Shown piece after piece: positions 1-64,000 of a DNA stretch of 64,000 nt. Where the stretch lies: positions 1 through 64,000 of the forward strand of contig NZ_AUDD01000001.1 of NCBI RefSeq assembly GCF_000425285.1, given 5' to 3'. The notes beneath the pieces are model-generated. The model was given only the letters and a program-made list of their open reading frames with translations, had not been told where the DNA came from and did no database searches. Source of the stretch: Acidipropionibacterium jensenii DSM 20535 (GTDB lineage Bacteria; Actinomycetota; Actinomycetes; Propionibacteriales; Propionibacteriaceae). A program made the translations under genes and the position numbers. The stretch's first letter is position 1; every line of letters begins with the position of its first letter.

Positions 1-2
1 GC

Positions 3-98
3 TGGAACGACCGCTCACATCCGTTCGTCTGGACCAAGACCGCCGACCAGATCCTCAAGAAAGCCAACCCAAAAAAGACTTCAGAAGCGAACCACTAG
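3..98 (+). CDS. IS630-family transposase, C-terminal end only
   Basis: The first 31 codons visible end in TAG at 96-98. The peptide contains HPFVWTKTADQILKKA, which is the characteristic C-terminal tail of IS630-family DDE transposases. The rest of the gene lies left of the window. The family catalyses cut-and-paste transposition into TA or CTAG-like targets. The stop codon lies exactly where a truncated permease reading frame on the minus strand loses its homology, at CTAG 95-98. This therefore looks like the inner edge of an insertion sequence. No terminal inverted repeat can be checked because the other end is missing. The family call is firm from the tail motif; the exact element is not identifiable. 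Confidence 0.75.
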   Translation, partial: WNDRSHPFVWTKTADQILKKANPKKTSEANH

Positions 99-239
99 TA
101 CCACCACCGCGCTTGCAACCAGAATCGTCAGGAGGACGACTGACCACACCGCTGCTCCGACATGGCGAAGGCCTCCGGCCTCTGCACCCGTCGCGGGCGT
201 GATGTCGGAGGTGGGTGCATTGGCCTCCTGGCCGGTCAC
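96..239 (-). pseudogene. FecCD-type ABC permease, N-terminal fragment cut by IS insertion
   Basis: A GTG start at 239-237 overlaps the TGA of the binding-protein gene (238-236) by the four bases GTGA, the usual coupling in binding-protein/permease operons. The frame stays open for 48 codons, giving a polar leader and then a hydrophobic stretch (VWSVVLLTILVASAVVVL) that resembles the first membrane helix of FecCD/BtuC permeases. Homology ends at the IS630 transposase end near 96-98. The importer that should partner the upstream binding protein is therefore broken, unless the rest reappears on the far side of the IS element. The family is inferred from operon position and the single helix, not from a full domain. 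Confidence 0.55.
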
Positions 240-1342
240 CTCTGGAACTTCGCCAGTCCGTCACTGACGATTGTCGCGCCGTCGGTGAGCTGCGCTCCCG
301 GGGTGGTAGCGGCGAAGGGCAGAGTGATGAAGCTCTTGTTCTTCACTGCCCGGAGGTTCTTCAGGACAGGGTCGGTCTCCAGATACTTGATCTTCTTGGC
401 GGCCGTATCCCATGACGCGTCGGCCAGCACGATGACGTCCGGATCGGCTGCTACGACCTTCTCCCAGGACCCGTCGAACCAGTTCGACTTCTGATGTGCG
501 AACACGTTGGTGGCGCCAGCGGCGCTGAGGATCAACTGTGGCCCGCCAGTCCCTCCTCCCAGGAATGGCGTCTTGTCGCCCGAGTCGAACCAAACTGCTG
601 TGAGGCCCTTGCCGTTCTGCGCGGCCTGGACAGCGTTCAGCTCTTCCTTCTGCTTGGAGATCACGGTCTTGGCCGCTTCTGGCCGGCCGAGGATCTTGGC
701 CACGTTGGTCACCTCGGAGTAGACGTTGTCCCAAGTGGCGTCTGCCGACTTGGTGCCGTCCGGGCAGCCGAATGGGCTGATGTATGTGCCGATGCCCTGT
801 CGTGCGAGCGCCTCGCGGGTGCCCACGGCCTTGTCGGTGAAGGCGCTGGCATACGAGGCGAAGGCGAAGTCTGGTCTGGCGGCCAGGAAGGCCTCTTTGT
901 CGGGGTACTCCTTTGAGAGCACCTTCACCGACTTGTAGGCCGACTGCCACTTCTCGGGCATCACACCGTCCAGATAGGCGGTACCGACGAGGCTCTTCTG
1001 CATTCCGAGGGCGAGAACGTTCTCGGTGGCTCCCTGGTTGAGGGTGACAGCTCGGGTGACCGGCTTTGCGAGAGTGATCTTGTGGCCACAGTTGGTGAGG
1101 GAGATGCTGGTCGGCGTCGCAGCACTTGACGTTGAGGCTGACGGACCCGAGGTGGGACTGGGGGCGCCAGCGCATCCGGAGAGTCCGATTGCCAACGCTG
1201 AGATCGCGGCCGTCGCGGTCAGCGAGAAGTGGGCGCGACGAGTGGAGTGCTGGTTGAGTGACGAACCATCGGGACCGGCCGTGGGACGCGAGGCGTCAGT
1301 GCGATGGAACAGGGATGCCATGGTCACAGAGAGAAAAGGCAT
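236..1342 (-). CDS. Iron-siderophore/corrinoid-type ABC substrate-binding lipoprotein
   Basis: This 368-residue protein has a lipoprotein signal peptide whose lipobox ends GLSGC near residue 57, then a Ser/Thr/Pro linker. The two-lobed helical-backbone metal receptor fold of the FepB/FecB/BtuF family follows, with blocks such as RAVTLNQGATENVLALG and DPDVIVLAD. It should capture a metal chelate or corrinoid outside the membrane for a FecCD permease. A cobalamin riboswitch at about 1392-1545 precedes it on the same strand, suggesting a cobalamin, cobinamide or cobalt-chelate ligand. The ATG at 1342 has AGGAAG upstream; the inner ATG at 1321 lacks a Shine-Dalgarno sequence. The following permease gene is truncated, so the protein may be orphaned. 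Confidence 0.8.
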   Translation of the reverse strand: MPFLSVTMASLFHRTDASRPTAGPDGSSLNQHSTRRAHFSLTATAAISALAIGLSGCAGAPSPTSGPSASTSSAATPTSISLTNCGHKITLAKPVTRAVTLNQGATENVLALGMQKSLVGTAYLDGVMPEKWQSAYKSVKVLSKEYPDKEAFLAARPDFAFASYASAFTDKAVGTREALARQGIGTYISPFGCPDGTKSADATWDNVYSEVTNVAKILGRPEAAKTVISKQKEELNAVQAAQNGKGLTAVWFDSGDKTPFLGGGTGGPQLILSAAGATNVFAHQKSNWFDGSWEKVVAADPDVIVLADASWDTAAKKIKYLETDPVLKNLRAVKNKSFITLPFAATTPGAQLTDGATIVSDGLAKFQR

Positions 1343-1391
1343 GCCAGATGCGCTTCCTGTATGGCGGCTTGCGCGGCCGCTGTGTTAACAG

Positions 1392-1545
1392 CTCTGCCAG
1401 GTGGTCTTCGGACTCGGCCTCAACCCTGCACCAGAACCTTCCCAGTCGGGTGGTCACACACCCTGCCAGTGGTTACTCGTCTCCGAGCCAGTGCCAGTCA
1501 GCAATACCGCTGCGCGTCAGCTCCGGCATCTCACCGGATTCCCTT
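1392..1545 (-). promoter_or_regulatory. Cobalamin riboswitch upstream of binding protein
   Basis: Read on the minus strand, the region starts with GGGAATCCGGTGAGATGCCG, the B12-box entry, followed by a GCGCAGCGGTA stretch and ending AGTCCGAAGACCACCTGGC. These correspond to the conserved P3-P6 blocks of the cobalamin aptamer. It lies about 50-200 nt ahead of the binding-protein start. Cobalamin binding in this family normally represses the downstream gene. The rest of the 1343-1642 interval holds no gene. Confidence 0.75.
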
Positions 1546-1642
1546 GACCTGATGGTAGTCAGCCTAGACGATGAGTTCTCAAGTGGTGCATCTGGGGCGG
1601 CGCAGTGATCCGACGGTGACCTGAGCCACAGCAGACCCCAGT

Positions 1643-3100
1643 TCACATCTCCATCGCCATCGGCATTGCGAAGAGGATGCAGTTGAGCGCGACGAGCAGC
1701 ATGATCGCCACTGCGTTGACGGCGAAGGTCGCGCCGGGACGAGGATCGGCGCGATTGCCGTGAGCCATCCGGTAGGCGGTGTACAGGGCGCCGGCAGTCG
1801 CCAGAGCGATGAGGGTGTACTGGACCGTCTTGATGGCGTCCGGGGGAACCAGACCCATGTTCATGTCCATTCCGCCAGCCGTCGACATCGGGTGGGCCAT
1901 CCCCAGGGCGTGGAGCAGGGAGAACCACAGCGCCTTGCCCTCGCCGAGCAGGTGGAAGCAGGCGTGGGCGATGTGCACTCCCAGGCACAGCGGGATCATG
2001 GTGTAGCCGAACTGACTGAAGTTCTGCTTGGCCGTCCTCCCGTTGATCGCACCGGCGAGGAGTGCTGCCAGGAGCACCAGGACGGCCGGGATGGCAACAG
2101 TCGGAAGGTAGGCGACGCTGAAGTCCACAGCCGTGTTCGCGGTAGTGGTGACGTCGGCGTGGAGCACGTTCATCACGTCGTCCCAGATCGGCAGCATGGT
2201 GGCGTTCTCCAGCAGCACGATGCCCATGATCCCGACCGCCAGACCGGCCACCGGGAACCGCGGCTTGAGTGTGGTCCACAGCTCGCTGGTGGGCATTCGG
2301 GGACTGATCCGGATGGCGTTCGACGGGCAGGTCTTGACGCAGTCGGCGCACAGTGTGCACTCGGCGCTGGTGTCCATGGCACGCGGGAACTCGAACATCG
2401 GACAACCGGGCGCCTGCGCGGTGCCTCGGAAGCAGGCCTTGGTCTGGCAGCTCGAGCAGGTCGATCGGTGGGCTCTCAGCTCCAGCATCCCGGCCCGGGC
2501 GTAGTTGCTCGACAATCCGCCGACCGGGCACACGTAGCGGCACCAGGTCCGCCTCTCGTAGAGGGCGCCGAAAGCCACCGTCGCCGCGGCGAACAGCAGC
2601 AGCATGATCCCGGAGGCGCGCGGAGCCTCGACGATCCCGGTGACGTGCTCGAACCAGGTGACCACCAGGAACACCCCGAGCATGATCCACATGGCATTGC
2701 GCTTCAGGAAGGCGGGGGCGCGGTGGCGGCGTCCGACCATCTTCTGGACCAGGTCGTTGAGGTACCCGAACGGGCAGACGGCGCACCACACCCGACCGAA
2801 CAGCAGCAGGACGATCGGCAGGGCCGACCACCACAGGATCCACATCACCGCGCTGCCGAGGTTCATGTCGGCGTCGCGGGGCCCGGCGAACAGGTCGTAG
2901 ACCAAGTACACGAAGAACAGCAGGATCGGGATCTGCAGGGCTGCGGGCCACCATCGGCTGTTGAGCAGGCGGTTCACCCCCCGGTTGGCCAACAGGTCCG
3001 GGGGAGGGAACTCGTCGTCCGGATCGGGCTGCCGATGGTTCGGATCCCGAACAGGGATCCGGGGATCGAGAAGGACCTCATGGTGTGACGTCGTGGTCAT
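1643..3100 (-). CDS. Membrane polyferredoxin, NapH/NosR-like 4Fe-4S protein
   Basis: This 485-residue integral membrane protein has several hydrophobic segments. Cysteine motifs of the NapH/CcoG group appear as CAVCPFG near residue 107 and CRYVCPVG near 191. They are followed by CSSCQTKAC and a ferredoxin-like CTLCADCVKTCP block near residue 255. The C-terminal half is a separate multi-helix domain with HIAHACFH, HALGMAHP and Met-rich stretches (GGMDMNMG, and a C-terminus AMPMAMEM) that could bind heme or a soft metal. The family passes electrons across or along the membrane. It starts 9 nt after the DUF305 gene and shares its cobalamin riboswitch. The electron acceptor is unknown; metal reduction coupled to the DUF305 protein is my inference. 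Confidence 0.75.
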   Translation of the reverse strand: MTTTSHHEVLLDPRIPVRDPNHRQPDPDDEFPPPDLLANRGVNRLLNSRWWPAALQIPILLFFVYLVYDLFAGPRDADMNLGSAVMWILWWSALPIVLLLFGRVWCAVCPFGYLNDLVQKMVGRRHRAPAFLKRNAMWIMLGVFLVVTWFEHVTGIVEAPRASGIMLLLFAAATVAFGALYERRTWCRYVCPVGGLSSNYARAGMLELRAHRSTCSSCQTKACFRGTAQAPGCPMFEFPRAMDTSAECTLCADCVKTCPSNAIRISPRMPTSELWTTLKPRFPVAGLAVGIMGIVLLENATMLPIWDDVMNVLHADVTTTANTAVDFSVAYLPTVAIPAVLVLLAALLAGAINGRTAKQNFSQFGYTMIPLCLGVHIAHACFHLLGEGKALWFSLLHALGMAHPMSTAGGMDMNMGLVPPDAIKTVQYTLIALATAGALYTAYRMAHGNRADPRPGATFAVNAVAIMLLVALNCILFAMPMAMEM

Positions 3101-3109
3101 GACTTGGAC

Positions 3110-3883
3110 TCACTTCATCCCGTCGAGCATGTTCTGCATCTGAGTGATCTGAGCGGTCTGCGAGCTGATGATGTCGGCGGCCAGGCTGATCGCCTGTGGA
3201 TTCGTGCCGTGGGTGAGCTCGGTCTTCGACATCTCCACCGCCGCCTGGTGGTGGACGATCATCTTCTGCAGGAAGAGCCTGTCGAACGCGGTCCCCCTGG
3301 CGGCCTTGAGCTGGGCCATGTCGGCCGGGGTCATGCCGGGCATGTCCATCCCGCTCATGGTGCTGGGGGAGGACGCCGCCGAACCGGGCGACGTCATGCC
3401 TTCCATCTGGTGGGAGGAGTGATCCATCCCTGGCATCGAGGACGCCGGCATCGACATGCCGGGCATCGAGGACGCCGGCATGCTCATCCCGCCCATCGGT
3501 GATCCTGTGGAGGATGCCGACGGCATGGCCGAGGAGCCCGCCATCGCGGCCTTCCACACCGTCAGCCAGCCCTTCATCTGCTGGATCTCGGGGCCCTGGG
3601 CCTCCTGGATCTGAACGGCGAGGGTCTTCACGGCGTCACTACTGGCGCGTTCGGGAACCAGCGCCGACATGTCGATCGCACCCTGGTGGTGGACGATCAT
3701 CATCGTGGTGAAACTCATGTCCTGGGCATTGTGCTTCGGCGAGACGGCCGCCGATGCCGGGGCCGAGGCTGAGGGGGAGCTCGTGGCGGTGCTGGGATTG
3801 GTGGCGGCCAGACAGCTGACCAGCCCGATCACCGCCACCACGGCGACCCCGGAACCGATCGCGACGCGGGACTTGGGACTCAT
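3110..3883 (-). CDS. DUF305 protein with Met/His-rich linker, secreted
   Basis: This 257-residue protein has an N-terminal membrane anchor or signal (residues about 7-27, ending SCLAATN, a possible lipobox). It has two copies of the DUF305 signature: MMIVHHQGAIDM early and MIVHHQAAVEM late. Between them lies a Met/His-rich repeat built from SMPGMSMPAS units and GMDHSSHQMEGM. DUF305 proteins are often found near copper or other metal handling genes, but no reaction is established. I chose the ATG at 3883 because GGAGG lies 6 nt upstream. The longer open frame to 4024 would translate the riboswitch and is rejected. The gene is co-transcribed with the polyferredoxin. Confidence 0.8.
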   Translation of the reverse strand: MSPKSRVAIGSGVAVVAVIGLVSCLAATNPSTATSSPSASAPASAAVSPKHNAQDMSFTTMMIVHHQGAIDMSALVPERASSDAVKTLAVQIQEAQGPEIQQMKGWLTVWKAAMAGSSAMPSASSTGSPMGGMSMPASSMPGMSMPASSMPGMDHSSHQMEGMTSPGSAASSPSTMSGMDMPGMTPADMAQLKAARGTAFDRLFLQKMIVHHQAAVEMSKTELTHGTNPQAISLAADIISSQTAQITQMQNMLDGMK

Positions 3884-3944
3884 GTGAACCTCCGGACGGG
3901 CGGATGTCACGGAGTCGTTTAGCGGCCCCGGTTCATCCATCGTG

Positions 3945-4065
3945 AACTGTGGGACACCTCGAGCCAGGCGACCGGACTTCGCCCTGAGGGCGTCACCGTT
4001 GCGCGGACAGTGCCGGATTCTCACCGGCTTCGCTGGGTCTCGACGTGGTCACGTCATGTGACTCT
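3945..4065 (-). promoter_or_regulatory. Cobalamin riboswitch upstream of DUF305/polyferredoxin operon
   Basis: On the minus strand it reads GCGAAGCCGGTGAGAATCCG, then CACTGTCCGCGCAACGGTGA and AAGTCCGGTCGCCTGGC, a near-consensus cobalamin aptamer. Downstream the hairpin-forming GTTCACGATGGATGAAC lies before the Shine-Dalgarno. The riboswitch at 25410-25533 carries the same core and the same 17-mer, so the two look like copies of one ancestor. Confidence 0.85.
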
Positions 4066-4121
4066 CCAGACGATAGTGAGCATGCCCGGCGGCTCTGTCG
4101 CCGGGGTCGGACAGCGGGGTC

Positions 4122-4799
4122 TCAGGGGTGCGGTGGCTCACGGTGAGGACGCCGGGGCACCTGCGGCGCCAGCAGGGCCAGGCTGAGCACATATCCCGGG
4201 GTCGGGTACAGGCTCACCAGTTCGACGCCGTTGGCCCTCGCGTGCAGCGAATCGTTGCGCGCGTCCCTCGGATCCTCCCAGAACCCGGTCCCGCGCGCCT
4301 TGAGGATCGCCTCTTTGGCGGTCCAGCGCAGGCAGGCGTCCTCCCGGCTCCGGTGGCCGGCGAGCCAGTGGAGCTCGGCCTCGGTGAAGACCTCGCTGAG
4401 CCGGCGCACCCGGTCGGCGCACGACGTCATCTGAATGTCGACCCCGACGGGCGCGGGCGAGACGGCCGCGGCGACCATCCCGGCGTCGTGGCTGATCGAG
4501 GCGTCCCAGCCCGGCACACTGAGGCGCGGCTTGGCCCGTCCCGGACCGCCGGGGACCTCGCCGAGATGGATGGCGGACGCAGTGGCACCGGTCTGGCGGG
4601 CGGCCAGATCTGCCAGCAGAAGGCGGGCCGCGACGAACCGGTGCTGGTCCTGGGGGCGGTGCAACCGCCTCATGAGACCGAGCTCCGCGCCGCTGAGTCG
4701 GCTCTCCGCCTCCCGGCAGGTCGCGGCGTTCGGAACCGCCGCCCAGGCGACCACGGCCTGCAGGCCGCTCGATGCGTGGTGCAGGGCGAGTGAGTTCAC
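4122..4799 (-). CDS. Sfp-type 4'-phosphopantetheinyl transferase
   Basis: This 225-residue enzyme transfers phosphopantetheine from CoA to carrier-protein serines. It carries the family's magnesium-binding block as VGVDIQMTS and the WTAKEAILKARGTGF helix, with upstream SISHDAGMVAAAV. The GTG start at 4799 has GAGGAGG six bases upstream; the longer frame to 5396 runs through the intergenic operator and is not used. It is divergent from the peptide synthetase at 5031 and shares a Zur/Fur-type palindrome with it. Its job is therefore presumably to activate the PCP domain of that synthetase. The gene appears intact although the synthetase is broken. Confidence 0.85.
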   Translation of the reverse strand: MNSLALHHASSGLQAVVAWAAVPNAATCREAESRLSGAELGLMRRLHRPQDQHRFVAARLLLADLAARQTGATASAIHLGEVPGGPGRAKPRLSVPGWDASISHDAGMVAAAVSPAPVGVDIQMTSCADRVRRLSEVFTEAELHWLAGHRSREDACLRWTAKEAILKARGTGFWEDPRDARNDSLHARANGVELVSLYPTPGYVLSLALLAPQVPRRPHREPPHP

Positions 4800-4866
4800 A
4801 GGGGTCCTCCTCACACCGGATCGGCCGGGATGGACTGGCGCCGGGTGGGGAGCCCCCGGGTTATTA

Positions 4867-4883
4867 ATGAGAATGATACTCAT
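4867..4883. promoter_or_regulatory. Zur/Fur-type operator palindrome
   Basis: The sequence ATGAGAATGATACTCAT is a 17-bp interrupted palindrome (ATGAG, 7 bases, CTCAT) in the AT-rich stretch between the divergent PPTase and synthetase genes. It fits the TGAnAATnATnnTCA pattern of Fur-family sites. In actinobacteria iron is mostly handled by DtxR/IdeR, whose box differs, so Zur (zinc) is the more likely binder. A Zur-controlled NRPS is known in Streptomyces (coelibactin). Confidence 0.55.
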
Positions 4884-5030
4884 GTACGGTGTGGGGGTCT
4901 CCTCCCCGCCCCCGATTCCCGTGCTCCCCACCCGGGGCACTCCGGGCGGGCCGGTTGCTCGTGCTCCCGATGCACGCGTTCGCAACGGTTCCCGACGTCC
5001 CCAACCCCGATATTTCCAAGGAGCAGATCC

Positions 5031-8000
5031 ATGAAGGCTGCCGCCCGTCAGGCACCGACCCAGGTCCGACCTCGGCCGGCACCGCATCCGACGACTCGCG
5101 AGGGTGTCGTCGATGTGGCGATGACCCCGATGCAGCGGGCCTATCTGCTCGGCAGCCTCGAGGGTCAGGAGCTGGGCGGTCAGGCGACCTTCCTCTACGT
5201 GGACATCGCGATGGCCTGCGACGCGGGGCGGGCCGCCCGCCTGATGGACACCCTCTTCGCCCGCCACGACATCTTCACCGCGACTCTGCGGCCGGAGGAG
5301 GCTGTGATCCGGCTCGATCCCGAGCTCCCGATCCGGACCTGCCGGGTTCACGGTCCGGACCGTGTCGAGGAGGACGGGACCCCGCGGTCGGCGCAACGGC
5401 AGGACCAGCGCGAGCAGTGTGACCAGGCGACACAGTCAGGGCAGGCGGGAAGCCGACTCATCGCCGAGGTCCGCGAACGGCTGATGGCCGAGGCCCGCGA
5501 CTGCCATCGCACCGGGCGGCTCTACGGCGCCGAGGCGATCCCGCTGGCCGACGGCACCTCCCGGGTCTGCCTCTACGCCTCCATGATCATCGCCGACGCC
5601 GTCTCCGGAGTGGTCTTCATCGGTGAACTCCATTCCTTGCTGCGCGGCGAGCCGCTGCCCGCCCCGGCCAGATACACCAATGCGATGCACCAGGTCCAGA
5701 CCCTCGCCGCGGCCAGGGCGGACGGGCAGAACCCGGACCCCGACAAGGCCTACTGGGCGCAGAAGGCGCCGACTCTGCCGCCGGCACCGCGCTTCCGCCG
5801 CGGCGCGAGGATGATCGACGGCTGGCAGACCCGCGGGTACCAGAAACTGTTGTCCGCCGAGCTGGTGGCGGGCCTGGAGCGACGCTGCAGGCAGGATCGG
5901 ACGAGCCTGTAGGTCCTCCTGCTGGCACTGCACAGCGCGGTCATCGCCCGGTGGTCGAACACCCCTCGGTTCAGCGCCAATGTCACCCTCACCGACCGCG
6001 ACCGGCTGCCCGAGGAGACCTCTGGAGCACTGATCGGGGACCTCACCACCTCTATGGTGGTCGGCGTCGACGTCTCCCGGTCCGAGGGCACCCGCCGGCT
6101 CTGCCACGCCCTGGGCCGCGAGATGGCCCGCAACCACCGGCATCGCGGGTACAGCGGGGTCGAGGTCATCAGGGAGCACCTCACCGCGGGTCAGCAGCCC
6201 GGAACCGCCGTCCTGCCGGTGGTCTTCACCAGCCTGCTCGGCAGCCACGCCCGGGCCGCGAACATCGACATGGACCTCCAGCAGATCTACACCCAGACCA
6301 GCCAGGTCTTCCTCGACATGCAGGTCATCCCGCGCTCGGGCTCGGTCCTGCTGTCCTGGGACGTCGTCCCCGGGTACTTCGGGTTCGACGTCGAGGAGAT
6401 GTTCGAGGCCACCTGCCGGACGATCGAGGGCTGTGCGGCGGGCGGCCAGGAGGTGCTGCCCGTCGTCGACTCCCGCTCCGAGAAGCTCCAGCAGCACTAC
6501 AACGACACCGCCGCCCCGGTCCCCGGTCAGACCCTCCTCGAGGCGGTGCTGGCCTCCTGCGCGCGCCATCCGGAACGCACCGCCGTGGTCAATCACACCG
6601 CCCGGGTCAGCTACAGCTACCGGGACCTGGACCAGATGTCCGCCCGGATCGCTCAACATCTGGCCGGCCAGGGCTGTCGGCCCGGAGACGTCGTCGCCGT
6701 GGAGACCACCAAGCACCCGATGTCGGTGGTCAACCAGCTCGGGGTACTGCGCGCCGGCTGCGCTTTCCTGCCGGTCGGCGCCGGGCTGCCCGCCCAGCGC
6801 AGGAGATACATGGCGGACGCCGCCAGGGCCACCGCCACCCTGGCGGACTCGACCTACCGGGACCAGGACCTGGCGGCCCTGCCGGCCGAGGTCGAACCCG
6901 TGCAGGTGGACCCCGACGATCCGGCCTACATCATCTTCACCTCGGGCTCGACCGGCCGGCCCAAGGGAGTGGTCATCTCCCACCGCGGCGCCCTCAACAC
7001 CATCGCCGACATCAACTCCCGGTTCCGCCTGGGGACCTCCGACACCGTCATCGGGCTGTCCGCGCTGACCTTCGACCTGTCGATCTACGACATCTACGGC
7101 ACCCTCGCCGCCGGCGCAAGGCTCTCGATGGTCAACGACGAGCGCGACGCCGACGAGATCCTCGAGGTGCTGCGCCGCGACCGCGTCACGCTGTGGAACT
7201 CCACCCCGGCACTGCTGGAGCTGACCCTGCTGAGAGCCGGCGATGACGACGTCGCCCCCTCCCTGAGGACTCTGATGCTCAGCGGCGACCGGATCTCCTT
7301 CACCCTTCCCGCCCGGTGCCACCGGCTCCTTCCCCACGCCGAGGTGTTCAGCCTGGGCGGTGCCACCGAGGCCAGCATCTGGTCGATCATCCATCCTCTG
7401 GACGGCTACTGCGACGCCACGGCGGTGCCCTACGGATCCCCGCTGGCCAACCAGACCATCCATGTCCTCGGATTCGACCGGCGTCCCTGCCCGGTGGGGG
7501 TGCCCGGCGAGATCTGGATCGGGGGAGCGGGTCTGGCGCTGGGATACTGCGGCGATCCCGACCGCACCGCGGCCTCGTTCCGGGATGTCCGGCCCTTCGG
7601 CAGGCTCTACCGGACCGGCGACATGGGGGTCTTCAACGCCCACCACTGGGTGGACTTCCTGGGCCGGCGGGACCGCCAGGTCAAGGTCCGCGGGCACCGG
7701 ATCGAACTGGGTGAGATCGAGACGGTGATGGAGGACGATCCCGCGGTGAGCCAGGTCGTCGTCGCTATCGTGCAGCGGTCCGGTCAGCCCACCATCGCCG
7801 CCTTCGTGGTGCCCTCCGGACCGGCGGACGCCGTTGATGTCGCGGCCCTGCGCGCCAGGTCCGGCGGATTCCTGCCGGAGTACATGGTGCCCTCGGTGAT
7901 CCCGGTGGTCGACGAGATTCCGACCACCGCCAACGGCAAGGTCGATCAACGCAGGCTCCAGGAGATCTGCGACTCCAGGGTCGACGCCGGGTCGCGTCAG

Positions 8001-8960
8001 AGCCGGCTCCGGCGTCCCGGAACCGCCGTGGTCCGCGGGGCTGCCGGGGCCGGCGTGGCCGGCGACAGTGCCGGGGACCCCGACTCCTCGGCGGGCCGGG
8101 AGTCCTGCCCGGAGTTCACCTGCCAGGACCCGTCCAGGGCCTGGATGAGAAGGATCTGGTCACAGGTGCTGGGTGGCCGGGTGACCGACGACGAGGCCTC
8201 CTTCTTCTCGATCGGTGGGGACTCGCTGACCTTCCAGGACCTGCTGCGCCGGGTGCATCAGGAGACCGGGCGCCCGCTCGCCTTCCGGGAGATCATCCTG
8301 GATCCGACGGTGCGCCGGTGCTGCGAGCTGGCCGGTTCGGAGCCGGTGACCGCCACCGGCCCCGACGACGTCGTCCCGAAGGGCTCGAATGCCGAGCCCG
8401 ACGACCACACCCGGAGTGTCGAGACCGGCGATGACGACCCGTACGCCCCCTTCCCCCTCACCGAGATGCAGCTGGCCTATCTCACGGGCCGCAATGCCGC
8501 CTTCGAACTGAGTGGGGGCTCGGAGCACTACTACCGGGAGACCGAGGCCCAGATCGATCCGGAGCGGTTGGAGGACGCCTTCAACGCCCTGATCGCCCGC
8601 CACCCGATGCTGCGCTGCCGGATCGACGCCGACGGAACCCAGCGGATCCTGGCCGAGGTGCCCCACTACCGGATCGAGCGGTACGGGGCCCCGGACCTGG
8701 CGGCGCTGCGCTCCCGGATGAGCCATGAGGTCTTCGCGGTGGGCAGCTGGCCGATGTTCCGGCTGGCCGCCGCCGGATCTGGGGGAGGGCCGGCACCGGC
8801 TGTTCCTCAGCATCGACCTCATCATCGCCGACGGGACGAGTCAGGCGATCCTGATGGAGGACCTCACCCGGTTCTACCAGGGTCGCGACCCCCTGCCGGT
8901 CTCCGGCACCTTCCGCGACTACCTGGTGAGGCTGGCGGCGCGCAACCAGGGCCGCAGTGG
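5031..8960 (+). pseudogene. NRPS Cy-A(Cys)-PCP-Cy, disrupted by amber stop and frameshift
   Basis: The ATG at 5031 has AAGGAG upstream. Domains in order are: a heterocyclization domain (residues about 31-480), an adenylation domain (about 505-990, FTSGSTGRPKGV near 633), a carrier protein (IGGDS near 1062) and a second cyclization domain from PLTEMQLAYL near 1143. The A-domain pocket reads D-L-Y-N-L-S-L-I-W, the published cysteine code, so it should build thiazolines as in HMWP2/PchE. The frame is broken by TAG at 5910-5912 (codon 294, homology continues in the same frame). It shifts frame near 8775-8785, after which DLIIADGTS of the second Cy motif is read in another frame. It ends without the rest of that domain. 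In the first Cy the motif reads SMIIADAVS, lacking the first Asp. It is likely non-functional. Confidence 0.85.
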
Positions 8961-9742
8961 TCCGGGCGGACTGGCCGGTCGAGTCGGTGACCTCCGATCT
9001 CATCGTGGGCGCCGGCCAACCCGTCGGCGCCGCCTCGCTGACCTCGATGCTGCTCTCCCTGACCGGCGAGGTCCGGGCGAGGCGGGCCGGAACAGTGGTT
9101 CGGGTGCCTGCCACGGTCGACCGGTCCGTCCGGGTCGGGGATATCAGGACGCGCTATCTCGTGGGCTATGAATGTCCCGACATCGATGTCGTGCAGAGAA
9201 TTGTCCCGGGGGTCTCCGAGTACTCCTATCGGGTCTGTTTCGAGCAACTCCCGGGATTTGCGGTGGATCTGGTTCACCGCCTCTCGGAGTACGGCAGGGG
9301 GTGGGGGATCGGGGTGTCCGAGCGGGGCAGGGCGCGCCGCGCCCGGACCGTCGCCGCCCTGGCCGGATGCGCGGCCGGGATCGCGACGGCCCTCAACCGC
9401 CGCCGGGGGCGCCAGGCCGATCCCGCCGTCCTGTCGATCGCACTGCACGGACGAGACGGGCAGACCCTCCGGGGCACCGTGACGGGGCCGTCCTCCTACC
9501 GGATGACGGCGGCATGCGCCCTCGCGGTGCTTCGGGTCGTCACCGAGGAGGTCGACCGAGTGCCGGCCGGGGTCAGTGAGCTGGACCGGCTGGGACAGTT
9601 CCACCGGGCGATCTGGGCGGAGCTCTCCCGGTTCGGGATCGACGTCCCGGAGATCACCGGGAGTGCTCGGGAATCATCGCCGATGAGGACCGGGAAGAAT
9701 GATCGACAAGGGGATCAGAGTGTGACTGGGGTGACGAAGTGA
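8957..9742 (+). pseudogene. Saccharopine dehydrogenase-like C-terminal remnant
   Basis: This 261-codon open frame joins directly onto the broken second cyclization domain. It has no Shine-Dalgarno and no N-terminal nucleotide-binding motif, so it appears to be the 3' part of a gene fused by deletion. The visible part includes RAGTVVRVPA, RTRYLVGYECPDIDV and VTGPSSYRMTAACALAVL. These remind me of the C-terminal halves of saccharopine dehydrogenase-like oxidoreductases, which occur in some NRPS clusters. Its TGA (9740-9742) overlaps the next gene's ATG at 9739, so the original gene was coupled to the exporter. The family call is tentative; a thiazoline reductase role is possible. Confidence 0.45.
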
Positions 9743-10836
9743 TGACCATCATGACAACGCAGGGGAATCGGTCCGGAAATGATGTGGAAAACACAGTTCC
9801 AGCGGCCATCGAGGTGGTAGGACTGCAGAATTCCTACGGCACCGGAAGGCACCGCAGAACGGTCCTGAACGGCGTCACCTTCGAGGTGACCGGCGGCACG
9901 ATCGTCACCCTGCTCGGCCACAACGGAGCGGGCAAGACGACGACCGTGCGGATCCTCACCACCCTGCTGGGGTTCGACTCCGGGCAGGCGCGGATCTTCG
10001 GTGCCGACGTCCGGCACTATCTCGACCGGGTGAGGTCGATGATCGCGGTGACCGGCCAGTTCGCCGCCGTCGACGAGAACCTCACCGGGCTGGAGAACCT
10101 GGTCTTCTTCGGGGAGCTGAGGGGGTTGAGCGGCCGGCAGGCGCGCCACCGGGCCGGCGAGCTGCTCGACCAGTTCGGGCTCGCCGACGCCGCCCGGCAG
10201 AAGGTCTCGGGATACTCCGGGGGGATGAGACGACGTCTCGACATCGCCGTGTCGCTGTGCGTCGTGCCGCGACTGCTCTTCCTCGATGAGCCGACCACCG
10301 GGCTGGATCCGATCAGCCGTGCCGACCTGTGGCGCTACATCCGCCGGCTGCGCGACGGCGGTCTGACGGTCCTGCTCACCACCCAGTACCTCGACGAGGC
10401 CGAGGCTCTCTCGGACCGCATCGTGATCCTCAAGGACCACCAGGTGGCCGCCGAGGGGACCCCCGAGGACTTGCGGCACCGGCTCGGCGGGTCGGTCTGC
10501 AGCGTCGTGCTCGAGGACAAGAGCCTCGCCGAGGCGTTCCGGGATGCGGTGCGCAGCGGCACGGCGGGGATGTCCGCACGGCCGGTCCTGACCGGGGAAC
10601 CCGGGCCGACCACTCCGTCCGACTCGACGACGCGGCAGGGTCCGGCGGCCGTCGACGTGTCCCGGCTCGCCGAGGGCTACCAGGTGAGCTTCCGGACCGA
10701 GGAGCCCGGCGCGACGGTGCGCAGGATAGCCGAGGCACTCGGCAGAACCGGTGCCCATCCGCGGTCCGTCTCGGTCGCCCCGCCCACTCTCGACGACGTC
10801 TTCGTCCACCTTATGACGGACGGTGCGGACTCATGA
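9739..10836 (+). CDS. DrrA-family ABC exporter ATP-binding protein
   Basis: This 365-residue ATPase has Walker A GHNGAGKTTTV near residue 56, signature SGGMRRRLDIA, Walker B LLFLDEPTTG and an extended C-terminal region as in drug-type DrrA subunits. It should energise export through the two membrane proteins encoded immediately after it, in ATGA-overlapping order. The ATG at 9739 overlaps the preceding stop; a second ATG lies at 9751. Cargo is presumably the peptide metallophore of the adjoining cluster, or its intermediate. Unlike the synthetase the exporter genes look intact. Confidence 0.85.
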   Translation: MMTIMTTQGNRSGNDVENTVPAAIEVVGLQNSYGTGRHRRTVLNGVTFEVTGGTIVTLLGHNGAGKTTTVRILTTLLGFDSGQARIFGADVRHYLDRVRSMIAVTGQFAAVDENLTGLENLVFFGELRGLSGRQARHRAGELLDQFGLADAARQKVSGYSGGMRRRLDIAVSLCVVPRLLFLDEPTTGLDPISRADLWRYIRRLRDGGLTVLLTTQYLDEAEALSDRIVILKDHQVAAEGTPEDLRHRLGGSVCSVVLEDKSLAEAFRDAVRSGTAGMSARPVLTGEPGPTTPSDSTTRQGPAAVDVSRLAEGYQVSFRTEEPGATVRRIAEALGRTGAHPRSVSVAPPTLDDVFVHLMTDGADS

Positions 10837-11675
10837 GCGAGATCTCAGTGAGGTCCCCCGGGGCCAGTGCCGCCGGTGCCGCCGGTGTGGTGGGTGGTTC
10901 ACGCCCGGCAGGGGTGAGATCGGCAGGGGCCTTCCTGGTCCGCGACCTCACCCTGCTGAGGCGGAACACGGCCTCCCTCATCAGCACCTTCATCGTGCCC
11001 GGACTGTTCATGGTGTGTCTGTACGCCGTCTTCGGTCACGCGGCCGACACCATCGGCCTGGACTACGCCACCTTCCTGTTCGCCGGATGCCTGGTCCAGG
11101 CAGCGCTGTTCACCGGCGCGGCGTCCTGCATGGCGGTGGCGGTGGATCTGGACTCGGGACTCATCGACCGGATCCGCATCTACCCGCGCAGCACCGCCGG
11201 ATACCTGCTGGGTCGGATGGCCACTGACATGGTGCGGATGGGGCTGTCGAGCCTGGCGGTCATCGCGGTGGCCCGGGCCTGCGGGATGGACGTCGCCGCC
11301 TCGCGGGTGCTGTCGGCCTGCCTGTGGGGCCTGCTGGTCGCCCTGGTGTGGGGGGTGCTCACCACCGGACTGGTTCTGGTCGCCGGGCACCCGGTCGAGA
11401 GGGCCGATCTCATCCAGACCCTCGAGATGCTGCTGGTGCTGTTCTCCACAACCTTCATCCCGGCGGCCAGCCTCTCCGGGGCCCTGAAGAACGTGGTGAT
11501 CCACATGCCGCTGTCACCGGTCATCGAGGTCACCCGCTCGGTCCTGGCCGCTCCCGGATCGGCCGGTTCGGCCTCCCGGGCCACCTGGACCGAGGCGCTG
11601 TGCTGGCTGGCCGGGATGCTGCTGGTGGGGCTGACCCTGTCGGTTCACGCACTGCGGCGCAGGAGGACCCGATGA
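10833..11675 (+). CDS. ABC-2 type (DrrB-like) exporter permease 1
   Basis: This 280-residue membrane protein has about six hydrophobic segments (for example LISTFIVPGLFMVCLYAVF and the final CWLAGMLLVGLTLSVHAL). It also has the ABC-2 permease core around GLIDRIRIYPRS. Its ATG at 10833 overlaps the ATPase stop (ATGA). It pairs with the next gene to form a heterodimeric membrane channel for the ATPase at 9739. The substrate is not visible from sequence and is inferred from the cluster. Confidence 0.8.
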   Translation: MSEISVRSPGASAAGAAGVVGGSRPAGVRSAGAFLVRDLTLLRRNTASLISTFIVPGLFMVCLYAVFGHAADTIGLDYATFLFAGCLVQAALFTGAASCMAVAVDLDSGLIDRIRIYPRSTAGYLLGRMATDMVRMGLSSLAVIAVARACGMDVAASRVLSACLWGLLVALVWGVLTTGLVLVAGHPVERADLIQTLEMLLVLFSTTFIPAASLSGALKNVVIHMPLSPVIEVTRSVLAAPGSAGSASRATWTEALCWLAGMLLVGLTLSVHALRRRRTR

Positions 11676-12490
11676 GTACCGATCATGATCTCTCCGGCCT
11701 GATCGGAGGCCCGGGAGTGCCCCGGGCGCTGGGCCTTCACGCCGGCCGGTACCTGCGTGTCTGGAGCCGGCAGCCCGCCAGCTACCTGACCGCTCTCGTG
11801 GTGCCGCTGATCTACCTCTACATCACCCATGAGCTGTTCGGAGGATTCATCCGCACCCTCACTGGGACCCTGGATGCCAACCACATCACTATGGTGGTCG
11901 CGGTGTCCTGGGCCTTCGTGCTGGCGGTGAGCGGGTCGGGGGCGATGCTGGCCGAGCGTCGGGCCGGACTCCATGATCGTTTCGACACCCTGCCGGTGGG
12001 CCGGGCCCGGACCGGCCGCTCCCCTCAGGGAGTCGCGCTGTACGCCCGGGTGCTGGCCGAGCTGCTGCTGTGCGCGCTGATGATGGTGCTGGTCGAGACG
12101 GTCTCCGCCTGGACCACCGGTTTCACCCTGTGGAGCCAGGCTCCGACGACACTGGTGGCGGTCACGGTCCTGGCGGCCGCGGCGGCCTCGTGCACCGGGG
12201 TGCTGGTCTCGGTGGCCATCAACAGCCCCCAGGGACAGGTCGGCGTCATCCCGGTGATCATCGTCTTCATGATCGTCAACACCGGCATCCTGCCGGCCGA
12301 TCTGTTCGCCCCCTCGTTGCGCGGCTTCGCCGCCCACACCCCGGTCAGCGCGGTCGTCTCTCTGATGGACGCGACCCTGGGATCGGGCGCCACCCCCGGC
12401 CGGTGGGCGCTGGTGCTGGCCTGGTTCGGCGGCATCGTGGTCCTGGGGCTGCTGGGCATCCAGGCGATCACCCGTCGGAGGAGAGCATGA
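11672..12490 (+). CDS. ABC-2 type (DrrB-like) exporter permease 2
   Basis: This 272-residue protein has about six membrane segments (YLTALVVPLIYLYITHELF; VGVIPVIIVFMIVNTGIL; a C-terminal GGIVVLGLLGIQAI) and the ABC-2 hallmark AERRAGLHDRFDTLPV. AGGAGG lies five bases before its ATG, which overlaps the previous stop. It is the second half-channel of the exporter and is similar in topology to the preceding protein, which suggests an old gene duplication. Confidence 0.8.
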   Translation: MSTDHDLSGLIGGPGVPRALGLHAGRYLRVWSRQPASYLTALVVPLIYLYITHELFGGFIRTLTGTLDANHITMVVAVSWAFVLAVSGSGAMLAERRAGLHDRFDTLPVGRARTGRSPQGVALYARVLAELLLCALMMVLVETVSAWTTGFTLWSQAPTTLVAVTVLAAAAASCTGVLVSVAINSPQGQVGVIPVIIVFMIVNTGILPADLFAPSLRGFAAHTPVSAVVSLMDATLGSGATPGRWALVLAWFGGIVVLGLLGIQAITRRRRA

Positions 12491-13206
12491 GCACCCTCGC
12501 GCAACGGACCTTCCAGCACCCGTGGTTCCTGGCGGCCTACGAACGGTTCGTCTACGGGCCCTTCCTCAGCGCCTTCGCCCTGCGGCCGGTGAGTTACCGG
12601 ACGGTCTACCGGAGCCTTCGGGAGATGGCTGCCGGAGCCGGGGGAACCGGTGACGTCGGTCCGGGAGGCTCTGATGGCAGGCCTCGTACCGGTGGCCGGA
12701 TCGTCGATCTGGGCTGCGGCACGGGGTGGTACTCGCGGCGAATGTCGGCAGACCCGCACTACCGGGGCCTCCCTGTGGTGGGCCTGGATCTGTCCGAGCA
12801 GGCGATCGACGTCGCACGCCGCAAGGCCGCCTCCCGGGCCGGGGCAGGGGACCCCGACGGGTCCCCGCAGTTCTCGGTGGGGGACGCCGGCCGGGCCGCA
12901 CAACTGCTCGGACCGGGGGCCGAGGAGGTGTGGATCTGCGGTGCACTCCACCAGATGGGTCATGCCGATCGGGTGCTGCAGCAGGCCGGTGCCATCCTCG
13001 ACCCCGGAGGCGTGCTGCTCTGTCAGACCTTCGGCCGTCGATCTGCTCGGCGCTCGGTAGTGGTCCGGGTCCTGGAGCACTTCGGCCACCGCGTCTTCCC
13101 GATCGGGGAGGTCCGGCAGATGGCCGAGAGCGCGGGTCTCCGGTTCGAGGCGATCCGGGTGTGGGGGATCGTCATGCTGGTGACGATGATCAAGCCCCGC
13201 AGATGA
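12487..13206 (+). CDS. SAM-dependent methyltransferase, class I
   Basis: This 239-residue protein has the SAM-binding glycine motif IVDLGCGTGWYSRRM near residue 70 and the acidic loop VVGLDLSEQAIDVARRK. A post-motif EEVWICGALHQM and a C-terminal strand (VMLVTMIKP) complete the Rossmann methyltransferase fold. The start overlaps the permease stop (ATGA). It is the last gene of the exporter operon and probably decorates the peptide product or a precursor. Its 3' end overlaps the convergent esterase by 17 bp (13190-13206). The target atom is unknown. Confidence 0.75.
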   Translation: MSTLAQRTFQHPWFLAAYERFVYGPFLSAFALRPVSYRTVYRSLREMAAGAGGTGDVGPGGSDGRPRTGGRIVDLGCGTGWYSRRMSADPHYRGLPVVGLDLSEQAIDVARRKAASRAGAGDPDGSPQFSVGDAGRAAQLLGPGAEEVWICGALHQMGHADRVLQQAGAILDPGGVLLCQTFGRRSARRSVVVRVLEHFGHRVFPIGEVRQMAESAGLRFEAIRVWGIVMLVTMIKPRR

Positions 13207-14554
13207 CCGCCGGGTCGTTGTCGAGGACCATGATCCGACGGCGGTCGGCACGGTATGTCGGCCAGTCCCGCGACTCGGCGGGGCGTCCATCGGCGGCGAA
13301 CCGGGACCACAGCCGCTGCATCGTCGAGGAGAACCGTGAGTCGCGGTCGGGGGAGTCGGCGGGCAGGGTGCCGAAGAGGTAGCGCAGCTCCTGACTGTGG
13401 GCGGCTCCCCGCGGGCCGATCCGCGGGTCGGCGGAGACGTGGTCGAACCGGTACATCCAGGTCGGGGCGCGTCGGCCGTGCGCCGCCGCGGTCCGCACCA
13501 CGGTCCGGTGCCAGGCCCTCAGCTCGGCGGCCACCGACTCGTCGTAGGGGCCCGGGGCCAGGCCATCCTCGTCCCTGTTGGTGCCGATGAGCAGCCCGAC
13601 GGCGGCCTGCCTGCCGGTCTCGAAGGCTTCCAGGATCGGGGCGGGAAGGGACCGGTCGATGCAGGGACACAGGATCGAGACGTCGGGGCACCGGGCCGCC
13701 GAGATCGCGTGCAACGCGTCCATGGCGTCCAGGAGCTGATCGGGGGACGCCGTCTCCAGGGCCGTCGCGGTGTCGGCACCGACCCTCGCCCGGAGCAGAT
13801 CGGCGAACCGGTGCGCCCAGCGGGCGTGGACGGCCCCGCTCAGCCCCATCGCCGGCGCCGGGGACTGGGCGACGGCTCGGGCGAACAGGCCCCTGGCCGC
13901 GGGCATGCACAGCAGCGCCAGCACCGAGGTGCCTCCGGCCGACTGGCCCGCCAGGGTGACATTGCCGGGATCGCCGCCGAAGGCCGCGATATTGGCCCGC
14001 ACCCACTTCAGCGCGGCGATCTGGTCGAACAGGCCGACATTGGAGTCGCACCGGACCCCGGGGGCCGACAGGCTGGACAGGTCCAGGAAGCCGAACGGGC
14101 CGACGCGGTAGTTGAGGGTGACCACGATCATCCGGCCGGCCTCGGCGAGACGCCGTGCGTCGTAGGTCGAGCCGGTTCCCGTCATGAAGGCCCCGCCGTG
14201 GATCCACACGAGCACCGGAAGGCCCGCACCATCAGCGACGTCACCCTCTACGTCACCGTCGACGTCACTGCCGGCACGGTCGGTGCTGGGACGGACCACG
14301 TCGAGGGTCAGACAGTCCTCGGCCACGGCGGTACCGCCGAATCCGGACACGCTGCCGTCGATGAGGCGCTGGATCGGAGCCGGACCCCACCTCCCGGCGT
14401 CCAGCGGTTCGCGATGCGGCAACGGCGGTGAGGGGCGACGGAACCGGAGCGGGCCGAGGGGAGGGGCGGCATAGGGCAGGGCGTACCAGGCCCGGGTGGC
14501 GCCCTGGTCGACGCCGACCACCGGCCCCTGGGCGGTCATCACCGTCGGGTTCAT
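13190..14554 (-). CDS. Type-B carboxylesterase (alpha/beta hydrolase)
   Basis: This 454-residue hydrolase of the carboxylesterase/para-nitrobenzyl esterase family has the oxyanion loop VWIHGGAFMTGTG and nucleophile elbow AGQSAGGTSV. The acid residue region is IGTNRDEDG and the histidine lies in GAAHSQELRYLFG, so the triad looks complete. No signal peptide is visible, which implies a cytoplasmic enzyme. I place the start at 14554, where GGGAGG precedes the ATG; an upstream frame to 14626 crosses the terminator hairpin. It converges on the methyltransferase. It may hydrolyse an ester-containing metallophore or be unrelated to the cluster. Confidence 0.8.
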   Translation of the reverse strand: MNPTVMTAQGPVVGVDQGATRAWYALPYAAPPLGPLRFRRPSPPLPHREPLDAGRWGPAPIQRLIDGSVSGFGGTAVAEDCLTLDVVRPSTDRAGSDVDGDVEGDVADGAGLPVLVWIHGGAFMTGTGSTYDARRLAEAGRMIVVTLNYRVGPFGFLDLSSLSAPGVRCDSNVGLFDQIAALKWVRANIAAFGGDPGNVTLAGQSAGGTSVLALLCMPAARGLFARAVAQSPAPAMGLSGAVHARWAHRFADLLRARVGADTATALETASPDQLLDAMDALHAISAARCPDVSILCPCIDRSLPAPILEAFETGRQAAVGLLIGTNRDEDGLAPGPYDESVAAELRAWHRTVVRTAAAHGRRAPTWMYRFDHVSADPRIGPRGAAHSQELRYLFGTLPADSPDRDSRFSSTMQRLWSRFAADGRPAESRDWPTYRADRRRIMVLDNDPAVICGA

Positions 14555-14611
14555 CGTCCCTCCCAGTTCTCCGGTGATCGTGGCGTCTGCCGACAGATGG
14601 CCCGTGAACGT

Positions 14612-14642
14612 GTCGAACCCCCTCACGGGGAGGGGGTTCGAC
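14612..14642 (-). terminator. Hairpin terminator after cbtB operon
   Basis: Perfect 13-bp arms GTCGAACCCCCTC and GAGGGGGTTCGAC enclose a 5-base loop between the stop of cbtB (14660) and the esterase start (14554). It closes the long minus-strand operon that begins at the 25.5-kb riboswitch. No clear T-tract follows. Confidence 0.7.
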
Positions 14643-14659
14643 GGTCTCAGCGCGACGAC

Positions 14660-14878
14660 TCAGTGGCAGGGGAACCCGAGGAAGTGACGGGAGTCGTGCA
14701 CCCACTCGTGGATGTGCATGTCATTCCCGAAGACCGAGTAGGCGCCCTGGTCGACACCGATGAAGTAGTACAGCAGCAGAGCGACGACGACAGCGCCGAT
14801 CACCCAGCCGAGGGCCGAGTCCTTGGCCCAGTCGACAGCACCAACCTGCGGCTTGACGGCAATCTCATGCGAAGCCAT
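14660..14878 (-). CDS. cbtB: CbtB-type cobalt transporter subunit
   Basis: This 72-residue protein has one membrane helix (about residues 25-45, GWVIGAVVVALLLYYFIGV). Its C-terminal metal-ligand tail HIHEWVHDSRHFLGFPCH is the signature of CbtB. CbtB normally pairs with the larger CbtA in cobalamin-riboswitch-controlled cobalt uptake. Here no cbtA follows: a terminator comes next. GGGAGG lies 7 nt before the ATG at 14878. It ends the FecBCD-cobN-chlID operon, which reinforces a cobalt role. The partner could be encoded elsewhere, or CbtB may work with the ABC system here; that is inference. Confidence 0.85.
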   Translation of the reverse strand: MASHEIAVKPQVGAVDWAKDSALGWVIGAVVVALLLYYFIGVDQGAYSVFGNDMHIHEWVHDSRHFLGFPCH

Positions 14879-14988
14879 GGCAAAACCTCCCGGGGTATCA
14901 GATCCCCATAAATCCTGGATGCCCCACGCGGGGCACACCGGCACCCTACGCGCCTGCGCGCGCACATGATGGTCAGGACTCTCAGCCC

Positions 14989-15963
14989 TCAGGAGATCTC
15001 GTCAAAGGGACGCCGGCGCATCCGGTGGGGCAGGACGAACCGGGCTGCCTGGTTCAGGTCCTCGTCGGTGATCGTGGTGCGGCCATTCCACGCTGCCAGG
15101 GCGCGGGCGGCGCGCACCATCATGATGTCGGCGCGATGACCGTCCACCCCGGCCTCCAGGCAGGTGGTCGCCACAGTCACGAGGACGTCGTCAGTCACCT
15201 CGACCGCGGGCTTCAGCTCCATCGCGTCGGTGATGCCGGAATCAAGTGTCTCCCCGGCCTCGCGCCAGGAATCGGCGAACCGCTGGGGGTCGGTCTCGGA
15301 GGCGATCCTGCGCCGGATCACCTCGACCCGCAGCGCGGGGTCCGCCTCCCCGGTCACGGTGACGCACAGCCCGAAGCGGTCGAGCAGCTGTGGGCGCAGC
15401 TCCCCCTCCTCGGGGTTCATGGTGCCCACCAGGGTGAACCGGGCAGGATGGGTGACGCTGACACCCTCCCGTTCGACGGTGCTGACCCCCATTGCGGCCG
15501 AGTCGAGAAGCAGGTCGACGACATGGTCGTCGAGGAGATTGACCTCGTCGGCGTAGAGGATGCCTCGGTGGGCAGCGGCCAGCAGTCCCGGCTGGAAGTG
15601 GCGTCGTCCCTGTCTCAGGGCCGTCTCGAGGTCCAGAGAACCGATGACGCGATCCTCGGTGGCGCCCACCGGGAGCTCGACCACCGGTACCTGGACGGTA
15701 CGAATCTCCTCCGGGTGCCGGGGCAGGCCGAGTCCGGGTGCGTACTCGTCGTACTCATCGGGATCGAGATGGTAGGGGCCCGCCACCTCGGCCCGATGGG
15801 GCAGCAGTGCCGCCAGACCGCGCACCGCCGTGGACTTGGCGGTGCCCTTCTCCCCCCGGATGAGGATGCCGGAGAGTTCCGGCGCGATGACGGTGAGGAT
15901 GAGACCGAGCTTCATCTCCTCCTGCCCGACGATTGCGGCGAAGGGGTAGCCGAGGTGTGCCAT
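14989..15963 (-). CDS. ChlI/BchI-like chelatase AAA+ ATPase subunit
   Basis: This 324-residue AAA+ protein has Walker A RGEKGTAKSTAVR, Walker B ILYADEVNLLDDH, the GATEDRVIGSLD insert and the sensor region TLVGTMNPEEGELRPQLLDRFG of the Mg-chelatase I subunit. In operons with CobN it is thought to replace CobS as motor of an ATP-dependent cobaltochelatase. I prefer the ATG at 15963, with AAAGGA upstream; the ATG at 15984 overlaps the previous stop as ATGA but lacks a Shine-Dalgarno. It complexes with the ChlD-like product encoded just upstream. Confidence 0.85.
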   Translation of the reverse strand: MAHLGYPFAAIVGQEEMKLGLILTVIAPELSGILIRGEKGTAKSTAVRGLAALLPHRAEVAGPYHLDPDEYDEYAPGLGLPRHPEEIRTVQVPVVELPVGATEDRVIGSLDLETALRQGRRHFQPGLLAAAHRGILYADEVNLLDDHVVDLLLDSAAMGVSTVEREGVSVTHPARFTLVGTMNPEEGELRPQLLDRFGLCVTVTGEADPALRVEVIRRRIASETDPQRFADSWREAGETLDSGITDAMELKPAVEVTDDVLVTVATTCLEAGVDGHRADIMMVRAARALAAWNGRTTITDEDLNQAARFVLPHRMRRRPFDEIS

Positions 15964-15980
15964 GGGGGTCCTTTCCGAAG

Positions 15981-17942
15981 TCATGGTCGCGAGCGAGGGG
16001 AGGTGCTGGTGGAGGCGAGTCGGGATGCACCGATCAGATCCTCGGCGCGCAGGTCCTTGATGCGCAGGCAGGACGCTCCCAGGGCCCTGGCCAGCTCGGC
16101 TGCGCTCGACAGCCCGTTTCGCGCAGAACCGGTGGGGTTCCGGTGGTCGGCGGTGTCGATGACCACCCAGCTGATGCGCCGGTCGGCCGCCAGCCTGCCG
16201 GCGAGGGCGAGGGCCTCCTCGGTCGCAGTCCTGGAGGGCTCGCCGGCCAGAGTGACATTGCCACGTCCGTCGGTCACCAGAATGACGACCGGACGGGTGG
16301 TCGGCTCCTTCAAGAGGACTGGCCTGAGCAGCCGGTCCGCACCGGCCAGTCCCGCCGACAGCGGCGTTCGACCGCCGACGGGCAGCTCGGCAAGACCCCT
16401 CCTGGCGACCTCCACCGATGGGGTCAGCGGCACCAGCGTCTCGGCTGTGCGTCGGCGGAAGGCGATGAGCGCCACCTGGTCGCGGCGCGTGTAGGCGTCC
16501 AGCAGCAGGGACATCACCGCTCCCTTGCTGGCGATCATCCGGCCCTGTGCTCCCATCGAACCCGAGGCATCGACGACCAGGACGACGCAGGATCCGACGC
16601 GATGCACCCGGACCTTTCGTCTCCAGTCCTGCCTGGTGACGATGATCGCCGGAAGATCATCGTCGGAGCGCCGCGCCTGCTGATGGCGAGCTCTCTGGTG
16701 AAGGGCCGCTGCCCGCAGGGTGGCGTCGATCGCCAGGTCATCGGCCAGATCGGTCTGTCGGGATCCGGAGCAGTGTCCCCGATGATCCTCGCTGTGAGAG
16801 GTCAGCCGCCGACCCGAACCCGATCTGGTCCGCCGGTCCCGATCCGGTTCGATGGGTCTGACATGGAAGGCCTGCCCGATGGGTGAGACCTCCTCACCAC
16901 CGCTCCGGTCCTGACAGTGCCGGTCCTGACAGTGCCGGTCGTCGCGGCGTGTCGGCATGTCCTGTTCGCGACTCGCACCGTCCGGCCCGGGACCGCCCAT
17001 CGGCGAGCGGTCGGGACTGGCGCCGGGCGTGCCGCGGGGGGAGCTCGGAGTGCGCTCATCGGGACCGGTACGAGGAGGCCTGTTCTGTGCGCGGGTCTCC
17101 CGCCGCCGGTGACGCAGCACCATCTGCGCCACGGCCCCGACATCCTCCTCAGTCGCCTCGGTGCGCCCGGACCATGCGGCATGGGCGCGGGCAGACTCGG
17201 CCATCACCAGGTCCGCCCGGTGACCGGCGACATGAGCCTTCACGGCAAGCGCGACCACCATGTCCAGCAGCGGTTCGGGCACCGAGGTGGTGGCCAGTCT
17301 CAGACGCGCGTCGGCCAGCCGCGCGGCCAGTCGGTCCTCCTCCTGTGACCAGGCCCCCGAGAATCCGGCCGGATCGGCGTCGAAGGCCAGCCGTCGCCTC
17401 AGGATCGTGGTGCGGACGGCGAGATCGGTCTCCCCGGCCACCTCGACGCACAGCCCGAACCGGTCGAGCAGCTGGGGACGCAGTTCCCCCTCCTCCGGGT
17501 TCATGGTGCCGACCAGGATGAACCGGGAGGGGTGGGAGGAGCTGACACCCTCCCGCTCGACGATGCAACGCCCGCTGGCGGCGGCGTCGAGGACCAGGTC
17601 GACCAGATGGTCGTCGAGCAGGTTCACCTCGTCGACGTGGAGCACCCCGCCGTCCGCCTCGGCCAGCAGTCCCGGGGAGCACACCGGCCGGCCCGAGACG
17701 ATGCTGGCCTCCAGATCCAGCCCTCCCGCTACACGGTCCTCGGTGGCGCCGAGGGACAGCGTGCGCAGCGGGCCGGTGGGAAGCAGCCGTGCCAGTCCCC
17801 GCACAATGGTCGACTTGGCGGTGCCCTTCTGTCCCCGCAGCAGTACGCCGCCGATCGACGGGTTCACGGCGGCGAGCAGCAGGGCCAGGCGGGTCTCCTC
17901 CTGCCCGGCCACCGCGGAGAACGGATATCCGGTCATCGTCAT
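15981..17942 (-). CDS. ChlD/BchD-like chelatase subunit, AAA+ plus VWA
   Basis: This 653-residue protein has an N-terminal AAA+ domain with intact Walker A RGQKGTAKSTIVR and Walker B VLHVDEVNLLDDH (residues 1-270). A charged, Arg/Ser/Asp-rich linker follows (about 280-430), then a von Willebrand A domain with the MIDAS motif VVDASGSMG near residue 460. The family is the D subunit of magnesium or cobalt chelatases, bridging the I ring to the large subunit. The N-terminal ATPase is unusually well conserved for a D subunit. The linker holds a tandem RHCQD repeat. Gene order with cobN supports a cobaltochelatase. Confidence 0.85.
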   Translation of the reverse strand: MTMTGYPFSAVAGQEETRLALLLAAVNPSIGGVLLRGQKGTAKSTIVRGLARLLPTGPLRTLSLGATEDRVAGGLDLEASIVSGRPVCSPGLLAEADGGVLHVDEVNLLDDHLVDLVLDAAASGRCIVEREGVSSSHPSRFILVGTMNPEEGELRPQLLDRFGLCVEVAGETDLAVRTTILRRRLAFDADPAGFSGAWSQEEDRLAARLADARLRLATTSVPEPLLDMVVALAVKAHVAGHRADLVMAESARAHAAWSGRTEATEEDVGAVAQMVLRHRRRETRAQNRPPRTGPDERTPSSPRGTPGASPDRSPMGGPGPDGASREQDMPTRRDDRHCQDRHCQDRSGGEEVSPIGQAFHVRPIEPDRDRRTRSGSGRRLTSHSEDHRGHCSGSRQTDLADDLAIDATLRAAALHQRARHQQARRSDDDLPAIIVTRQDWRRKVRVHRVGSCVVLVVDASGSMGAQGRMIASKGAVMSLLLDAYTRRDQVALIAFRRRTAETLVPLTPSVEVARRGLAELPVGGRTPLSAGLAGADRLLRPVLLKEPTTRPVVILVTDGRGNVTLAGEPSRTATEEALALAGRLAADRRISWVVIDTADHRNPTGSARNGLSSAAELARALGASCLRIKDLRAEDLIGASRLASTSTSPRSRP

Positions 17943-18018
17943 CCTCTAGGCATCGTTGCTGCCGGCCCCATCCGGGGCTGTTGCCGGCATTCTCGCTGCT
18001 GTCGGGTGGAGGACGCGC

Positions 18019-18603
18019 TCAGGCCTTCGTGGTGGCGTCCTGGATGGACTTTCCATAGGTCTTCTGGAAGTACGTCTCGGCGGTCTCCATGAAACCGACA
18101 TTCTCCTGCTCGGCGCTGTCCCAGCGGTTCATCTTCTTGGTCGAGGCGGAGAGGTCCTTGCCGGTGGCGTCCTTCACCGACAGCAGCTTCTTCGTCCGCA
18201 GATCCACTGTGTATTCGTACGTCTTGCCCATCGCGACCGACTTGTGATGACGCAGGAAGGTGTTGGTCGCGTAGTTGAAGACGTAGAAGTCGGCGTAGTT
18301 GCCACCGGAGGTGGGGTCGATGAGCTGGAACCTGGCCTGTCCGCTCGCCCCGGGAGTGATGGTGATGGCCGCCCCGGAGCCCTTCTCGATGTTGGCCCTG
18401 CGATCGGTGACGGTGATCTTCCCGGCCTTGGTGACAAGGGTCGCGGGGGAGGCTGCAGCACTGCTGGCCGAGGCGGCACTGCTGGCCGGCGCGGTCGCGG
18501 CGGGGCTGCTGGCGGCCGGAGCCGCGGTGCCACCGGATGAGCACGCGGTGGCTCCCAGTGCGAGGGTGAGGATGGCAAGGGTGGCCAGTGCGGTCTTCTT
18601 CAT
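18019..18603 (-). CDS. Lipoprotein of unknown function in cobaltochelatase operon
   Basis: This 194-residue protein has a classic short signal peptide with lipobox ALGATAC (Cys near residue 21). An Ala/Ser-rich linker to about residue 55 leads to a compact domain of about 140 residues. The domain contains QLIDPTSGGNYADFYVF, FLRHHKSVAMGKTYEY and a Lys-rich C-terminal part. I do not recognise the family. It sits between cobN and the chlD-like gene with gaps of about 66 and 76 bp, so it is probably part of the riboswitch-controlled operon. Its location outside the membrane suggests a role in cobalt or corrinoid capture or in assisting the importer, but that is inference. Confidence 0.7.
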   Translation of the reverse strand: MKKTALATLAILTLALGATACSSGGTAAPAASSPAATAPASSAASASSAAASPATLVTKAGKITVTDRRANIEKGSGAAITITPGASGQARFQLIDPTSGGNYADFYVFNYATNTFLRHHKSVAMGKTYEYTVDLRTKKLLSVKDATGKDLSASTKKMNRWDSAEQENVGFMETAETYFQKTYGKSIQDATTKA

Positions 18604-18669
18604 GGTGGATTCTCCTGTGTCAGTAGGGATGGGAAGTCAGTGGGGTTGGGAAGTCAGTAGGGACGGATG

Positions 18670-21600
18670 TCAGGTGAGATGGATGTCGGTGGGGATGGAT
18701 GGGTCGGGGTCGTCGGTGTCGCCGGCGGCCTCAAGATCTGAGTCGATCTCGAACATCGCCCGGGCCAAGCCCTCCAGGCGCTGATCGTCGGCCTGCCACA
18801 GGCCTCTGCGGGCGGCCTCGCCAAGACGGGCTGCGGTGTCCATGGCGGCATGCGGGTTGTTGGCGACCAGCCGGTCGAGCATCTCGGGATCGCCGATGAG
18901 GCGGTCGAAGGTCTCGTCGAACATCCAGCCCTCGACCTGACCGGTGGTCGCTGCCAGCCCGACGAGATTGAGCACACGGGTGGCGATCTCGGCCCCGCCG
19001 CGGTGCCGATGAGCGAGCATGGCGGTCTGCCACTGCGGGTTGAACAGTCTGGTGCGCAGACCGAGGGCCACCGCCTCGGTGGCGGTCGAGGTGTGGGGAC
19101 GTCGGGTCGTCGTGTCGGTCACCAGCACGGGGACCTGGTGGCCGCGCGCGTGGCCGACCGCCGCCGTCAGTCCCCCGAGGTACTCGAAGTAGTGGTCCAG
19201 ATCGGTGACGGCGTACTCGTTGGAGGAGCGGGTCTGGGAGACCGCGTCGACCCGCGACAGGCCCGCCAAGTACTGGGCGGGAGCCGGTTCGCCGGTGAGG
19301 TTGCGGGTGTAGGCATGGCTGGTCGCCCTGGTGAAGGCCTCCGCCAGGCTCTGGGTGTCGTCCCACTCGCCGGACTCGATGGTGTCGGTCAGCCCGGTGC
19401 CGTAGCTGCCCCGGGCGGGTCCGAAGATCCTGGCACGGCTCAGTTCGTCGGCCTGCTCGGTGTCTCCCCCGGCGGCCAGCAGCCGGGTGCGATCGGCACG
19501 GGTGTGGGCGGCGATCGGGTTGACCTCGTCCGGTTCGTCGAGTTGGGCGATCTGGGCGAAGAGGTCGTCCAGCTCACCGATCAGTGGACCGAAGAGATCG
19601 CGGAAGAAGCCGCAGATGGTGACGATGACGTCGACCCGGGGGTGGGTGAGCTGGTCGGTCGGCACCACCTCGAACCGGGGACGGCCCGGTCGGGGGTGTG
19701 CGACCGGCCGCGCCCCGATGAGCGACAGGATCTGGGCGAAGCTCTCTCCCTGGGTGCGCGAGGTCTCCAGCCCCCACAGCACGACGCCGACGCTGCGCGG
19801 GTCGCGTCCGTGGTGGCCGGTGCGGTAGGAGGACCGGACTCCGGCGGCGATCTGGACGCCGCGCCTCCAGGCCACCTCGGTGGGCACTCGCCTGGGATCG
19901 AACTGGAACAGGCCGCCGCCGGCGGGGAGCACATCGGGAGTGCGCACGACGTCGCCGCCCAGCCGGGCCGGGACGTGCCGTCCCGCCAGGGCCGCGTGGA
20001 GGCCGTCCCACTCGTGGTTGGTGGAGAACCGCCGGGCCAGCTCGCGAGCCGCCGACTGCAGCTCCTCAGGCGCATCGGAGTCACCGCCGAGGCAGGACCG
20101 GACCACCGTGCGTGCCCGGCGCCGCAGCGCCTGGCGGGTGTCTGAGGGCAGGGTGTCCAGATCCGCGTCCAGGCCCTGCTGCCGGGCGAGCACCTCCTCC
20201 GCCGGGGGCACCGAGTCGGCCCCGTGGAGAAGAACGGCCTCCACCATCGCGGCGATCTGATCGGCATCCCAGGGCGATCCGAAGACGTGCAGGCCGATCG
20301 GGATGAGACCCTCCCGGGTGCGTTCGAGCTCGGCCTCGAGCCGGTCGGCGTCGGTGGGCAGATGCGCGGCCTCGGCGAGTGCCCTCAGTCGGTCCCGGAG
20401 ATCCTCGCTGGTGGCCGGCGCCAGGGTGAGGCTGCGCCGGTACTCCTGAAGAACCTCGTCGAGGTCCGCCAGGCTGTCGTGGAGTCCTCCGGGGCGCATC
20501 GCGACCGGTTGGTAGCTCACCAGTTGGGCGTGCGACCGGCGAAGCGCGATGAGCGACTCGGACGGGTTTCCGCAGTAGTAGAGGTAGATGTGCGGTACTC
20601 CGCCGAGCATTCGGTCGGGGAAGTCGCGGGTACTGACGGCGTTCTCCTTGGAGGCCAGGAACTCCAGGGTGCCGTGGGTGCCGACGTGAATGATGACGTC
20701 GGCGTACCAGACCTCCCTCAGCCAGGTGTAGAAGGCCAGGTACTGCGGGTGCGGCGGCCGGGTGCGGTCGTGGGCGTCGTTGGGACCGCCGCCCCGGCCG
20801 GGCTGAATGGCGACCAGGGCGTTCCGGTACTCGACTGCGGGTATCAGGAAGTCGCCATCCGGGGCGGTCATGGGCTGGCCGGCGCCGCCGTGCGGCCATT
20901 CGGCGCGCACCCGTGCCCATGCGTCGTCGTCGCCGAGATCGCGTTCTGCCTCCCGACGCGGGTAGCGGATCGGATCCCCGGCGGTGACGTACCTCGGTGA
21001 GTTGACGGCCCGCGCCAGCAGGTCGTCGAGAAGTCGGCCGGCCGGCGGGGTGGCGACGTCGTAGCCTCGCCGGGACAGGTCGGAGAGGATGGCGCAGATG
21101 GAGGCGGCGACGTCCAGGAAGGCGCCGCCCAGCAGTCGATCCTCGCCGGCGGGGTAGTCGTACCCCACGATCGCCACGCGGACGCTCCCGGCCGGCAACC
21201 GGCGCAGTCTCAGCAGGCCGGCGGCCCGGCTCACCAGACGGTCGATCTGGTCCGGGATCGGTACCAGCGAGCTGAAGGCGACCTGGTGGCGCTCGTCGCG
21301 GGTCGCCTCTCCCATCGCTGCCACCGGGATCTCGTCGATGCAGCCGTCCAGTTCGGGCAGCATCACCGAGACCATGGTCTCGGCCGGTCCCAGCCCGGCC
21401 GGGCTCCGCCGCCACTCCTCGACCGTGTGACGGGTGAGTGCGAGAGGCCTCAGGTAGGCCGCCCCCCATTCGCGGAGAAGGTCGGTTCCCCGGTCTGCAT
21501 TGCCACCACGGGGCCCGGCCCCCAGCCGGAAGCCCATCAGGTTGATCACGAGGTCTGGTGTCAGTCCGGCGTCGGCCATCAGGGTGCGCAGTGCCTCGGG

Positions 21601-22350
21601 GCTGCGCCCGGCGTCGCCGAGGACGGCGATCGGTAGCACCCTGGCGATGCGGGACAGGGCCGAGGCCAGGACGGCCGCGATGGGCTCGGTGGCGGTCGGA
21701 TAGCTGCGTCCCGAGTAGATCAGCACGGCCAGCGGGCCGCCGCGACCGCCGAACTGCGGGTGGGCATCGGCGAAGGCGGCGATGTCGTGATAGCGGGTGG
21801 CGGTGGACGGGTCAGAGGGCAGGACCCCGTCCACGGGGGTCGTGGCAACGGTGACCTCGATCTCCGGGTGGTCTCCGTAGAAGTGCAGACAGATGGTGAG
21901 GAACTGCATCGCCCGGTCGGCGTCCATGGCGTGGAAGCAGGACAGCAGGGTCCCGAGGTTGCGGCGGTCCGACGGGGAGGCTGCGGAGCCTGCGAGGGCT
22001 CGCCCGCCCATTGGCCCTCGGCCTACCGACGGTGCCGATGCGGTGACGCTGCCCAGCCGCAGCTTCTCGCTGAAACCGCGACCGGTCGGCAGCAGCTGGC
22101 CGTCGAAGCCGCTGAGGGGGACGGCCATCGCCTCGGCCCAGCGCGGGTCGGCCCCCATCTCGTCGACGACGACCATGTCGGCACCCGGGATCGTCGCGGC
22201 CAGACGGGCCAGGTCGGGGCGTGCGGGAGCGAGGGAGGCGTTGAAGGGAACCAGGTCGCTGGCCCCGGGGTGGGTGGCCTCGATCCGGTCGGCGGCGTCG
22301 ATGAGCCGGCCGATCACCTCGGGGCAGACCGTGACGATGACGATCCTCAT
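18670..22350 (-). CDS. cobN: CobN-like cobaltochelatase large subunit
   Basis: This 1226-residue protein has the length and blocks of CobN/ChlH: VIIHVGTHGTLEFLASKENAV, GVVLWGLETSRTQGESFAQIL, YLAGLSRVDAVSQTRSSNEY and NPQWQTAMLAHRHRGGAEIA. CobN inserts Co2+ into hydrogenobyrinic a,c-diamide with ATPase partners; here those partners are ChlI/D-like. The ATG at 22350 overlaps the preceding ABC ATPase stop. Riboswitch control and the cobalt-type importer support cobalt over magnesium. Propionibacteria usually insert cobalt early by a CbiK/CbiX-type enzyme, so this chelatase may be a second route or act on scavenged rings. Confidence 0.9.
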   Translation of the reverse strand: MRIVIVTVCPEVIGRLIDAADRIEATHPGASDLVPFNASLAPARPDLARLAATIPGADMVVVDEMGADPRWAEAMAVPLSGFDGQLLPTGRGFSEKLRLGSVTASAPSVGRGPMGGRALAGSAASPSDRRNLGTLLSCFHAMDADRAMQFLTICLHFYGDHPEIEVTVATTPVDGVLPSDPSTATRYHDIAAFADAHPQFGGRGGPLAVLIYSGRSYPTATEPIAAVLASALSRIARVLPIAVLGDAGRSPEALRTLMADAGLTPDLVINLMGFRLGAGPRGGNADRGTDLLREWGAAYLRPLALTRHTVEEWRRSPAGLGPAETMVSVMLPELDGCIDEIPVAAMGEATRDERHQVAFSSLVPIPDQIDRLVSRAAGLLRLRRLPAGSVRVAIVGYDYPAGEDRLLGGAFLDVAASICAILSDLSRRGYDVATPPAGRLLDDLLARAVNSPRYVTAGDPIRYPRREAERDLGDDDAWARVRAEWPHGGAGQPMTAPDGDFLIPAVEYRNALVAIQPGRGGGPNDAHDRTRPPHPQYLAFYTWLREVWYADVIIHVGTHGTLEFLASKENAVSTRDFPDRMLGGVPHIYLYYCGNPSESLIALRRSHAQLVSYQPVAMRPGGLHDSLADLDEVLQEYRRSLTLAPATSEDLRDRLRALAEAAHLPTDADRLEAELERTREGLIPIGLHVFGSPWDADQIAAMVEAVLLHGADSVPPAEEVLARQQGLDADLDTLPSDTRQALRRRARTVVRSCLGGDSDAPEELQSAARELARRFSTNHEWDGLHAALAGRHVPARLGGDVVRTPDVLPAGGGLFQFDPRRVPTEVAWRRGVQIAAGVRSSYRTGHHGRDPRSVGVVLWGLETSRTQGESFAQILSLIGARPVAHPRPGRPRFEVVPTDQLTHPRVDVIVTICGFFRDLFGPLIGELDDLFAQIAQLDEPDEVNPIAAHTRADRTRLLAAGGDTEQADELSRARIFGPARGSYGTGLTDTIESGEWDDTQSLAEAFTRATSHAYTRNLTGEPAPAQYLAGLSRVDAVSQTRSSNEYAVTDLDHYFEYLGGLTAAVGHARGHQVPVLVTDTTTRRPHTSTATEAVALGLRTRLFNPQWQTAMLAHRHRGGAEIATRVLNLVGLAATTGQVEGWMFDETFDRLIGDPEMLDRLVANNPHAAMDTAARLGEAARRGLWQADDQRLEGLARAMFEIDSDLEAAGDTDDPDPSIPTDIHLT

Positions 22351-23225
22351 GACGCCGGTCCTCCGAGGGTGCAGGCGTCCGGGGCGTGGTCCACGGCGGT
22401 CCCGGGCGTGGCAGCGGCCCGCCGGCAGGGCTGGACCACCGGCCTTCCCGTCAGCGGATCACTGGTGGTCCACACGTCGACGCCGAACCCCTCGCGCACC
22501 ACCACGGGGGCCAGAGCCTCCTGCGGCGCGCCTGCCGTCAGGACTCGTCCCTGGGTCATCACCAGGCAGGTGTCGGCATAGCGTGCCGCCTGTGTCAGAT
22601 CGTGCAGCACCATGATCACGGTGATCCCGCGCTCCCGGTTGAGCTCGGCGACCAGGTCGAGGATGTCGATCTGGAAGGCGATGTCGAGGTAGGTCGTCGG
22701 TTCGTCGAGGAGCAGCACCGTGGGCTGCTGGGCCAGTGCGGTGGCCAGCCAGGCCCGCTGACGCTCGCCTCCCGACAGGGTGCCCATGCGTCGGTCGGCC
22801 AGGTGTGTCAGGCCCGTGAGGTCCAGGACGTTGTCGACCACCTGCTGGTCGTCGGACAGTCCCGCCTGCCACCACCGGCGATGGGCGTAGCGGCCGTAGC
22901 CGATCATTCTGCGCACGGTCACGTCGGAGCTGATCCGGGGACTCTGCCACACGGTGGCGATCGCCCGCGCCCGGGCGGTGCTGCTGAGGTCGGAGACCGG
23001 CCGCCCGTCCAGAAGGACCTCGCCGGTGCAGTGCAGCGCCCCGCAGATGGCTCGGATGAGAGTGGTCTTGCCCGAACCGTTGGGGCCCAGCACCGCATGG
23101 ATCGCCCCGGCGCGGAAGTCGGCATCGATGCCGTGCAGGATCTCGGTGCCGGCGAGTTCGACACGGAGGTCGACCGTGCGGATGCCTCCCGGGGGGGCGG
23201 GTGCCGGGAGGGCCGTGCCCGTCAC
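22347..23225 (-). CDS. FepC/BtuD-like ABC importer ATP-binding protein
   Basis: This 292-residue ATPase has Walker [14 protein letters not shown], signature TLSGGERQRAWLA, Walker B VLLLDEPTTYLDIA and switch VLHDLTQAARYAD, typical of siderophore/cobalamin importers. GTG at 23225 overlaps the permease stop by four bases (GTGA) and has GGAGG upstream. The longer frame to 23357 lies inside the permease gene. It powers the BtuC-like permease at 23222-24262. The first operon genes are coupled by 4-bp overlaps, favouring fixed stoichiometry. Confidence 0.9.
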   Translation of the reverse strand: MTGTALPAPAPPGGIRTVDLRVELAGTEILHGIDADFRAGAIHAVLGPNGSGKTTLIRAICGALHCTGEVLLDGRPVSDLSSTARARAIATVWQSPRISSDVTVRRMIGYGRYAHRRWWQAGLSDDQQVVDNVLDLTGLTHLADRRMGTLSGGERQRAWLATALAQQPTVLLLDEPTTYLDIAFQIDILDLVAELNRERGITVIMVLHDLTQAARYADTCLVMTQGRVLTAGAPQEALAPVVVREGFGVDVWTTSDPLTGRPVVQPCRRAAATPGTAVDHAPDACTLGGPAS

Positions 23226-24262
23226 AGCGTCCTCCTCAGGAGGAAGAGGAAGAAGGGGACGCCGAGGGCGGCCATGGCTATTCCGACGGGAATCTCCACC
23301 GGGCTGAACAGGGTGCGCGAGAGAGTGTCGCTGAGCATCAGAAGTGCGGCACCGCACAGGATGGAGCCTGGGATCAGCACTCGATGGTCGGAACCCAGGA
23401 CGAGCCGCATGATGTGGGGGACGATGAGCCCGACGAAGCTCAGCAGGCCCACGGCAGCGACGGACACGGCGGCCAGCAGGGCGGCCAGGGTGGTGAAGAA
23501 CAGCCGACTGGCCTGGACATTCATGCCCATCGAACCGGCGACGTCGTCACCGAGCACGAGGATGTTGAGACGGCTGTCCACCATGAGGGTGATGGCCAGG
23601 GCGACGAGACTGTACGGCCAGATCATCCGCAACTCGGTCCATCCGCGGAGCGACATGCTGCCGTTCATGAACATCAGCGCGCCCTGCACCCGGTCGGAGT
23701 AGAGCACCATGACAGCCGATATGCCGGCCCCGCAGAGCGCGGAGACCGCCACCCCGGCCAGGATGATCCGGAGCGGCTGGATCCCACCCCGCCAGGCCAG
23801 GGCGTAGATGGTCAGCGCGGCCGCCATCGCACCGGCGAATCCCAGCGGAGGAACCAGGGTCTGGTTCTCCGGGTGGATCACCAGAATGGCGATGCCCACC
23901 AGACCGGCTCCCGAGGAGATCCCGATGATGCTCGGGTCGGCGAGCGGATTGGCCATCACGGCCTGCAGGATGGTGCCGCTGGTCGCCAGGTTCATCCCGA
24001 CCAGAGCCGCCAGCAGCATCCGCGGCAGGCGGATGTCCCAGACCACCCGGTGCCAGCTGTCGTCGGTGTGCACCAGCGCGGAGACCACCTGCCCCGGCGT
24101 CAGGTCGATGGTTCCCCATCCGACTGCCAGCAGGCCGGCAGCGACCACGAGTACGGCGAGACCGGTCAGCACCGTCGTCCGGTACCAGCGGCGCTCCTGA
24201 AGAGGAAGGGATGACGCCGCGAGCGGGGCCGGAGACCTGGCGGGGATCTCCGGGACGGTCAT
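23222..24262 (-). CDS. FecCD/BtuC-family ABC importer permease
   Basis: This 346-residue protein has about ten membrane helices and the family blocks LPRMLLAALVGMNLATSG, NPLADPSIIGISSGAGL and FVGLIVPHIMRLVLGSDHR (the ATPase-contact loop). It forms a homodimeric channel for metal chelates or corrinoids. Start and stop overlap both neighbours by 4 bp. The cargo is probably cobalt-linked because the operon is cobalamin-regulated and carries chelatase and cbtB genes. It could also carry cobinamide or cobalamin itself. Confidence 0.9.
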   Translation of the reverse strand: MTVPEIPARSPAPLAASSLPLQERRWYRTTVLTGLAVLVVAAGLLAVGWGTIDLTPGQVVSALVHTDDSWHRVVWDIRLPRMLLAALVGMNLATSGTILQAVMANPLADPSIIGISSGAGLVGIAILVIHPENQTLVPPLGFAGAMAAALTIYALAWRGGIQPLRIILAGVAVSALCGAGISAVMVLYSDRVQGALMFMNGSMSLRGWTELRMIWPYSLVALAITLMVDSRLNILVLGDDVAGSMGMNVQASRLFFTTLAALLAAVSVAAVGLLSFVGLIVPHIMRLVLGSDHRVLIPGSILCGAALLMLSDTLSRTLFSPVEIPVGIAMAALGVPFFLFLLRRTL

Positions 24263-25353
24263 GCGACCTGCTTCGGTGCGCCGTAGACGTCCGGGTAGAT
24301 GCTGGCGGCGAGGAACTCCATCGCGTCGCCGTAGTACGGGCCGGCATTCATCAGGAAGTACTGCTGCGGGAGGTAGATGACCTTGCCGTTGCGGACGGCG
24401 TCGACGGCCTGCCAGGCTTTGTTGGTGGCGAACTCCTGGTTGATGCGCTGCTTGGCCAGGGAGTTCGACTTCATCATGCTCGTCACGAGGATGTAGTCGG
24501 GCTTCTGGCGGACGATCTCCTCGATGTCCAGAGGAGTCGTCTCGGATCCGGGGTTGTCGGGGGTGAGCCCGGAGGCCAGGTTCCTCAACTTGAGGGTCTG
24601 GGCCATCTGGCCGGCGATGCTGTTGTCCAGTTTGACCGACAGGGCGGTGGCGGTGACGTAGACGATGGCGACCTTGGTGGTGCGGTTCGGCAGCTTGGCT
24701 ACGACGCGGTTCACCTGAGTCCGGATGTGCGAGATGCGCTGCTCGGCGATCTCGGGGTGCCCGGTGAGAGCGCCGAATGCCCGGTAGGTGGCGCTCAGCT
24801 CATCCATGGATCGGGCCTTGACGGTCATGGTGCGCAGGCCGAGTTCGTGGAGCCGGTTGTACAGGGTGTCCTGCTCGCCGCTCATGATGATGACGAGATC
24901 GGGCTTGTACGAGGTGAGGGCCTCCATATTGGGGGACAGCGCTCCACCGACGGTGGGGACCGCCTTCATCTCCTTCTCATGGGCCGGGACGATGCGCAGA
25001 TTCTGGGTGATGTCGGACCGGCACACCGCCTTCCCGTCGACATCGAACCACAGATTGAGAGGAGTCGCCGATATCACGCAGACTCGACGAGGAGCGTGGG
25101 TGAACACGAGCTTCTGATTGTTGAAATCGGTGACCGTCAGGGGGAAGGAGGCTCCGGAGATTCTCACCGGGTTCGTTCCCGCCGAGGCATCCGACCCGGA
25201 CCGTGATCCACTCGGGGATCCACTGGCGGCCGATGGGGACCCGGTGGCGCTCCCGGACGGCGTTGAACAGCTCGTGAGGAGGCCCGTGCAGGCGATCGTC
25301 AGCGCGGCACAGGATGCGGTGAGGGAACGGCGAAACGAACGGTGTGTGAGCAT
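24259..25353 (-). CDS. FecB/BtuF-like ABC substrate-binding lipoprotein
   Basis: This 364-residue lipoprotein has lipobox LLTSC near residue 29, a Ser/Gly/Asp linker to about residue 65, then the helical-backbone metal receptor fold. Visible blocks include RRVCVISATPLNLWFDVDG, LTSYKPDLVIIMSGEQDTL and EEIVRQKPDYILVTSMMKS. It is the first gene behind the riboswitch at 25410-25533 and presumably delivers a cobalt chelate or corrinoid to the BtuC-like permease. It differs clearly from the other binding protein at 236-1342, so the two are not recent copies. AGGCGCAGGTC precedes the ATG at 25353. Confidence 0.85.
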   Translation of the reverse strand: MLTHRSFRRSLTASCAALTIACTGLLTSCSTPSGSATGSPSAASGSPSGSRSGSDASAGTNPVRISGASFPLTVTDFNNQKLVFTHAPRRVCVISATPLNLWFDVDGKAVCRSDITQNLRIVPAHEKEMKAVPTVGGALSPNMEALTSYKPDLVIIMSGEQDTLYNRLHELGLRTMTVKARSMDELSATYRAFGALTGHPEIAEQRISHIRTQVNRVVAKLPNRTTKVAIVYVTATALSVKLDNSIAGQMAQTLKLRNLASGLTPDNPGSETTPLDIEEIVRQKPDYILVTSMMKSNSLAKQRINQEFATNKAWQAVDAVRNGKVIYLPQQYFLMNAGPYYGDAMEFLAASIYPDVYGAPKQVA

Positions 25354-25409
25354 GACCTGCGCCTCCGGACGGACGCGCTGGACGCATGACGCACCAGTTC
25401 ATCCATCGT

Positions 25410-25533
25410 GAACTCGAGTGGACACGCCGAGGCAGGCGACCGGACTTCGCCGAGATGGCGTCACCGTTGCGGGACAGTGCCGGATTCTCACCGGCTTCGC
25501 TGACACTCGATGTGGTCACGTCTTCCGTGACGC
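25410..25533 (-). promoter_or_regulatory. Cobalamin riboswitch leading the importer-cobN operon
   Basis: Minus-strand sequence reads GCGAAGCCGGTGAGAATCCG, then CACTGTCCCGCAACGGTGA and AAGTCCGGTCGCCTGCC, an excellent match to the cobalamin aptamer. Flanks GCGTCACGGAAGACGTGACC can form the basal stem. The downstream 17-mer GTTCACGATGGATGAAC can fold into a small hairpin ahead of the GGAGG of the binding-protein gene. It should repress the operon when cobalamin is plentiful. Confidence 0.9.
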
Positions 25534-25581
25534 AATTACGCTATCAGTCGCAATCTCTGCAGATCATGCCGACCGCCGCTA

Positions 25582-26811
25582 CTAGGATTCCTCCGGAACT
25601 CGGCTGAACGGGAGTGGGCCTCCAAGTGACCCCGCGAGCCTGGGGGACTGGATCAGCGGGGCGACGAAGGTCGCGATCCGGCTGGTGCCCTCCTCGATGG
25701 CGTCCTGCGAGGTGGCGTAGGAGAGTCTGACGTGTCCCTCTCCGAGGAATCCGAAGTCGATCCCGGGGGCGACCGCCACGCGCTGCTCGGCCAGCAGTCG
25801 GGTGGCGAACTCCTGCGAGGTCAAGCCGGTGCGCTCGATGTTGACGAAGACGTAGAACGCGCCGTTGGGGGTGCGGCACTCCAGTCCGTCGATCCGGTTG
25901 ATCGCCGCCACGATGAGATCGCGCCGGCGCAGATAGCTGGCCCGCATCGTCTCGACCACGGACTGGTCGCCGTCCAGGGCGGTGGCCGCGGCCACCTGTG
26001 CGGTGGCATTGACGCAGCTCAGCAGGCACTCCTGCATGGCGGGCATCCGGCCGATGATCTCCCGGGGGCCGAGGATGAACCCGACCCGCCATCCGGTCAT
26101 CGCGTAGGCCTTGGAGACCGAGTCGACGCAGAAGGTGCGCTCCCGCATGCCGGGGAGCCGGGCGATGTTGAAGAACTCGGTCTGCCCGTAGACCAGGTGC
26201 TTGTAGACCTCGTCGAAGATCACGTAGAGGTCGTTCTCGAGGGCGACCCGGGCGATCATCTCGAGGTTCTCCCGGGAGGCGGTGGTGCCGGTCGGATTGG
26301 CCGGGGAGTTCACCAGGATCACCTTCGTCCGGTCGGTGACGGCCCTCCTCAGGGACTCCTCCTCGAAGCAGAATCCGGTCTCCTCGCGGGTCGGGACGAA
26401 TACCGGGGTGCACCGGTTCAGGACGATCGTGCCCTGGTAGTTCGCGTAGCAGGGATCGGTCACCAGCACCTCGTCGCCGGGGTTGGTCAGTGTCGCGAGG
26501 GTGAGGTAGAGCCCCTCCATGGCGCCATTGGTGACCATGATCTCGGAGGCCGGGTCGTAGTCGATCCGGTCGAAGCGACGGAACTCCCGGGCCACCGCCT
26601 CGCGCAGCGGGCGGATCCCCGAGTTGTCGGTGTAGCCGATCCGGTCGTGCTCGAGGGACCGGGTCGCGGCCTCGATGACGGCCGGCGGGGTGGGGAAGTC
26701 GGGCTCGCCGACGGCGAAGGAGATGACGTCGTCCATCCCGATGATCTGGTTGAAGATGACCCGCAGCAGGGACAGGGGCGTCGCGCTGGCCGCGGAACTG
26801 ATCGGTTCCAT
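25582..26811 (-). CDS. Class I/II PLP-dependent aminotransferase
   Basis: This 409-residue fold-type I aminotransferase has NSPANPTGT, the aspartate of FDEVYKHLVYG and the PLP lysine in SVSKAYAMTGWRVG near residue 238. The arginine for the substrate carboxylate lies in GHVRLSYATS. It is closest in style to aspartate/aromatic aminotransferases of subgroup Ialpha/Igamma. It probably swaps an amino group between an amino acid and 2-oxoglutarate in the cytoplasm; the substrate cannot be told from sequence. It is transcribed alone, downstream of the tautomerase gene and separated from it by 170 bp. Confidence 0.85.
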   Translation of the reverse strand: MEPISSAASATPLSLLRVIFNQIIGMDDVISFAVGEPDFPTPPAVIEAATRSLEHDRIGYTDNSGIRPLREAVAREFRRFDRIDYDPASEIMVTNGAMEGLYLTLATLTNPGDEVLVTDPCYANYQGTIVLNRCTPVFVPTREETGFCFEEESLRRAVTDRTKVILVNSPANPTGTTASRENLEMIARVALENDLYVIFDEVYKHLVYGQTEFFNIARLPGMRERTFCVDSVSKAYAMTGWRVGFILGPREIIGRMPAMQECLLSCVNATAQVAAATALDGDQSVVETMRASYLRRRDLIVAAINRIDGLECRTPNGAFYVFVNIERTGLTSQEFATRLLAEQRVAVAPGIDFGFLGEGHVRLSYATSQDAIEEGTSRIATFVAPLIQSPRLAGSLGGPLPFSRVPEES

Positions 26812-26981
26812 CGGCGGGATCCTCGGGATCGTGTGGGCTGTGGCGGGCCCACAGCGGTCAGGGCAGATTGTGGTCGATCGCCGTTACGCGCCGATGACAC
26901 CGGGCCGGGGAAGCCGGACGGGGAGGTTGGGGCAGGTGAGGCCGGGCCGGGGAGGCCGGCGCAGGTGAGCGCTCGCCGCCG

Positions 26982-27392
26982 TCACTGACCCGACTTCGGC
27001 ACCGCCAGCTCGCCATCGACGTACTGGGAACGTCCGAATCCGAAGCTCCAGTCGTGATGGGTGTTCTCGAAGTAGCCGATGAACACGTCCTCTGCCGGCA
27101 CTCCGGCCTTCTCCAGGTTGCCGGCGATCCCGGCGAACAGCGCCTCCTTCTCCTTGTCGGAGCGGCCCTGCTGGGTGAAGATGTGGACCATCACGACGCC
27201 CGAGTCGCGCTCGAACCCGAGTCCGGCGTCCTGGGCGATGATCTCGCCCTCGTCGTGCTGGGTGATGATCTGGAACCGGTCGCGCTCCGGGATCCCGTAG
27301 ACGCCGACCAGGGCGGAGTGGATCGCGTCTGCGATCGCGCGGATGGATTCCGGGGTGCGACCCTTGTTCAAGTCGATGCGGACCAGTGGCAT
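26982..27392 (-). CDS. Tautomerase-family protein (4-oxalocrotonate tautomerase fold)
   Basis: This 136-residue protein starts Met-Pro-Leu-Val, leaving the catalytic Pro-1 of the tautomerase superfamily after Met removal. Its blocks PLVRIDLNKGRTPESIRAIA and GIPERDRFQIITQH match the double-length (MSAD/cis-CaaD-like) group. The ATG at 27392 has GGAGG five bases upstream, so the 19-residue longer frame is not used. A strong promoter (27421-27449) precedes it. Its substrate is unknown; such enzymes isomerise enol/keto acids or dehalogenate in some bacteria. Confidence 0.85.
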   Translation of the reverse strand: MPLVRIDLNKGRTPESIRAIADAIHSALVGVYGIPERDRFQIITQHDEGEIIAQDAGLGFERDSGVVMVHIFTQQGRSDKEKEALFAGIAGNLEKAGVPAEDVFIGYFENTHHDWSFGFGRSQYVDGELAVPKSGQ

Positions 27393-27420
27393 GACAGCCT
27401 CCAATTTGTCGTTACATATG

Positions 27421-27449
27421 TGTCTATATGACCCAATTGCATGTGTCAA
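27421..27449 (-). promoter_or_regulatory. Probable sigma-70-type promoter of the tautomerase gene
   Basis: On the minus strand a perfect -35 hexamer TTGACA (27449-27444) is followed after 17 bp by TAGACA (27426-27421). The start codon lies 29 bp further at 27392. The stretch is notably AT-rich for this genome and includes the palindrome ACATATGT just downstream. Confidence 0.6.
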
Positions 27450-27538
27450 ATGGGGGCATGCCCGCTTTTGTCGGGAGTTTGTCAGCCGCTCCAGGCGGGC
27501 TCCTCCTCGCTGGAGGGTTCAGCCGGCCCGCACCCTCT

Positions 27539-27612
27539 TCCACGATGCTCGCGAAGTTCGACGATGCTCGCGCTATAGCGCGAGCATCGTCGAACTTCGC
27601 GAGCATCGTGGA
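27539..27612. repeat. 74-bp perfect palindrome
   Basis: Two 37-base arms meet without a loop at 27575/27576. Each arm carries a duplicated motif, GATGCTCGCG, spaced by AAGTTCGAC, so the palindrome is itself built of repeats. It lies in the 461-bp divergent region between the tautomerase and the FGGY kinase. Because of the symmetry both strands can encode the same peptide start MLAKFDDARA, but I see no real gene. No other feature was recognised between it and the kinase start. Confidence 0.9.
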
Positions 27613-27853
27613 TGTGCTGGAATCCGTGGGCGTCCTGGGGTTACCTGGACTTCAGCGACTGGCGCCATCCGGGTGAGGGGTGCGCGCGGGTTGGGGTCCA
27701 CGGTCTCGAACCTCTAGGGTTGAGTACCCGCGAGACCGTCCCCCAATCATCGTTGACTAGGACACTCTCCCGTCGGAAAGCCCGGTGAGGGAGGAGAAGG
27801 GACGGACTCCGGACACCATCGCTGGCACAGCAGCCAGACAGGAACGGACTCAC

Positions 27854-29428
27854 ATGTCAGTAGAAGCCCGGAGCTCTGAGGGCCCGCTCGTCGTGGCCAT
27901 CGACTCATCGACCACCTCCACCAAGGCCATCGTCGTCGACGTCGAGGGCAACGTCTGGGAGACCGCGAAGCGGGAGATCCAGCTCCACACCCCGGCGATG
28001 GACGAGTACGAGCACAATCCCATTCGATGGTGGGAGACCTCCCGGGACACCATCGCCGAGGTGCTGGCACGCCTCAGCGCGGCCGATCGGGCGCGGGTGA
28101 GTGCGATCGGCATCACTCAGCAACGCGAGTCCTTCGCCCCCTTCACGGCCGACGGCACCCCTCTTCGCAATGGAATCCTGTGGCTGGACGGTCGGGCCAC
28201 CGACCAGATCCGCCGGTTCGGCACGGAGCATGTCCATGAGCTGTCGGGCAAGCCGGCCGGCGTCACCCCCGCCATCTACAAGATGACCTGGGTCAGCGAG
28301 CACGAGCCCGAGGTGATGGACAAGGCCGACAAGATCGTCGACGTCGGTGGCTACATCTCCTTCCAGCTCACCGGTCGGTGGGCCACCTCGGAGGCTTCTG
28401 CCGACTCCCTGGGGCTGTTCGACATCGAGGCCCGCACCTGGGCCGACGAGCTGCTCGAGATCGCCGGGGTCCGCCGCGACCAGATGGCCGACCTGGTGCC
28501 GCCCGCCCAGCCGGTCGCCGACCTGCGAGCCGATCTGGCGGAGGCCTGGGGGCTGTCGGGCTCGATCCCGGTCGTCGCCGGCCTCGGTGACGGTCAGGCC
28601 GCCGGTATCGGCGCCGCAGCGATCAGCCCGGAGATCGCCTACCTCAACCTCGGCACCGCGGTGAACGCCGGCGTCGAGTCACCGACCTACGCCTATGACT
28701 CCGGGGTGCGCACCCTGGTCTCCGGTATCCCCGGCGAGTACGTCTTCGAGGTGCTCCAGTCCTCGGGCTCCTACCTGGCCGGCTGGTTCCGCGAGGCCCT
28801 CGGTGACCCGAAGCTGCTGGGCGCTCCCGACCCCGCACTGGACTCGGCCGCATCCCAGATCCCGCCGGGATGCGAGGGCCTCATCACCCTGCCCTACTGG
28901 AACGCCGTCCAGTCGCCCTACTGGAATCCGGTGGCTCGCGGCGCCGTCGTCGGCTGGCGGGGCACCCACTCCCGCGCCCACATGTACCGGTCGATCCTGG
29001 AATCGATCGGCTTCGAGATGCGCGCCAATCTCGACTCCATCGAGAGGCGCACCGGGGTGAGGATCACCACCCTGCGCGCCATGGGCGGCGGCACCCGATC
29101 GGCGCTGTGGCGTCAGATCATGGCCGACACCGCCGGTCTGCCCATCACCACCTGCGTCCAGGACGAGATCTCCGCCCTCGGCGCTGCGGTGCTGGCGATG
29201 GCCGCGATCGGGGCCCACGGCAGTCATGACGTCGCGGCCTCCGCCATCGCGATGGCCCACTTCGGGCAGACCACCGAGCCCGACGCCGCCCTCCATGAGC
29301 AGTACCGGGACGTCGCCGCCGTCCAGCGCCGCCTCTACCCTCAGCTCCAGGACGTCTTCGAGGACCTCCACACCCTCTCCCAGCGCTACCCCAGCACCAA
29401 GCCGCAGTCCCCCACCGTGGAGAGCTGA
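27854..29428 (+). CDS. FGGY-family carbohydrate/polyol kinase
   Basis: This 524-residue kinase phosphorylates a sugar or polyol with ATP. It shows the FGGY ATPase blocks VVAIDSSTTSTKAIVVD at the N-terminus, ITQQRESFAPF, WLDGRATDQIRR with the catalytic Asp region, GLGDGQAAGIGAA and MGGGTRSALWRQIMAD near the C-terminus. Length fits the family. I start at ATG 27854 (AGGAACGGA upstream). It precedes a GpsA-like dehydrogenase and a mannose-type PTS, suggesting a polyol or pentulose route. A glycerol-like or four-carbon polyol such as erythritol is conceivable because the next enzyme is G3P-dehydrogenase-like, but the substrate is not readable. Confidence 0.85.
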   Translation: MSVEARSSEGPLVVAIDSSTTSTKAIVVDVEGNVWETAKREIQLHTPAMDEYEHNPIRWWETSRDTIAEVLARLSAADRARVSAIGITQQRESFAPFTADGTPLRNGILWLDGRATDQIRRFGTEHVHELSGKPAGVTPAIYKMTWVSEHEPEVMDKADKIVDVGGYISFQLTGRWATSEASADSLGLFDIEARTWADELLEIAGVRRDQMADLVPPAQPVADLRADLAEAWGLSGSIPVVAGLGDGQAAGIGAAAISPEIAYLNLGTAVNAGVESPTYAYDSGVRTLVSGIPGEYVFEVLQSSGSYLAGWFREALGDPKLLGAPDPALDSAASQIPPGCEGLITLPYWNAVQSPYWNPVARGAVVGWRGTHSRAHMYRSILESIGFEMRANLDSIERRTGVRITTLRAMGGGTRSALWRQIMADTAGLPITTCVQDEISALGAAVLAMAAIGAHGSHDVAASAIAMAHFGQTTEPDAALHEQYRDVAAVQRRLYPQLQDVFEDLHTLSQRYPSTKPQSPTVES

Positions 29429-29511
29429 GCAGTACCGAACAGACCAGTAGGCAGTACAGACCTGGGCAGTCAGACCCGGGACTACTGAGCACTCGCGAAA
29501 GGACATCACAG

Positions 29512-30555
29512 ATGCCAACCTTCACCGTTCTCGGCGCAGGTGCCATGGGCACCGCGCTGTGCAAGCCGTTCATCGACGCCGGGTGGGAGGTCCGGCTGTG
29601 GGGAACCTGGCTCGACGACCACCTGATCGACGCGATCGAGGCCGGCCAACCCCATCCCCGGATCAAGGTGGCGGCCGCCCCCGGGATCAGGACCTTCCGC
29701 TCCGGCCAACTGGCCGAGGCTCTGGAGGGGGCTGACGTCGTCGACATCGCCGTCACCTCCGAGGGACTTCCCAGGGTCACCGAGATGGCTCTCGATCACA
29801 TCGCAGGGCTGAGGGCGCTGTGCCTGACGGCGAAGGGATTCTGGACCGACCCCGAGGGCAGGATCCGTCTGCTGCCCGACGCCATCCGCGCCATCGCCGA
29901 CCAGAAAGGAGTCTCGCTGCCCCCGCTGGTCGCCGTGGGCGGCCCGGTGAAGGCCAACGAGTGCGCCGCCGGGGAGGTGACCGCCACCACCTACGCCTCC
30001 AGGGATCTGGCTCTCGCCGAGACCCTGGCCCGCGAGGCTGCCACCGACACCTACGGCATCCGGCCCAGCGACGACGAGACCGGGGTGGAGCTGTGCGCAG
30101 CCCTCAAGAACGTCTACGCCATCTCCCTGGGCATCGCCGACGGGTTGGGGGAGGCCACCGGGGTGCCGCGTCACAATCTCAAGGCGGCGGCCTTCGCCCA
30201 GGCGATCCGCGAGATGTCCCTGCTGGTGGCCGCGGTCGGCGGGCATTCCGAGACCCCTTACGGGCTCGCCGGGGTGGGCGACCTGGAGGTCACCGGACTG
30301 TCCGGGCGCAACAAGCTCTACGGGGTCCGACTCGGCAAGGGGGAGACGCCCGACGGCGCCCTCGCCGAGATGAACCGGCTGGAGCAGACCGTCGAGGGGT
30401 ACCCAGCCGCACCGCTGGCGGTGGCCTTCGCCCACCAGGCCGGTGCCGATGAGGGGACCCTCCCGCTGCTCCACGCGGTGGCCCGGATCCTCCAGGGTGG
30501 CGTCGACGACGTCTATGCCGCCGTGGCGGCAGCCGTGAAGCCGGCCAGGCCCTGA
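29512..30555 (+). CDS. NAD(P)-dependent glycerol-3-phosphate dehydrogenase-like protein
   Basis: This 347-residue dehydrogenase has the N-terminal Rossmann motif TVLGAGAMGTAL. The C-terminal GpsA helical domain has CAALKNVYAISLGIADGLG, with the catalytic lysine in AALKN, and GLAGVGDLEVTGLSGRNKLYG. Family members interconvert dihydroxyacetone phosphate and glycerol-3-phosphate. Its position 83 bp after an FGGY kinase, rather than alone, suggests it oxidises the phosphorylated product of that kinase. A biosynthetic GpsA may therefore exist elsewhere. CGAAAGG precedes the ATG. Confidence 0.85.
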   Translation: MPTFTVLGAGAMGTALCKPFIDAGWEVRLWGTWLDDHLIDAIEAGQPHPRIKVAAAPGIRTFRSGQLAEALEGADVVDIAVTSEGLPRVTEMALDHIAGLRALCLTAKGFWTDPEGRIRLLPDAIRAIADQKGVSLPPLVAVGGPVKANECAAGEVTATTYASRDLALAETLAREAATDTYGIRPSDDETGVELCAALKNVYAISLGIADGLGEATGVPRHNLKAAAFAQAIREMSLLVAAVGGHSETPYGLAGVGDLEVTGLSGRNKLYGVRLGKGETPDGALAEMNRLEQTVEGYPAAPLAVAFAHQAGADEGTLPLLHAVARILQGGVDDVYAAVAAAVKPARP

Positions 30556-30648
30556 TCTGGCGCGCCCGGACGGGTGCGCGCTCAGGGAGGCGTCTTGAAT
30601 CGCGGACAGACTGTGATAACTCGCACAAGATGCCTTGCCGCACGACAC

Positions 30649-30693
30649 AAGGCGGTCCCGGTCCGGAGGGTATTTCGGACCGGGCCGCCTTTC
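30649..30693 (+). terminator. Rho-independent terminator after the dehydrogenase gene
   Basis: GGCGGTCCCGGTCCG pairs with CGGACCGGGCCGCC around an 11-13 base loop and is followed by TTTCC. It separates the kinase/dehydrogenase unit from the PTS operon. Confidence 0.75.
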
Positions 30694-30979
30694 CATGTTC
30701 ATACAAAACAGCAAACGCTCATAATTACTGAGCGCGACATCGTCGGGTTCTGATTATTACCGAAATGTTACGAGTCCCGTTCGGGCGCGTGATATCGGGG
30801 TGGCGAGCCTAGTCAACACCGAATCTGTGAGTCCCGTGGCGGATCCTCGCGCCGTCGTGTCCCGAGCCCCGGGGAGTCACTCTTGTCAACGTTGTCAATC
30901 GTGTGGTCGGATAACGGCGGGTCACAACTCGGTGACCCCAGGGGCCGTGGTGCCCCGATACACGCAAGGAGAACCAAGG
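30694..30979 (+). promoter_or_regulatory. Leader and candidate operators of the PTS operon
   Basis: No gene is seen here. An inverted repeat CGCTCATAATTACTGAGCG lies at 30716-30734 (6-bp arms, 7-bp AT-rich centre). A tandem TTGTCAACGTTGTCAA occupies 30883-30898, with a CAACGTTG core of the kind LacI-family proteins bind. Either could be the site for the LacI regulator at 35116. AAGGAG lies 8 nt before the EIIA start. Confidence 0.4.
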
Positions 30980-31408
30980 ATGGTTGCTCTGGTCATCGCC
31001 GCACACGGCGAAATGGCCCCGGCACTGCTGGCCTCCGCCGAGATGATCGCCGGCCCCTCAGAAGATGTGAGAGCCGTCACCTTCTCGAAGTCGGAGGGGC
31101 CGGATGACCTTCTCAAGAAATATGAGGACGCCAGCAAGGAGCTCGGCTCCGACGTCCTGTTCCTCGTCGATCTGTTCGGCGGGAGCCCGTTCAACGCAGC
31201 GGCCCGGTTCGCTGCCGCCCACCCCGGCACCGACGTCGTCACCGGCGTCAACCTGCCGATGCTCATCGAGGTGCTGATGAGCCGGGCGGTGCTCACCGAC
31301 GTTCCGGCGCTCGTCCAGCAGGCCCGCACCTCCGGCACTGCCGGGGTGTGCACGTTCAGCGACATGAACACCACCTCGGCCAGCGACGCCGGGGACGATG
31401 AACTCTGA
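30980..31408 (+). CDS. PTS mannose-family EIIA component
   Basis: This 142-residue cytosolic phosphocarrier begins LVIAAHGEMAPALLASAEMI, where His-8/9 is the phosphorylation site accepting phosphate from HPr. It has FLVDLFGGSPFNAAARFAA, the EIIA-Man signature. The ATG at 30980 has AAGGAG upstream; the longer frame reaching 30800 crosses the leader. Its TGA overlaps the ATG of the EIIB gene by one base, so A, B, C and D form one operon. The sugar is unknown; mannose-family PTSs carry mannose, fructose, sorbose, amino sugars or fructosamines. Confidence 0.9.
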   Translation: MVALVIAAHGEMAPALLASAEMIAGPSEDVRAVTFSKSEGPDDLLKKYEDASKELGSDVLFLVDLFGGSPFNAAARFAAAHPGTDVVTGVNLPMLIEVLMSRAVLTDVPALVQQARTSGTAGVCTFSDMNTTSASDAGDDEL

Positions 31409-31899
31409 TGAACATCAAGTTGCTGCGCATCGACTCCCGACTGATCCACGGTCAGATCGCGAACAACTGGGTCAACACGGTCGGCGTCCAGACCATGATC
31501 GCGGTCTCGGACCAGGCCGCCCACGACGACATCCGCAAGACCCTGCTGCTGCAGGTCGGCAAGGAGAACACGAAGACCTTCGTGCTCGACCTCGCCAAGA
31601 TGATGCGGGTCTACAACAACCCGAAGTACAAGGACCTCGACGCCCTCGTCGTGGTGGAGTCCCCCCAGGACGTCATCCGACTGATGGACGCCGGGCTGCC
31701 CGTCGACAAGGTCAACGTCGGCGGCATCACCTACCGCGAGGGGATGACCCGGGTCACCGAGTCGGTCTCCGTCGGTCCCGCCGAGATCGAGGCCTTCCAG
31801 GAGCTCGACAAGCGCGGCATCAAGCTCGAGGTCCAGCAGGTCCCCTCCAGCTCGCGCGCCAACATGATGGACAAGCTCCGCTCCGCGAAGCTCATCTAG
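31408..31899 (+). CDS. PTS mannose/fructose/sorbose-family EIIB component
   Basis: This 163-residue EIIB has the phosphohistidine block RIDSRLIHGQIANNWV at the N-terminus (His near residue 14). It also has VNVGGITYREGMTRVTESV, the standard EIIB fold. It takes phosphate from EIIA and phosphorylates the sugar carried in by EIIC/EIID. The start codon overlaps the stop of EIIA (TGATG). It is a separate protein, unlike E. coli ManX where A and B are fused. Confidence 0.9.
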   Translation: MNIKLLRIDSRLIHGQIANNWVNTVGVQTMIAVSDQAAHDDIRKTLLLQVGKENTKTFVLDLAKMMRVYNNPKYKDLDALVVVESPQDVIRLMDAGLPVDKVNVGGITYREGMTRVTESVSVGPAEIEAFQELDKRGIKLEVQQVPSSSRANMMDKLRSAKLI

Positions 31900-31914
31900 G
31901 ACGGGGATCACCAC

Positions 31915-32730
31915 ATGTCTGCAGTTCAGATGATTCTCGTCATCCTGGTGGCCCTGGTCGCCGGCATGGCGAGTGTGCTCGATGAGCGCCAGTTCCACCG
32001 TCCCCTGGTGGCCTGCACCCTGATGGGTCTGGTCCTCGGTGATCTTCACACCGGTGTCATCCTGGGCGGCTCCCTGGAGCTCATCGCCCTCGGCTGGATG
32101 AACGTCGGTGCCGCGATGGCCCCGGACGCCGCCCTGGCCTCCACGATCTCCGCGGTCGTCGTCATCGCCAGTGGACAGGGGGTCGCGGAGGGCATCGCGA
32201 TCGCCGTGCCGCTGGCCGCCGCCGGCCAGGTGCTGACGATCTTCGTCCGTACCATCAACGTGTTCTTCCAACATCAGGCTGACAACTTCGCGGCGAAGGC
32301 GAACTTCAGAGGCGTCGAACTGATGCACTTCACAGCCCTGCTCCTGCAGGGTCTGCGCGTCGCCATTCCGACCGCCGTGGTGGCCGCCGTCTCCGGCACC
32401 AATGCGGTCAAGAACGCCCTCGACGCCATCCCCCATGTCGTCACCGGTGGCCTTCAGGTGGCCGGCGGCTTCATCGTCGTCGTCGGCTACGCCATGGTCA
32501 TCAACATGATGCAGGCCAAGGCCCTCATGCCCTTCTTCTTCCTGGGCTTCGTGGTGGCCTCGTTCACGAACTTCAACCTGGTCGGTCTCGGCATCATGGG
32601 CGCCTGCCTCGCCGTGATCTACGTGCAGCTCAACCCGCTGTACCACGACCAGATCAAGATGCCCGCTGCCGCCACCGGCGGAGGCGGATCAGCCGCTCTC
32701 GATGACGATCTCGACGACGAGCTGGACTGA
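31915..32730 (+). CDS. PTS mannose/fructose/sorbose-family EIIC component
   Basis: This 271-residue membrane subunit has several helices and the EIIC-Man landmarks GLVLGDLHTGVILGGSLEL and GAAMAPDAALASTISAV. It binds and translocates the sugar together with EIID. It ends with an acidic tail rich in Asp (ALDDDLDDELD) after a GGGG spacer, which is unusual and may mediate contact with the cytosolic subunits. GGGGATCACC precedes the ATG, 15 bp after EIIB. Confidence 0.88.
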   Translation: MSAVQMILVILVALVAGMASVLDERQFHRPLVACTLMGLVLGDLHTGVILGGSLELIALGWMNVGAAMAPDAALASTISAVVVIASGQGVAEGIAIAVPLAAAGQVLTIFVRTINVFFQHQADNFAAKANFRGVELMHFTALLLQGLRVAIPTAVVAAVSGTNAVKNALDAIPHVVTGGLQVAGGFIVVVGYAMVINMMQAKALMPFFFLGFVVASFTNFNLVGLGIMGACLAVIYVQLNPLYHDQIKMPAAATGGGGSAALDDDLDDELD

Positions 32731-32741
32731 GGAGGACACCC

Positions 32742-33599
32742 ATGACTACAGACACTGTTCCCGAGACCAGCAAGGCTCCTGCCGGGGCTCTCACCAAGAA
32801 GGACTACCGGTCGATCTACATCCGGTCCACCTTCATGCTGGGATCCTTCAACTTCGAGCGCTTCCAGGCCATCGGCGTGGCGGTCTCGCTGATCCCCTCG
32901 ATCAAGCGGTTCTACTCTGACAAGCACGATCAGGCCGAGGCCCTCAAGCGCCACCTGGAGTTCTTCAACACCCACCCGTGGATCGCATCGCCGATCTTCG
33001 GCGTCGTCTCGGCGATGGAGGAGCAGAAGTCCAAGGGCGAGCCCATTCAGGACTCGGACATCACCAACGTCAAGATCGGCCTGATGGGGCCGCTCGCCGG
33101 CGTCGGCGACCCGATCTTCTGGGGCACCGCCCGACCCGTCCTGGCGGCTCTCGGCGCCTCGATGGCGCTCACCGGATCGGTCATCGGACCCCTGCTGTTC
33201 TTCGTCGTCATCAACATCATCCGGATGCTGATGCGCTGGTACGGCTTCAAGGTCGGCTACGAGCGCGGCACGGCCATCGTCTCCGATCTCGGCGGCGGCC
33301 AGCTCAAGAAGCTCACCGCCACCGCCTCGGTGCTCGGCCTGTTCGTGATGGGCGCCTTGGTGTCCAAGTGGACAACGATCAACTTCCCACTGGTCATCTC
33401 CAGGTACAAGGGAAGTGACGGCAAGGAGGTTGTGACAACCCTCCAGAGCATCCTGGACTCCCTGCTGCCAGGCCTGGTCGCCCTGCTGCTGACCTTCCTG
33501 TGCATGTGGATCCTCAAGAAGAAGGTCAACCCGATCTGGATCATCTTCGGCATGTTCGCCGTCGGTATCCTCGGCTACTGGTCCGGGTTCCTCGGCTGA
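32742..33599 (+). CDS. PTS mannose/fructose/sorbose-family EIID component
   Basis: This 285-residue subunit has the EIID landmarks FMLGSFNFERFQAIGVA, FFNTHPWIASPIFGV and MGPLAGVGDPIFWGTARP, with C-terminal membrane helices. GAGGAGG precedes its ATG. It completes the A-B-C-D set, so a functional transporter is expected. Family knowledge: EIIC and EIID form a trimeric membrane complex and can also serve as bacteriocin or phage receptors in other bacteria. Confidence 0.9.
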   Translation: MTTDTVPETSKAPAGALTKKDYRSIYIRSTFMLGSFNFERFQAIGVAVSLIPSIKRFYSDKHDQAEALKRHLEFFNTHPWIASPIFGVVSAMEEQKSKGEPIQDSDITNVKIGLMGPLAGVGDPIFWGTARPVLAALGASMALTGSVIGPLLFFVVINIIRMLMRWYGFKVGYERGTAIVSDLGGGQLKKLTATASVLGLFVMGALVSKWTTINFPLVISRYKGSDGKEVVTTLQSILDSLLPGLVALLLTFLCMWILKKKVNPIWIIFGMFAVGILGYWSGFLG

Positions 33600-33626
33600 G
33601 GCCGTCGATCCTGAAGATTCCGCCGG

Positions 33627-33662
33627 GGTCGGGTCCCGGGTCGTTCGACCCGGGACCCGACC
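33627..33662 (+). terminator. Strong hairpin after EIID
   Basis: Perfect 17-bp arms GGTCGGGTCCCGGGTCG and CGACCCGGGACCCGACC flank a 2-base tip. It lacks a T-run. It may terminate or attenuate transcription into the HAD/membrane-protein/LacI genes. The following 33700-33775 holds an imperfect direct repeat (CTCCGCAACCCACC twice) and no gene. Confidence 0.65.
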
Positions 33663-33895
33663 TGCGGTCGGGATCGTCGTCATCACCTCGTGATGGCACC
33701 CGTCCCGCACACCGCGCTCCCGCACCCGCACTCCGCAACCCACCCTCCACTACCCGCCCTCCGCAACCCACCGTCACCAGTCGTCGCCCCACGCGCAGCT
33801 CCACCCGTCACTGACGTCGCGTGGACGAGATCCTGGCTCCATCGCCAGGGGATCGAGGTCCCATGAACATCGAGTCTCATGAGCATGGAGTCCGC

Positions 33896-34669
33896 ATGAG
33901 TACCGTGCTTGCCACCGATCTTGACGGAACGGTGGTCGTCGAGGACGGCATCCACCCCGCCGACCGGGAGGCCATCGGATCCTGGCTGGCGGCCGGGAAC
34001 ACCCTCGTGCTGGCCACCGGAAAGTCCGTGGACGCCGTCAGACTCGTCTGGCACGAGGTCGGGATGCCCGACCCCGACTACGTCATCGCCTTCACGGGAT
34101 CGGTCATCACCGACGGCTCCCTCCACCCGCTGGCCGTCACCGCCCACCAACCCGGCCTGCTGGACGACATCGTCTCCCTGGTGGACGGCGAACCCCTGGT
34201 GCTCTACGCCTCGGACATCGAGCACGACTACGTGGTCGCCGCCCGGGTCTCGCAGCACTCCTCGATCGTGCCGCGGTCCTACCCGGCCGACCTCGACCGA
34301 CTCCGTCACACCGACCTGTTCGGCATCCCCCTCTACATCCCCGACCCGACCGTGATGGACCGCGTCGAACCCGCGCTCAGGAAGCTGTGCGCCGGCCGTG
34401 CCGAGGTGCACCGCAACCAGAACTTCCTCGACGTCGTCCCGCCCGGGGTGTCCAAGGGGGCCGGCCTGCGCCGGCTCCTCACCGATCTCATCGGCGACCA
34501 CGGCGACGTCTACACTCTGGGCGACTCGTGGAACGATCTGTCCATGCACGAGGTGGCAGACCACCCCGTCGCGCTGGCCCACTCGCCCGCGCAGGTGCGG
34601 GCGCACTGCGAGGCCACCGTGGACTCCGCCGCCCAACTCATCGCCCAGATCCTCAAGGAGCAGAAATGA
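33896..34669 (+). CDS. Cof-type HAD-superfamily phosphatase
   Basis: This 257-residue HAD hydrolase has motif I ATDLDGTVV, motif II ATGKS, motif III lysine in GVSKGAGLRRLL and motif IV TLGDSWNDLSMHEVA, so it should be catalytically complete. Cof-type enzymes dephosphorylate sugar phosphates and relieve sugar-phosphate stress. The ATG at 33896 has GGAG upstream; an in-frame ATG at 33863 with GAGG would add 11 residues. It lies downstream of a PTS and overlaps the next gene, so its substrate may be the sugar phosphate the PTS makes. Confidence 0.85.
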   Translation: MSTVLATDLDGTVVVEDGIHPADREAIGSWLAAGNTLVLATGKSVDAVRLVWHEVGMPDPDYVIAFTGSVITDGSLHPLAVTAHQPGLLDDIVSLVDGEPLVLYASDIEHDYVVAARVSQHSSIVPRSYPADLDRLRHTDLFGIPLYIPDPTVMDRVEPALRKLCAGRAEVHRNQNFLDVVPPGVSKGAGLRRLLTDLIGDHGDVYTLGDSWNDLSMHEVADHPVALAHSPAQVRAHCEATVDSAAQLIAQILKEQK

Positions 34670-35112
34670 TGGCCATCATCCCTCGCAAGGAGGACCGCCC
34701 CAGCAAGGAGGAGCGGCGCACGGCCGCAGCCGAGTGGGTGCGCGGCGAGTACGGCCACGGGGGGTACACCTACGGGGTGAGCAAGCTGGTCACCGGTCTC
34801 ATGGTGCTCGGCGGCGTGCTCTACCTGGTCACCCCCTGGGCGATGGTGGTCTGCCTGGCGGTCGCGATCATGTCGATGCTCGGCCGGCGGATGCTGGAGC
34901 GTCAGGCGACCGGGGACTTCTCCGACCTCGCCGAGGCGAAGAAGCAGTACAACCGCACGCACAACGGCGAGTACCTCGACTTCGTCGAGGCCCGTTCCAA
35001 GCAGATGCTGCGCGACAACAAGGCGCTGCGCCCCGAGAGCAAGAAGGTCGTCTCGGAGTACCTCGACTGGGCTGAGCGGCGTCAGGCCGGCAACGCACGG
35101 AAGGGTCGGTGA
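34666..35112 (+). CDS. Small membrane protein of unknown function
   Basis: This 148-residue protein has a polar N-terminus, a hydrophobic hairpin of two closely spaced helices (about residues 42-72, LMVLGGVLYLVTPWAMVVCL and on) and a long charged C-terminal tail with RMLERQATGDFSDLAEAKKQ, probably helical and cytosolic. I do not recognise the family. AAGGAG precedes the ATG, which overlaps the HAD gene's stop, and LacI follows three bases later. It is thus wired into the sugar operon and may affect PTS assembly or sensing. Confidence 0.7.
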   Translation: MMAIIPRKEDRPSKEERRTAAAEWVRGEYGHGGYTYGVSKLVTGLMVLGGVLYLVTPWAMVVCLAVAIMSMLGRRMLERQATGDFSDLAEAKKQYNRTHNGEYLDFVEARSKQMLRDNKALRPESKKVVSEYLDWAERRQAGNARKGR

Positions 35113-35115
35113 CAG

Positions 35116-36144
35116 GTGGCCTCACCGGCGACCCGCCGCCCGACCATTCGCGACGTCGCGAGGCTGGCCGGGGTGTCGATCAAAACCGTCTCCAGGGTGA
35201 TCAACGAGTCCCCCGAGGTGGCCCGTAAGTCCCGCGAACGGGTCGAGTGGGCGATCCATGAACTCGACTTCACCCCCAACGTCGCCGCCGCCGGGCTGCG
35301 CCGGAACGACCGCTCGACCCGCAGCATCGCGGTGGTCACCCAGGACCTCGGCAACAACTTCTCCTCCCAGCTGCTGAGGTCGCTGGAGCGCTCGGAGTTC
35401 CTCAAGGACGTCGCCCTGCTGGCGGCCAGCCTCGACGAGGAGCCCGAGAGGGAGCGCCGGGTGGTCAAGGACCTGGTAGCCCACCAGGTCGACGGCCTGG
35501 TGCTGGTGCCCACCCTGTCCGACCAGTCCTATCTGCGCACGGTGGTGAACTCCGGGCTGGCCGTGGTCTGCGTGGACCGTCGGCCGCGCGGCCTGCCGGT
35601 CGACTCCGTGACCACCGACAACTGGCTGGGCGCGCAGATGGGAACCGCTCACCTGATCGCCGCCGGCCACCGACAGATCGCCTGTCTGGGTGACCGCACC
35701 ACGATCGAGCCGGCCCAGGACCGGCTGACCGGGTATCTCGACGCGATGCGCGACGCCGGTGTCCCGGTCGACTCCAGGCTGGTGCTCTCCGGGGAGCGCT
35801 CCGCGGAGGACGGACGCCGGGCGGTGCAGTCCCTCATCGACGAGGGTGTGGACTTCACCGCCATCCTGGTCTGCCGCAATGATCTGTCGATCGGCGCCCT
35901 GGAGGCCCTCCAGCACAACGGTCTCCAGCACACGGTGGCCATCGTCGGCTTCGACGACATGCCGATGGCCTCCCTGGTCGACCCGCCGCTGACCGTCGTG
36001 CGTCAGGACATCGACCAGCTCGCCCGGGCCACCGTGGGCTGCCTGGCCGAGCGGATCCGCGGCAGTTCCGCAGCACCTCGCGACATCGTGATCCGGCCCA
36101 CCTTGGTGGAGCGTGGGTCGGGGGAGATCCCGGCTCCCCGCTGA
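35116..36144 (+). CDS. LacI-family transcriptional regulator
   Basis: This 342-residue regulator has the N-terminal helix-turn-helix/hinge TIRDVARLAGVSIKTVSRVI and NVAAAGLRRN, then a periplasmic-binding-like effector domain ending IVGFDDMPMASLVDPPLTVV. It starts at GTG 35116, three bases after the membrane protein. It most likely controls the PTS operon, with candidate sites at 30716-30734 and 30883-30898, responding to the imported sugar or its phosphate. It is encoded at the distal end of its probable target operon. Confidence 0.88.
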   Translation: MASPATRRPTIRDVARLAGVSIKTVSRVINESPEVARKSRERVEWAIHELDFTPNVAAAGLRRNDRSTRSIAVVTQDLGNNFSSQLLRSLERSEFLKDVALLAASLDEEPERERRVVKDLVAHQVDGLVLVPTLSDQSYLRTVVNSGLAVVCVDRRPRGLPVDSVTTDNWLGAQMGTAHLIAAGHRQIACLGDRTTIEPAQDRLTGYLDAMRDAGVPVDSRLVLSGERSAEDGRRAVQSLIDEGVDFTAILVCRNDLSIGALEALQHNGLQHTVAIVGFDDMPMASLVDPPLTVVRQDIDQLARATVGCLAERIRGSSAAPRDIVIRPTLVERGSGEIPAPR

Positions 36145-36176
36145 TCGTGGCCGGCGTCGGGGGCCGTGGCGCCTGC

Positions 36177-36902
36177 TCAGACGGTGCTGCGGCGGACGGC
36201 GATGAAGCTGCCGGCCGCGGCGACCAGACCCAGAACCGTCGTGGCGATCGTGATCAGCCAGGCTCCCAGCCGCATCAGGGCCGGACCCCAGGCCTCCCAC
36301 TGCCACACGGTCAGCGCCAGCCCGCCGCACAGCACGACTCCCAGGGCGACCGAGGCGACGATGACCGCCCGCGGTCCCCAGGCCCGGAACAGGGTGCCGA
36401 ACCCGGCGCCCAGGAACAGCGAGCACAGCGAGGTGGCGGTGATGGTGAGGAAGGTCTGCCACGGGTCGCCGCTGCCCAGGACGAAGACGTCCATCGCCCG
36501 GGCCCCGATGAACCAGTGGTCGGTGGCCTTCTCCAGCCACAGCAGCAGCACGCTGCCCACCCCGGTGACCAGGGAGATCACCAGGAAGCCCAGTGAACTT
36601 CCCAGCCAGAAGGACTTCCGGGTGGAGCCGAAGGCCATCGCGGTGGCGAACTGCCGGTTGACCGTCATCGCTCCCAGGGTGACCAGGAATCCGGGGATCG
36701 AGAGCACCGATCCCATGTTGTTGGCCATCCCCATCGATGCCTGCGGGTCGAGGGGGAGTCCGGTCCTGATGCCGATGATGAGCACGATGGCGACCGAGAT
36801 GATCACCATCATCGCCAGGATCGACAGCGGTGCCAGGAGCACCGAGCTCAGCGAGTAGACGGTGAGTCGGAACGACCGGAGGGGTCGTGGAGTGCGGTTC
36901 AT
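36177..36902 (-). CDS. ABC transporter membrane protein, ABC-2-like
   Basis: This 241-residue protein has about six hydrophobic segments (for example SILAMMVIISVAIVLIIGI, SLGFLVISLVTGVGSVLLLW, AVIVASVALGVVLCGGLALT) and no recognisable enzyme motif. Its ATG overlaps the stop of the ATPase gene by four bases. Together they form a simple ABC-2-type exporter under a GntR repressor, the arrangement seen in YtrA-type peptide or cell-envelope stress systems. The substrate is unknown. Confidence 0.7.
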   Translation of the reverse strand: MNRTPRPLRSFRLTVYSLSSVLLAPLSILAMMVIISVAIVLIIGIRTGLPLDPQASMGMANNMGSVLSIPGFLVTLGAMTVNRQFATAMAFGSTRKSFWLGSSLGFLVISLVTGVGSVLLLWLEKATDHWFIGARAMDVFVLGSGDPWQTFLTITATSLCSLFLGAGFGTLFRAWGPRAVIVASVALGVVLCGGLALTVWQWEAWGPALMRLGAWLITIATTVLGLVAAAGSFIAVRRSTV

Positions 36903-37825
36903 GACTGTGCTCCTTCCGGGGCGGTGGACGCCGGCTCGGACATCACGCCGAGGGCGGCGACGAGGTCCTGGAGTCCGGCCGGTTCGATCGAGACGTGCAA
37001 CTCCTCGGCCCGCCGGTGGGCCTGGCCGTTGAGGTTGCCGCGCACCATGGTCGACTCGATGCGTCCCATCGACTTCCGGGAGAGCACCTCCAGGCCGGCC
37101 ACCACCTGGGCGACGTCGGCGCTCAGTCCGCGCACGGTGAAGGACTGGGAGGTGATCGAGTCGACGTCGGCGTGCATCTCCACGTGGCCCTGTCGCATCA
37201 GGATGACGTCCTCCATGAGGGAGGCGGCCTCGTCGATGAGATGGGTGGACATGATGACGGTCCGCGGCACCTCGGAGATCTCCTGGAGCAGCTCGGAGTA
37301 GAAGATCGAGCGGGCGCTCGGGTCAAGGCCGAGGTAGGGCTCGTCGAGGAAGGTGTAGGGGGCGCGGGAGGCCAGCGAGATGGTGATCGCCAGGGCCGAG
37401 CGCTGCCCCCGCGACATCTTCTTGAGCCTGGTCCGGCGGGGCAGCCGGAACCTCTCGGCCAGGGTCTCGGCGGTCTGGGCGGACCATCTCGCGAAGAACC
37501 TGGGGGCCACCCTCATGAGGATGTCGAGGGTGAAGTCGTCGTGCCACCGCTGGTCCTCGTGGATGAAGCAGGTGCGCTCCAGGATCTCGGCATTCTCGGC
37601 GGGGTGCCGGCCATCGATGAGCACCTCGCCGGAGGTGGGGAAGATGTGATTGCAGATGATGGACATCAGGGTCGTCTTGCCGACCCCGTTGGACCCCAGC
37701 AGGCCGTAGACCTGGTTGGGCGGCAGCTGGAGGTCGATGCTGTGGAGGACCTCGGTGCGACCGAAGGACTTGGACACTGAGGAGATGGTGATGCCGCTCT
37801 CGGCGGCCGTGCCGGTGGTGGGCAT
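36899..37825 (-). CDS. ABC transporter ATP-binding protein
   Basis: This 308-residue ATPase has Walker A GSNGVGKTTLM, a divergent signature KMSRGQRSALAI in place of LSGGQ, Walker B YTFLDEPYLGLDP and switch MSTHLIDEA. This atypical signature is typical of the YtrB/YxlF-like group paired with GntR regulators. The C-terminal 80 residues form an extension. It energises the membrane protein encoded next and follows the GntR gene by 15 bp in one operon. Confidence 0.85.
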   Translation of the reverse strand: MPTTGTAAESGITISSVSKSFGRTEVLHSIDLQLPPNQVYGLLGSNGVGKTTLMSIICNHIFPTSGEVLIDGRHPAENAEILERTCFIHEDQRWHDDFTLDILMRVAPRFFARWSAQTAETLAERFRLPRRTRLKKMSRGQRSALAITISLASRAPYTFLDEPYLGLDPSARSIFYSELLQEISEVPRTVIMSTHLIDEAASLMEDVILMRQGHVEMHADVDSITSQSFTVRGLSADVAQVVAGLEVLSRKSMGRIESTMVRGNLNGQAHRRAEELHVSIEPAGLQDLVAALGVMSEPASTAPEGAQS

Positions 37826-37840
37826 GGGATGCTCCTTCCG

Positions 37841-38227
37841 TCAGGGGCGGGAGTGGGTGGGCCCGGAACGTTGGCGGTGGATGAGTGTGATGAGGTCGTC
37901 GGTGGACAGGCCGACGCGTTCGGCCTCGTCCAGCAGGGGAGCGAGGTAGCTCTCGGTGAACCGGGCTCTTCGCTGTTCCCGGAGCAGTTCGACGCCGTCC
38001 TCGGTGACGAACATGCCCAGCCCCCGTCTCTTCTCGAGGACCTGCTGGTCCACCAGTCTGTTGAGGGCCTTGCCCGCCGTCGCGGGGTTGATCTTGTAGA
38101 ACGCGGAGAGCTCATTGGTCGAGGGCACGTGGCTTCCGGAGGGGTAGACGCCGGAGAGGATGTCGTCGGCGATCTGGTCGGCGAGGGAGAGGAAGATCGG
38201 GCGACCGTCGTCGAGCACAGGACTCAT
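37841..38227 (-). CDS. GntR-family (YtrA-type) transcriptional regulator
   Basis: This 128-residue protein has an N-terminal winged helix (PIFLSLADQIADDILSGVYP, PSTNELSAFYKINPATAGKA) and only a short C-terminal helical dimerisation tail, characteristic of the YtrA subfamily. I choose ATG 38227 with AAGGAGG seven bases upstream over the GTG at 38233. It begins the operon with the ABC genes. The palindrome at 38255-38267 in its promoter is the probable autoregulatory operator. Confidence 0.85.
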   Translation of the reverse strand: MSPVLDDGRPIFLSLADQIADDILSGVYPSGSHVPSTNELSAFYKINPATAGKALNRLVDQQVLEKRRGLGMFVTEDGVELLREQRRARFTESYLAPLLDEAERVGLSTDDLITLIHRQRSGPTHSRP

Positions 38228-38254
38228 GTGCACCTCCTTGGTTCGTTACTCAAC

Positions 38255-38267
38255 TAGTGAACCACTA
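38255..38267. promoter_or_regulatory. Probable GntR/YtrA operator
   Basis: TAGTGAACCACTA is a perfect inverted repeat (5-bp arms, 3-bp centre) located 28 bp upstream of the GntR start. It is nested in a larger repeat whose ends read CCTTGGTT and AACCAAGG. YtrA-type regulators bind such short palindromes in their own promoters. Confidence 0.55.
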
Positions 38268-38392
38268 AACCAAGGAGGGATCAAGGCCTCCGGCAGATGT
38301 GTTGTCGATGCCGTGTGTGGTGGTGATGCCGTGTGTGGTGTTGATGTCTTGCCGGGAGGGATCCACCCGCCCCTCCCGGACCCGGCCCGGGC

Positions 38393-39454
38393 TCAGGGCA
38401 GTCGGTGGGTCCACTCCTCGGTGGAGAACTTCGTCCGGCAGCGCTCCTCGGCGACCGCCAGGTCCTCATCGGTGATGGACCCGTCGGTGGCCCCGTACTT
38501 CTCCTTGAAGTGCCGGTAGAAGACGTCGAGAATCGCCGATCGCGACATCCCGGTCTGCGACCGCATCGGGTCCACCCGCTTCACCGCCGAGCGATGCCCC
38601 TTGTCGCGGACCTTCTCCTTGCCGATCCGAAGCACCTCCAGCATCTTCTCGGCGTCGATGTCGTAGGACATCGTCACGTGATGGACCATGTAGCCGTTGC
38701 CGAACCGCTTCTGCGCGGCGCCGCCGATCTTGCCGGCCGTCGAGGCGATGTCGTTGAGCGGGACGTAGTGCGCACTCACCCCGACCTCCGCCAGAGCCTC
38801 CATCACCCACTGGTCCAGCATCGGGTAGGACTGGGCGAAGCTCAGCCCGTCGACCAGTGCCTGGGGGATCACCAGGGAGTAGGTCACGCAGTTGCCCGGC
38901 TCCATGAACATCGCCCCACCGCCGGTCACCCGCCGCGAGACCGTGATCCCGTACCGGTCCACCCCCGCCTGGTTGACCTCGTTGTCATAGGACTGGAAGG
39001 AGCCGATCACCACCTGCGGGGCGTTCCACTCCCACAGCCTCATGAAGGGGCGACGTCGTCCGGCCGCCACCTCGGCGACCAGGGTCTCGTCCATCGCGAC
39101 ATTGACCATCGGGTCGACGACCGGGCCGTGGATGACATCGAAGTCGATGTCGTCCCAGTCCACCGCGCGACCCAGAGCCCGGCGGACCGCGATCCCGACC
39201 CCCTCCGGGGTGATTCCGAAGGGGACGTCGGTGGGCAGCAGGGCCGCCCTCACCCGGGCCGCCATCTCGGTGGCCGAGGACTCCACCGGGACCCCCTCCA
39301 GGCAGGAGGTGATGCGCCCCAGGGCCTCATCGGGCTCCAGGAAGAAGTCGCCGGAGATCTGCAGGCCGCTGAGCCGGGAGTCCTCGACCCCGGTGTCGAC
39401 GACGATCAGTTTTCCGCCGGGAACCTTGTACTCGCCGTGGTGCTCACCGTGCAT
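38393..39454 (-). CDS. lplA: Lipoate-protein ligase with N-terminal accessory domain
   Basis: This 353-residue protein has a catalytic LplA domain (about residues 105-330) with RRVTGGGAMFMEPGN, the lipoyl-AMP binding loop, NDIASTAGKIGGAAQKRF (catalytic lysine) and YMVHHVTMSYD. Before it, residues 1-95 (EYKVPGGKLIVVD, LQISGDFFLEPDEAL, VGIAVRRALG) match the accessory domain that follows the catalytic domain in E. coli LplA and is a separate LplB in archaea. The order here is therefore permuted. It attaches free lipoate to E2 or H-protein subunits. Start 39454 has AAAGG upstream; longer frames are possible. Confidence 0.8.
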   Translation of the reverse strand: MHGEHHGEYKVPGGKLIVVDTGVEDSRLSGLQISGDFFLEPDEALGRITSCLEGVPVESSATEMAARVRAALLPTDVPFGITPEGVGIAVRRALGRAVDWDDIDFDVIHGPVVDPMVNVAMDETLVAEVAAGRRRPFMRLWEWNAPQVVIGSFQSYDNEVNQAGVDRYGITVSRRVTGGGAMFMEPGNCVTYSLVIPQALVDGLSFAQSYPMLDQWVMEALAEVGVSAHYVPLNDIASTAGKIGGAAQKRFGNGYMVHHVTMSYDIDAEKMLEVLRIGKEKVRDKGHRSAVKRVDPMRSQTGMSRSAILDVFYRHFKEKYGATDGSITDEDLAVAEERCRTKFSTEEWTHRLP

Positions 39455-39712
39455 TCCGCATCGCCTTTCGCTGGTCTCCATCGAGCTCTCCGGAGCCACG
39501 CCATGCTATGTGCTCGGCTCCTCCCACGGCGGGCATTCATCCGAGGGTGAGATGGGCTCAAGGTGTCTCGATGACGTCGTCGACACCGTCCCGTAGTCCT
39601 TTCGTGTGTCCTCTGCGAAACGTCTCGACACAGCGAATGCCCACGCCAACTGGCGAAACGACCCTGTAGCGTCACGGCGTATCTATCCGCCACTTGACCG
39701 CTTGGAGGCCCC

Positions 39713-41908
39713 ATGCATTCCAGAACTCGCAGGTCGCGGTGGGCGACCCGCTTCGCCGCCCTCATCGGCGTGCTGGTCACGCTTCTCGCCGTAGCGCCCG
39801 GATCTCAAGGGGTCAGGGCCTGGGCCGACGACTCTCCGGGCGATTCGGTGAAAGGTAAGTCCTTCGTCATCGCCACCGACACCACGTTCGCTCCGTTCGA
39901 GTACCGCGATGCCCAGGGCAATATGACCGGCATCGACATGGACCTCATCCAGGCGATCGCCAAGCAGCAGGGGTTCACCGTCAAGATCAAGTCGGTCGGA
40001 TTCGACGCGGCCCTGCAGGCCGTCCAGTCGAAGCAGGCCGACGGGGTGATCGCCGGGATGTCGATCACCGACGAGCGCAAGAAGGCCTTCGACTTCTCCA
40101 ACCCGTACTTCGCCTCCGGCATCCAGATGGCGGTCAAGAAGTCCGACACCTCGATCAAGTCCTACGAGGACCTCAAGGGCAAGACGGTGGTGGCCAAGAC
40201 CGGCACCGAGTCGCTGTCCTTCGCCCAGGCCAACGCCTCCAAGTACGGGTACACGGTGAAGGCCCTCGACAAGGCCGACACCATGTACTCGGAGGTCAAC
40301 TCCGGCAATGCCTCGGCCGTCTTCGACGACTACCCGGTGCTGGCTTACGGCATCAAGCAGGGCAACGGCCTCAAGGTGGTCACCGCCAAGGAGGCCGGCG
40401 CGTCCTACGGCTTCGCCGTCCTCAAGGGCACCAATGCCGCCCTCCTCAAGGCCTTCAACACCGGCCTGGCGGCGATGAAGGCCGACGGCTCGTACCACAA
40501 GCTTCTCGTCAAGTACCTCGGCGACAATGCCCCGGCCGATGACGCCGCGGTCGCGGCGGTGAAGGGCAAGTCCTTCATCATCGCCACCGACACCACCTTC
40601 GCCCCCTTCGAGTACCGCGATGCCAAGGGCAACATGACCGGCATCGACATGGACCTCATCCGGGCCATCGCCAAGCAGCAGGGGTTCACCGTCCAGATCA
40701 AGTCCGTCGGGTTCGACGCCGCCCTCCAGGCGGTCAAGGCCAAGCAGGCCGACGGCGTGATCGCCGGGATGTCGATCACCGATGAGCGCAAGAAGGTCTT
40801 CGACTTCTCCGACCCGTACTTCGACTCGGGCATCCAGATGGCCGTCGCCAAGGACTCCGACATCAAGGGGTACGACGACCTCAAGGGCAAGACGGTGGTC
40901 GCCAAGACCGGCACCGAGTCGCTGTCCTTCGCCCAGAAGAACGCCTCCAAGTACGGGTACACGGTGAAGGCCCTCGACAAGGCTGACACCCTCTACTCCG
41001 AGGTCAACTCCGGGAATGCAGCCGCCGTCTTCGACGACTACCCGGTACTGGCATACGGCATCAAGCAGGGCAACGGTCTCAAGGTGGTCACCGCCAAGGA
41101 GTCCGGTGCCTCCTACGGTTTCGCCGTCCTCAAGGGCACCAACGCTCCGCTGCTGGCCGCCTTCAACGCCGGTCTGAGCGGCATGAAGACCGACGGTTCC
41201 TACCAGCAGCTCATCGACAAGTACCTCAAGGCTCCTGACTCCGAGTCGGACAAGAACGAGGGGTTCTTCGCCCTGCTGGCCGAGAGCTTCCCAGCCCTCA
41301 TGAAGGGCCTGGCGATGACCGTGGCGGCCACCGCGCTGTCCCTGCTGATCGCCCTGGCGCTCGGCGTCATCTTCGGCTTCTGCAAGGTGTCCGGGGTCAA
41401 GATCCTGTCGGGCATCGCATCGGTCTATGTCGCGATCTTCCGCGGCACCCCGCTGCTGGTGCAGGCCTTCTTCTTCTACTTCGGCCTGCCGACCGTCACT
41501 GGACAGAAGATCGATGTCTTCACCGCCGGAGTGCTCACCCTGAGCCTCAATGCCGGCGCCTACATGACCGAGATCGTCCGCGGCGGCATCCAGTCGGTCG
41601 ATCCCGGACAGATGGAGGCCTCCCGGTCGCTGGGCCTGAACTGGCTCCAGTCGATGCGCAAGGTGGTCGTGCCCCAGGCGTTCAAGATCATGACCCCCTC
41701 CTTCATCAATCAGTTCGTCATCAGCCTCAAGGACACCTCGATCCTGGCTGTCCTGGGATTCGCCGAACTGACCTACCAGGGCCAGCAGATCATCGCCCGT
41801 AACTTCAGGTCCTTCGAGATCTGGATCATGGTGGGCGCGATCTACTTCATCGTCATCTACGCCCTGACAACACTGTCGAACTTCGTCGATCGGAAGGTCA
41901 ACAAGTGA
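39713..41908 (+). CDS. Amino-acid ABC transporter: two binding domains fused to permease
   Basis: This 731-residue protein has a signal peptide (about 1-38) and two tandem glutamine/polar-amino-acid binding domains (about 45-275 and 282-510), almost identical to each other. Each has [23 protein letters not shown] and [13 protein letters not shown] GlnP-type permease domain follows with the EAA-like loop around [22 protein letters not shown] precedes the ATG. It resembles GlnPQ importers of lactic acid bacteria, with both receptors tethered to the membrane. The ligand is probably glutamine, glutamate or another polar amino acid. The ATPase gene overlaps its stop. Confidence 0.9.
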
Positions 41909-42654
41909 GCGAGAACACCACCGAGGCGCCGGTCGTCCAGGCCGTCGACCTGCACAAGAGCTTCGGCTCCAATGAGGTGCTCAAGGGCATCAGCAGCACC
42001 ATCCAGAAGGGGCAGGTGGTCTCTGTCATCGGGCCCTCCGGGTCGGGCAAGTCCACCTTCCTGAGATGCCTCAACCTGCTGGAGGAGGTCACCTCCGGGA
42101 AGGTCCTCATCGAGGGCCATGACCTCACCGACCCCGGCACCGACATCAACGAGGTGCGACAGAAGATCGGGATGGTCTTCCAGCACTTCAACCTCTTCCC
42201 GCACATGACCGTGACCGAGAACATCATCATGGCCCCGGTGCAGCTGAAGCGGATGACGAAGGCCGAGGCCCTGGACCGGGCCGCCGATCTGCTGGGCCAG
42301 GTCCATCTGGAGGACAAGGCCGATGCCCGGCCCGCCCAGCTCTCCGGCGGACAGAAGCAGCGGGTGGCGATCGCCAGGGCGCTGGCGATGAGGCCCGATG
42401 TGATGCTCTTCGACGAGCCCACCTCCGCCCTGGACCCGGAGATGGTCGGCGAGGTGCTCGATGTGATGCGAAAGCTCGCCAGTGAGGGCATGACGATGAT
42501 CGTGGTCACCCACGAGATGGGCTTCGCCCGTGAGGTGAGCAGCCATCTCATGTTCATGGCCGACGGAGTGGTGGTCGAGGAGGGGGATCCCCGCCAGATT
42601 CTCGCCCACCCGCAGGAGGAGCGCACCCAGGACTTCCTGTCCAAGGTGCTGTGA
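41905..42654 (+). CDS. Amino-acid ABC transporter ATP-binding protein (GlnQ-like)
   Basis: This 249-residue ATPase has Walker [15 protein letters not shown]-loop [13 protein letters not shown], signature [17 protein letters not shown] and Walker [14 protein letters not shown], as in GlnQ/HisP. The GTG start overlaps the permease stop (GTGA). It drives the fused binding-protein/permease encoded just before. The two genes make a complete two-gene importer. Confidence 0.92.
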
Positions 42655-42672
42655 GCCGGACCTGAGACGACT

Positions 42673-42730
42673 TCTGCCACCACGGCGGCACGGCCTGCGA
42701 TATCCACGTGGTGCCTGCCGTGGTGGCAGA
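42673..42730 (+). terminator. Long imperfect hairpin after glnQ-like gene
   Basis: TCTGCCACCACGGC with GCCGTGGTGGCAGA form the stem of a long hairpin immediately downstream of the ATPase gene, a likely transcription end. It also forms the first unit of the repeat described at 42673-42820. Confidence 0.6.
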
Positions 42731-42820
42731 TCTCGTGTGGGGGTTGACGGGGCTGTGGTTGAGATCTGCCATCTGTGGGCCGGGGGCTGGATAATCCACG
42801 CGGTGGCTGCTGTGGTGGCA
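42673..42820. repeat. Duplicated inverted-repeat element in 348-bp gap
   Basis: Two hairpin units occur. The second (about 42751-42820) begins GAGATCTGCCA and ends TGGCAGATCTC, and both contain ATCCACG followed by GTGGTGGCAGATCTC. No gene is visible between 42655 and 43002. The remainder (42821-43002) carries nothing I recognise before the Shine-Dalgarno of the aminotransferase. Confidence 0.6.
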
Positions 42821-43002
42821 GATCTCATCGGTACCTCCCGATGTGGCACCAGCCCGGCGCCGGCGGATTCCCCTGTGTGGTCCGGTCCGGTGCTTGGCGG
42901 CCCCGTGCCGGCAGGTGCATTTCCCCATGTGGCCCCTGATGAGCACCGGGGCCGGCGTGTGAAACAGTCAGAGGTGCGTGTCAAGCAGGGAGGATGTCAA
43001 CG

Positions 43003-44082
43003 ATGAGCCGACGCGATGTGGTGAGGTCACTGCCGCCGTACAAGCAGGGAGCGGCCGAGGGGCCCGATGCGGTCAAGCTGTCCTCGAACGAGAATCCGTA
43101 CCCGCCGCTGCCCTCGGTCGTGGCCGAGATCGCCGACCGGATGCGGGATCCGCGCGGCAGCTTCAACCGGTACCCCTCGATGGGGGCCATGGAGCTGCGC
43201 ACCGCGATCGGCTCTCGATTCGGGGTCACCGCCGACCAGGTCGCCGTCGGTGCCGGATCGGTGGAGGTCGCCACCCAGCTCGTTCATGCCACCGCCGGAA
43301 TGGGGGATGAGGTGATCTTCGCCTGGCGGTCCTTCGAGGCCTACCCGATTCTCACCGTGGTGTCCGGGGCGACCCCGGTGAAGGTGCCGCTGACCGCCGA
43401 CCTGCATCACGATCTGGCGGCGATGCTCGCCGCGATCACCGATCGCACCCGGCTCATTCTGCTGTGCACCCCGAACAATCCCACCGGCACCACCCTGTCC
43501 ACCGATGAGGTGGAGCACTTCCTTTCGCAGGTGCCCGAGAACATCGTGGTCGCCATCGACGAGGCATATGTTCACTTCAACCGGGACCCGCAGGCGGTCT
43601 CCGGGGTGGAGATGGTCTCCCGGCACCCCAATGTCATCGCCCTGCAGACCTTCTCCAAGGCATACGGGCTGGCCGGTCTGCGGGTCGGCTTCGGGATCGG
43701 GTCGGTCGAGATGTGCGAGGACCTGCGCCGGGTGGCCGTGCCATTCGCCGTCAGCGATGTCGCCCAGTGCGCGGCGCTGGCCTCACTGCAGCACGAGGAC
43801 GAGCTGACCGAGCGGGTGGAGAAGATCGTGGCCGAGCGCGGCCGGGTCACCGCCGCCCTGCGCGACCAGGGTTGGACGCTCGGCGACTCCCAGGCCAACT
43901 TCGTGTGGCTGCCCACCGGTGACGACACCGCCCGGATCGACGAGGTGCTGCGCGGCGAGCACGTCTTCGCCCGCTGCTGGCAGGGCGAGGGGATCCGGTT
44001 GAGCATCGGCAGCCCGAGCGAGAACGATCGTTGCCTGGCCGCCTTCGCCCGAGCCATCGCTCCGGCACCGGTTCGAGCCTGA
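43003..44082 (+). CDS. pat: HisC-like aminotransferase, probably aromatic (Pat)
   Basis: This 359-residue PLP aminotransferase of the histidinol-phosphate group has KLSSNENPYPPLPSVV, CTPNNPTGTTLS, AIDEAYVHFNR and the PLP lysine in TFSKAYGLAGLRVGFGIG. The block GDEVIFAWRSFEAYPI is what I associate with actinobacterial Pat enzymes, which aminate phenylpyruvate or hydroxyphenylpyruvate. HisC activity cannot be excluded. The start at 43003 has GGGAGG nine bases before; the in-frame ATG at 42994 abuts that same Shine-Dalgarno and is less likely. It is a single gene with no his or aro neighbours in the window. Confidence 0.8.
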   Translation: MSRRDVVRSLPPYKQGAAEGPDAVKLSSNENPYPPLPSVVAEIADRMRDPRGSFNRYPSMGAMELRTAIGSRFGVTADQVAVGAGSVEVATQLVHATAGMGDEVIFAWRSFEAYPILTVVSGATPVKVPLTADLHHDLAAMLAAITDRTRLILLCTPNNPTGTTLSTDEVEHFLSQVPENIVVAIDEAYVHFNRDPQAVSGVEMVSRHPNVIALQTFSKAYGLAGLRVGFGIGSVEMCEDLRRVAVPFAVSDVAQCAALASLQHEDELTERVEKIVAERGRVTAALRDQGWTLGDSQANFVWLPTGDDTARIDEVLRGEHVFARCWQGEGIRLSIGSPSENDRCLAAFARAIAPAPVRA

Positions 44083-44143
44083 AAGCTGCTCCCGGGCGGG
44101 CCATCGACCCGGTCCGGGGGCGGCCCCGGTTCGGGCTTGAGGC

Positions 44144-45025
44144 TCAGATCCCCAGGAACTCCCGCCAGCGGGGCCACTCCCGGTTGATCTGACCCATCCC
44201 CAGACCGAAGCAGCGCCGCAGCTTGGCGACACTGCGCTCCCGGTTCGAGATCGTCATGGTGTCGGGGAAGAAGAGCACCGCCCGGCCGTCCCTCTCCAGG
44301 TCGAACAGCTCCTCGCGGGTGGCATTGTAGCGGCGCCACCGGCCGGCCACCGCATCGGCGACCGCGGGGCGAAGGCGGAAGATCCGGCGCAGCGCCCGGA
44401 TGTCGCGGGGCGGCTTCTTGACGTAGTTGCGAGGCCTGGTCATCACCACGGCGAACCGCCGGTAGCCGTCCATCTGGGCGGCGTCGAGCGGAATTCCGCC
44501 GTCGGGTCCGATCGCTCCGTCGACGTACTCCTCCCCGTTGATCGTCACCGGGGGCATCAGCCCGGGCATCGTCGAGGAGGCCTGGACGATCGTCATGAGG
44601 TCGCCCATCGAGGAGACGTCCTTGCGGGTGAACCAGCGCCGGGTGCCGTCCGCGGTGCGGGTGGCGCCGATCCGCAGGGAGGCCGGGTTGGCGTTGAAGG
44701 CGGCGTAGTCGAAGGGCAGTGCCTGGCCGGGGGCTGAGGTCTGCTGATAGATGTAGTCGGCGTTGAACAGTCCGCGTCCGGTGAGGAAGGTCCACAGGCT
44801 GCCGACCCGCGGGTCCCCGGAGAACTCCACGAAGCTGGCCCGGGCCCGTTGCGGGTCATTCGACAGGTAGTTGGCGGTGTGCGAGGAGCCGGCGGAGATC
44901 CCCGAGACATGGGGCAGGTGAACCTGTTCGCGAAGCAGCTTGACGATCACCGCGGCGGAGTAGCTGGCGCGCATTCCGCCACCCTCCAGAACCAGGGCGA
45001 CGTCGTCAACGGTGAAAGCTCCCAT
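44144..45025 (-). CDS. Patatin-like phospholipase
   Basis: This 293-residue serine lipase-like protein has the oxyanion loop LVLEGGGMRASYSAAV, nucleophile elbow SGISAGSSHTAN (GxSxG) and the catalytic aspartate in YVDGAIGPDGGIP. Without a signal peptide it is probably a cytoplasmic acyl hydrolase on phospholipids or lipid droplets. I start at 45025 (AGGA eight bases upstream); a longer frame to 45172 lacks support. It is transcribed convergently to the aminotransferase. Confidence 0.85.
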   Translation of the reverse strand: MGAFTVDDVALVLEGGGMRASYSAAVIVKLLREQVHLPHVSGISAGSSHTANYLSNDPQRARASFVEFSGDPRVGSLWTFLTGRGLFNADYIYQQTSAPGQALPFDYAAFNANPASLRIGATRTADGTRRWFTRKDVSSMGDLMTIVQASSTMPGLMPPVTINGEEYVDGAIGPDGGIPLDAAQMDGYRRFAVVMTRPRNYVKKPPRDIRALRRIFRLRPAVADAVAGRWRRYNATREELFDLERDGRAVLFFPDTMTISNRERSVAKLRRCFGLGMGQINREWPRWREFLGI

Positions 45026-45419
45026 GCCGCCGATCCTGCCACCACGGCCCCGGGCGGTGAGACTCCGGGTGAATGTGGGTCGTCCCCGGCGGTGCTCGCT
45101 CATCCTCGCGTTCACTGCGGTAGCGTCGTCATCCGGAGAGCCGGCGGTGGCGCCGACATTTCCGGGCATCATCCCGGGGGTCCGAAATGATCACCGGCAT
45201 GGAGCGGATCGCTCAGAAGATTCGATCGAATCTGCACTCGAAAGCCCGTTGATGACGCTCTATGTGAGTGCGACGTAACGGTTCGGTTGCAACCACTGCT
45301 CCTGCTTATAGCCGACTACGGGGCCTTACTACTGTTCAGGACGCAGGGCCCTCCTGAGAGCACTGAGCGATTGATTCATTGCTCACCAGCGTGGGTGGGC
45401 TTGAAACGAGGAGAGAGAC
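45026..45419 (+). promoter_or_regulatory. Divergent intergenic region upstream of ngcE-like gene
   Basis: There is no gene in these 394 bp. A perfect 16-bp palindrome AGATTCGATCGAATCT lies at 45218-45233 and a 10-bp palindrome GGTTGCAACC at 45285-45294. Either may be a regulator site for the sugar importer. GAGGAGAG precedes the start at 45420. I could not fit a convincing -35/-10 pair. Confidence 0.45.
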
Positions 45420-46823
45420 ATGACCCAGTCGTCCTTCAACCGTCGAGGTTTCCTCAAGGGTGCGGCCGCTGCAGCGGCCGTGGTGCCCCTGGCCTCATGC
45501 GCAGCCGGAGGTGGCAGCAGCAGCAGCGCGTCCTCCGCTCCCGCCGGGGGTGCGAAGTCCGCCGACAACCCGTTCGGCATCAAGGAGGACGGCAAGCTGG
45601 ACGCCGTCATCTTCAACGGCGGATACGGCATCTCCTACGCGCAGTTCGGCGCCGAGCAGATGAAGAAGAAGTTCCCCAAGCTCACCACCTCGGTGAAGCC
45701 GTCGAACAACATCTCCCAGGAGCTGCAGCCCCGATTCGTCGGCGGCAACCCGCCCGACGTCATCGACAACTCCGGAGCCAACGCGATCGGCGTCTCCTCG
45801 ATCCTCAGCCAGCTCGACACCCTCGACGACCTGCTCACCGCGAAGAACTACGAGGGCAAGACGATCTCCGACACCCTGTACCCGGGAGTCAAGGAGATGG
45901 GCACCCGCGGCGACAAGTTCGCCATCCTCAACTACGTGATGAGCGGCTACGCGGTCTGGTACTCCGACTCCCTCTTCAAGGCCAACGGCTGGACGGTGCC
46001 GAAGACCTGGGACGAGGCCTACAAGCTCGGCGAGCAGGCCAAGGCGAAGGGCAAGTACCTGTTCTGTTGGGGCAAGGAGGCGGCCACCTACTACCGCACC
46101 CTGATCCTGGGCACCGCCTACAAGGAGGGCGGCCCCGAGGTCCGTCTGGCGATCGAGAACCTCAAGCCGAAGGCCTGGTCCCAGCCGGTCGTCCAGCAGG
46201 CTCTCACGGCGCTCAAGAAGATCATCGACGCCGGCTTCGTGAAGCCGGGCGGCGCCGGAACCCAGTTCACCGCGGCCCAGGCCCAGTGGTCCAACGACCA
46301 GTCGGCGATCCTGTACCCCTCGGGCTCCTGGATCGAGAACGAGATGAAGTCCCAGACGAAGTCCGGGTTCAAGATGACCGGTGCCCCGGAGTTCGTGCTC
46401 ACCGATTCCCCGAAGATGGGCTACGAGGCGATGAACGCGGCTCCCGGTGAGCCCTTCATCTTCCCGAAGCAGGCCGTCAACGCCGGGGCCGGCAAGGAGT
46501 TCATGCGCGCCATGCTCTCCGACGCCGCCGCCACCAACTTCGCCAAGACGATCCTGTCCCCGACCATCGTCAAGGGCACCGTCCCGGCCGACGGTTTCGG
46601 CTCGACCGCGCTGGTCTCCCTCACGAAAATGCTCGACGCCGCCGGCGAGAAGGTCTTCAATATCCAGTGGGTCGACTACTACGGCGTCAACACCGAGCAC
46701 CTGGTCGTCTGGAACGACTTCCTGGCCGGCAAGTCCTCGGTCGCCCAGATCACCAGTAGCATGCAGGAGATCTCCGACAAGGTCGCCAACGACTCCTCGG
46801 TCCAGAAGATCACCATCAAGTGA
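45420..46823 (+). CDS. ngcE: NgcE-like sugar ABC substrate-binding lipoprotein
   Basis: This 467-residue binding protein has a twin-arginine-style signal (FNRRGFLKG) followed by lipobox LASC near residue 27. Blocks NPFGIKEDGKLDAVIFNGGY, LQPRFVGGNPPDVIDNSG, GEPFIFPKQAVNAGAGKEF and SPTIVKGTVPADG are those of NgcE, the N-acetylglucosamine/chitobiose receptor of Streptomyces. It delivers sugar to the two permeases encoded downstream. A strong hairpin at 46830-46883 separates it from them, as expected for excess receptor synthesis. The exact sugar is inferred from family resemblance. Confidence 0.85.
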   Translation: MTQSSFNRRGFLKGAAAAAAVVPLASCAAGGGSSSSASSAPAGGAKSADNPFGIKEDGKLDAVIFNGGYGISYAQFGAEQMKKKFPKLTTSVKPSNNISQELQPRFVGGNPPDVIDNSGANAIGVSSILSQLDTLDDLLTAKNYEGKTISDTLYPGVKEMGTRGDKFAILNYVMSGYAVWYSDSLFKANGWTVPKTWDEAYKLGEQAKAKGKYLFCWGKEAATYYRTLILGTAYKEGGPEVRLAIENLKPKAWSQPVVQQALTALKKIIDAGFVKPGGAGTQFTAAQAQWSNDQSAILYPSGSWIENEMKSQTKSGFKMTGAPEFVLTDSPKMGYEAMNAAPGEPFIFPKQAVNAGAGKEFMRAMLSDAAATNFAKTILSPTIVKGTVPADGFGSTALVSLTKMLDAAGEKVFNIQWVDYYGVNTEHLVVWNDFLAGKSSVAQITSSMQEISDKVANDSSVQKITIK

Positions 46824-46829
46824 GCCTGT

Positions 46830-46883
46830 CCTGACACGCGCCGGGCGAGGTCCCGGACGGGACCTCGCCCGGCGCGTGTCAGG
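46830..46883 (+). terminator. Intercistronic attenuator hairpin
   Basis: Two 26-base arms (CCTGACACGCGCCGGG onward and its exact complement) fold around a 2-base tip between the receptor and first permease. It lacks a T-tract, so it may stabilise the receptor mRNA and partly terminate transcription. Confidence 0.8.
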
Positions 46884-46956
46884 GGCTCTCCTGGCCGCCC
46901 GACCTCTCATCGGGTCGGGCGGTTCGTCATGTATTCCCCAGCAGATTGATTGAGAT

Positions 46957-47979
46957 ATGAGTGCAACAGTCCCCCCGAGTGCTGTCGCAGAGACCGCGCT
47001 GGAACAGCCGGTCAGCGCAGCCTCGGTACCCAGGCGACGCCGGCACCGCCCCTGGACCTTCGACAAGGTCAGCTTCTTCGCGGTCTTCCTGGGTCTCCCG
47101 CTGGCCGTGTATCTGATCTTCGTGCTGTCGCCGTTCATCCAGGCGTTCTACTACTCACTCACCAACTGGGGAGGGTTCTCGGCGACCTTCGACTTCGTCG
47201 GGCTGGCGAACTACACCAAGATCCTCACCGACGACCTGTTCACCCGGGCGATGCTCAACAACGTCGTGCTGGCCGTCCTGGTCCCGATCGTCACCATCGT
47301 GCTGTCGCTGATTCTGGCGACCCTGCTCACGGTCGGCGGGTCCAGCTTCGGCCACACCAGGGGTCTGGGACACTCCGGTTTCTACCGCGTCGCCTCGTTC
47401 TTCCCCTACTGCGTGCCCGCCGTCGTCATCGGCCTGATGTGGGGTCAGATCTTCGATCCCTCGCACGGACTGGTCAATGGACTGCTGACCGGTATCGGTA
47501 TCGACCAGGCCAAGGAGTTCGCCTGGCTGGGCGAGCGGTCGACCGCGATGCCGATCTCGATCTTCATCATGATCTGGGCCTATGTCGGTTTCTACATGCT
47601 GCTCTTCGTGGCAGGAATCAAGTCGATCCCCGCGGAGATCTTCGAGGCGGCGAGAATCGACGGTGCCGGGAGGTTCCGCACCGCGATCTCGATCACCATC
47701 CCGTTGATCCGCGACAATGTTCAGACCGCCTGGATCTACCTGGGTATTGCATCCCTGGACGCCTTCGTCTACATGAGCGTGCTGAACCCATTCGGCGGGC
47801 CGGGCAACTCGACCCTGGTGATGAGCCAGCAGCTGTTCTCCACGGCATTCCAGAAGGGCCAGTACGGCATTGCCTGTGCAATGGGCGTTGTGATCGCCCT
47901 GATGACCATGATCTTCGCCGGGATCATCGGTCTGCTCAACCGTCTCACCGGCGGTAAGGACACGGTGACGATGGCATGA
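46957..47979 (+). CDS. ngcF: Sugar ABC transporter permease 1 (NgcF-like)
   Basis: This 340-residue MalF-type permease has six membrane helices after a cytosolic N-terminus, and the EAA coupling loop EIFEAARIDGAGRFRTAISI. It pairs with the next permease. No ATPase gene is present in this unit; a shared MsiK-type ATPase encoded elsewhere is expected in actinobacteria. The start ATG lies 134 bp after the receptor stop, behind the attenuator hairpin, and its stop overlaps the next ATG. Confidence 0.85.
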   Translation: MSATVPPSAVAETALEQPVSAASVPRRRRHRPWTFDKVSFFAVFLGLPLAVYLIFVLSPFIQAFYYSLTNWGGFSATFDFVGLANYTKILTDDLFTRAMLNNVVLAVLVPIVTIVLSLILATLLTVGGSSFGHTRGLGHSGFYRVASFFPYCVPAVVIGLMWGQIFDPSHGLVNGLLTGIGIDQAKEFAWLGERSTAMPISIFIMIWAYVGFYMLLFVAGIKSIPAEIFEAARIDGAGRFRTAISITIPLIRDNVQTAWIYLGIASLDAFVYMSVLNPFGGPGNSTLVMSQQLFSTAFQKGQYGIACAMGVVIALMTMIFAGIIGLLNRLTGGKDTVTMA

Positions 47980-48869
47980 GCAGTCAACTCACGGCTCCCC
48001 TGTCGGCCGACGAGGTCGCGGTGCACCACGTCAAGGTCACCAAGGGTGACAGGGCGGTATCGACGGTCTCCCACATTCTGCTGATCATCTGGTCGGTGAT
48101 CGTGGTGGGTCCGCTGCTGTGGACCCTGGTCACCTCCTTCAAGACCACCAGCGAGATCTTCTCCTCCCCCTTCGCTCTTCCCAAGAAGATCCAGTGGAAG
48201 AACTTCAGCAACGCCTGGACCACCGCGGGCATCGGCGACTACTTCATCAACACCGTGATCGTGGTGTTCTCCGCCCTGATCCTGGTGATGGTCTTCGGGG
48301 CGATGTCGGCCTATGTGCTGGCGCGCTTCAGGTTCTACGGGAACAAGGTCATCTACGTGCTGTTCCTGGCCGGGAACACCTTCCCGATCTTCCTGGCCGT
48401 GGTGCCGCTGTTCTTCACCCTGAAGAACATGGGACTTCTCAACACCCGTCCCGGCCTCATCATCACCTATGTGGCCTTCGCCCTGCCGTTCACCGTCTTC
48501 TTCCTCTACGCCTTCTTCAAGACGCTGCCGAATGAGATCTACGAGGCGGCGGAGATCGACGGTGCGGGGGAGTGGCAGACCTTCTTCCTGGTGATGCTCC
48601 CGATGGCCAAGCCCGGTTTCGCCTCGGTCGCGATCTTCAACTTCCTCGGCCTGTGGAACCAGTACCTCATCCCGGTCGCCCTCAACACGAACACGAGCAA
48701 CTACGTGCTCTCCCAGGGCCTGGCGGCCTTTGCCGCCCGGACGAACTACGAGGTCGACTTCGGCGCCCTGTTCGCCTCGGTGGTGCTGACCATCCTCCCG
48801 GTGCTGATCGTCTACATCATCTTCCAGCGTCAGCTCCAGGGGTCGGTGTCCCAGGGCACCATGAAGTAG
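47976..48869 (+). CDS. ngcG: Sugar ABC transporter permease 2 (NgcG-like)
   Basis: This 297-residue MalG-type permease has the coupling loop EIYEAAEIDGAGEWQTFFLV and six helices. The start overlaps the stop of the first permease (ATGA). The heterodimer should import the sugar captured by the NgcE-like receptor. The unit ends at a strong terminator (48900-48945) with no glycosidase or kinase gene attached. Confidence 0.87.
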   Translation: MSSQLTAPLSADEVAVHHVKVTKGDRAVSTVSHILLIIWSVIVVGPLLWTLVTSFKTTSEIFSSPFALPKKIQWKNFSNAWTTAGIGDYFINTVIVVFSALILVMVFGAMSAYVLARFRFYGNKVIYVLFLAGNTFPIFLAVVPLFFTLKNMGLLNTRPGLIITYVAFALPFTVFFLYAFFKTLPNEIYEAAEIDGAGEWQTFFLVMLPMAKPGFASVAIFNFLGLWNQYLIPVALNTNTSNYVLSQGLAAFAARTNYEVDFGALFASVVLTILPVLIVYIIFQRQLQGSVSQGTMK

Positions 48870-48899
48870 CCGTTCGGAGTCGCACCGGACGCCAACTCA

Positions 48900-48945
48900 G
48901 AGACGAACAGCCCGACCGGGATCTCCCGGTCGGGCTGTTCGTCTC
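48900..48945 (+). terminator. Terminator after sugar permease operon
   Basis: GAGACGAACAGCCCGACCGGGATCTCCCGGTCGGGCTGTTCGTCTC folds into a 20-bp stem with a short loop; it closes the ngc operon. The 48946-49089 stretch holds a repeated CATGACGTCGTC and no gene. Confidence 0.85.
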
Positions 48946-49089
48946 ATACGGCTCACGTCAGGCGTCCCCCTCGGGGTCCATGACGTCGTCGTCCCCGCTG
49001 TGTCGCCGGGGAGTCAGACGTCCCGTTCAAGCCTCATGACGTCGTCCCCGGTGCCTCGGGGCCCTCGGTTCAAGGGCCCTGGGCAGGGC

Positions 49090-49743
49090 TCAGATGTGGT
49101 TGTTCTCCAACTCATCCCAGGAGGCGATGGCGTTGATCGCCGCCACCGTCATCGCCGAGCCGCCCCGGCGTCCCAGCAGGGTGAGGTACTCCAGGTGGAG
49201 GTCGGAGTCCACCAGGGCCTGCTTCGACTCGGCCGCTCCGACGAAGCCGACCGGGATGCCCACCACCGCCGCCGGACGCTGACCAGTCTCGGCGACCACC
49301 TCCAGCAGCCGGAACAGCGCCGTCGGGGCATTTCCGATCGCCACCACCGAGCCGTCCAGCTGGCCGTCGGCCGACCACATGTCGACCGCGGCACAGGTCT
49401 TGGTGGTCTGCTGGGCCTTCGCCAGCTCCGCCAGCCTCGGCTCCTTGATGTGGCAGACCACCTCGTTGTTGCGGGGCAGTCGGGAACGGATGATCCCGGT
49501 GGCGGTCATCGAGGAGTCGCACAGGATCGCCGCACCCTGCTCCAGAGCCTGGCGGGCGGCGGTGACCACACCGGGGGTGAAGGCGATGTCGGGAGCGATC
49601 GCGGTGTCGGCCGCGGAGTGGATCATCCGTGCCACGACGTGCTCGACGTCGGCGGGGAACCGCGACAGGTCGGCCTCGGCACGGATGATCCGGAAGGACT
49701 CCCGGTAGATGTCTGCCCCGTTGTTGACGTACTCGTGTCCCAC
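49090..49743 (-). CDS. cbiC: Precorrin-8X methylmutase (CbiC/CobH)
   Basis: This 217-residue enzyme moves the C-11 methyl group to C-12, giving (cobalt-)hydrogenobyrinate. It has the catalytic histidine in RMIHSAADTAI and the blocks ILCDSSMTATGI and AIGNAPTALFRLLE plus GIPVGFVGAAESK. GTG at 49743 has AAGGAG six bases upstream; the frame upstream of it is a GC-rich artefact. It is transcribed divergently from the cbiM riboswitch and is the only member of the mid-pathway cbi set beside cbiT and cbiJ in this window. Confidence 0.92.
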   Translation of the reverse strand: MGHEYVNNGADIYRESFRIIRAEADLSRFPADVEHVVARMIHSAADTAIAPDIAFTPGVVTAARQALEQGAAILCDSSMTATGIIRSRLPRNNEVVCHIKEPRLAELAKAQQTTKTCAAVDMWSADGQLDGSVVAIGNAPTALFRLLEVVAETGQRPAAVVGIPVGFVGAAESKQALVDSDLHLEYLTLLGRRGGSAMTVAAINAIASWDELENNHI

Positions 49744-50013
49744 CTGTGGCTCCTTGTCCGTGCGGACTGGCTGTGCGGACGGAGCCGCTGCCCCGACCTG
49801 CGTCGAGCGTAGTCGAGATGGCGTCCGGTGCCTGTGGGATCCTGGGCCGGCGAGGTGGCGGCGAGGTGGCGGCGAGGTGGCGGACCCCACCCCGACCCTG
49901 GGTCATCGGGCGGGGACCGGCTGTGCTTGAATTGAGGACGGCCGAGCCCGTGGACGACTGATGAGCACATCAGCCGGACGCCCGTCGGCCGTCACACACA
50001 TCACGAATAACGT
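49744..50013. other. GC-rich gap with tandem repeats between cbiC and cbiM riboswitch
   Basis: No gene is seen. Three consecutive copies of an 11-bp unit GGCGAGGTGGC occupy about 49850-49884. The divergent promoters of cbiC and the riboswitch transcript must lie here, but I see no clear hexamers. Confidence 0.5.
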
Positions 50014-50108
50014 TTCGATGCCGAGATGGAAGCCGGACAGATCCGGCACGGTCGCGCCACTGTGAGCACCCCGTCGAGGGTGGGAGTCAGAAAGTCACGG
50101 CATCGATC
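50014..50108 (+). promoter_or_regulatory. Cobalamin riboswitch upstream of cbiM
   Basis: Contains GATGGAAGCCGGACAGATCC, then CACGGTCGCGCCACTGTGAG and GAGTCAGAAAGTCACGGC. The ends TTCGATGCCG and CGGCATCGAT pair as the basal stem. The switch lies 47 bp before the cbiM start and should shut off cobalt import when cobalamin is plentiful. Confidence 0.9.
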
Positions 50109-50154
50109 CTTTCCAGGATGGGACGCAGATCCCGAGAAAGGAGCGACTTCACTC

Positions 50155-50862
50155 ATGCACATCGCAGAGGGAGTTCTCTCACCGACCGAGTGTGCCGTCT
50201 GGTACGCGGCGGCCGCACCATTTGTCATCCACGGCGCCCGCGAGGTCGTTCGCCAGGTGAAGCATCACCCGGAGAACAAGCTCCTGCTGGCTACCGCCGG
50301 AGCCTTCACCTTCGTCCTGTCGGCGATCAAGCTGCCGAGCGTCTCGGGCTCCTCCTCCCACCCGACCGGAACCGGTGTCGGGGCGGTCCTGTTCAAACCA
50401 CCGGTGATGGCCTTCCTGGGCATGATCGTGCTCATCTTCCAGGCCCTGCTGCTCGCCCACGGCGGCATCAGCACGCTGGGCGCCAACACCTTCTCGATGG
50501 CCATCGCCGGCCCCTGGGTGGGGTACGCGTTCTACCGGATCACCAAGAAGCTGGGCGGTCCCGATGCCCTGGCGATCTTCCTGTGCATGGTCTTCGCCGA
50601 CTTCAGCACCTACTGCGTCACCTCCTTCCAGCTGGCCTTCGCCTTCCCCGACCCGAACTCGGGGATCATGGGCGCCGCCGGCAAGTTCCTGGGGATCTTC
50701 GCCGTCACCCAGATCCCGTTGGCCCTGGCCGAGGGAGTTCTCGGAATCCTCCTGTTCCGTTTCCTCGCCAAGGTCGCCGGCCCCCAGCTGCGCTCCCTCG
50801 GCGTGCTGTCCGGCGGGTCCGACGCATCCACCACCCCGGCGAAGGAGGCCGCAGATGTCTGA
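50155..50862 (+). CDS. cbiM: Cobalt ECF transporter S-component CbiM
   Basis: This 235-residue membrane protein begins Met-His-Ile (MHIAEGVLSP), the N-terminal His-2 metal ligand of CbiM. It has SSHPTGTGVGAVLFKPPVMA, the second metal-binding block, and several helices. It selects Co2+ for the CbiMNQO importer. GAAAGGAG lies upstream. Its stop overlaps cbiN by 8 bp. The longer frame to 50026 crosses the riboswitch and is not used. Confidence 0.95.
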   Translation: MHIAEGVLSPTECAVWYAAAAPFVIHGAREVVRQVKHHPENKLLLATAGAFTFVLSAIKLPSVSGSSSHPTGTGVGAVLFKPPVMAFLGMIVLIFQALLLAHGGISTLGANTFSMAIAGPWVGYAFYRITKKLGGPDALAIFLCMVFADFSTYCVTSFQLAFAFPDPNSGIMGAAGKFLGIFAVTQIPLALAEGVLGILLFRFLAKVAGPQLRSLGVLSGGSDASTTPAKEAADV

Positions 50863-51322
50863 GACCGTCCAGAAGCAGAACAACTTCCTCACCAGCAACC
50901 ACAAGTGGGTCACCCCCGTCCTGCTGGCCCTGCTGGTGGCGATCTTCGTCGTCAGCCTCATCGTGGGCGGCAGGAAGCCCGCCGGGGAGGGCCAGGCATT
51001 CGCCGGAACCGACGACGCCGCCGCCCAGGCGGCCGAGAAGGCCGGCGCCAAGCAGTGGATCAAGCCGATCTTCGAGCCCAACTCCGGTGAGGTCGCATCC
51101 GGCCTGTTCGCCCTCCAGGCGGCGCTGGGGGCCGGCATCGCCGGATACGCCCTGGGTCGGATGAGCGGCCGCAAGAAGGCCCAGGAGGAGATGGACGCCG
51201 CCCGGCTGCCCGACGCGATGCCTCCCGCCGTCGCGACTTCTCACGGAGCCGTCGAGCCGGCTGCTGACAAGGCTGCCGATGCCAGGGCTGCCGATCCGGC
51301 CGCCGACCGGACCGCGCGATGA
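50855..51322 (+). CDS. cbiN: Cobalt transporter accessory protein CbiN
   Basis: This 155-residue protein has two membrane helices (about 20-40 and 90-110) with the signature [20 protein letters not shown]. CbiN is needed for metal loading of CbiM. It is longer than usual because of an Ala/Asp-rich C-terminal tail of about 40 residues with no known role. The start overlaps cbiM, and the stop overlaps cbiQ by 4 bp. Confidence 0.9.
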
Positions 51323-52122
51323 CCATCACCTCTCTGGACGACGCCGCCTGGGACTCTCCCTGGCGGTCTCGTCCGGTGGGGGAGAAGGTGGGGCTGTCGG
51401 TGGGGCTGATCCTCGTCGCGCTGTGCACCCCCGCCTGGCCGGGCACCCTGTTCGTCTCGGTGGCGGCGGTGGTCGCGATCCTCGGCTGCGCCCGGATCCG
51501 GCCGAAGGTGCTCCGGCAGGCGATGTCGGCCCCGATCGTCTTCCTGATCCTCGGCGGCCTCTCGGTGCTGGTCAGCGTCGGCACCGCGCAGGCCACCGCC
51601 GACGTCTGGTGGCACGGCGGGATCTTCGCGATCGGACCGGTCTCGGCCCGCCAGGCCGCCAACCTGGCGGCCCACGGACTGGCCGGGACGTTGGCCCTGA
51701 TGATCCTGGCCCTGACCACCCCGATGGTCGACCTGCTCACCTGGATGCGCCGACTGCGCGTCCCGGACCCCCTGCTGGAGATCGCCAGTCTCACCTACCG
51801 GCTCATCTTCGTGCTGCTCAACACGGTGTTCACCGCCCACGAGGCGCAGAAGTGCCGGCTGGGAGACGCCCCGGTCGGGAGGCTCAACGGGTACCGGCGT
51901 CGACTCGAGAACACCGCCGCCCTGATGGGGTCGGTGGGGGTGCGCGCCTGGTCGCGCGCCAACCGGCTCAACGAGGGACTGGTGAACCGCGGGTTCGAGG
52001 ACTCGCTGCTCACCCTGCCGATCCAGCGGGTCGGCAGCTGGCGGTTCAAACTGGTCACCGTGCTGGTGATCCTCGGATCCTGGGCCGCGTGCTGGCCCAT
52101 CGCAGGAAGGCTGTGGAGATGA
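51319..52122 (+). CDS. cbiQ: Energy-coupling T-component CbiQ
   Basis: This 267-residue membrane protein has about five helices and the coupling regions [20 protein letters not shown] and [20 protein letters not shown] followed by RSNRLNEGL-type coupling helix residues ([15 protein letters not shown]). It transmits ATP hydrolysis by CbiO to CbiM. It is coupled by ATGA overlaps with both neighbours. Confidence 0.9.
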
Positions 52123-52961
52123 ACGATCCACTGCACGACGCCGACTCGCTGCTGAGCACCGAGGGGCTGTGCGCCACCCATCCGGGTCGGCCGATGGTGC
52201 TGTCCGAGGTGTCCCTGACCATCCGACGCGGCGTGCGGGTGGCGATTCTGGGGGCCAACGGGTCGGGCAAGACGACCCTGCTGCGCTGCCTGTCGGGATC
52301 CCTGGAACCGGTCTCCGGGGAGGTCCGCAGAGGAGATGTCCGGCTGCGCCACAACCGCAAGGCGCTCAGGGAGCACCGGCGGTCGGTGCAGCTGGTGCTG
52401 CAGGACCCCGACGACCAGCTGTTCAGCGCCGACGTCACCCAGGACGTCTCCTTCGGGCCGATGAACCTGGGCCTGGAGGTCGAGGAGGTGCGCTCCCGGG
52501 TGTCCCGCGCCCTGCACCTGGTGGGTGCCGACCATCTGGCCGACCGGGCCACCCACCAGCTGTCCTACGGCGAGCGCAAACGGGTCGCGGTGGCCGGGGC
52601 GGTCGCCATGATGCCCGACCTGCTGCTGCTCGACGAGCCGACCGCCGGGCTGGACCCGGCCGGCGTCGTCCAGATGATGGGGGCCCTGGACAGGCTGCAG
52701 GAGGCCGGGACGACGGTGGCGATGGCCACCCATGACGTCGACCGGGCGCTGGCCTGGGCCGACGAGGCGCTCGTGGTGGTGGACCACCAGGTGGTCCAGG
52801 GGCCGATCGACCAGCTGCTGGCCGATGCCGAACTCATCGAGAGGGCTCACCTGGAACTGCCGTGGCCGCTGGATCTGGCGCGCCGACTGGGACTCGAGGG
52901 CCGGCCGCGCACCGTCGAGGAGGTCGTGGCGCTGATCGGCTCCCGTCAGCCGACCGCCTGA
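52119..52961 (+). CDS. cbiO: Energy-coupling factor ATPase CbiO
   Basis: This 280-residue ATPase has Walker [15 protein letters not shown]-loop [14 protein letters not shown] (the DPDDQ motif of ECF ATPases), signature [14 protein letters not shown] and Walker [14 protein letters not shown]. It powers cobalt import with CbiM, N and Q. The ATG at 52119 overlaps the cbiQ stop. It closes the cbiMNQO operon and converges on cbiT. Confidence 0.93.
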
Positions 52962-52989
52962 CAAGCGGCCCGGAGGCGCATCCGGGCGG

Positions 52990-53583
52990 TTACTTCGTCC
53001 AGCTCCAGCCGATCACGGTGCGGGCCGGCTTCCAGCCGTGCAGTCGACCGATGTGATCGGCTGTCTCCACGCCGACCCGCATCAGCTCCCCGCCCCACTC
53101 GGCGTGCAGTTCGGCCAGCAGGCTCTCGGCCTCGATGGTCACCCCGTGGATGACGAATCGGCCCCCCGGCGCCAGAACCTGGCGGCAGGCCTCGGCCAGC
53201 TCGCGGGTCGCCCCGCCGCCGATGAAGACGGCGTCGGGGGCCTCCATCTCGGGCAGCCCCTCGGCCAGGTCGGCGTCGATCACCTCGAACTGGCCGGGCA
53301 GGGTGAGGGCCCGGGCATTGGCCCGGGCATTGGCGGCCCGGTCGGCCCTCCTCTCGACCCCGATCGCACGGCAGGAGGGGTCGGTGCGGCACCACTCGAC
53401 GGCCACCGAGCCGGCACCGGTGCCGAGGTCCCACAGGAGCTGGCCGGGCAGCGGGCGCAGCACGGCCAGGGCCATCGCCCGCACCGGGTGCTTGGTGATG
53501 AGGCCGTCGTGGACGAAGTGCTCCTCGTCGAGGCCGGGGGTACGTCCCAGAAGGCTGGTGTCAGGGTCATCGGTCACGGGCAC
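52990..53583 (-). CDS. cbiT: Precorrin-6B/cobalt-precorrin-6B C15-methyltransferase, CbiT type
   Basis: This 197-residue SAM methyltransferase methylates C-15 and decarboxylates the acetate at C-12. It has the CbiT opening PGLDEEHFVHDGLITKHPVR and SAM motif LLWDLGTGAGSVAVEWCR, then DAVFIGGGAT. It lacks the CbiE (C-5 methyltransferase) domain present in fused CobL, so cbiE must be elsewhere. The start is ambiguous: GTG at 53583 or GTG at 53577, neither with a strong Shine-Dalgarno. Confidence 0.9.
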   Translation of the reverse strand: MPVTDDPDTSLLGRTPGLDEEHFVHDGLITKHPVRAMALAVLRPLPGQLLWDLGTGAGSVAVEWCRTDPSCRAIGVERRADRAANARANARALTLPGQFEVIDADLAEGLPEMEAPDAVFIGGGATRELAEACRQVLAPGGRFVIHGVTIEAESLLAELHAEWGGELMRVGVETADHIGRLHGWKPARTVIGWSWTK

Positions 53584-53687
53584 ACCCTACGAGATCGGCG
53601 CCGGGCGGGAATCGACGCCGGGGGCCGCGGCGTCGGCCCTGTCGCGGGGGCAGACGCCGTCTCGGCGGATCGTGTGACAGAATCTCC

Positions 53688-53802
53688 CTCGGCCGGTCGG
53701 GGAGGAATCCCGGTGCCGGGGACGGGTCCTCCGTCCCCCATTCCGGAGCGGTCCCGCCACTGTGAGCGCATCTGCGCGAGCCAGGTCGTCCCTGCCGGCA
53801 GC
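53688..53802 (+). promoter_or_regulatory. Cobalamin riboswitch upstream of cobO
   Basis: Has GGAGGAATCCCGGTGCCGGG, ATTCCGGAGCGGTCCCGCCA with CTGTGAGC, then GAGCCAGGTCGTCCCTGCC. It lies about 57 bp upstream of cobO and leads the cobO-cobB/C-cobA operon. Confidence 0.9.
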
Positions 53803-53858
53803 CTCCGTGACGCCATCGGAGGTCACGATGCGGGCGAGGACCCGCGAGGAGGATCCGG

Positions 53859-54473
53859 ATGCCGCGCGCACACACCGATGTCGACCCCGACGACGGGCTG
53901 TCGACCCGCCAGCGGCGCCTCAGGCCCGTACTGGCGGTCAACACCGGCGACGGGAAGGGCAAGACGACCGCCGCGATGGGCACCGCCCTGCGCGCCTGGC
54001 ACCAGGGATGGTCGGTCGGCGTCTTCCAGTTCATCAAGTCCGGACGCTGGCACGTCGGTGAGCAGGACGCCCTGGAGGCCCTCGGTCGGATCCACCGCGA
54101 GACCGGGGTCGGTGGGCCGGTGACCTGGGAGACGATGGGCACCGGATGGTCCTGGACGAAGGCCTTCTCGGCCTCTGAGGATCCCGCCGAGGCCGCCCGC
54201 GAGGGGTGGCGTCACGTCCGCTCGCTGCTCGCCGAACAGGCCCTCGACTTCTACCTTCTCGACGAGTTCAGCTACCCGTTGGACTGGGGGTGGATCGACG
54301 TCGACGAGGTGGTCGACGTCCTCACCCACCGGCCCGGCACCCAGCACGTCGTCATCACCGGACGGCGGGCACCCGACACGCTCATCGAGGCCGCCGACCT
54401 GGTCACCGAGATGACCAAGATCAAGCACCCCTTCGATGCCGGCCAGCGCGGTCAGGCGGGGATCGAATGGTGA
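53859..54473 (+). CDS. cobO: Cob(I)yrinic acid a,c-diamide adenosyltransferase (CobO/BtuR)
   Basis: This 204-residue ATP-dependent corrinoid adenosyltransferase has the P-loop VNTGDGKGKTTAAMG, the nucleotide/corrin region FYLLDEFSYPLDWGWID and VVITGRRAPDTLIEAADLVTEM. It attaches the 5'-deoxyadenosyl group to cobalt(I). GAGGAGG lies five bases before the ATG at 53859. Its stop overlaps the next gene. It is the first gene behind a cobalamin riboswitch. Confidence 0.93.
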   Translation: MPRAHTDVDPDDGLSTRQRRLRPVLAVNTGDGKGKTTAAMGTALRAWHQGWSVGVFQFIKSGRWHVGEQDALEALGRIHRETGVGGPVTWETMGTGWSWTKAFSASEDPAEAAREGWRHVRSLLAEQALDFYLLDEFSYPLDWGWIDVDEVVDVLTHRPGTQHVVITGRRAPDTLIEAADLVTEMTKIKHPFDAGQRGQAGIEW

Positions 54474-57175
54474 GCGCCGGACCTGAGCCGATGAGGATCC
54501 CCCGGATCCTCATCGCCGCCGCCGCCTCCGGGGGCGGCAAGACGACCGTCGCGACCGGGCTGATGGCCGCCCTGCGCCGGGCCGGCCACCCGGTGGCCCC
54601 GTTCAAGGTGGGCCCGGACTACATCGACCCCGGCTACCACAGCCTGGCGGCCGGTCGTCCCGGCCGCAATCTCGACTCGGTGATGTGCGGGCCCGATCTG
54701 ATGGCCCCGCTGCTGGCTCACGGATTCCTCGCCCCCGCGACCACTGCACAGACCTCTGCGCAGACCCGCGCATCCTCCTCGGCAGTGTCCGGGGAGGCTC
54801 CCGGGTCCGCCGAGCTGGCGGTCGTGGAGGGAGTGATGGGGCTGTTCGACGGCCGACTCGGCGACGGCGCCGGATCCTCCGCCGAGATCGCTCGGCTCAC
54901 CTCCACCCCGGTGGTACTGGTGGTCGACGCCTCCCACGCCTCGTTGACCCACGCCGCGGTGGTCGCCGGACTGGCGGGATTCGACCCGCGGGTGAGGGTC
55001 GCCGGGGTGATCCTCAACCGGGTCGGCTCGGCGCGCCATGGAGCCGAGATCCGGCGCGGGGTGGATCGCCTGGGGATCCCGGTGCTCGGCGAGATCCCCC
55101 GCGACAAGGACATCTTCGTGCCCTCCCGGCACCTGGGACTGGTCCCGGCCGCCGAACGGGACGCCTCGGCCGCACAGGTCGGCGCCCTGGCCCGGCTGAT
55201 CGCCGACCACGTGGATCTGGACGCCGTGCTGGCGGTGGCCCGCCGGGCCCCCGACCTGGCCGTGCACCCCTGGGATCCGGCGGCGGCGCTGAGGGGCAGT
55301 GCCGCCTGGGGATCGCTGGAGGAGGCTCGTCGGCGCGGTGGCGCCGAGTCCCCGCTGATCGCGATTGCGGGCGGCCGGGCCTTCACCTTCCGCTACGCCG
55401 AGACGACCGAACTGCTGGAGGCCGCCGGCTGCCGGGTCGTCGAGGTGGACCCGCTGACCGACGCCGCCCTGCCCGAGGGGGTCGCCGGGCTGTACCTGGG
55501 CGGCGGGTTCCCCGAGATGCACGCCGACCAGCTGGCCGCCAACCGGTCCCTCCACGAGTCGATCCGCTCCCATGTGGCTGCCGGAATGCCGGTGGTCGCC
55601 GAGTGCGCCGGGCTGCTGATGCTGTGCCGCACCCTGGACGGCCATCCGATGACCGGGGTGCTGGACCTGCAGGCCGAGATGAGACCGCGTCTCACGATGG
55701 GGTACCGGGACGCCGTCGCCGACTCCGACACCCTGCTGGCGGGAGCGGGGGAGAGGGTGATCGGCCACGAGTTCCACCGGACCGGTGTGAGTGCCGTCGA
55801 CCCGACCGGAGACCGGGAGTCGGGCCCCTCGACCCCGGCCTGGAGCTTCGCGATGCCCGACGGGTCGACCCGGCTGGAGGGCGTCTCCTCGGATCCGGCC
55901 GGGATCGGACGCTCCACCGTCCACGCCTCCTACCTCCACCTGCACTGGGCCGGACAGCCGGCCTGCGCCGCCCGCTTCGCCGCCGAGGCCTGGCGGTGTT
56001 CGTCGTCCGCCCCGCAGCCGTCCGGCATCGGGGAGACGGCCCCTCCCCGCCCGGCGGACCCCCGGCCCTCGCCGGCTGCCGAACCCGAGCCCCGGGATCG
56101 GGCCGTTGAGCCGGACCTTCTCCACCACGGCGACCGCGACGTCGCCGCCGGACTGGTCGACCTGGCCGTCAATGTCCGCGTCGACCACACCCCCCGGTGG
56201 CTCGTCACCGCCATCACCGACACGTCCTCCCGGTGGCAGACCTACCCCGACGCCGAACCGGCCCGCCTCGCGCTGGCCGCCCACCACCGCGTCGACCCCG
56301 CGGTGGTGCTGCCCACCAGCGGCGGCGCCGAGGCCTTCGCGCTGGTCGCCCGGGCTCTGCACCCCAGCCGTGCGGTCGTCGTCCACCCCCAGTTCACCGA
56401 GCCGGAGGCCGCCCTGTGCGCAGCCGGTCACCGCGTCGACAGGGTGCTGCTGGACCCGGCCGACCAGTTCCGTCTCCACCCCGAGGAGATCCCCGGCGAC
56501 GCCGACCTGGTGATGGTCGGCAATCCGACCAACCCCACCGGGGTCCTGCACCCCGCCGAGATCCTCGACCGGCTGCGGGCTCCCGGGCGGGTGCTGGTGG
56601 TCGACGAGGCCTTCATGGACGCCACCGACGGCGCCCAGTCGCTGATCGGCCCGCGGATGGACCAGCTGCTGGTGCTGCGCTCCCTCACCAAGACCTTCGG
56701 CCTGGCGGGGATCCGCGCCGGATACGTCCTCGGCGACCCGGCCCTGGTCTCCCGGCTGGCCGCCCAGCAGCCCCCGTGGTCGGTGTCGACGCCGGCGATC
56801 GCCGCGATGATCGCCTGCTGCTCGCCGGCCGCCACCGCCCATCGCCGGGACCTCGTCGAGGCGCTCCCGGCCGCACGCCAGGATCTCGTGGCGAGACTGC
56901 GGGCCCAGGGGCTGACCGTCATCGACTCCGAGTCCCCCTTCGTGCTCGTGGACACCTCGTCGGTCGATCCGCACCGGTCGATCCGCGAGGAGCTGGCCGC
57001 CCGCGGCCTGGCGGTCCGCCGCGGGGAGACCTTCCCCGGACTGGGTCCGACCTGGATCCGGTTGGCGGTCCGCGATCCCGACATCCATGCCCGGCTCGCC
57101 GACGCCCTGGCCGACATCTCCGCCGGCCGCACCTCCCGACCCCACCCTGACCATCTCGACAAGGAGATTCGATGA
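54467..57175 (+). CDS. cobB: Cobyrinate a,c-diamide synthase fused to threonine-phosphate decarboxylase (CobB-CobC)
   Basis: This 902-residue fusion has a CobB/CbiA glutamine amidotransferase in its N-terminal half (about 1-520): P-loop AAAASGGGKTTVATGL, FKVGPDYIDPGYH, GLYLGGGFPEMHADQL and the catalytic cysteine in VVAECAGLLML. An acidic Pro-rich linker leads to a CobC/CobD-type PLP enzyme (about 570-890) with VMVGNPTNPTG, VVDEAFMDAT and SLTKTFGLAGIRAGYVLGD. The first half amidates cobyrinate; the second makes (R)-1-amino-2-propanol phosphate. The ATG at 54467 overlaps cobO; a GTG at 54470 is equally placed. Confidence 0.93.
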   Translation: MVSAGPEPMRIPRILIAAAASGGGKTTVATGLMAALRRAGHPVAPFKVGPDYIDPGYHSLAAGRPGRNLDSVMCGPDLMAPLLAHGFLAPATTAQTSAQTRASSSAVSGEAPGSAELAVVEGVMGLFDGRLGDGAGSSAEIARLTSTPVVLVVDASHASLTHAAVVAGLAGFDPRVRVAGVILNRVGSARHGAEIRRGVDRLGIPVLGEIPRDKDIFVPSRHLGLVPAAERDASAAQVGALARLIADHVDLDAVLAVARRAPDLAVHPWDPAAALRGSAAWGSLEEARRRGGAESPLIAIAGGRAFTFRYAETTELLEAAGCRVVEVDPLTDAALPEGVAGLYLGGGFPEMHADQLAANRSLHESIRSHVAAGMPVVAECAGLLMLCRTLDGHPMTGVLDLQAEMRPRLTMGYRDAVADSDTLLAGAGERVIGHEFHRTGVSAVDPTGDRESGPSTPAWSFAMPDGSTRLEGVSSDPAGIGRSTVHASYLHLHWAGQPACAARFAAEAWRCSSSAPQPSGIGETAPPRPADPRPSPAAEPEPRDRAVEPDLLHHGDRDVAAGLVDLAVNVRVDHTPRWLVTAITDTSSRWQTYPDAEPARLALAAHHRVDPAVVLPTSGGAEAFALVARALHPSRAVVVHPQFTEPEAALCAAGHRVDRVLLDPADQFRLHPEEIPGDADLVMVGNPTNPTGVLHPAEILDRLRAPGRVLVVDEAFMDATDGAQSLIGPRMDQLLVLRSLTKTFGLAGIRAGYVLGDPALVSRLAAQQPPWSVSTPAIAAMIACCSPAATAHRRDLVEALPAARQDLVARLRAQGLTVIDSESPFVLVDTSSVDPHRSIREELAARGLAVRRGETFPGLGPTWIRLAVRDPDIHARLADALADISAGRTSRPHPDHLDKEIR

Positions 57176-57963
57176 CCATCCCCCGGTACGCGCCTGATCT
57201 GGTCCCCGGCACCGTCACCCTGGTCGGCGGCGGGCCCGGAGACCCCGGCCTCATCACCCTGGCCGGATATCAGGCGGTCTGCCAGGCCGACGTCATCCTC
57301 TACGACCGGCTGGCACCCCAGGACATCCTCGCCGACGCCCCCGCCGCCGAGAAGATCCCGGTGGGGAAGGTGCCGCGCGGCCCCTACGTCCCCCAGGAGC
57401 GGATCAACGAACTGCTCGTCGAGCACGCCCGGGCCGGGCAGAGGGTCGTCCGGCTCAAGGGCGGCGACTCCTTCGTCTTCGGCCGGGGAGGGGAGGAGTG
57501 GCAGGCCTGCGCCGCCGCCGGGGTGCCGGTCCGGGTGATCCCCGGAGTCACCTCATCGGTCGCCGGGCCGGAGCTGGCCGGGGTTCCGCTCACCCATCGC
57601 CACATGGTCCAGGGGTTCACGGTGGTCTCCGGCCACGTCGCCCCCGGCGACTCCCGCTCGGTACTGGACTGGGGTCAGCTCGCCAGGTGCGGTACCACCC
57701 TGGTGATTCTCATGGGGGTGGCTCACATCAAGCGGATCGCCGAGGACCTGATGGGCGGCGGACTGGCGGGCGACACCCCGGTCGCGGTGGTGCGCGAGGC
57801 CTCACTGCCCGACCAGTCGGTGATCAGCACGACCCTGGCGGAGGTGGCCGATGTGATGGCCGCCGCCGAGGTCCGGCCGCCGGCGATCGTGGTGGTCGGT
57901 GATGTCGCCGGACTGGATCTGGATCACACCGACGCCGCCGCCCGGCACCACTCGGATCACTGA
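57172..57963 (+). CDS. cobA: Uroporphyrinogen-III C-methyltransferase (CobA/SUMT)
   Basis: This 263-residue SAM enzyme methylates uroporphyrinogen III at C-2 and C-7 to precorrin-2, the entry step of corrin synthesis. It has VTLVGGGPGDPGLITL, VVRLKGGDSFVFGRGGEE and PGVTSSVAGPELAGVPLTHR, the landmark SUMT blocks. There is no CysG-type dehydrogenase domain. The start overlaps the CobB-CobC stop by 4 bp. It is the last gene of the riboswitch-led operon. Confidence 0.93.
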   Translation: MTIPRYAPDLVPGTVTLVGGGPGDPGLITLAGYQAVCQADVILYDRLAPQDILADAPAAEKIPVGKVPRGPYVPQERINELLVEHARAGQRVVRLKGGDSFVFGRGGEEWQACAAAGVPVRVIPGVTSSVAGPELAGVPLTHRHMVQGFTVVSGHVAPGDSRSVLDWGQLARCGTTLVILMGVAHIKRIAEDLMGGGLAGDTPVAVVREASLPDQSVISTTLAEVADVMAAAEVRPPAIVVVGDVAGLDLDHTDAAARHHSDH

Positions 57964-58034
57964 GGGTTATCGAGAGGTCCAGGATCGTGGGGGCCTAGGG
58001 GTTCTGGGGGTCGGACGGCGACCTCCACGGACCG

Positions 58035-58781
58035 TCAGCCGAGCGTGCTGCGAACCCACTCGGCGGCCAGCTCCGGGGTGGTGACCTGCTGCCCGTAGCT
58101 CGGTGACGGCGGCCGGGAGATCATCACCACTGCGGTGCCGGACTGTCGGGCGGCGGTCAGTTTGGCGTCGGGCCGGGACCCGCCGGCGTCCTTGGACACC
58201 ATCACGTCGAACCCCGCCAGCAGGGCTCGCTCGGAGTCGACGGTGAACGGCCCCTTCTCCTGTCTGACGGTCCAGCCGGCCGGCAGCGGCCCCTCGGGGG
58301 CGTCGATGCAGCGTGCGGTGACCCTGCGGTCGGCCAGGGGCGCCAGGTAGTGGGGGACGGGCTGGCGTCCGACGGTCAGCAGAATGTCCCCCGGCAGTGA
58401 CGCCGCCTCCCGGGCCGCCGCGTCATGGCCGGCGGCCCAGATCCACTCGGTCGACCAGGGCAGGGCCCGCCAGCTGGGTGCCTGGAGACGTGCCAGCGGC
58501 AGGCCGAGACGCCGGGCCGCCTCGGCCGCGTGCTGCGACATCGTCGCGGCGAAGGGATGGGTGGCGTTGACCAGCGCCTTGACAGCGTGGTCGCCGAGGA
58601 AGGCCGCCAGGCCGTCTGCCCCGCCGAACCCGCCGACCCGGACCTCTCCGGGGAGCGGACGCCGGGACGTGGTCACCCCCGCCAGGGAGGTGACGACGTC
58701 GACCCCCTCGTCGACCAACTGCCGTGCCAGCACGCGGGCGCGGCGGGTGCCGCCGAGGATGAGAACGTCCATGGCGTCCAT
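58035..58781 (-). CDS. cobK: Precorrin-6A/cobalt-precorrin-6A reductase (CobK/CbiJ)
   Basis: This 248-residue reductase has the N-terminal nucleotide-binding VLILGGTRRARVLARQL, the NATHPFAATMSQHAAEA catalytic region and GDILLTVGRQPVPHY. It reduces the macrocycle at C-18/C-19. GAGG is eight bases before the ATG at 58781; ATG 58772 is an alternative. It is transcribed divergently from the cobT riboswitch. Confidence 0.9.
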   Translation of the reverse strand: MDAMDVLILGGTRRARVLARQLVDEGVDVVTSLAGVTTSRRPLPGEVRVGGFGGADGLAAFLGDHAVKALVNATHPFAATMSQHAAEAARRLGLPLARLQAPSWRALPWSTEWIWAAGHDAAAREAASLPGDILLTVGRQPVPHYLAPLADRRVTARCIDAPEGPLPAGWTVRQEKGPFTVDSERALLAGFDVMVSKDAGGSRPDAKLTAARQSGTAVVMISRPPSPSYGQQVTTPELAAEWVRSTLG

Positions 58782-58792
58782 CAAAGCAGCCT

Positions 58793-58960
58793 CACCGGTG
58801 TGGGAGGATGGATTCCGGTCCCAGGTGGAACTCCGGTGCGACTCCGGGGCGGTCCCGCCACTGTGAGCGTCAGCGCGTGCACCCGACCGATGAGGCGAGC
58901 CCAGGCGAACCCCTCCGGCCGTCGAGTGCGTGGCGGCGCGAGCCAGGTCATCACCGGTGG
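58793..58960 (+). promoter_or_regulatory. Cobalamin riboswitch upstream of cobT
   Basis: Contains CCCAGGTGGAACTCCGGTGC, GACTCCGGGGCGGTCCCGCC with ACTGTGAGC, a variable insert of about 70 nt, and GCGAGCCAGGTCATCACC. It lies about 125 bp before the cobT start. The longer gap after it has no gene. Confidence 0.88.
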
Positions 58961-59083
58961 ATCGCGGGTCGCATCAGCGGTCCGCCAGAACCCTCGGGCG
59001 CAGGCCGAGGTGGGTTCGGGAGCACTGCGAGGACACAGGATCCCCGGACCCGGCCATGCGTCCAGATACAGGAGACGTACAGC

Positions 59084-60244
59084 ATGGCCGACACTCGGCT
59101 CCCCGACTCCCTGCCCGCCCAGGCACTGCTCGCCCGCACGGTGGCCGCCATCCGCCCGGCCGATCCCGATGCCTTGGCCGCCGCCCGCGACCGTCAGCAG
59201 ATCCTCACCAAGCCCGAGGGATCACTGGGCCGCCTCGAGGACCTGTCGATCCGGCTGGCCGGGATGAGCGGTCGGGTGCCCACCCCGGTGCCCAGCCACC
59301 CGGTGGTCGGCCTGTTCGCCGGGGACCACGGCGTCTGGGCCGAGGGAGTCTCCCCCGACCCGCAGGAGATCACCGCCCAGATGGCGGTGAACATGGCCGC
59401 CGGCGGGGCCGGGGTGACCGTTCTGGCCCGCCAGATGGGAGCCGAGGTCTGGGTGACCAATGTTGGCGTCGCGGTGGATCTGCCCGCTGGCTGCGGGGTG
59501 CGCGAGGAGTGCATCCGGCACAGCACCGACGACATCTCCCGGGGTCCGGCGATGAGCGTGGACGAGGCCGTCCAGGCCCTGGAGATCGGCATCGCCACCG
59601 CCGACGAGGCGGTCGCCGCCGGGGCCGACATCCTGGTCACCGGAGAGATGGGGATCGCCAACACCACACCGGCATCGGCCCTCATCAGCGTCTTCACCAA
59701 CCTGTCCGCCGCCGACGTCACCGGCCGCGGCGCCGGCGCCGCCGACGACCGCCACCGGCACAAGGTCGCCGTCATCGAGCGGGCTCTCCAGGTCAACCGG
59801 CCCGAAGCCGACCATCCCGTCGAGGCGCTGGCCAAGGTCGGCGGATTCGAGCACGGTGCGATGGCCGGACTCATCCTGGGGGCCGCCGCCCATCGCGTCC
59901 CGGTGGTCCTGGACGGCGTCATCGCCTGCTCCTCGGCCCTGTTGGCCGCCGCCATCGCGCCGGCCTCGGTGGACTTCCTGGTGCCCGGCCACGCCGGTGC
60001 CGAGCCCGGTATCACCGCGGCCCTCGGCGTCCTGGGACTTCCGGCCCTGCTGGATCTGGGGATGCGTCTGGGGGAGGGGTCCGGAGCCGTGCTGGCCCTG
60101 CCGATCGTCCAGGCCTCCGCGCACATCCTCAACGAGATGGCCACCTTCGAGGACGCCGCCGTCACCGACATCAAGGTGACCGGCGAGACCGGCATCCCGG
60201 ATGCGCCGGATGCGGCGGCCGCCGAGGAGGGCGACCCGGCATGA
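59084..60244 (+). CDS. cobT: Nicotinate-nucleotide-DMB phosphoribosyltransferase (CobT)
   Basis: This 386-residue enzyme makes alpha-ribazole phosphate from dimethylbenzimidazole and nicotinate mononucleotide for the lower ligand. It has KPEGSLGRLEDLSIRLAG, GLFAGDHGVWAEGVSP, TGEMGIANTTPASAL and VPGHAGAEPGI with the catalytic glutamate region LDLGMRLGEGSGAVLALPIV. The ATG at 59084 has AGGAG nine bases upstream. Its stop overlaps cobU by 4 bp. Confidence 0.95.
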   Translation: MADTRLPDSLPAQALLARTVAAIRPADPDALAAARDRQQILTKPEGSLGRLEDLSIRLAGMSGRVPTPVPSHPVVGLFAGDHGVWAEGVSPDPQEITAQMAVNMAAGGAGVTVLARQMGAEVWVTNVGVAVDLPAGCGVREECIRHSTDDISRGPAMSVDEAVQALEIGIATADEAVAAGADILVTGEMGIANTTPASALISVFTNLSAADVTGRGAGAADDRHRHKVAVIERALQVNRPEADHPVEALAKVGGFEHGAMAGLILGAAAHRVPVVLDGVIACSSALLAAAIAPASVDFLVPGHAGAEPGITAALGVLGLPALLDLGMRLGEGSGAVLALPIVQASAHILNEMATFEDAAVTDIKVTGETGIPDAPDAAAAEEGDPA

Positions 60245-60810
60245 GCCAGCTGCACGTCCCCAGCCCGGTCGGCGCCCCTCCGGTGCGCGCCCTGGTGCTC
60301 GGCGGGGCACGGTCCGGCAAGTCCTCCTGGGCCGAGTCCCGGATGGCCCGCTTTCCCGAGGTGACCTATGTCGCCACCTCGGCCCGCAACCCCGATGACC
60401 CCGAGTGGGAGGAGCGGATCCGGCTCCACCGGGCACGGCGTCCCGACTCCTGGACCACCGTGGAGACCCTCGATGTCGGCTCGGTGCTGAGGCGTCACGA
60501 GGACGCCCCGGTGCTCGTCGACTGCCTGGGGGTGTGGATCACCCGGGTGCTCGACGAGGCCGGCGCCTGGACCGGCGAGGAGGGCTGGCGGCAGAGGCTG
60601 GCCGGGCGCGTCGACGATCTGGTCGACGCCGTCCATCACACCCGCCGCGAGGTGGTCATGGTGTCCAACGAGGTGGGGATGGGACTCGTCCCCGAGACCG
60701 CGTCCGGACGACTCTTCCGCGACGAGCTGGGGCGTCTCAACGCCGCCGTCGCCGGGGCCTGCGACGAGGTGTGGGTGTGCATCGCCGGCATCCCGAAGAG
60801 GTGGGCATGA
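60241..60810 (+). CDS. cobU: Adenosylcobinamide kinase/guanylyltransferase (CobU/CobP)
   Basis: This 189-residue bifunctional enzyme phosphorylates adenosylcobinamide and transfers GMP. It has the P-loop VLGGARSGKSSWAESRM, RIRLHRARRPDSWTTVE (the guanylylated-histidine region) and VMVSNEVGMGLVPETASGRLFRD, the characteristic block. ATGA overlaps link it to cobT and cobS. Confidence 0.94.
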   Translation: MSQLHVPSPVGAPPVRALVLGGARSGKSSWAESRMARFPEVTYVATSARNPDDPEWEERIRLHRARRPDSWTTVETLDVGSVLRRHEDAPVLVDCLGVWITRVLDEAGAWTGEEGWRQRLAGRVDDLVDAVHHTRREVVMVSNEVGMGLVPETASGRLFRDELGRLNAAVAGACDEVWVCIAGIPKRWA

Positions 60811-61652
60811 GTCAGACTCCCGCCCCGGCCCGGATTCCCGGCCCACTGCTGGGCATCGTCTCGGCCTTCGCACTGTTCTCGATCATCCCGGCCCCCGTCC
60901 TGCCCACCGTCGACCGCCGGATCGCCACCCGGGCGATCCGCGCCTTCCCGTGGATGGGGATCCTGCTCGGAGTGGTCGCCGGGGCGGTGGCCGGCGGGGT
61001 GCTGGCCGCCGGCGCCGGACCCTGGCTGGCCGGCGTGCTGGCCCTGGCCTGGCTGGCCGCGGCCACCGGGGGATTCCACCTGGACGGGGTCGCCGACACC
61101 GCTGACGGGCTGGGCTCCCGGGCGCCGGCCGAACCCGCCCTGGCGATCATGAAGCAGTCCGACATCGGGCCGATGGGGGTGATCAGCCTGCTGATGGTGC
61201 TGCTCATCGACCTGGGAGCCCTCACCAGTCTCACCGCCACCGCGGCCGTCGCCGGGCCGGGATCCTGGTGGCGGGTCGCGCTGCTGGTGCTGGTCGGACC
61301 CTCGGTGGGACGCGCCTCGATCCTGCTGGCGACCCTTCCCTCGGTGCCGTGCGCCCGGCCCGGCGGGTTCGGGTCGCTGGTGGCCGGGGTCACCACGGGT
61401 CGGGCCGCCGGGATCAACATGGTCTGTCTGGCGGTGGTCTGGGCGGTACTCGGCTGGCTGGTCTCGGGCTGGGCGGGCGCCGCGCTCGTGGTCGTCGCCG
61501 CGGTGCTGGCGCTGGTCTGGGCCCAGGGCTGGACCCGTCACCTGGTGCGGCGGTTCGGCGGGGTGACCGGGGACTGCTTCGGATCCCTCAACGAGACCAC
61601 CCAGTGCGTGCTGTGGGCGGTTCTGGCGATCGGTGCGGCCCTGTTCTGGTGA
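60807..61652 (+). CDS. cobS: Cobalamin-5'-phosphate synthase (CobS)
   Basis: This 281-residue multi-helix membrane enzyme joins adenosylcobinamide-GDP to alpha-ribazole or its phosphate. It has AATGGFHLDGVADTADGLGS, the metal-binding DGxADtxDG block, and MKQSDIGPMGVISLL. It closes the cobTUS operon. Confidence 0.93.
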   Translation: MSQTPAPARIPGPLLGIVSAFALFSIIPAPVLPTVDRRIATRAIRAFPWMGILLGVVAGAVAGGVLAAGAGPWLAGVLALAWLAAATGGFHLDGVADTADGLGSRAPAEPALAIMKQSDIGPMGVISLLMVLLIDLGALTSLTATAAVAGPGSWWRVALLVLVGPSVGRASILLATLPSVPCARPGGFGSLVAGVTTGRAAGINMVCLAVVWAVLGWLVSGWAGAALVVVAAVLALVWAQGWTRHLVRRFGGVTGDCFGSLNETTQCVLWAVLAIGAALFW

Positions 61653-61700
61653 CGTCGTCCGGGATGTCGCTCAGGGCGACGTCCGTGGCAGGGTGGAGCC

Positions 61701-62474
61701 GTGACTGTCGATGACTGCGGAGACCTCGTCGAACTGACTGCCCCGGCCCGGCGCATCGTGAGTCTGGTGCCCTCCATCACCGAGGCCATCGCCCTCACCT
61801 GCCCCGAGCGGCTGGTGGGGTGCACCGACTGGTGCATCCGGCCGACCGACATCGAGGCCCGGGCGGGCCACCGGGTGCAGCGGGTGCGCGGCACCAAGAA
61901 TCCGGACCGGGCGGCGATCGCCGCGCTGCGTCCCGACCTGGTGATCGCCAACCGCGAGGAGAACCGCAAGTACGACGTCGACCTGCTGCGCCAGGACGGG
62001 ATCCCGGTCTGGGTGACCAGCATCGACGGCGCCGAGCAGGCGGTGGCCAGTCTGAGCAGGCTGTTCACCGAGGCCCTCCGGATCGCCGATCCCGAGTGGC
62101 TCGACCAGGCGCGCTCGGAGTGGGGCGCGCAACCTCCCCAGCCGGTCCTCGCCGCGGTGGTCCCGGTCTGGCGGGATCCGTGGATGTGCGCCGGTCGCAC
62201 GACCTACATCGCCGACCTGATGGCCCACTGCGGGGTGCGACTCGTGGCGCTGCCCGACGACGGGACCCGCTACCCGCACGTCGACCTGGAGGTCCTGCAG
62301 GGGCTGGACGTCGACCGGGTCGTGCTGCCCGACGAGCCCTACCACTTCACCGCCGCCGACGGCCCCGAGGCCTTCCCCGGACACGACGTTCGACTTGTCG
62401 ACGGGCAGCGCCTGGCCTGGTACGGACCCTCGATGGTGGGGGCCCGCCAAGCCCTGATCGACGCCGTCCGCTGA
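61701..62474 (+). CDS. BtuF-like helical-backbone metal receptor without signal peptide
   Basis: This 257-residue protein of the TroA/BtuF fold has RIVSLVPSITEAIAL and RPDLVIANREENRKYDVDLL plus VVLPDEPYHFT. Unlike transport receptors it starts directly with the fold (MTVDDCGDLVELTAPARRI) and has no hydrophobic leader or lipobox, so it should be cytoplasmic. It lies 48 bp after cobS and GGAG precedes the GTG at 61701. A cytoplasmic corrinoid or cobalt binder helping the end of the pathway is possible; this is inference from position. Confidence 0.75.
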   Translation: MTVDDCGDLVELTAPARRIVSLVPSITEAIALTCPERLVGCTDWCIRPTDIEARAGHRVQRVRGTKNPDRAAIAALRPDLVIANREENRKYDVDLLRQDGIPVWVTSIDGAEQAVASLSRLFTEALRIADPEWLDQARSEWGAQPPQPVLAAVVPVWRDPWMCAGRTTYIADLMAHCGVRLVALPDDGTRYPHVDLEVLQGLDVDRVVLPDEPYHFTAADGPEAFPGHDVRLVDGQRLAWYGPSMVGARQALIDAVR

Positions 62475-62562
62475 TCGCCGGCGGGCCGGATTTCCTCACC
62501 CGGCGTCCTGCTGTCAGAATGTGAGGCGGTCGCCACGCTGGACAGGTTCCGGCGGGTCACAG

Positions 62563-62635
62563 GCCTGTGTAGCTCAGTTGGTAGAGCGCCGCTCTTGTAA
62601 AGCGATGGTCGCGGGTTCGATTCCTGTCACAGGCT
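62563..62635 (+). tRNA. tRNA-Thr (anticodon TGT)
   Basis: Acceptor GCCTGTG pairs with CACAGGC; D-arm AGCTCAGTTGGTAGAGC and T-arm GGGTTCGATTCC are standard. The anticodon loop CTTGTAA carries TGT, reading ACA. CCA is encoded at 62636-62638. The first pair of the anticodon stem is C-A. The integrase gene begins on the opposite strand four bases beyond, so the tRNA is the integration site of a mobile element. Confidence 0.93.
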
Positions 62636-62640
62636 CCATC
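62602..62640. other. Probable attachment site in tRNA-Thr 3' end
   Basis: Tyrosine integrases commonly recombine inside the T-arm/acceptor end of a tRNA and regenerate it. Here the integrase stop (62644-62642) almost touches the tRNA CCA end. The matching repeat at the far end lies outside the window, so the exact core is unknown. Confidence 0.45.
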
Positions 62641-62641
62641 G

Positions 62642-63784
62642 TTATCCCTTGTCAACGCCGATTTGACCGGTCACTTCCCCGTCCTGCGTCTTGACCGTCG
62701 GCCTCGAATCGGCCTCAAGGGATTCAGCCCTGGCCGCTGTGACCTTCGCCATCACCTGGTCAAGGTCGTCATCGAACAAGTCAGCGTACGTGTCCAGGGT
62801 CATGGCCGCACTGGCGTGACCGAGCATCCTCTGCACTGCCAACACCGACGCCCCCGACCGCACCGCCAGACTGGCAGCAGTGTGTCGTAACTCGTGCGGA
62901 GTGAGGTAGTCGACCCCCGAGGTGGCCACCGCCCGGTCGAACCAGTCCCGCCGCGCGTTACCCTCCCGAATCGGATTGCCGCCCCTCCCCGGGAAGAGAA
63001 TCTCGTCACGCCGACGGCCCTGCACCTGGTCGGCCATCGCCGAATCGAGGAACCCCGGGTAGGGCACACTGCGCCGCTGATGAGTCTTCACATCGGACCA
63101 CACCATCACCCCATTGATCTCAGTGACCGACTGCTCGACGAGGAGACGCCGGCGGCCGAGGTCCACACTGCCGACCTTCAAGGCGGCGAACTCCCCGAAC
63201 CGTAGACCGGTGTAGGCCAGCAGCCGGACGATCACCGACCTGTCCCCTGCGGCCACAGCCAGCGCCTGCACCTCGACGTCTGACAGGTACCGGCGCTGCT
63301 CCTTCACCTGGCGGGGCAGCACCACCCCCTTGCACGGGTTCACGCCGAGACGCCGCATCGTCACCGCATGATCGCAGATCGACGAGAGCACCCCCTCGTT
63401 CTTCCGCACAGTGCCGGGTGCCCCCGCCATGGCGTTCACCCACGCCTGCACAGCCTCGGTGCTCACCTGCCCCAGCTGCACCTTCCCCCACCTCGGCATG
63501 ATGTGATTCCTGATGACGCCTTCGTTGCGGGTGCGGGTCGATACCCCCCAGTCGCCGTGGGCGTCCAACCATGCCTGCGCCTCGACCGCGACGGTCCGAC
63601 GGGACTTCCGGGGGTCGACCTCGGCACCATTCCACCGGGCTGCCGTGTGCTCGTCCAGCCACTGCTGGCCGTCAACCTTCCGACGGAACAACCGCTTGTG
63701 CTGCCGGTGCTCCTGGTCGTAGTACCGGGCCTCCCAGCGGACCGCCCCCGAACGCTCAGTGAAAACCTTACGAAGACTCGCCAT
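62642..63784 (-). CDS. Tyrosine recombinase/phage-type integrase
   Basis: This 380-residue integrase has an N-terminal SAM-like/AP2-type arm domain, a core-binding region (NHIMPRWGKVQLGQVSTEAV) and the catalytic domain. Catalytic residues are Arg in YTGLRFGEFAALK, His-x-x-Arg in TPHELRHTAASLA, HxxG-type GHASAAMT and the nucleophile Tyr in LDTYADLFDDD. It inserts and excises a phage or genomic island at the adjoining tRNA-Thr. The start ATG at 63784 overlaps the preceding small gene by 17 bp. Confidence 0.92.
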   Translation of the reverse strand: MASLRKVFTERSGAVRWEARYYDQEHRQHKRLFRRKVDGQQWLDEHTAARWNGAEVDPRKSRRTVAVEAQAWLDAHGDWGVSTRTRNEGVIRNHIMPRWGKVQLGQVSTEAVQAWVNAMAGAPGTVRKNEGVLSSICDHAVTMRRLGVNPCKGVVLPRQVKEQRRYLSDVEVQALAVAAGDRSVIVRLLAYTGLRFGEFAALKVGSVDLGRRRLLVEQSVTEINGVMVWSDVKTHQRRSVPYPGFLDSAMADQVQGRRRDEILFPGRGGNPIREGNARRDWFDRAVATSGVDYLTPHELRHTAASLAVRSGASVLAVQRMLGHASAAMTLDTYADLFDDDLDQVMAKVTAARAESLEADSRPTVKTQDGEVTGQIGVDKG

Positions 63785-63998
63785 CGCCCTGGCTGTCGTC
63801 GTGCCAGTAGGCCAACAGCTCGTCCAGCTCGGCCTCTGCAGCTGTCAACTCCGCCCGAGCTGTCCTGATCCGCGCATGGAGTCGGCCCATGGAGTCGATG
63901 GTCTTCCTGTCGCGGATGTTGACGAAGGCTCCGCCGATCTTCTTCGCGGAGTTCTCGATCGAGGTTCCGCGGACCAGCCCTTTGCCCAAGATCTTCTC
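63768..63998 (-). CDS. Small coiled-coil protein of the integrated element, start at window edge
   Basis: An open frame of about 77 codons ends at 63768 and continues to the window edge. An ATG completed by base 64001 would give MEKILGKGLVRGTS. The internal TTG at 63989 is a possible but weaker start. The C-terminal half (ARIRTARAELTAAEAELDEL) is a predicted amphipathic helix or coiled coil. I do not recognise the family. It overlaps the integrase gene by 17 bp, so it is probably expressed with it, like small excision or regulatory proteins of such elements. Confidence 0.5.
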   Translation of the reverse strand, partial: EKILGKGLVRGTSIENSAKKIGGAFVNIRDRKTIDSMGRLHARIRTARAELTAAEAELDELLAYWHDDSQGDGESS

Positions 63999-64000
63999 CA

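Follow-up and report, generated by a model that had tools for sequence, protein, structure and literature searches.

A B12-riboswitch-linked DUF305 lipoprotein and membrane polyferredoxin in Acidipropionibacterium jensenii: a candidate metal-redox module for cobalt supply

In this study, we examined a gene pair of Acidipropionibacterium jensenii DSM 20535 that encodes a DUF305 lipoprotein and a membrane polyferredoxin behind a B12 riboswitch aptamer. It lies in a window of 64,000 nucleotides, by which we mean the whole stretch analysed (contig NZ_AUDD01000001.1, positions 1 to 64,000). The riboswitch class and the protein families are known, while their combination is new. Every such pair that we found stands behind an aptamer, the B12-linked polyferredoxins form one clade, and in a sister genus a member of this clade follows the predicted cobalt transporter genes cbtB and cbtA. 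We propose, with the balance of probability standing about level, that the pair acts as a B12-repressed extracytoplasmic metal-redox module aiding cobalt supply for B12 synthesis. The features on which the argument draws are as follows.

3920..4059, (-) strand: adenosylcobalamin (AdoCbl)-type B12 riboswitch aptamer of the pair, RF01482 (47.3 bits, gathering score 50, E 8.6e-7 in a 3.8-kb search)
3889..3919, (-) strand: putative expression platform, Shine-Dalgarno GGAGG at 3893-3889
3110..3883, (-) strand: DUF305/CopM-type lipoprotein gene with a Met/His-rich linker (PF03713, E 2.5e-47; NF049983 above cut-off)
1643..3100, (-) strand: NapH-like membrane polyferredoxin gene (about nine TM helices in the model, 12 conserved Cys)
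1382..1583, (-) strand: second B12 aptamer, RF00174, starting the next unit (61.4 bits, gathering score 31.5)
236..1342, (-) strand: ABC substrate-binding protein (SBP) gene, Peripla_BP_2 (best NCBIfam match TIGR03868, below cut-off)
14660..14881, (-) strand: cbtB, predicted cobalt transporter subunit (PF09489, 40.7 bits), regulon context in the window
25386..25527, (-) strand: paralogous aptamer (55 bits) before SBP-FecCD-ATPase-cobN genes, its leader 81% identical to that of the pair

The window holds six B12 aptamer matches, three above and three below the family cut-off. An earlier note on this DNA had placed a near-consensus aptamer before the pair; such an aptamer is supported by a score slightly below the gathering score, which makes that wording a little generous. 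In the leaders of the orthologous pairs RF01482 reached 58.3 and 50.0 bits. The second aptamer, on the same strand between the pair and the SBP gene, had been overlooked. Only 9 nt separate the DUF305 gene from the downstream polyferredoxin gene, and the genes adjoining the pair, as read from the open reading frames, are the SBP gene and PPTase/NRPS-like genes, not copper genes. As no T-run was seen in the expression platform on reading the sequence, control of the pair is probably translational. In a consensus fold of four leaders, one among several possible folds, a conserved TTCACGATGGATG segment pairs with the Shine-Dalgarno region; the pair's leader alone folded no better than shuffled sequences.

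Read from the ATG at 3883, the lipoprotein starts at a lipobox-like LVSC; of its 257 residues, 28 are Met and 8 are His, and it contains two HHQ motifs. With PF03713 at 161.2 bits (cut-off 27), the CopM profile NF049983 at 104.9 bits (cut-off 90) and the HH motifs in place, it belongs to DUF305/CopM, and its earlier description as a secreted DUF305 protein with a Met/His-rich linker holds. It is the single DUF305 match in the genome.

The polyferredoxin had been called a NapH-like 4Fe-4S membrane protein. The Fer4_5 match (55.7 bits) agrees with the iron-sulphur part, but membership of NapH/MauN does not follow, TIGR02163 scoring 48.2 bits against a cut-off of 213. The His and Met clusters described for its C-terminal half are present. 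Across 53 aligned polyferredoxins, 10 of the 12 conserved Cys and H376, H379 and H383 are invariant (53/53), C106, C109 and M481 occur in 52 (one gap each), H152 in 50, and M485 in 41 with 11 gaps. With the helix limits of the model, K/R counts are 5, 14 and 2 for the cytoplasmic loops and 1, 0, 0, 1 and 0 for the outer loops. By these positive-inside counts the ferredoxin domain lies inside, and the outer face bears H152, H376-H383, the Met-rich loop at 387-419 and the MPMAMEM of the C-terminus. The Met-rich loop is confined to the genus and is absent from the sister-genus copy. The AlphaFold model has a mean pLDDT of 79, with the ferredoxin part falling partly below 50. Foldseek searches with it returned nothing at E < 0.001 and VIA-align nothing at Z >= 8, and the PDB sequence matches cover ferredoxin stretches only, from which no conclusion on the fold is drawn. 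That no solved structure matches the model well counts against the cobalt reading.

How widely the arrangement is conserved was examined at several levels. Among 197 family genomes, 29 gave some match to the polyferredoxin and 12 a full-length protein, own genome included; a second query against 198 family genomes again gave 12, and a class-wide sample 8 of 394 (own included). A DUF305 gene directly before the polyferredoxin gene was found within the genus only, in the window and in genomes G063 and G027; at two other loci (L169 and L110) a DUF305 match lies some kb away. The three pairs all have an RF01482 aptamer in front and an RF00174 aptamer before the SBP gene. The genome survey suggested by the earlier note thus found the aptamer in 3/3 pairs, and the lack of a conserved riboswitch, which that note had named as speaking against its reading, did not occur. 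The pair and the SBP gene occur together in three of five genus genomes, the other two (G003 and G047) being without either; the absence of the pair from two of the five is an observation against the cobalt reading.

In the window and in G027, the SBP gene directly follows the pair, and in G027 three further genes come after it, for a FecCD permease, for what is by eye an ATPase and for a [2Fe-2S] protein of thioredoxin-like type. Window position 1 is also the start of the contig, so that the remainder of this importer lies beyond view in A. jensenii. In G063, the SBP gene comes about 4.5 kb after the pair with a ZnuA-type ABC between them; the FecCD permease matches there are in three pieces and the ZnuA gene is split over two frames. 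We dropped the idea that this cobalt/zinc ABC shares an operon with the pair, because several hundred nt with a palindrome, which we take to be Fur/Zur-like, lie between them and suggest a separate unit. Upstream of the G027 pair (locus L059) is a heavy-metal P-type ATPase whose score exceeds the cut-off for the Cd type and stays below that for the Cu type, which makes it Cd/Zn type by score.

Outside its own genus, the polyferredoxin has its closest homologue, at 55% identity, in another genus (genome G033, locus L060). There the order is a weak aptamer, cbtB (PF09489, 42.4 bits), cbtA (PF09490, 201 bits) and the polyferredoxin gene, with no SBP match at the locus. The aptamer scores 28.2 bits with the Rfam model (E 0.03), below the cut-off, and was seen only at a relaxed threshold; its leader is 57% identical to the cbtBA leader of the window's genome and 52-56% identical to those of the pairs. 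Between cbtA and the polyferredoxin gene lie 70 nt with, by eye, a 12-bp GC-rich hairpin and no T-run, and this hairpin makes read-through between the two genes uncertain.

A maximum-likelihood tree of 54 sequences unites the four B12-linked polyferredoxins in one clade (100/100), which groups with Clostridium sequences (99/99) apart from the other actinobacterial copies of the family. The simplest reading of this tree is a single recruitment, perhaps following transfer from Clostridia. The stem of the clade is long (0.83), and some distant rows also have long branches. At 17 positions, all four B12-linked proteins depart from a residue that at least 85% of the other 49 sequences share. Among these changes, D151 (to E), Q298 (to E) and N380 (to A or S) replace residues found in 49/49 of the others, D372 (46/49) becomes C or G, and D141 becomes L or V; of these, D151, Q298, D372 and N380 lie at outer helix ends or beside an outer-face His in the sequence. 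As judged from sequence, the substitutions fit an altered substrate at a conserved outer metal site and may have shifted the choice of metal, although the long shared stem by itself would give some such substitutions.

To place the pair in its wider family, we collected 54 polyferredoxin loci beyond the window, of which the family search supplied 11, the class-wide sample 7 and a list of 80 among 467 confirmed relatives the other 36. Most of the 44 listed relatives that we set aside were weaker or partial matches or came from cyanobacteria, and copies of the same genome occur (L090 and L172 are identical in sequence). All 54 were scanned with R1, a model built from eight aptamers of this group that may miss distant types and is in effect a sequence model, since its automatic structure has only 6 pairs. 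A B12 aptamer stood at the polyferredoxin gene in 3/54 loci (L058, L059 and L060) besides the window, although these four match R1 by construction, being part of the model. R1 also recovered aptamers of the window's genome that were outside its training set. Its other matches, at L087 (position 14249, 20.8 bits) and L067 (position 172, 16.5 bits), are at least 5 kb from the gene. Rfam at gathering scores, run on 30 of the 54 loci, found B12 aptamers in L058 and L059 only, a setting that would miss weak aptamers such as that of the window or of L060. RF00174 was also searched in 36 host genomes, with part of the candidates scored in most, coordinates compared with the loci by eye and contigs unassigned. 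Seven loci with possible overlap (L070, L074, L086, L094, L095, L104 and L126) gave no B12 match on an Rfam rescan; four more (L072, L080, L091 and L102) were judged not to fit the RF00174 coordinates and showed no aptamer with R1, their one check. L069, a 71-residue end piece, was left out of the aptamer scans. With aptamers at these few loci, the idea of a riboswitch common to the wider polyferredoxin family is unsupported.

The other neighbours of these loci are informative. By tblastn, a metal P-type ATPase or multicopper oxidase is encoded near 26 of the 54 loci and near 25 of the 51 without an aptamer; only the ATPase of L059, which is one of the 26, was typed, so that to call the others copper loci is an upper estimate. 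Around the polyferredoxin gene of L169 there are DUF305, CopA-like ATPase and two-component genes (by eye). A YtkA-like secreted protein occurs at 13/54 loci, three of six tested upstream proteins passing the YtkA Pfam cut-off, and at several others the product of the preceding gene is, by eye, a secreted protein rich in Met and His. Such partners make the general module look like a secreted metal-binding protein with a polyferredoxin, and in the B12-linked pair it looks like DUF305 that takes the partner role.

The aptamers of the genome itself also bear on function. We counted at least 13 matches to RF00174, for which 150 of 298 candidates were scored, and 7 to RF01482 that overlap them in part, at E <= 0.001. 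One weak match (C6:136421) is probably false: it lies inside an ABC-F-like gene (by eye) and was missed by R1. Behind the aptamers, Pfam identifies the SBP-FecCD-ATPase-cobN genes at 25.5 kb and cbiM at 50 kb. On another contig, a cbtB-cbtA unit follows its own aptamer (RF00174, 29.4 bits, below cut-off; E 1.5e-5 for the genome), whereas the pair's unit in the window has no match to PF09489 or PF09490 and so is no CbtAB unit. From reading of open reading frames, a peptide/nickel-type ABC, a BtuFCD-like ABC, an ECF-type transporter and an apparent methylmalonyl-CoA mutase are also preceded by aptamers. With aptamers before so many B12 and cobalt genes, the pair appears to belong to a broad B12 regulon. 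Its leader shares 80-83% identity with the orthologous leaders and with that of the 25.5-kb unit. In G063, the leader of the pair follows an aminotransferase homologue (82% and 68%, in two pieces), and in the window that aminotransferase gene sits upstream of the 25.5-kb leader, so the leader has probably spread by rearrangement or duplication.

Taken together, in a bacterium with many vitamin-B12 genes, a B12 switch before the pair and relatives near copper genes suggest a copper-type redox module that has been redirected to cobalt supply. With adenosylcobalamin plentiful, the aptamer would fold and hide the ribosome-binding site; with B12 short, the lipoprotein and the polyferredoxin would be produced. 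The polyferredoxin may then accept electrons on the cytoplasmic side, from menaquinol or ferredoxin, and pass them via its Fe-S clusters to the His/Met metal site on the outer side of the membrane, where the DUF305 lipoprotein could bind or hand over metal. The most likely purpose would be to convert oxidised or chelated Co(III) into labile Co(II) for CbtBA, Cbi and the neighbouring SBP system, all B12-regulated importers. Cobalt(III) bound to chelators is inert and becomes labile once reduced, which is the reason for proposing a redox step. In its most specific form, this proposal holds that a CcoG-like polyferredoxin clade was recruited once under B12 riboswitches, with a DUF305 lipoprotein or with CbtBA, and reduces Co(III) chelates on the membrane's outer face, freeing Co(II) for B12 synthesis; we advance this version tentatively and regard it as somewhat doubtful. 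The earlier suggestion of a redox-linked cobalt system gains from the aptamer at every pair and from the sister copy after a weak aptamer and cbtB-cbtA, but the metal may be copper; for the corrinoid role suggested with it, the neighbouring ABC importer is the sole evidence.

Copper is the metal that the protein families themselves call to mind. The pair might be a B12-controlled copper module that is expressed during B12 shortage, with DUF305 as the Cu(I)-binding partner and the polyferredoxin as a CcoG-like reductase of Cu(II); it may shield broad-range cobalt importers and chelatases from copper or feed copper enzymes. The CopM score, the 28 Met of the lipoprotein and its Met-rich motifs favour Cu(I), and Synechocystis CopM, in the excerpted text of its description, binds Cu(I) tightly and Co(II) hardly (PMC4335983). 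The metal ATPases and oxidases near 25 of 51 aptamer-free loci and the gene set of L169 point the same way, and two COX1 matches in the window's genome imply that the host probably needs copper, so that use of such a module during B12 shortage stays conceivable. Set against this are the neighbours of the pair in the window, the lack of a multicopper oxidase near L058 and L059 by tblastn, the Cd-type score of the L059 ATPase, the sister copy with cbtBA, and the separateness of the B12-linked clade with its changed residues near the conserved His. On this evidence we consider the copper explanation unlikely, if a serious one.

The strict co-occurrence of the SBP importer with the pair makes a Co-chelate or corrinoid substrate a third option. 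Here the pair would serve the SBP-FecCD-ATPase-[2Fe-2S] importer, its substrate, a corrinoid or a Co(III)-metallophore, being reduced at the membrane before or after import. In each of the three genomes an RF00174 aptamer of its own precedes the SBP unit, and in G027 the FecCD, ATPase and [2Fe-2S] genes come after the SBP gene; yet the L060 polyferredoxin goes with cbtBA at a locus without an SBP match, the family assignments of the SBP (F420-0, Eit siderophore, BtuF) are all below cut-off, and the FecCD matches of G063 are fragmented. We hold this option to be improbable. Genes of UbiA/MenA type and for polyprenyl synthases occur close to some clostridial relatives, with a MenA-like gene at 3/54 loci, and this could suit general electron transfer with no metal substrate, such as quinol-linked reactivation of B12 enzymes or redox poise. 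The conserved outer-face His and Met and the Met/His-rich secreted partners speak for a metal instead, and we regard such a role as very improbable.

According to excerpts of surveys and a review, genes under B12 riboswitches serve biosynthesis, B12 and cobalt transport, and isozymes; many cobalt transporters were discovered through their riboswitch, and the known or predicted B12-regulated cobalt genes are transporters (PMC3766115, PMC2667541, PMC7689651). In the open-licence literature, judged mostly by title, we found no description of a cobalamin riboswitch with DUF305 or with a polyferredoxin, in keeping with the earlier note, whose author knew of no described B12-linked role of the pair. 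Titles there likewise gave nothing on topic for CbtA/CbtB with ferredoxin and cobalt or for Acidipropionibacterium with cobalt and riboswitch, and no mention of a redox step in cobalt uptake; DUF305 is absent from the excerpt of PMC11494915, which belongs to the literature on Acidipropionibacterium, cobalt and riboswitches. If the cobalt proposal is true, reduction of Co(III) chelates on the membrane's outer face would be the cobalt counterpart of reductive iron uptake, with a bearing on how B12-producing bacteria get scarce cobalt, and the riboswitch makes the function of this polyferredoxin clade directly testable.

Among known systems, the cobalt ABC importer CbtJKL of Sinorhizobium meliloti, with a BtuF-like SBP for Co(II), resembles by description the SBP unit beside the pair, although the excerpted text mentions no redox partner for it (PMC7689651). 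Synechocystis CopM is, like the lipoprotein, a secreted, Met/His-rich DUF305 protein with two HH motifs; as far as the excerpt of its description goes, it is copper-induced, belongs to a copper operon, and is well retained on Cu(II) and Ni(II) beads and barely on Co(II) and Zn(II) beads, whereas the protein of the pair is a lipoprotein behind a B12 aptamer (PMC4335983). The predicted cobalt transporter CbtAB belongs, as the pair would in the proposed reading, to a cobalt unit behind a B12 riboswitch, and a polyferredoxin follows cbtBA in the sister genus; in contrast, the pair in the window has no adjoining CbtA or CbtB, cbtBA lying elsewhere in the genome. Another parallel by description is CcoG/RdxA/FixG of Rhodobacter capsulatus, an Fe-S membrane protein whose excerpted account is of a membrane-bound polyferredoxin with two [4Fe-4S] clusters that acts as a cupric reductase (PMC7558416), and YtkA-like (FixH-type) partners precede some members of the polyferredoxin family in other phyla. 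The present family would differ from CcoG in its Met tail and in a C-terminal TM bundle that carries H376-x2-H379-x3-H383, and the B12-linked clade differs in its place behind aptamers.

Within the window, two further features were delineated:
25527-14660 (-), single long stretch headed by a B12 aptamer
4830-8990 (+), NRPS-like gene (by eye)

The order in the former runs from an ABC substrate-binding protein (SBP) through FecCD permease, ATPase and CobN to a small secreted protein, 3′ of which lie two AAA genes, Mg-chelatase-like by eye; the stretch ends in cbtB alone, without cbtA. Since the coding pattern of the NRPS-like gene continues past an in-frame TAG (5910-5912), this cluster looks decayed. 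Located 5′ of the gene is a palindromic, iron-box-like site (~4861-4885). A presumed Fur/Zur-like palindrome (by eye; L058, 5528-5501, -) precedes the ZnuA-type metal ABC of G063, a pair-carrying genome of the same genus, in which the ZnuA gene is broken across two frames.

Two contigs of genome G000 yielded the following:
L022 (C35), 4034-4102 (+), polyferredoxin C-terminus remnant, 22 residues, 91% identical
L022, 3837-3652 (-), RF00174 aptamer
L022, 7992-7018 (-), SBP paralogue interrupted by a single in-frame TAG
L025 (C5), 4260-9150 (+), B12 aptamer with genes (by eye) for a secreted protein and an ECF-type transporter

At L022, the remnant adjoins the listed aptamer, which is followed by two secreted-protein genes of unassigned role (3610-2126 and 1997-474); an RF00174 aptamer and FecCD/ATPase-like genes lie 5′ of the SBP. 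At L025, the aptamer is 5′ of the other genes, and a possible role for the secreted protein is to bind corrinoids at the cell surface.

Among Clostridium polyferredoxin homologues (L070, L073, L074, L101), neighbouring UbiA/MenA-type, MenG-like, polyprenyl-synthase or DoxX-type genes, the full set not being present at every locus, hint at a quinone-linked electron chain.
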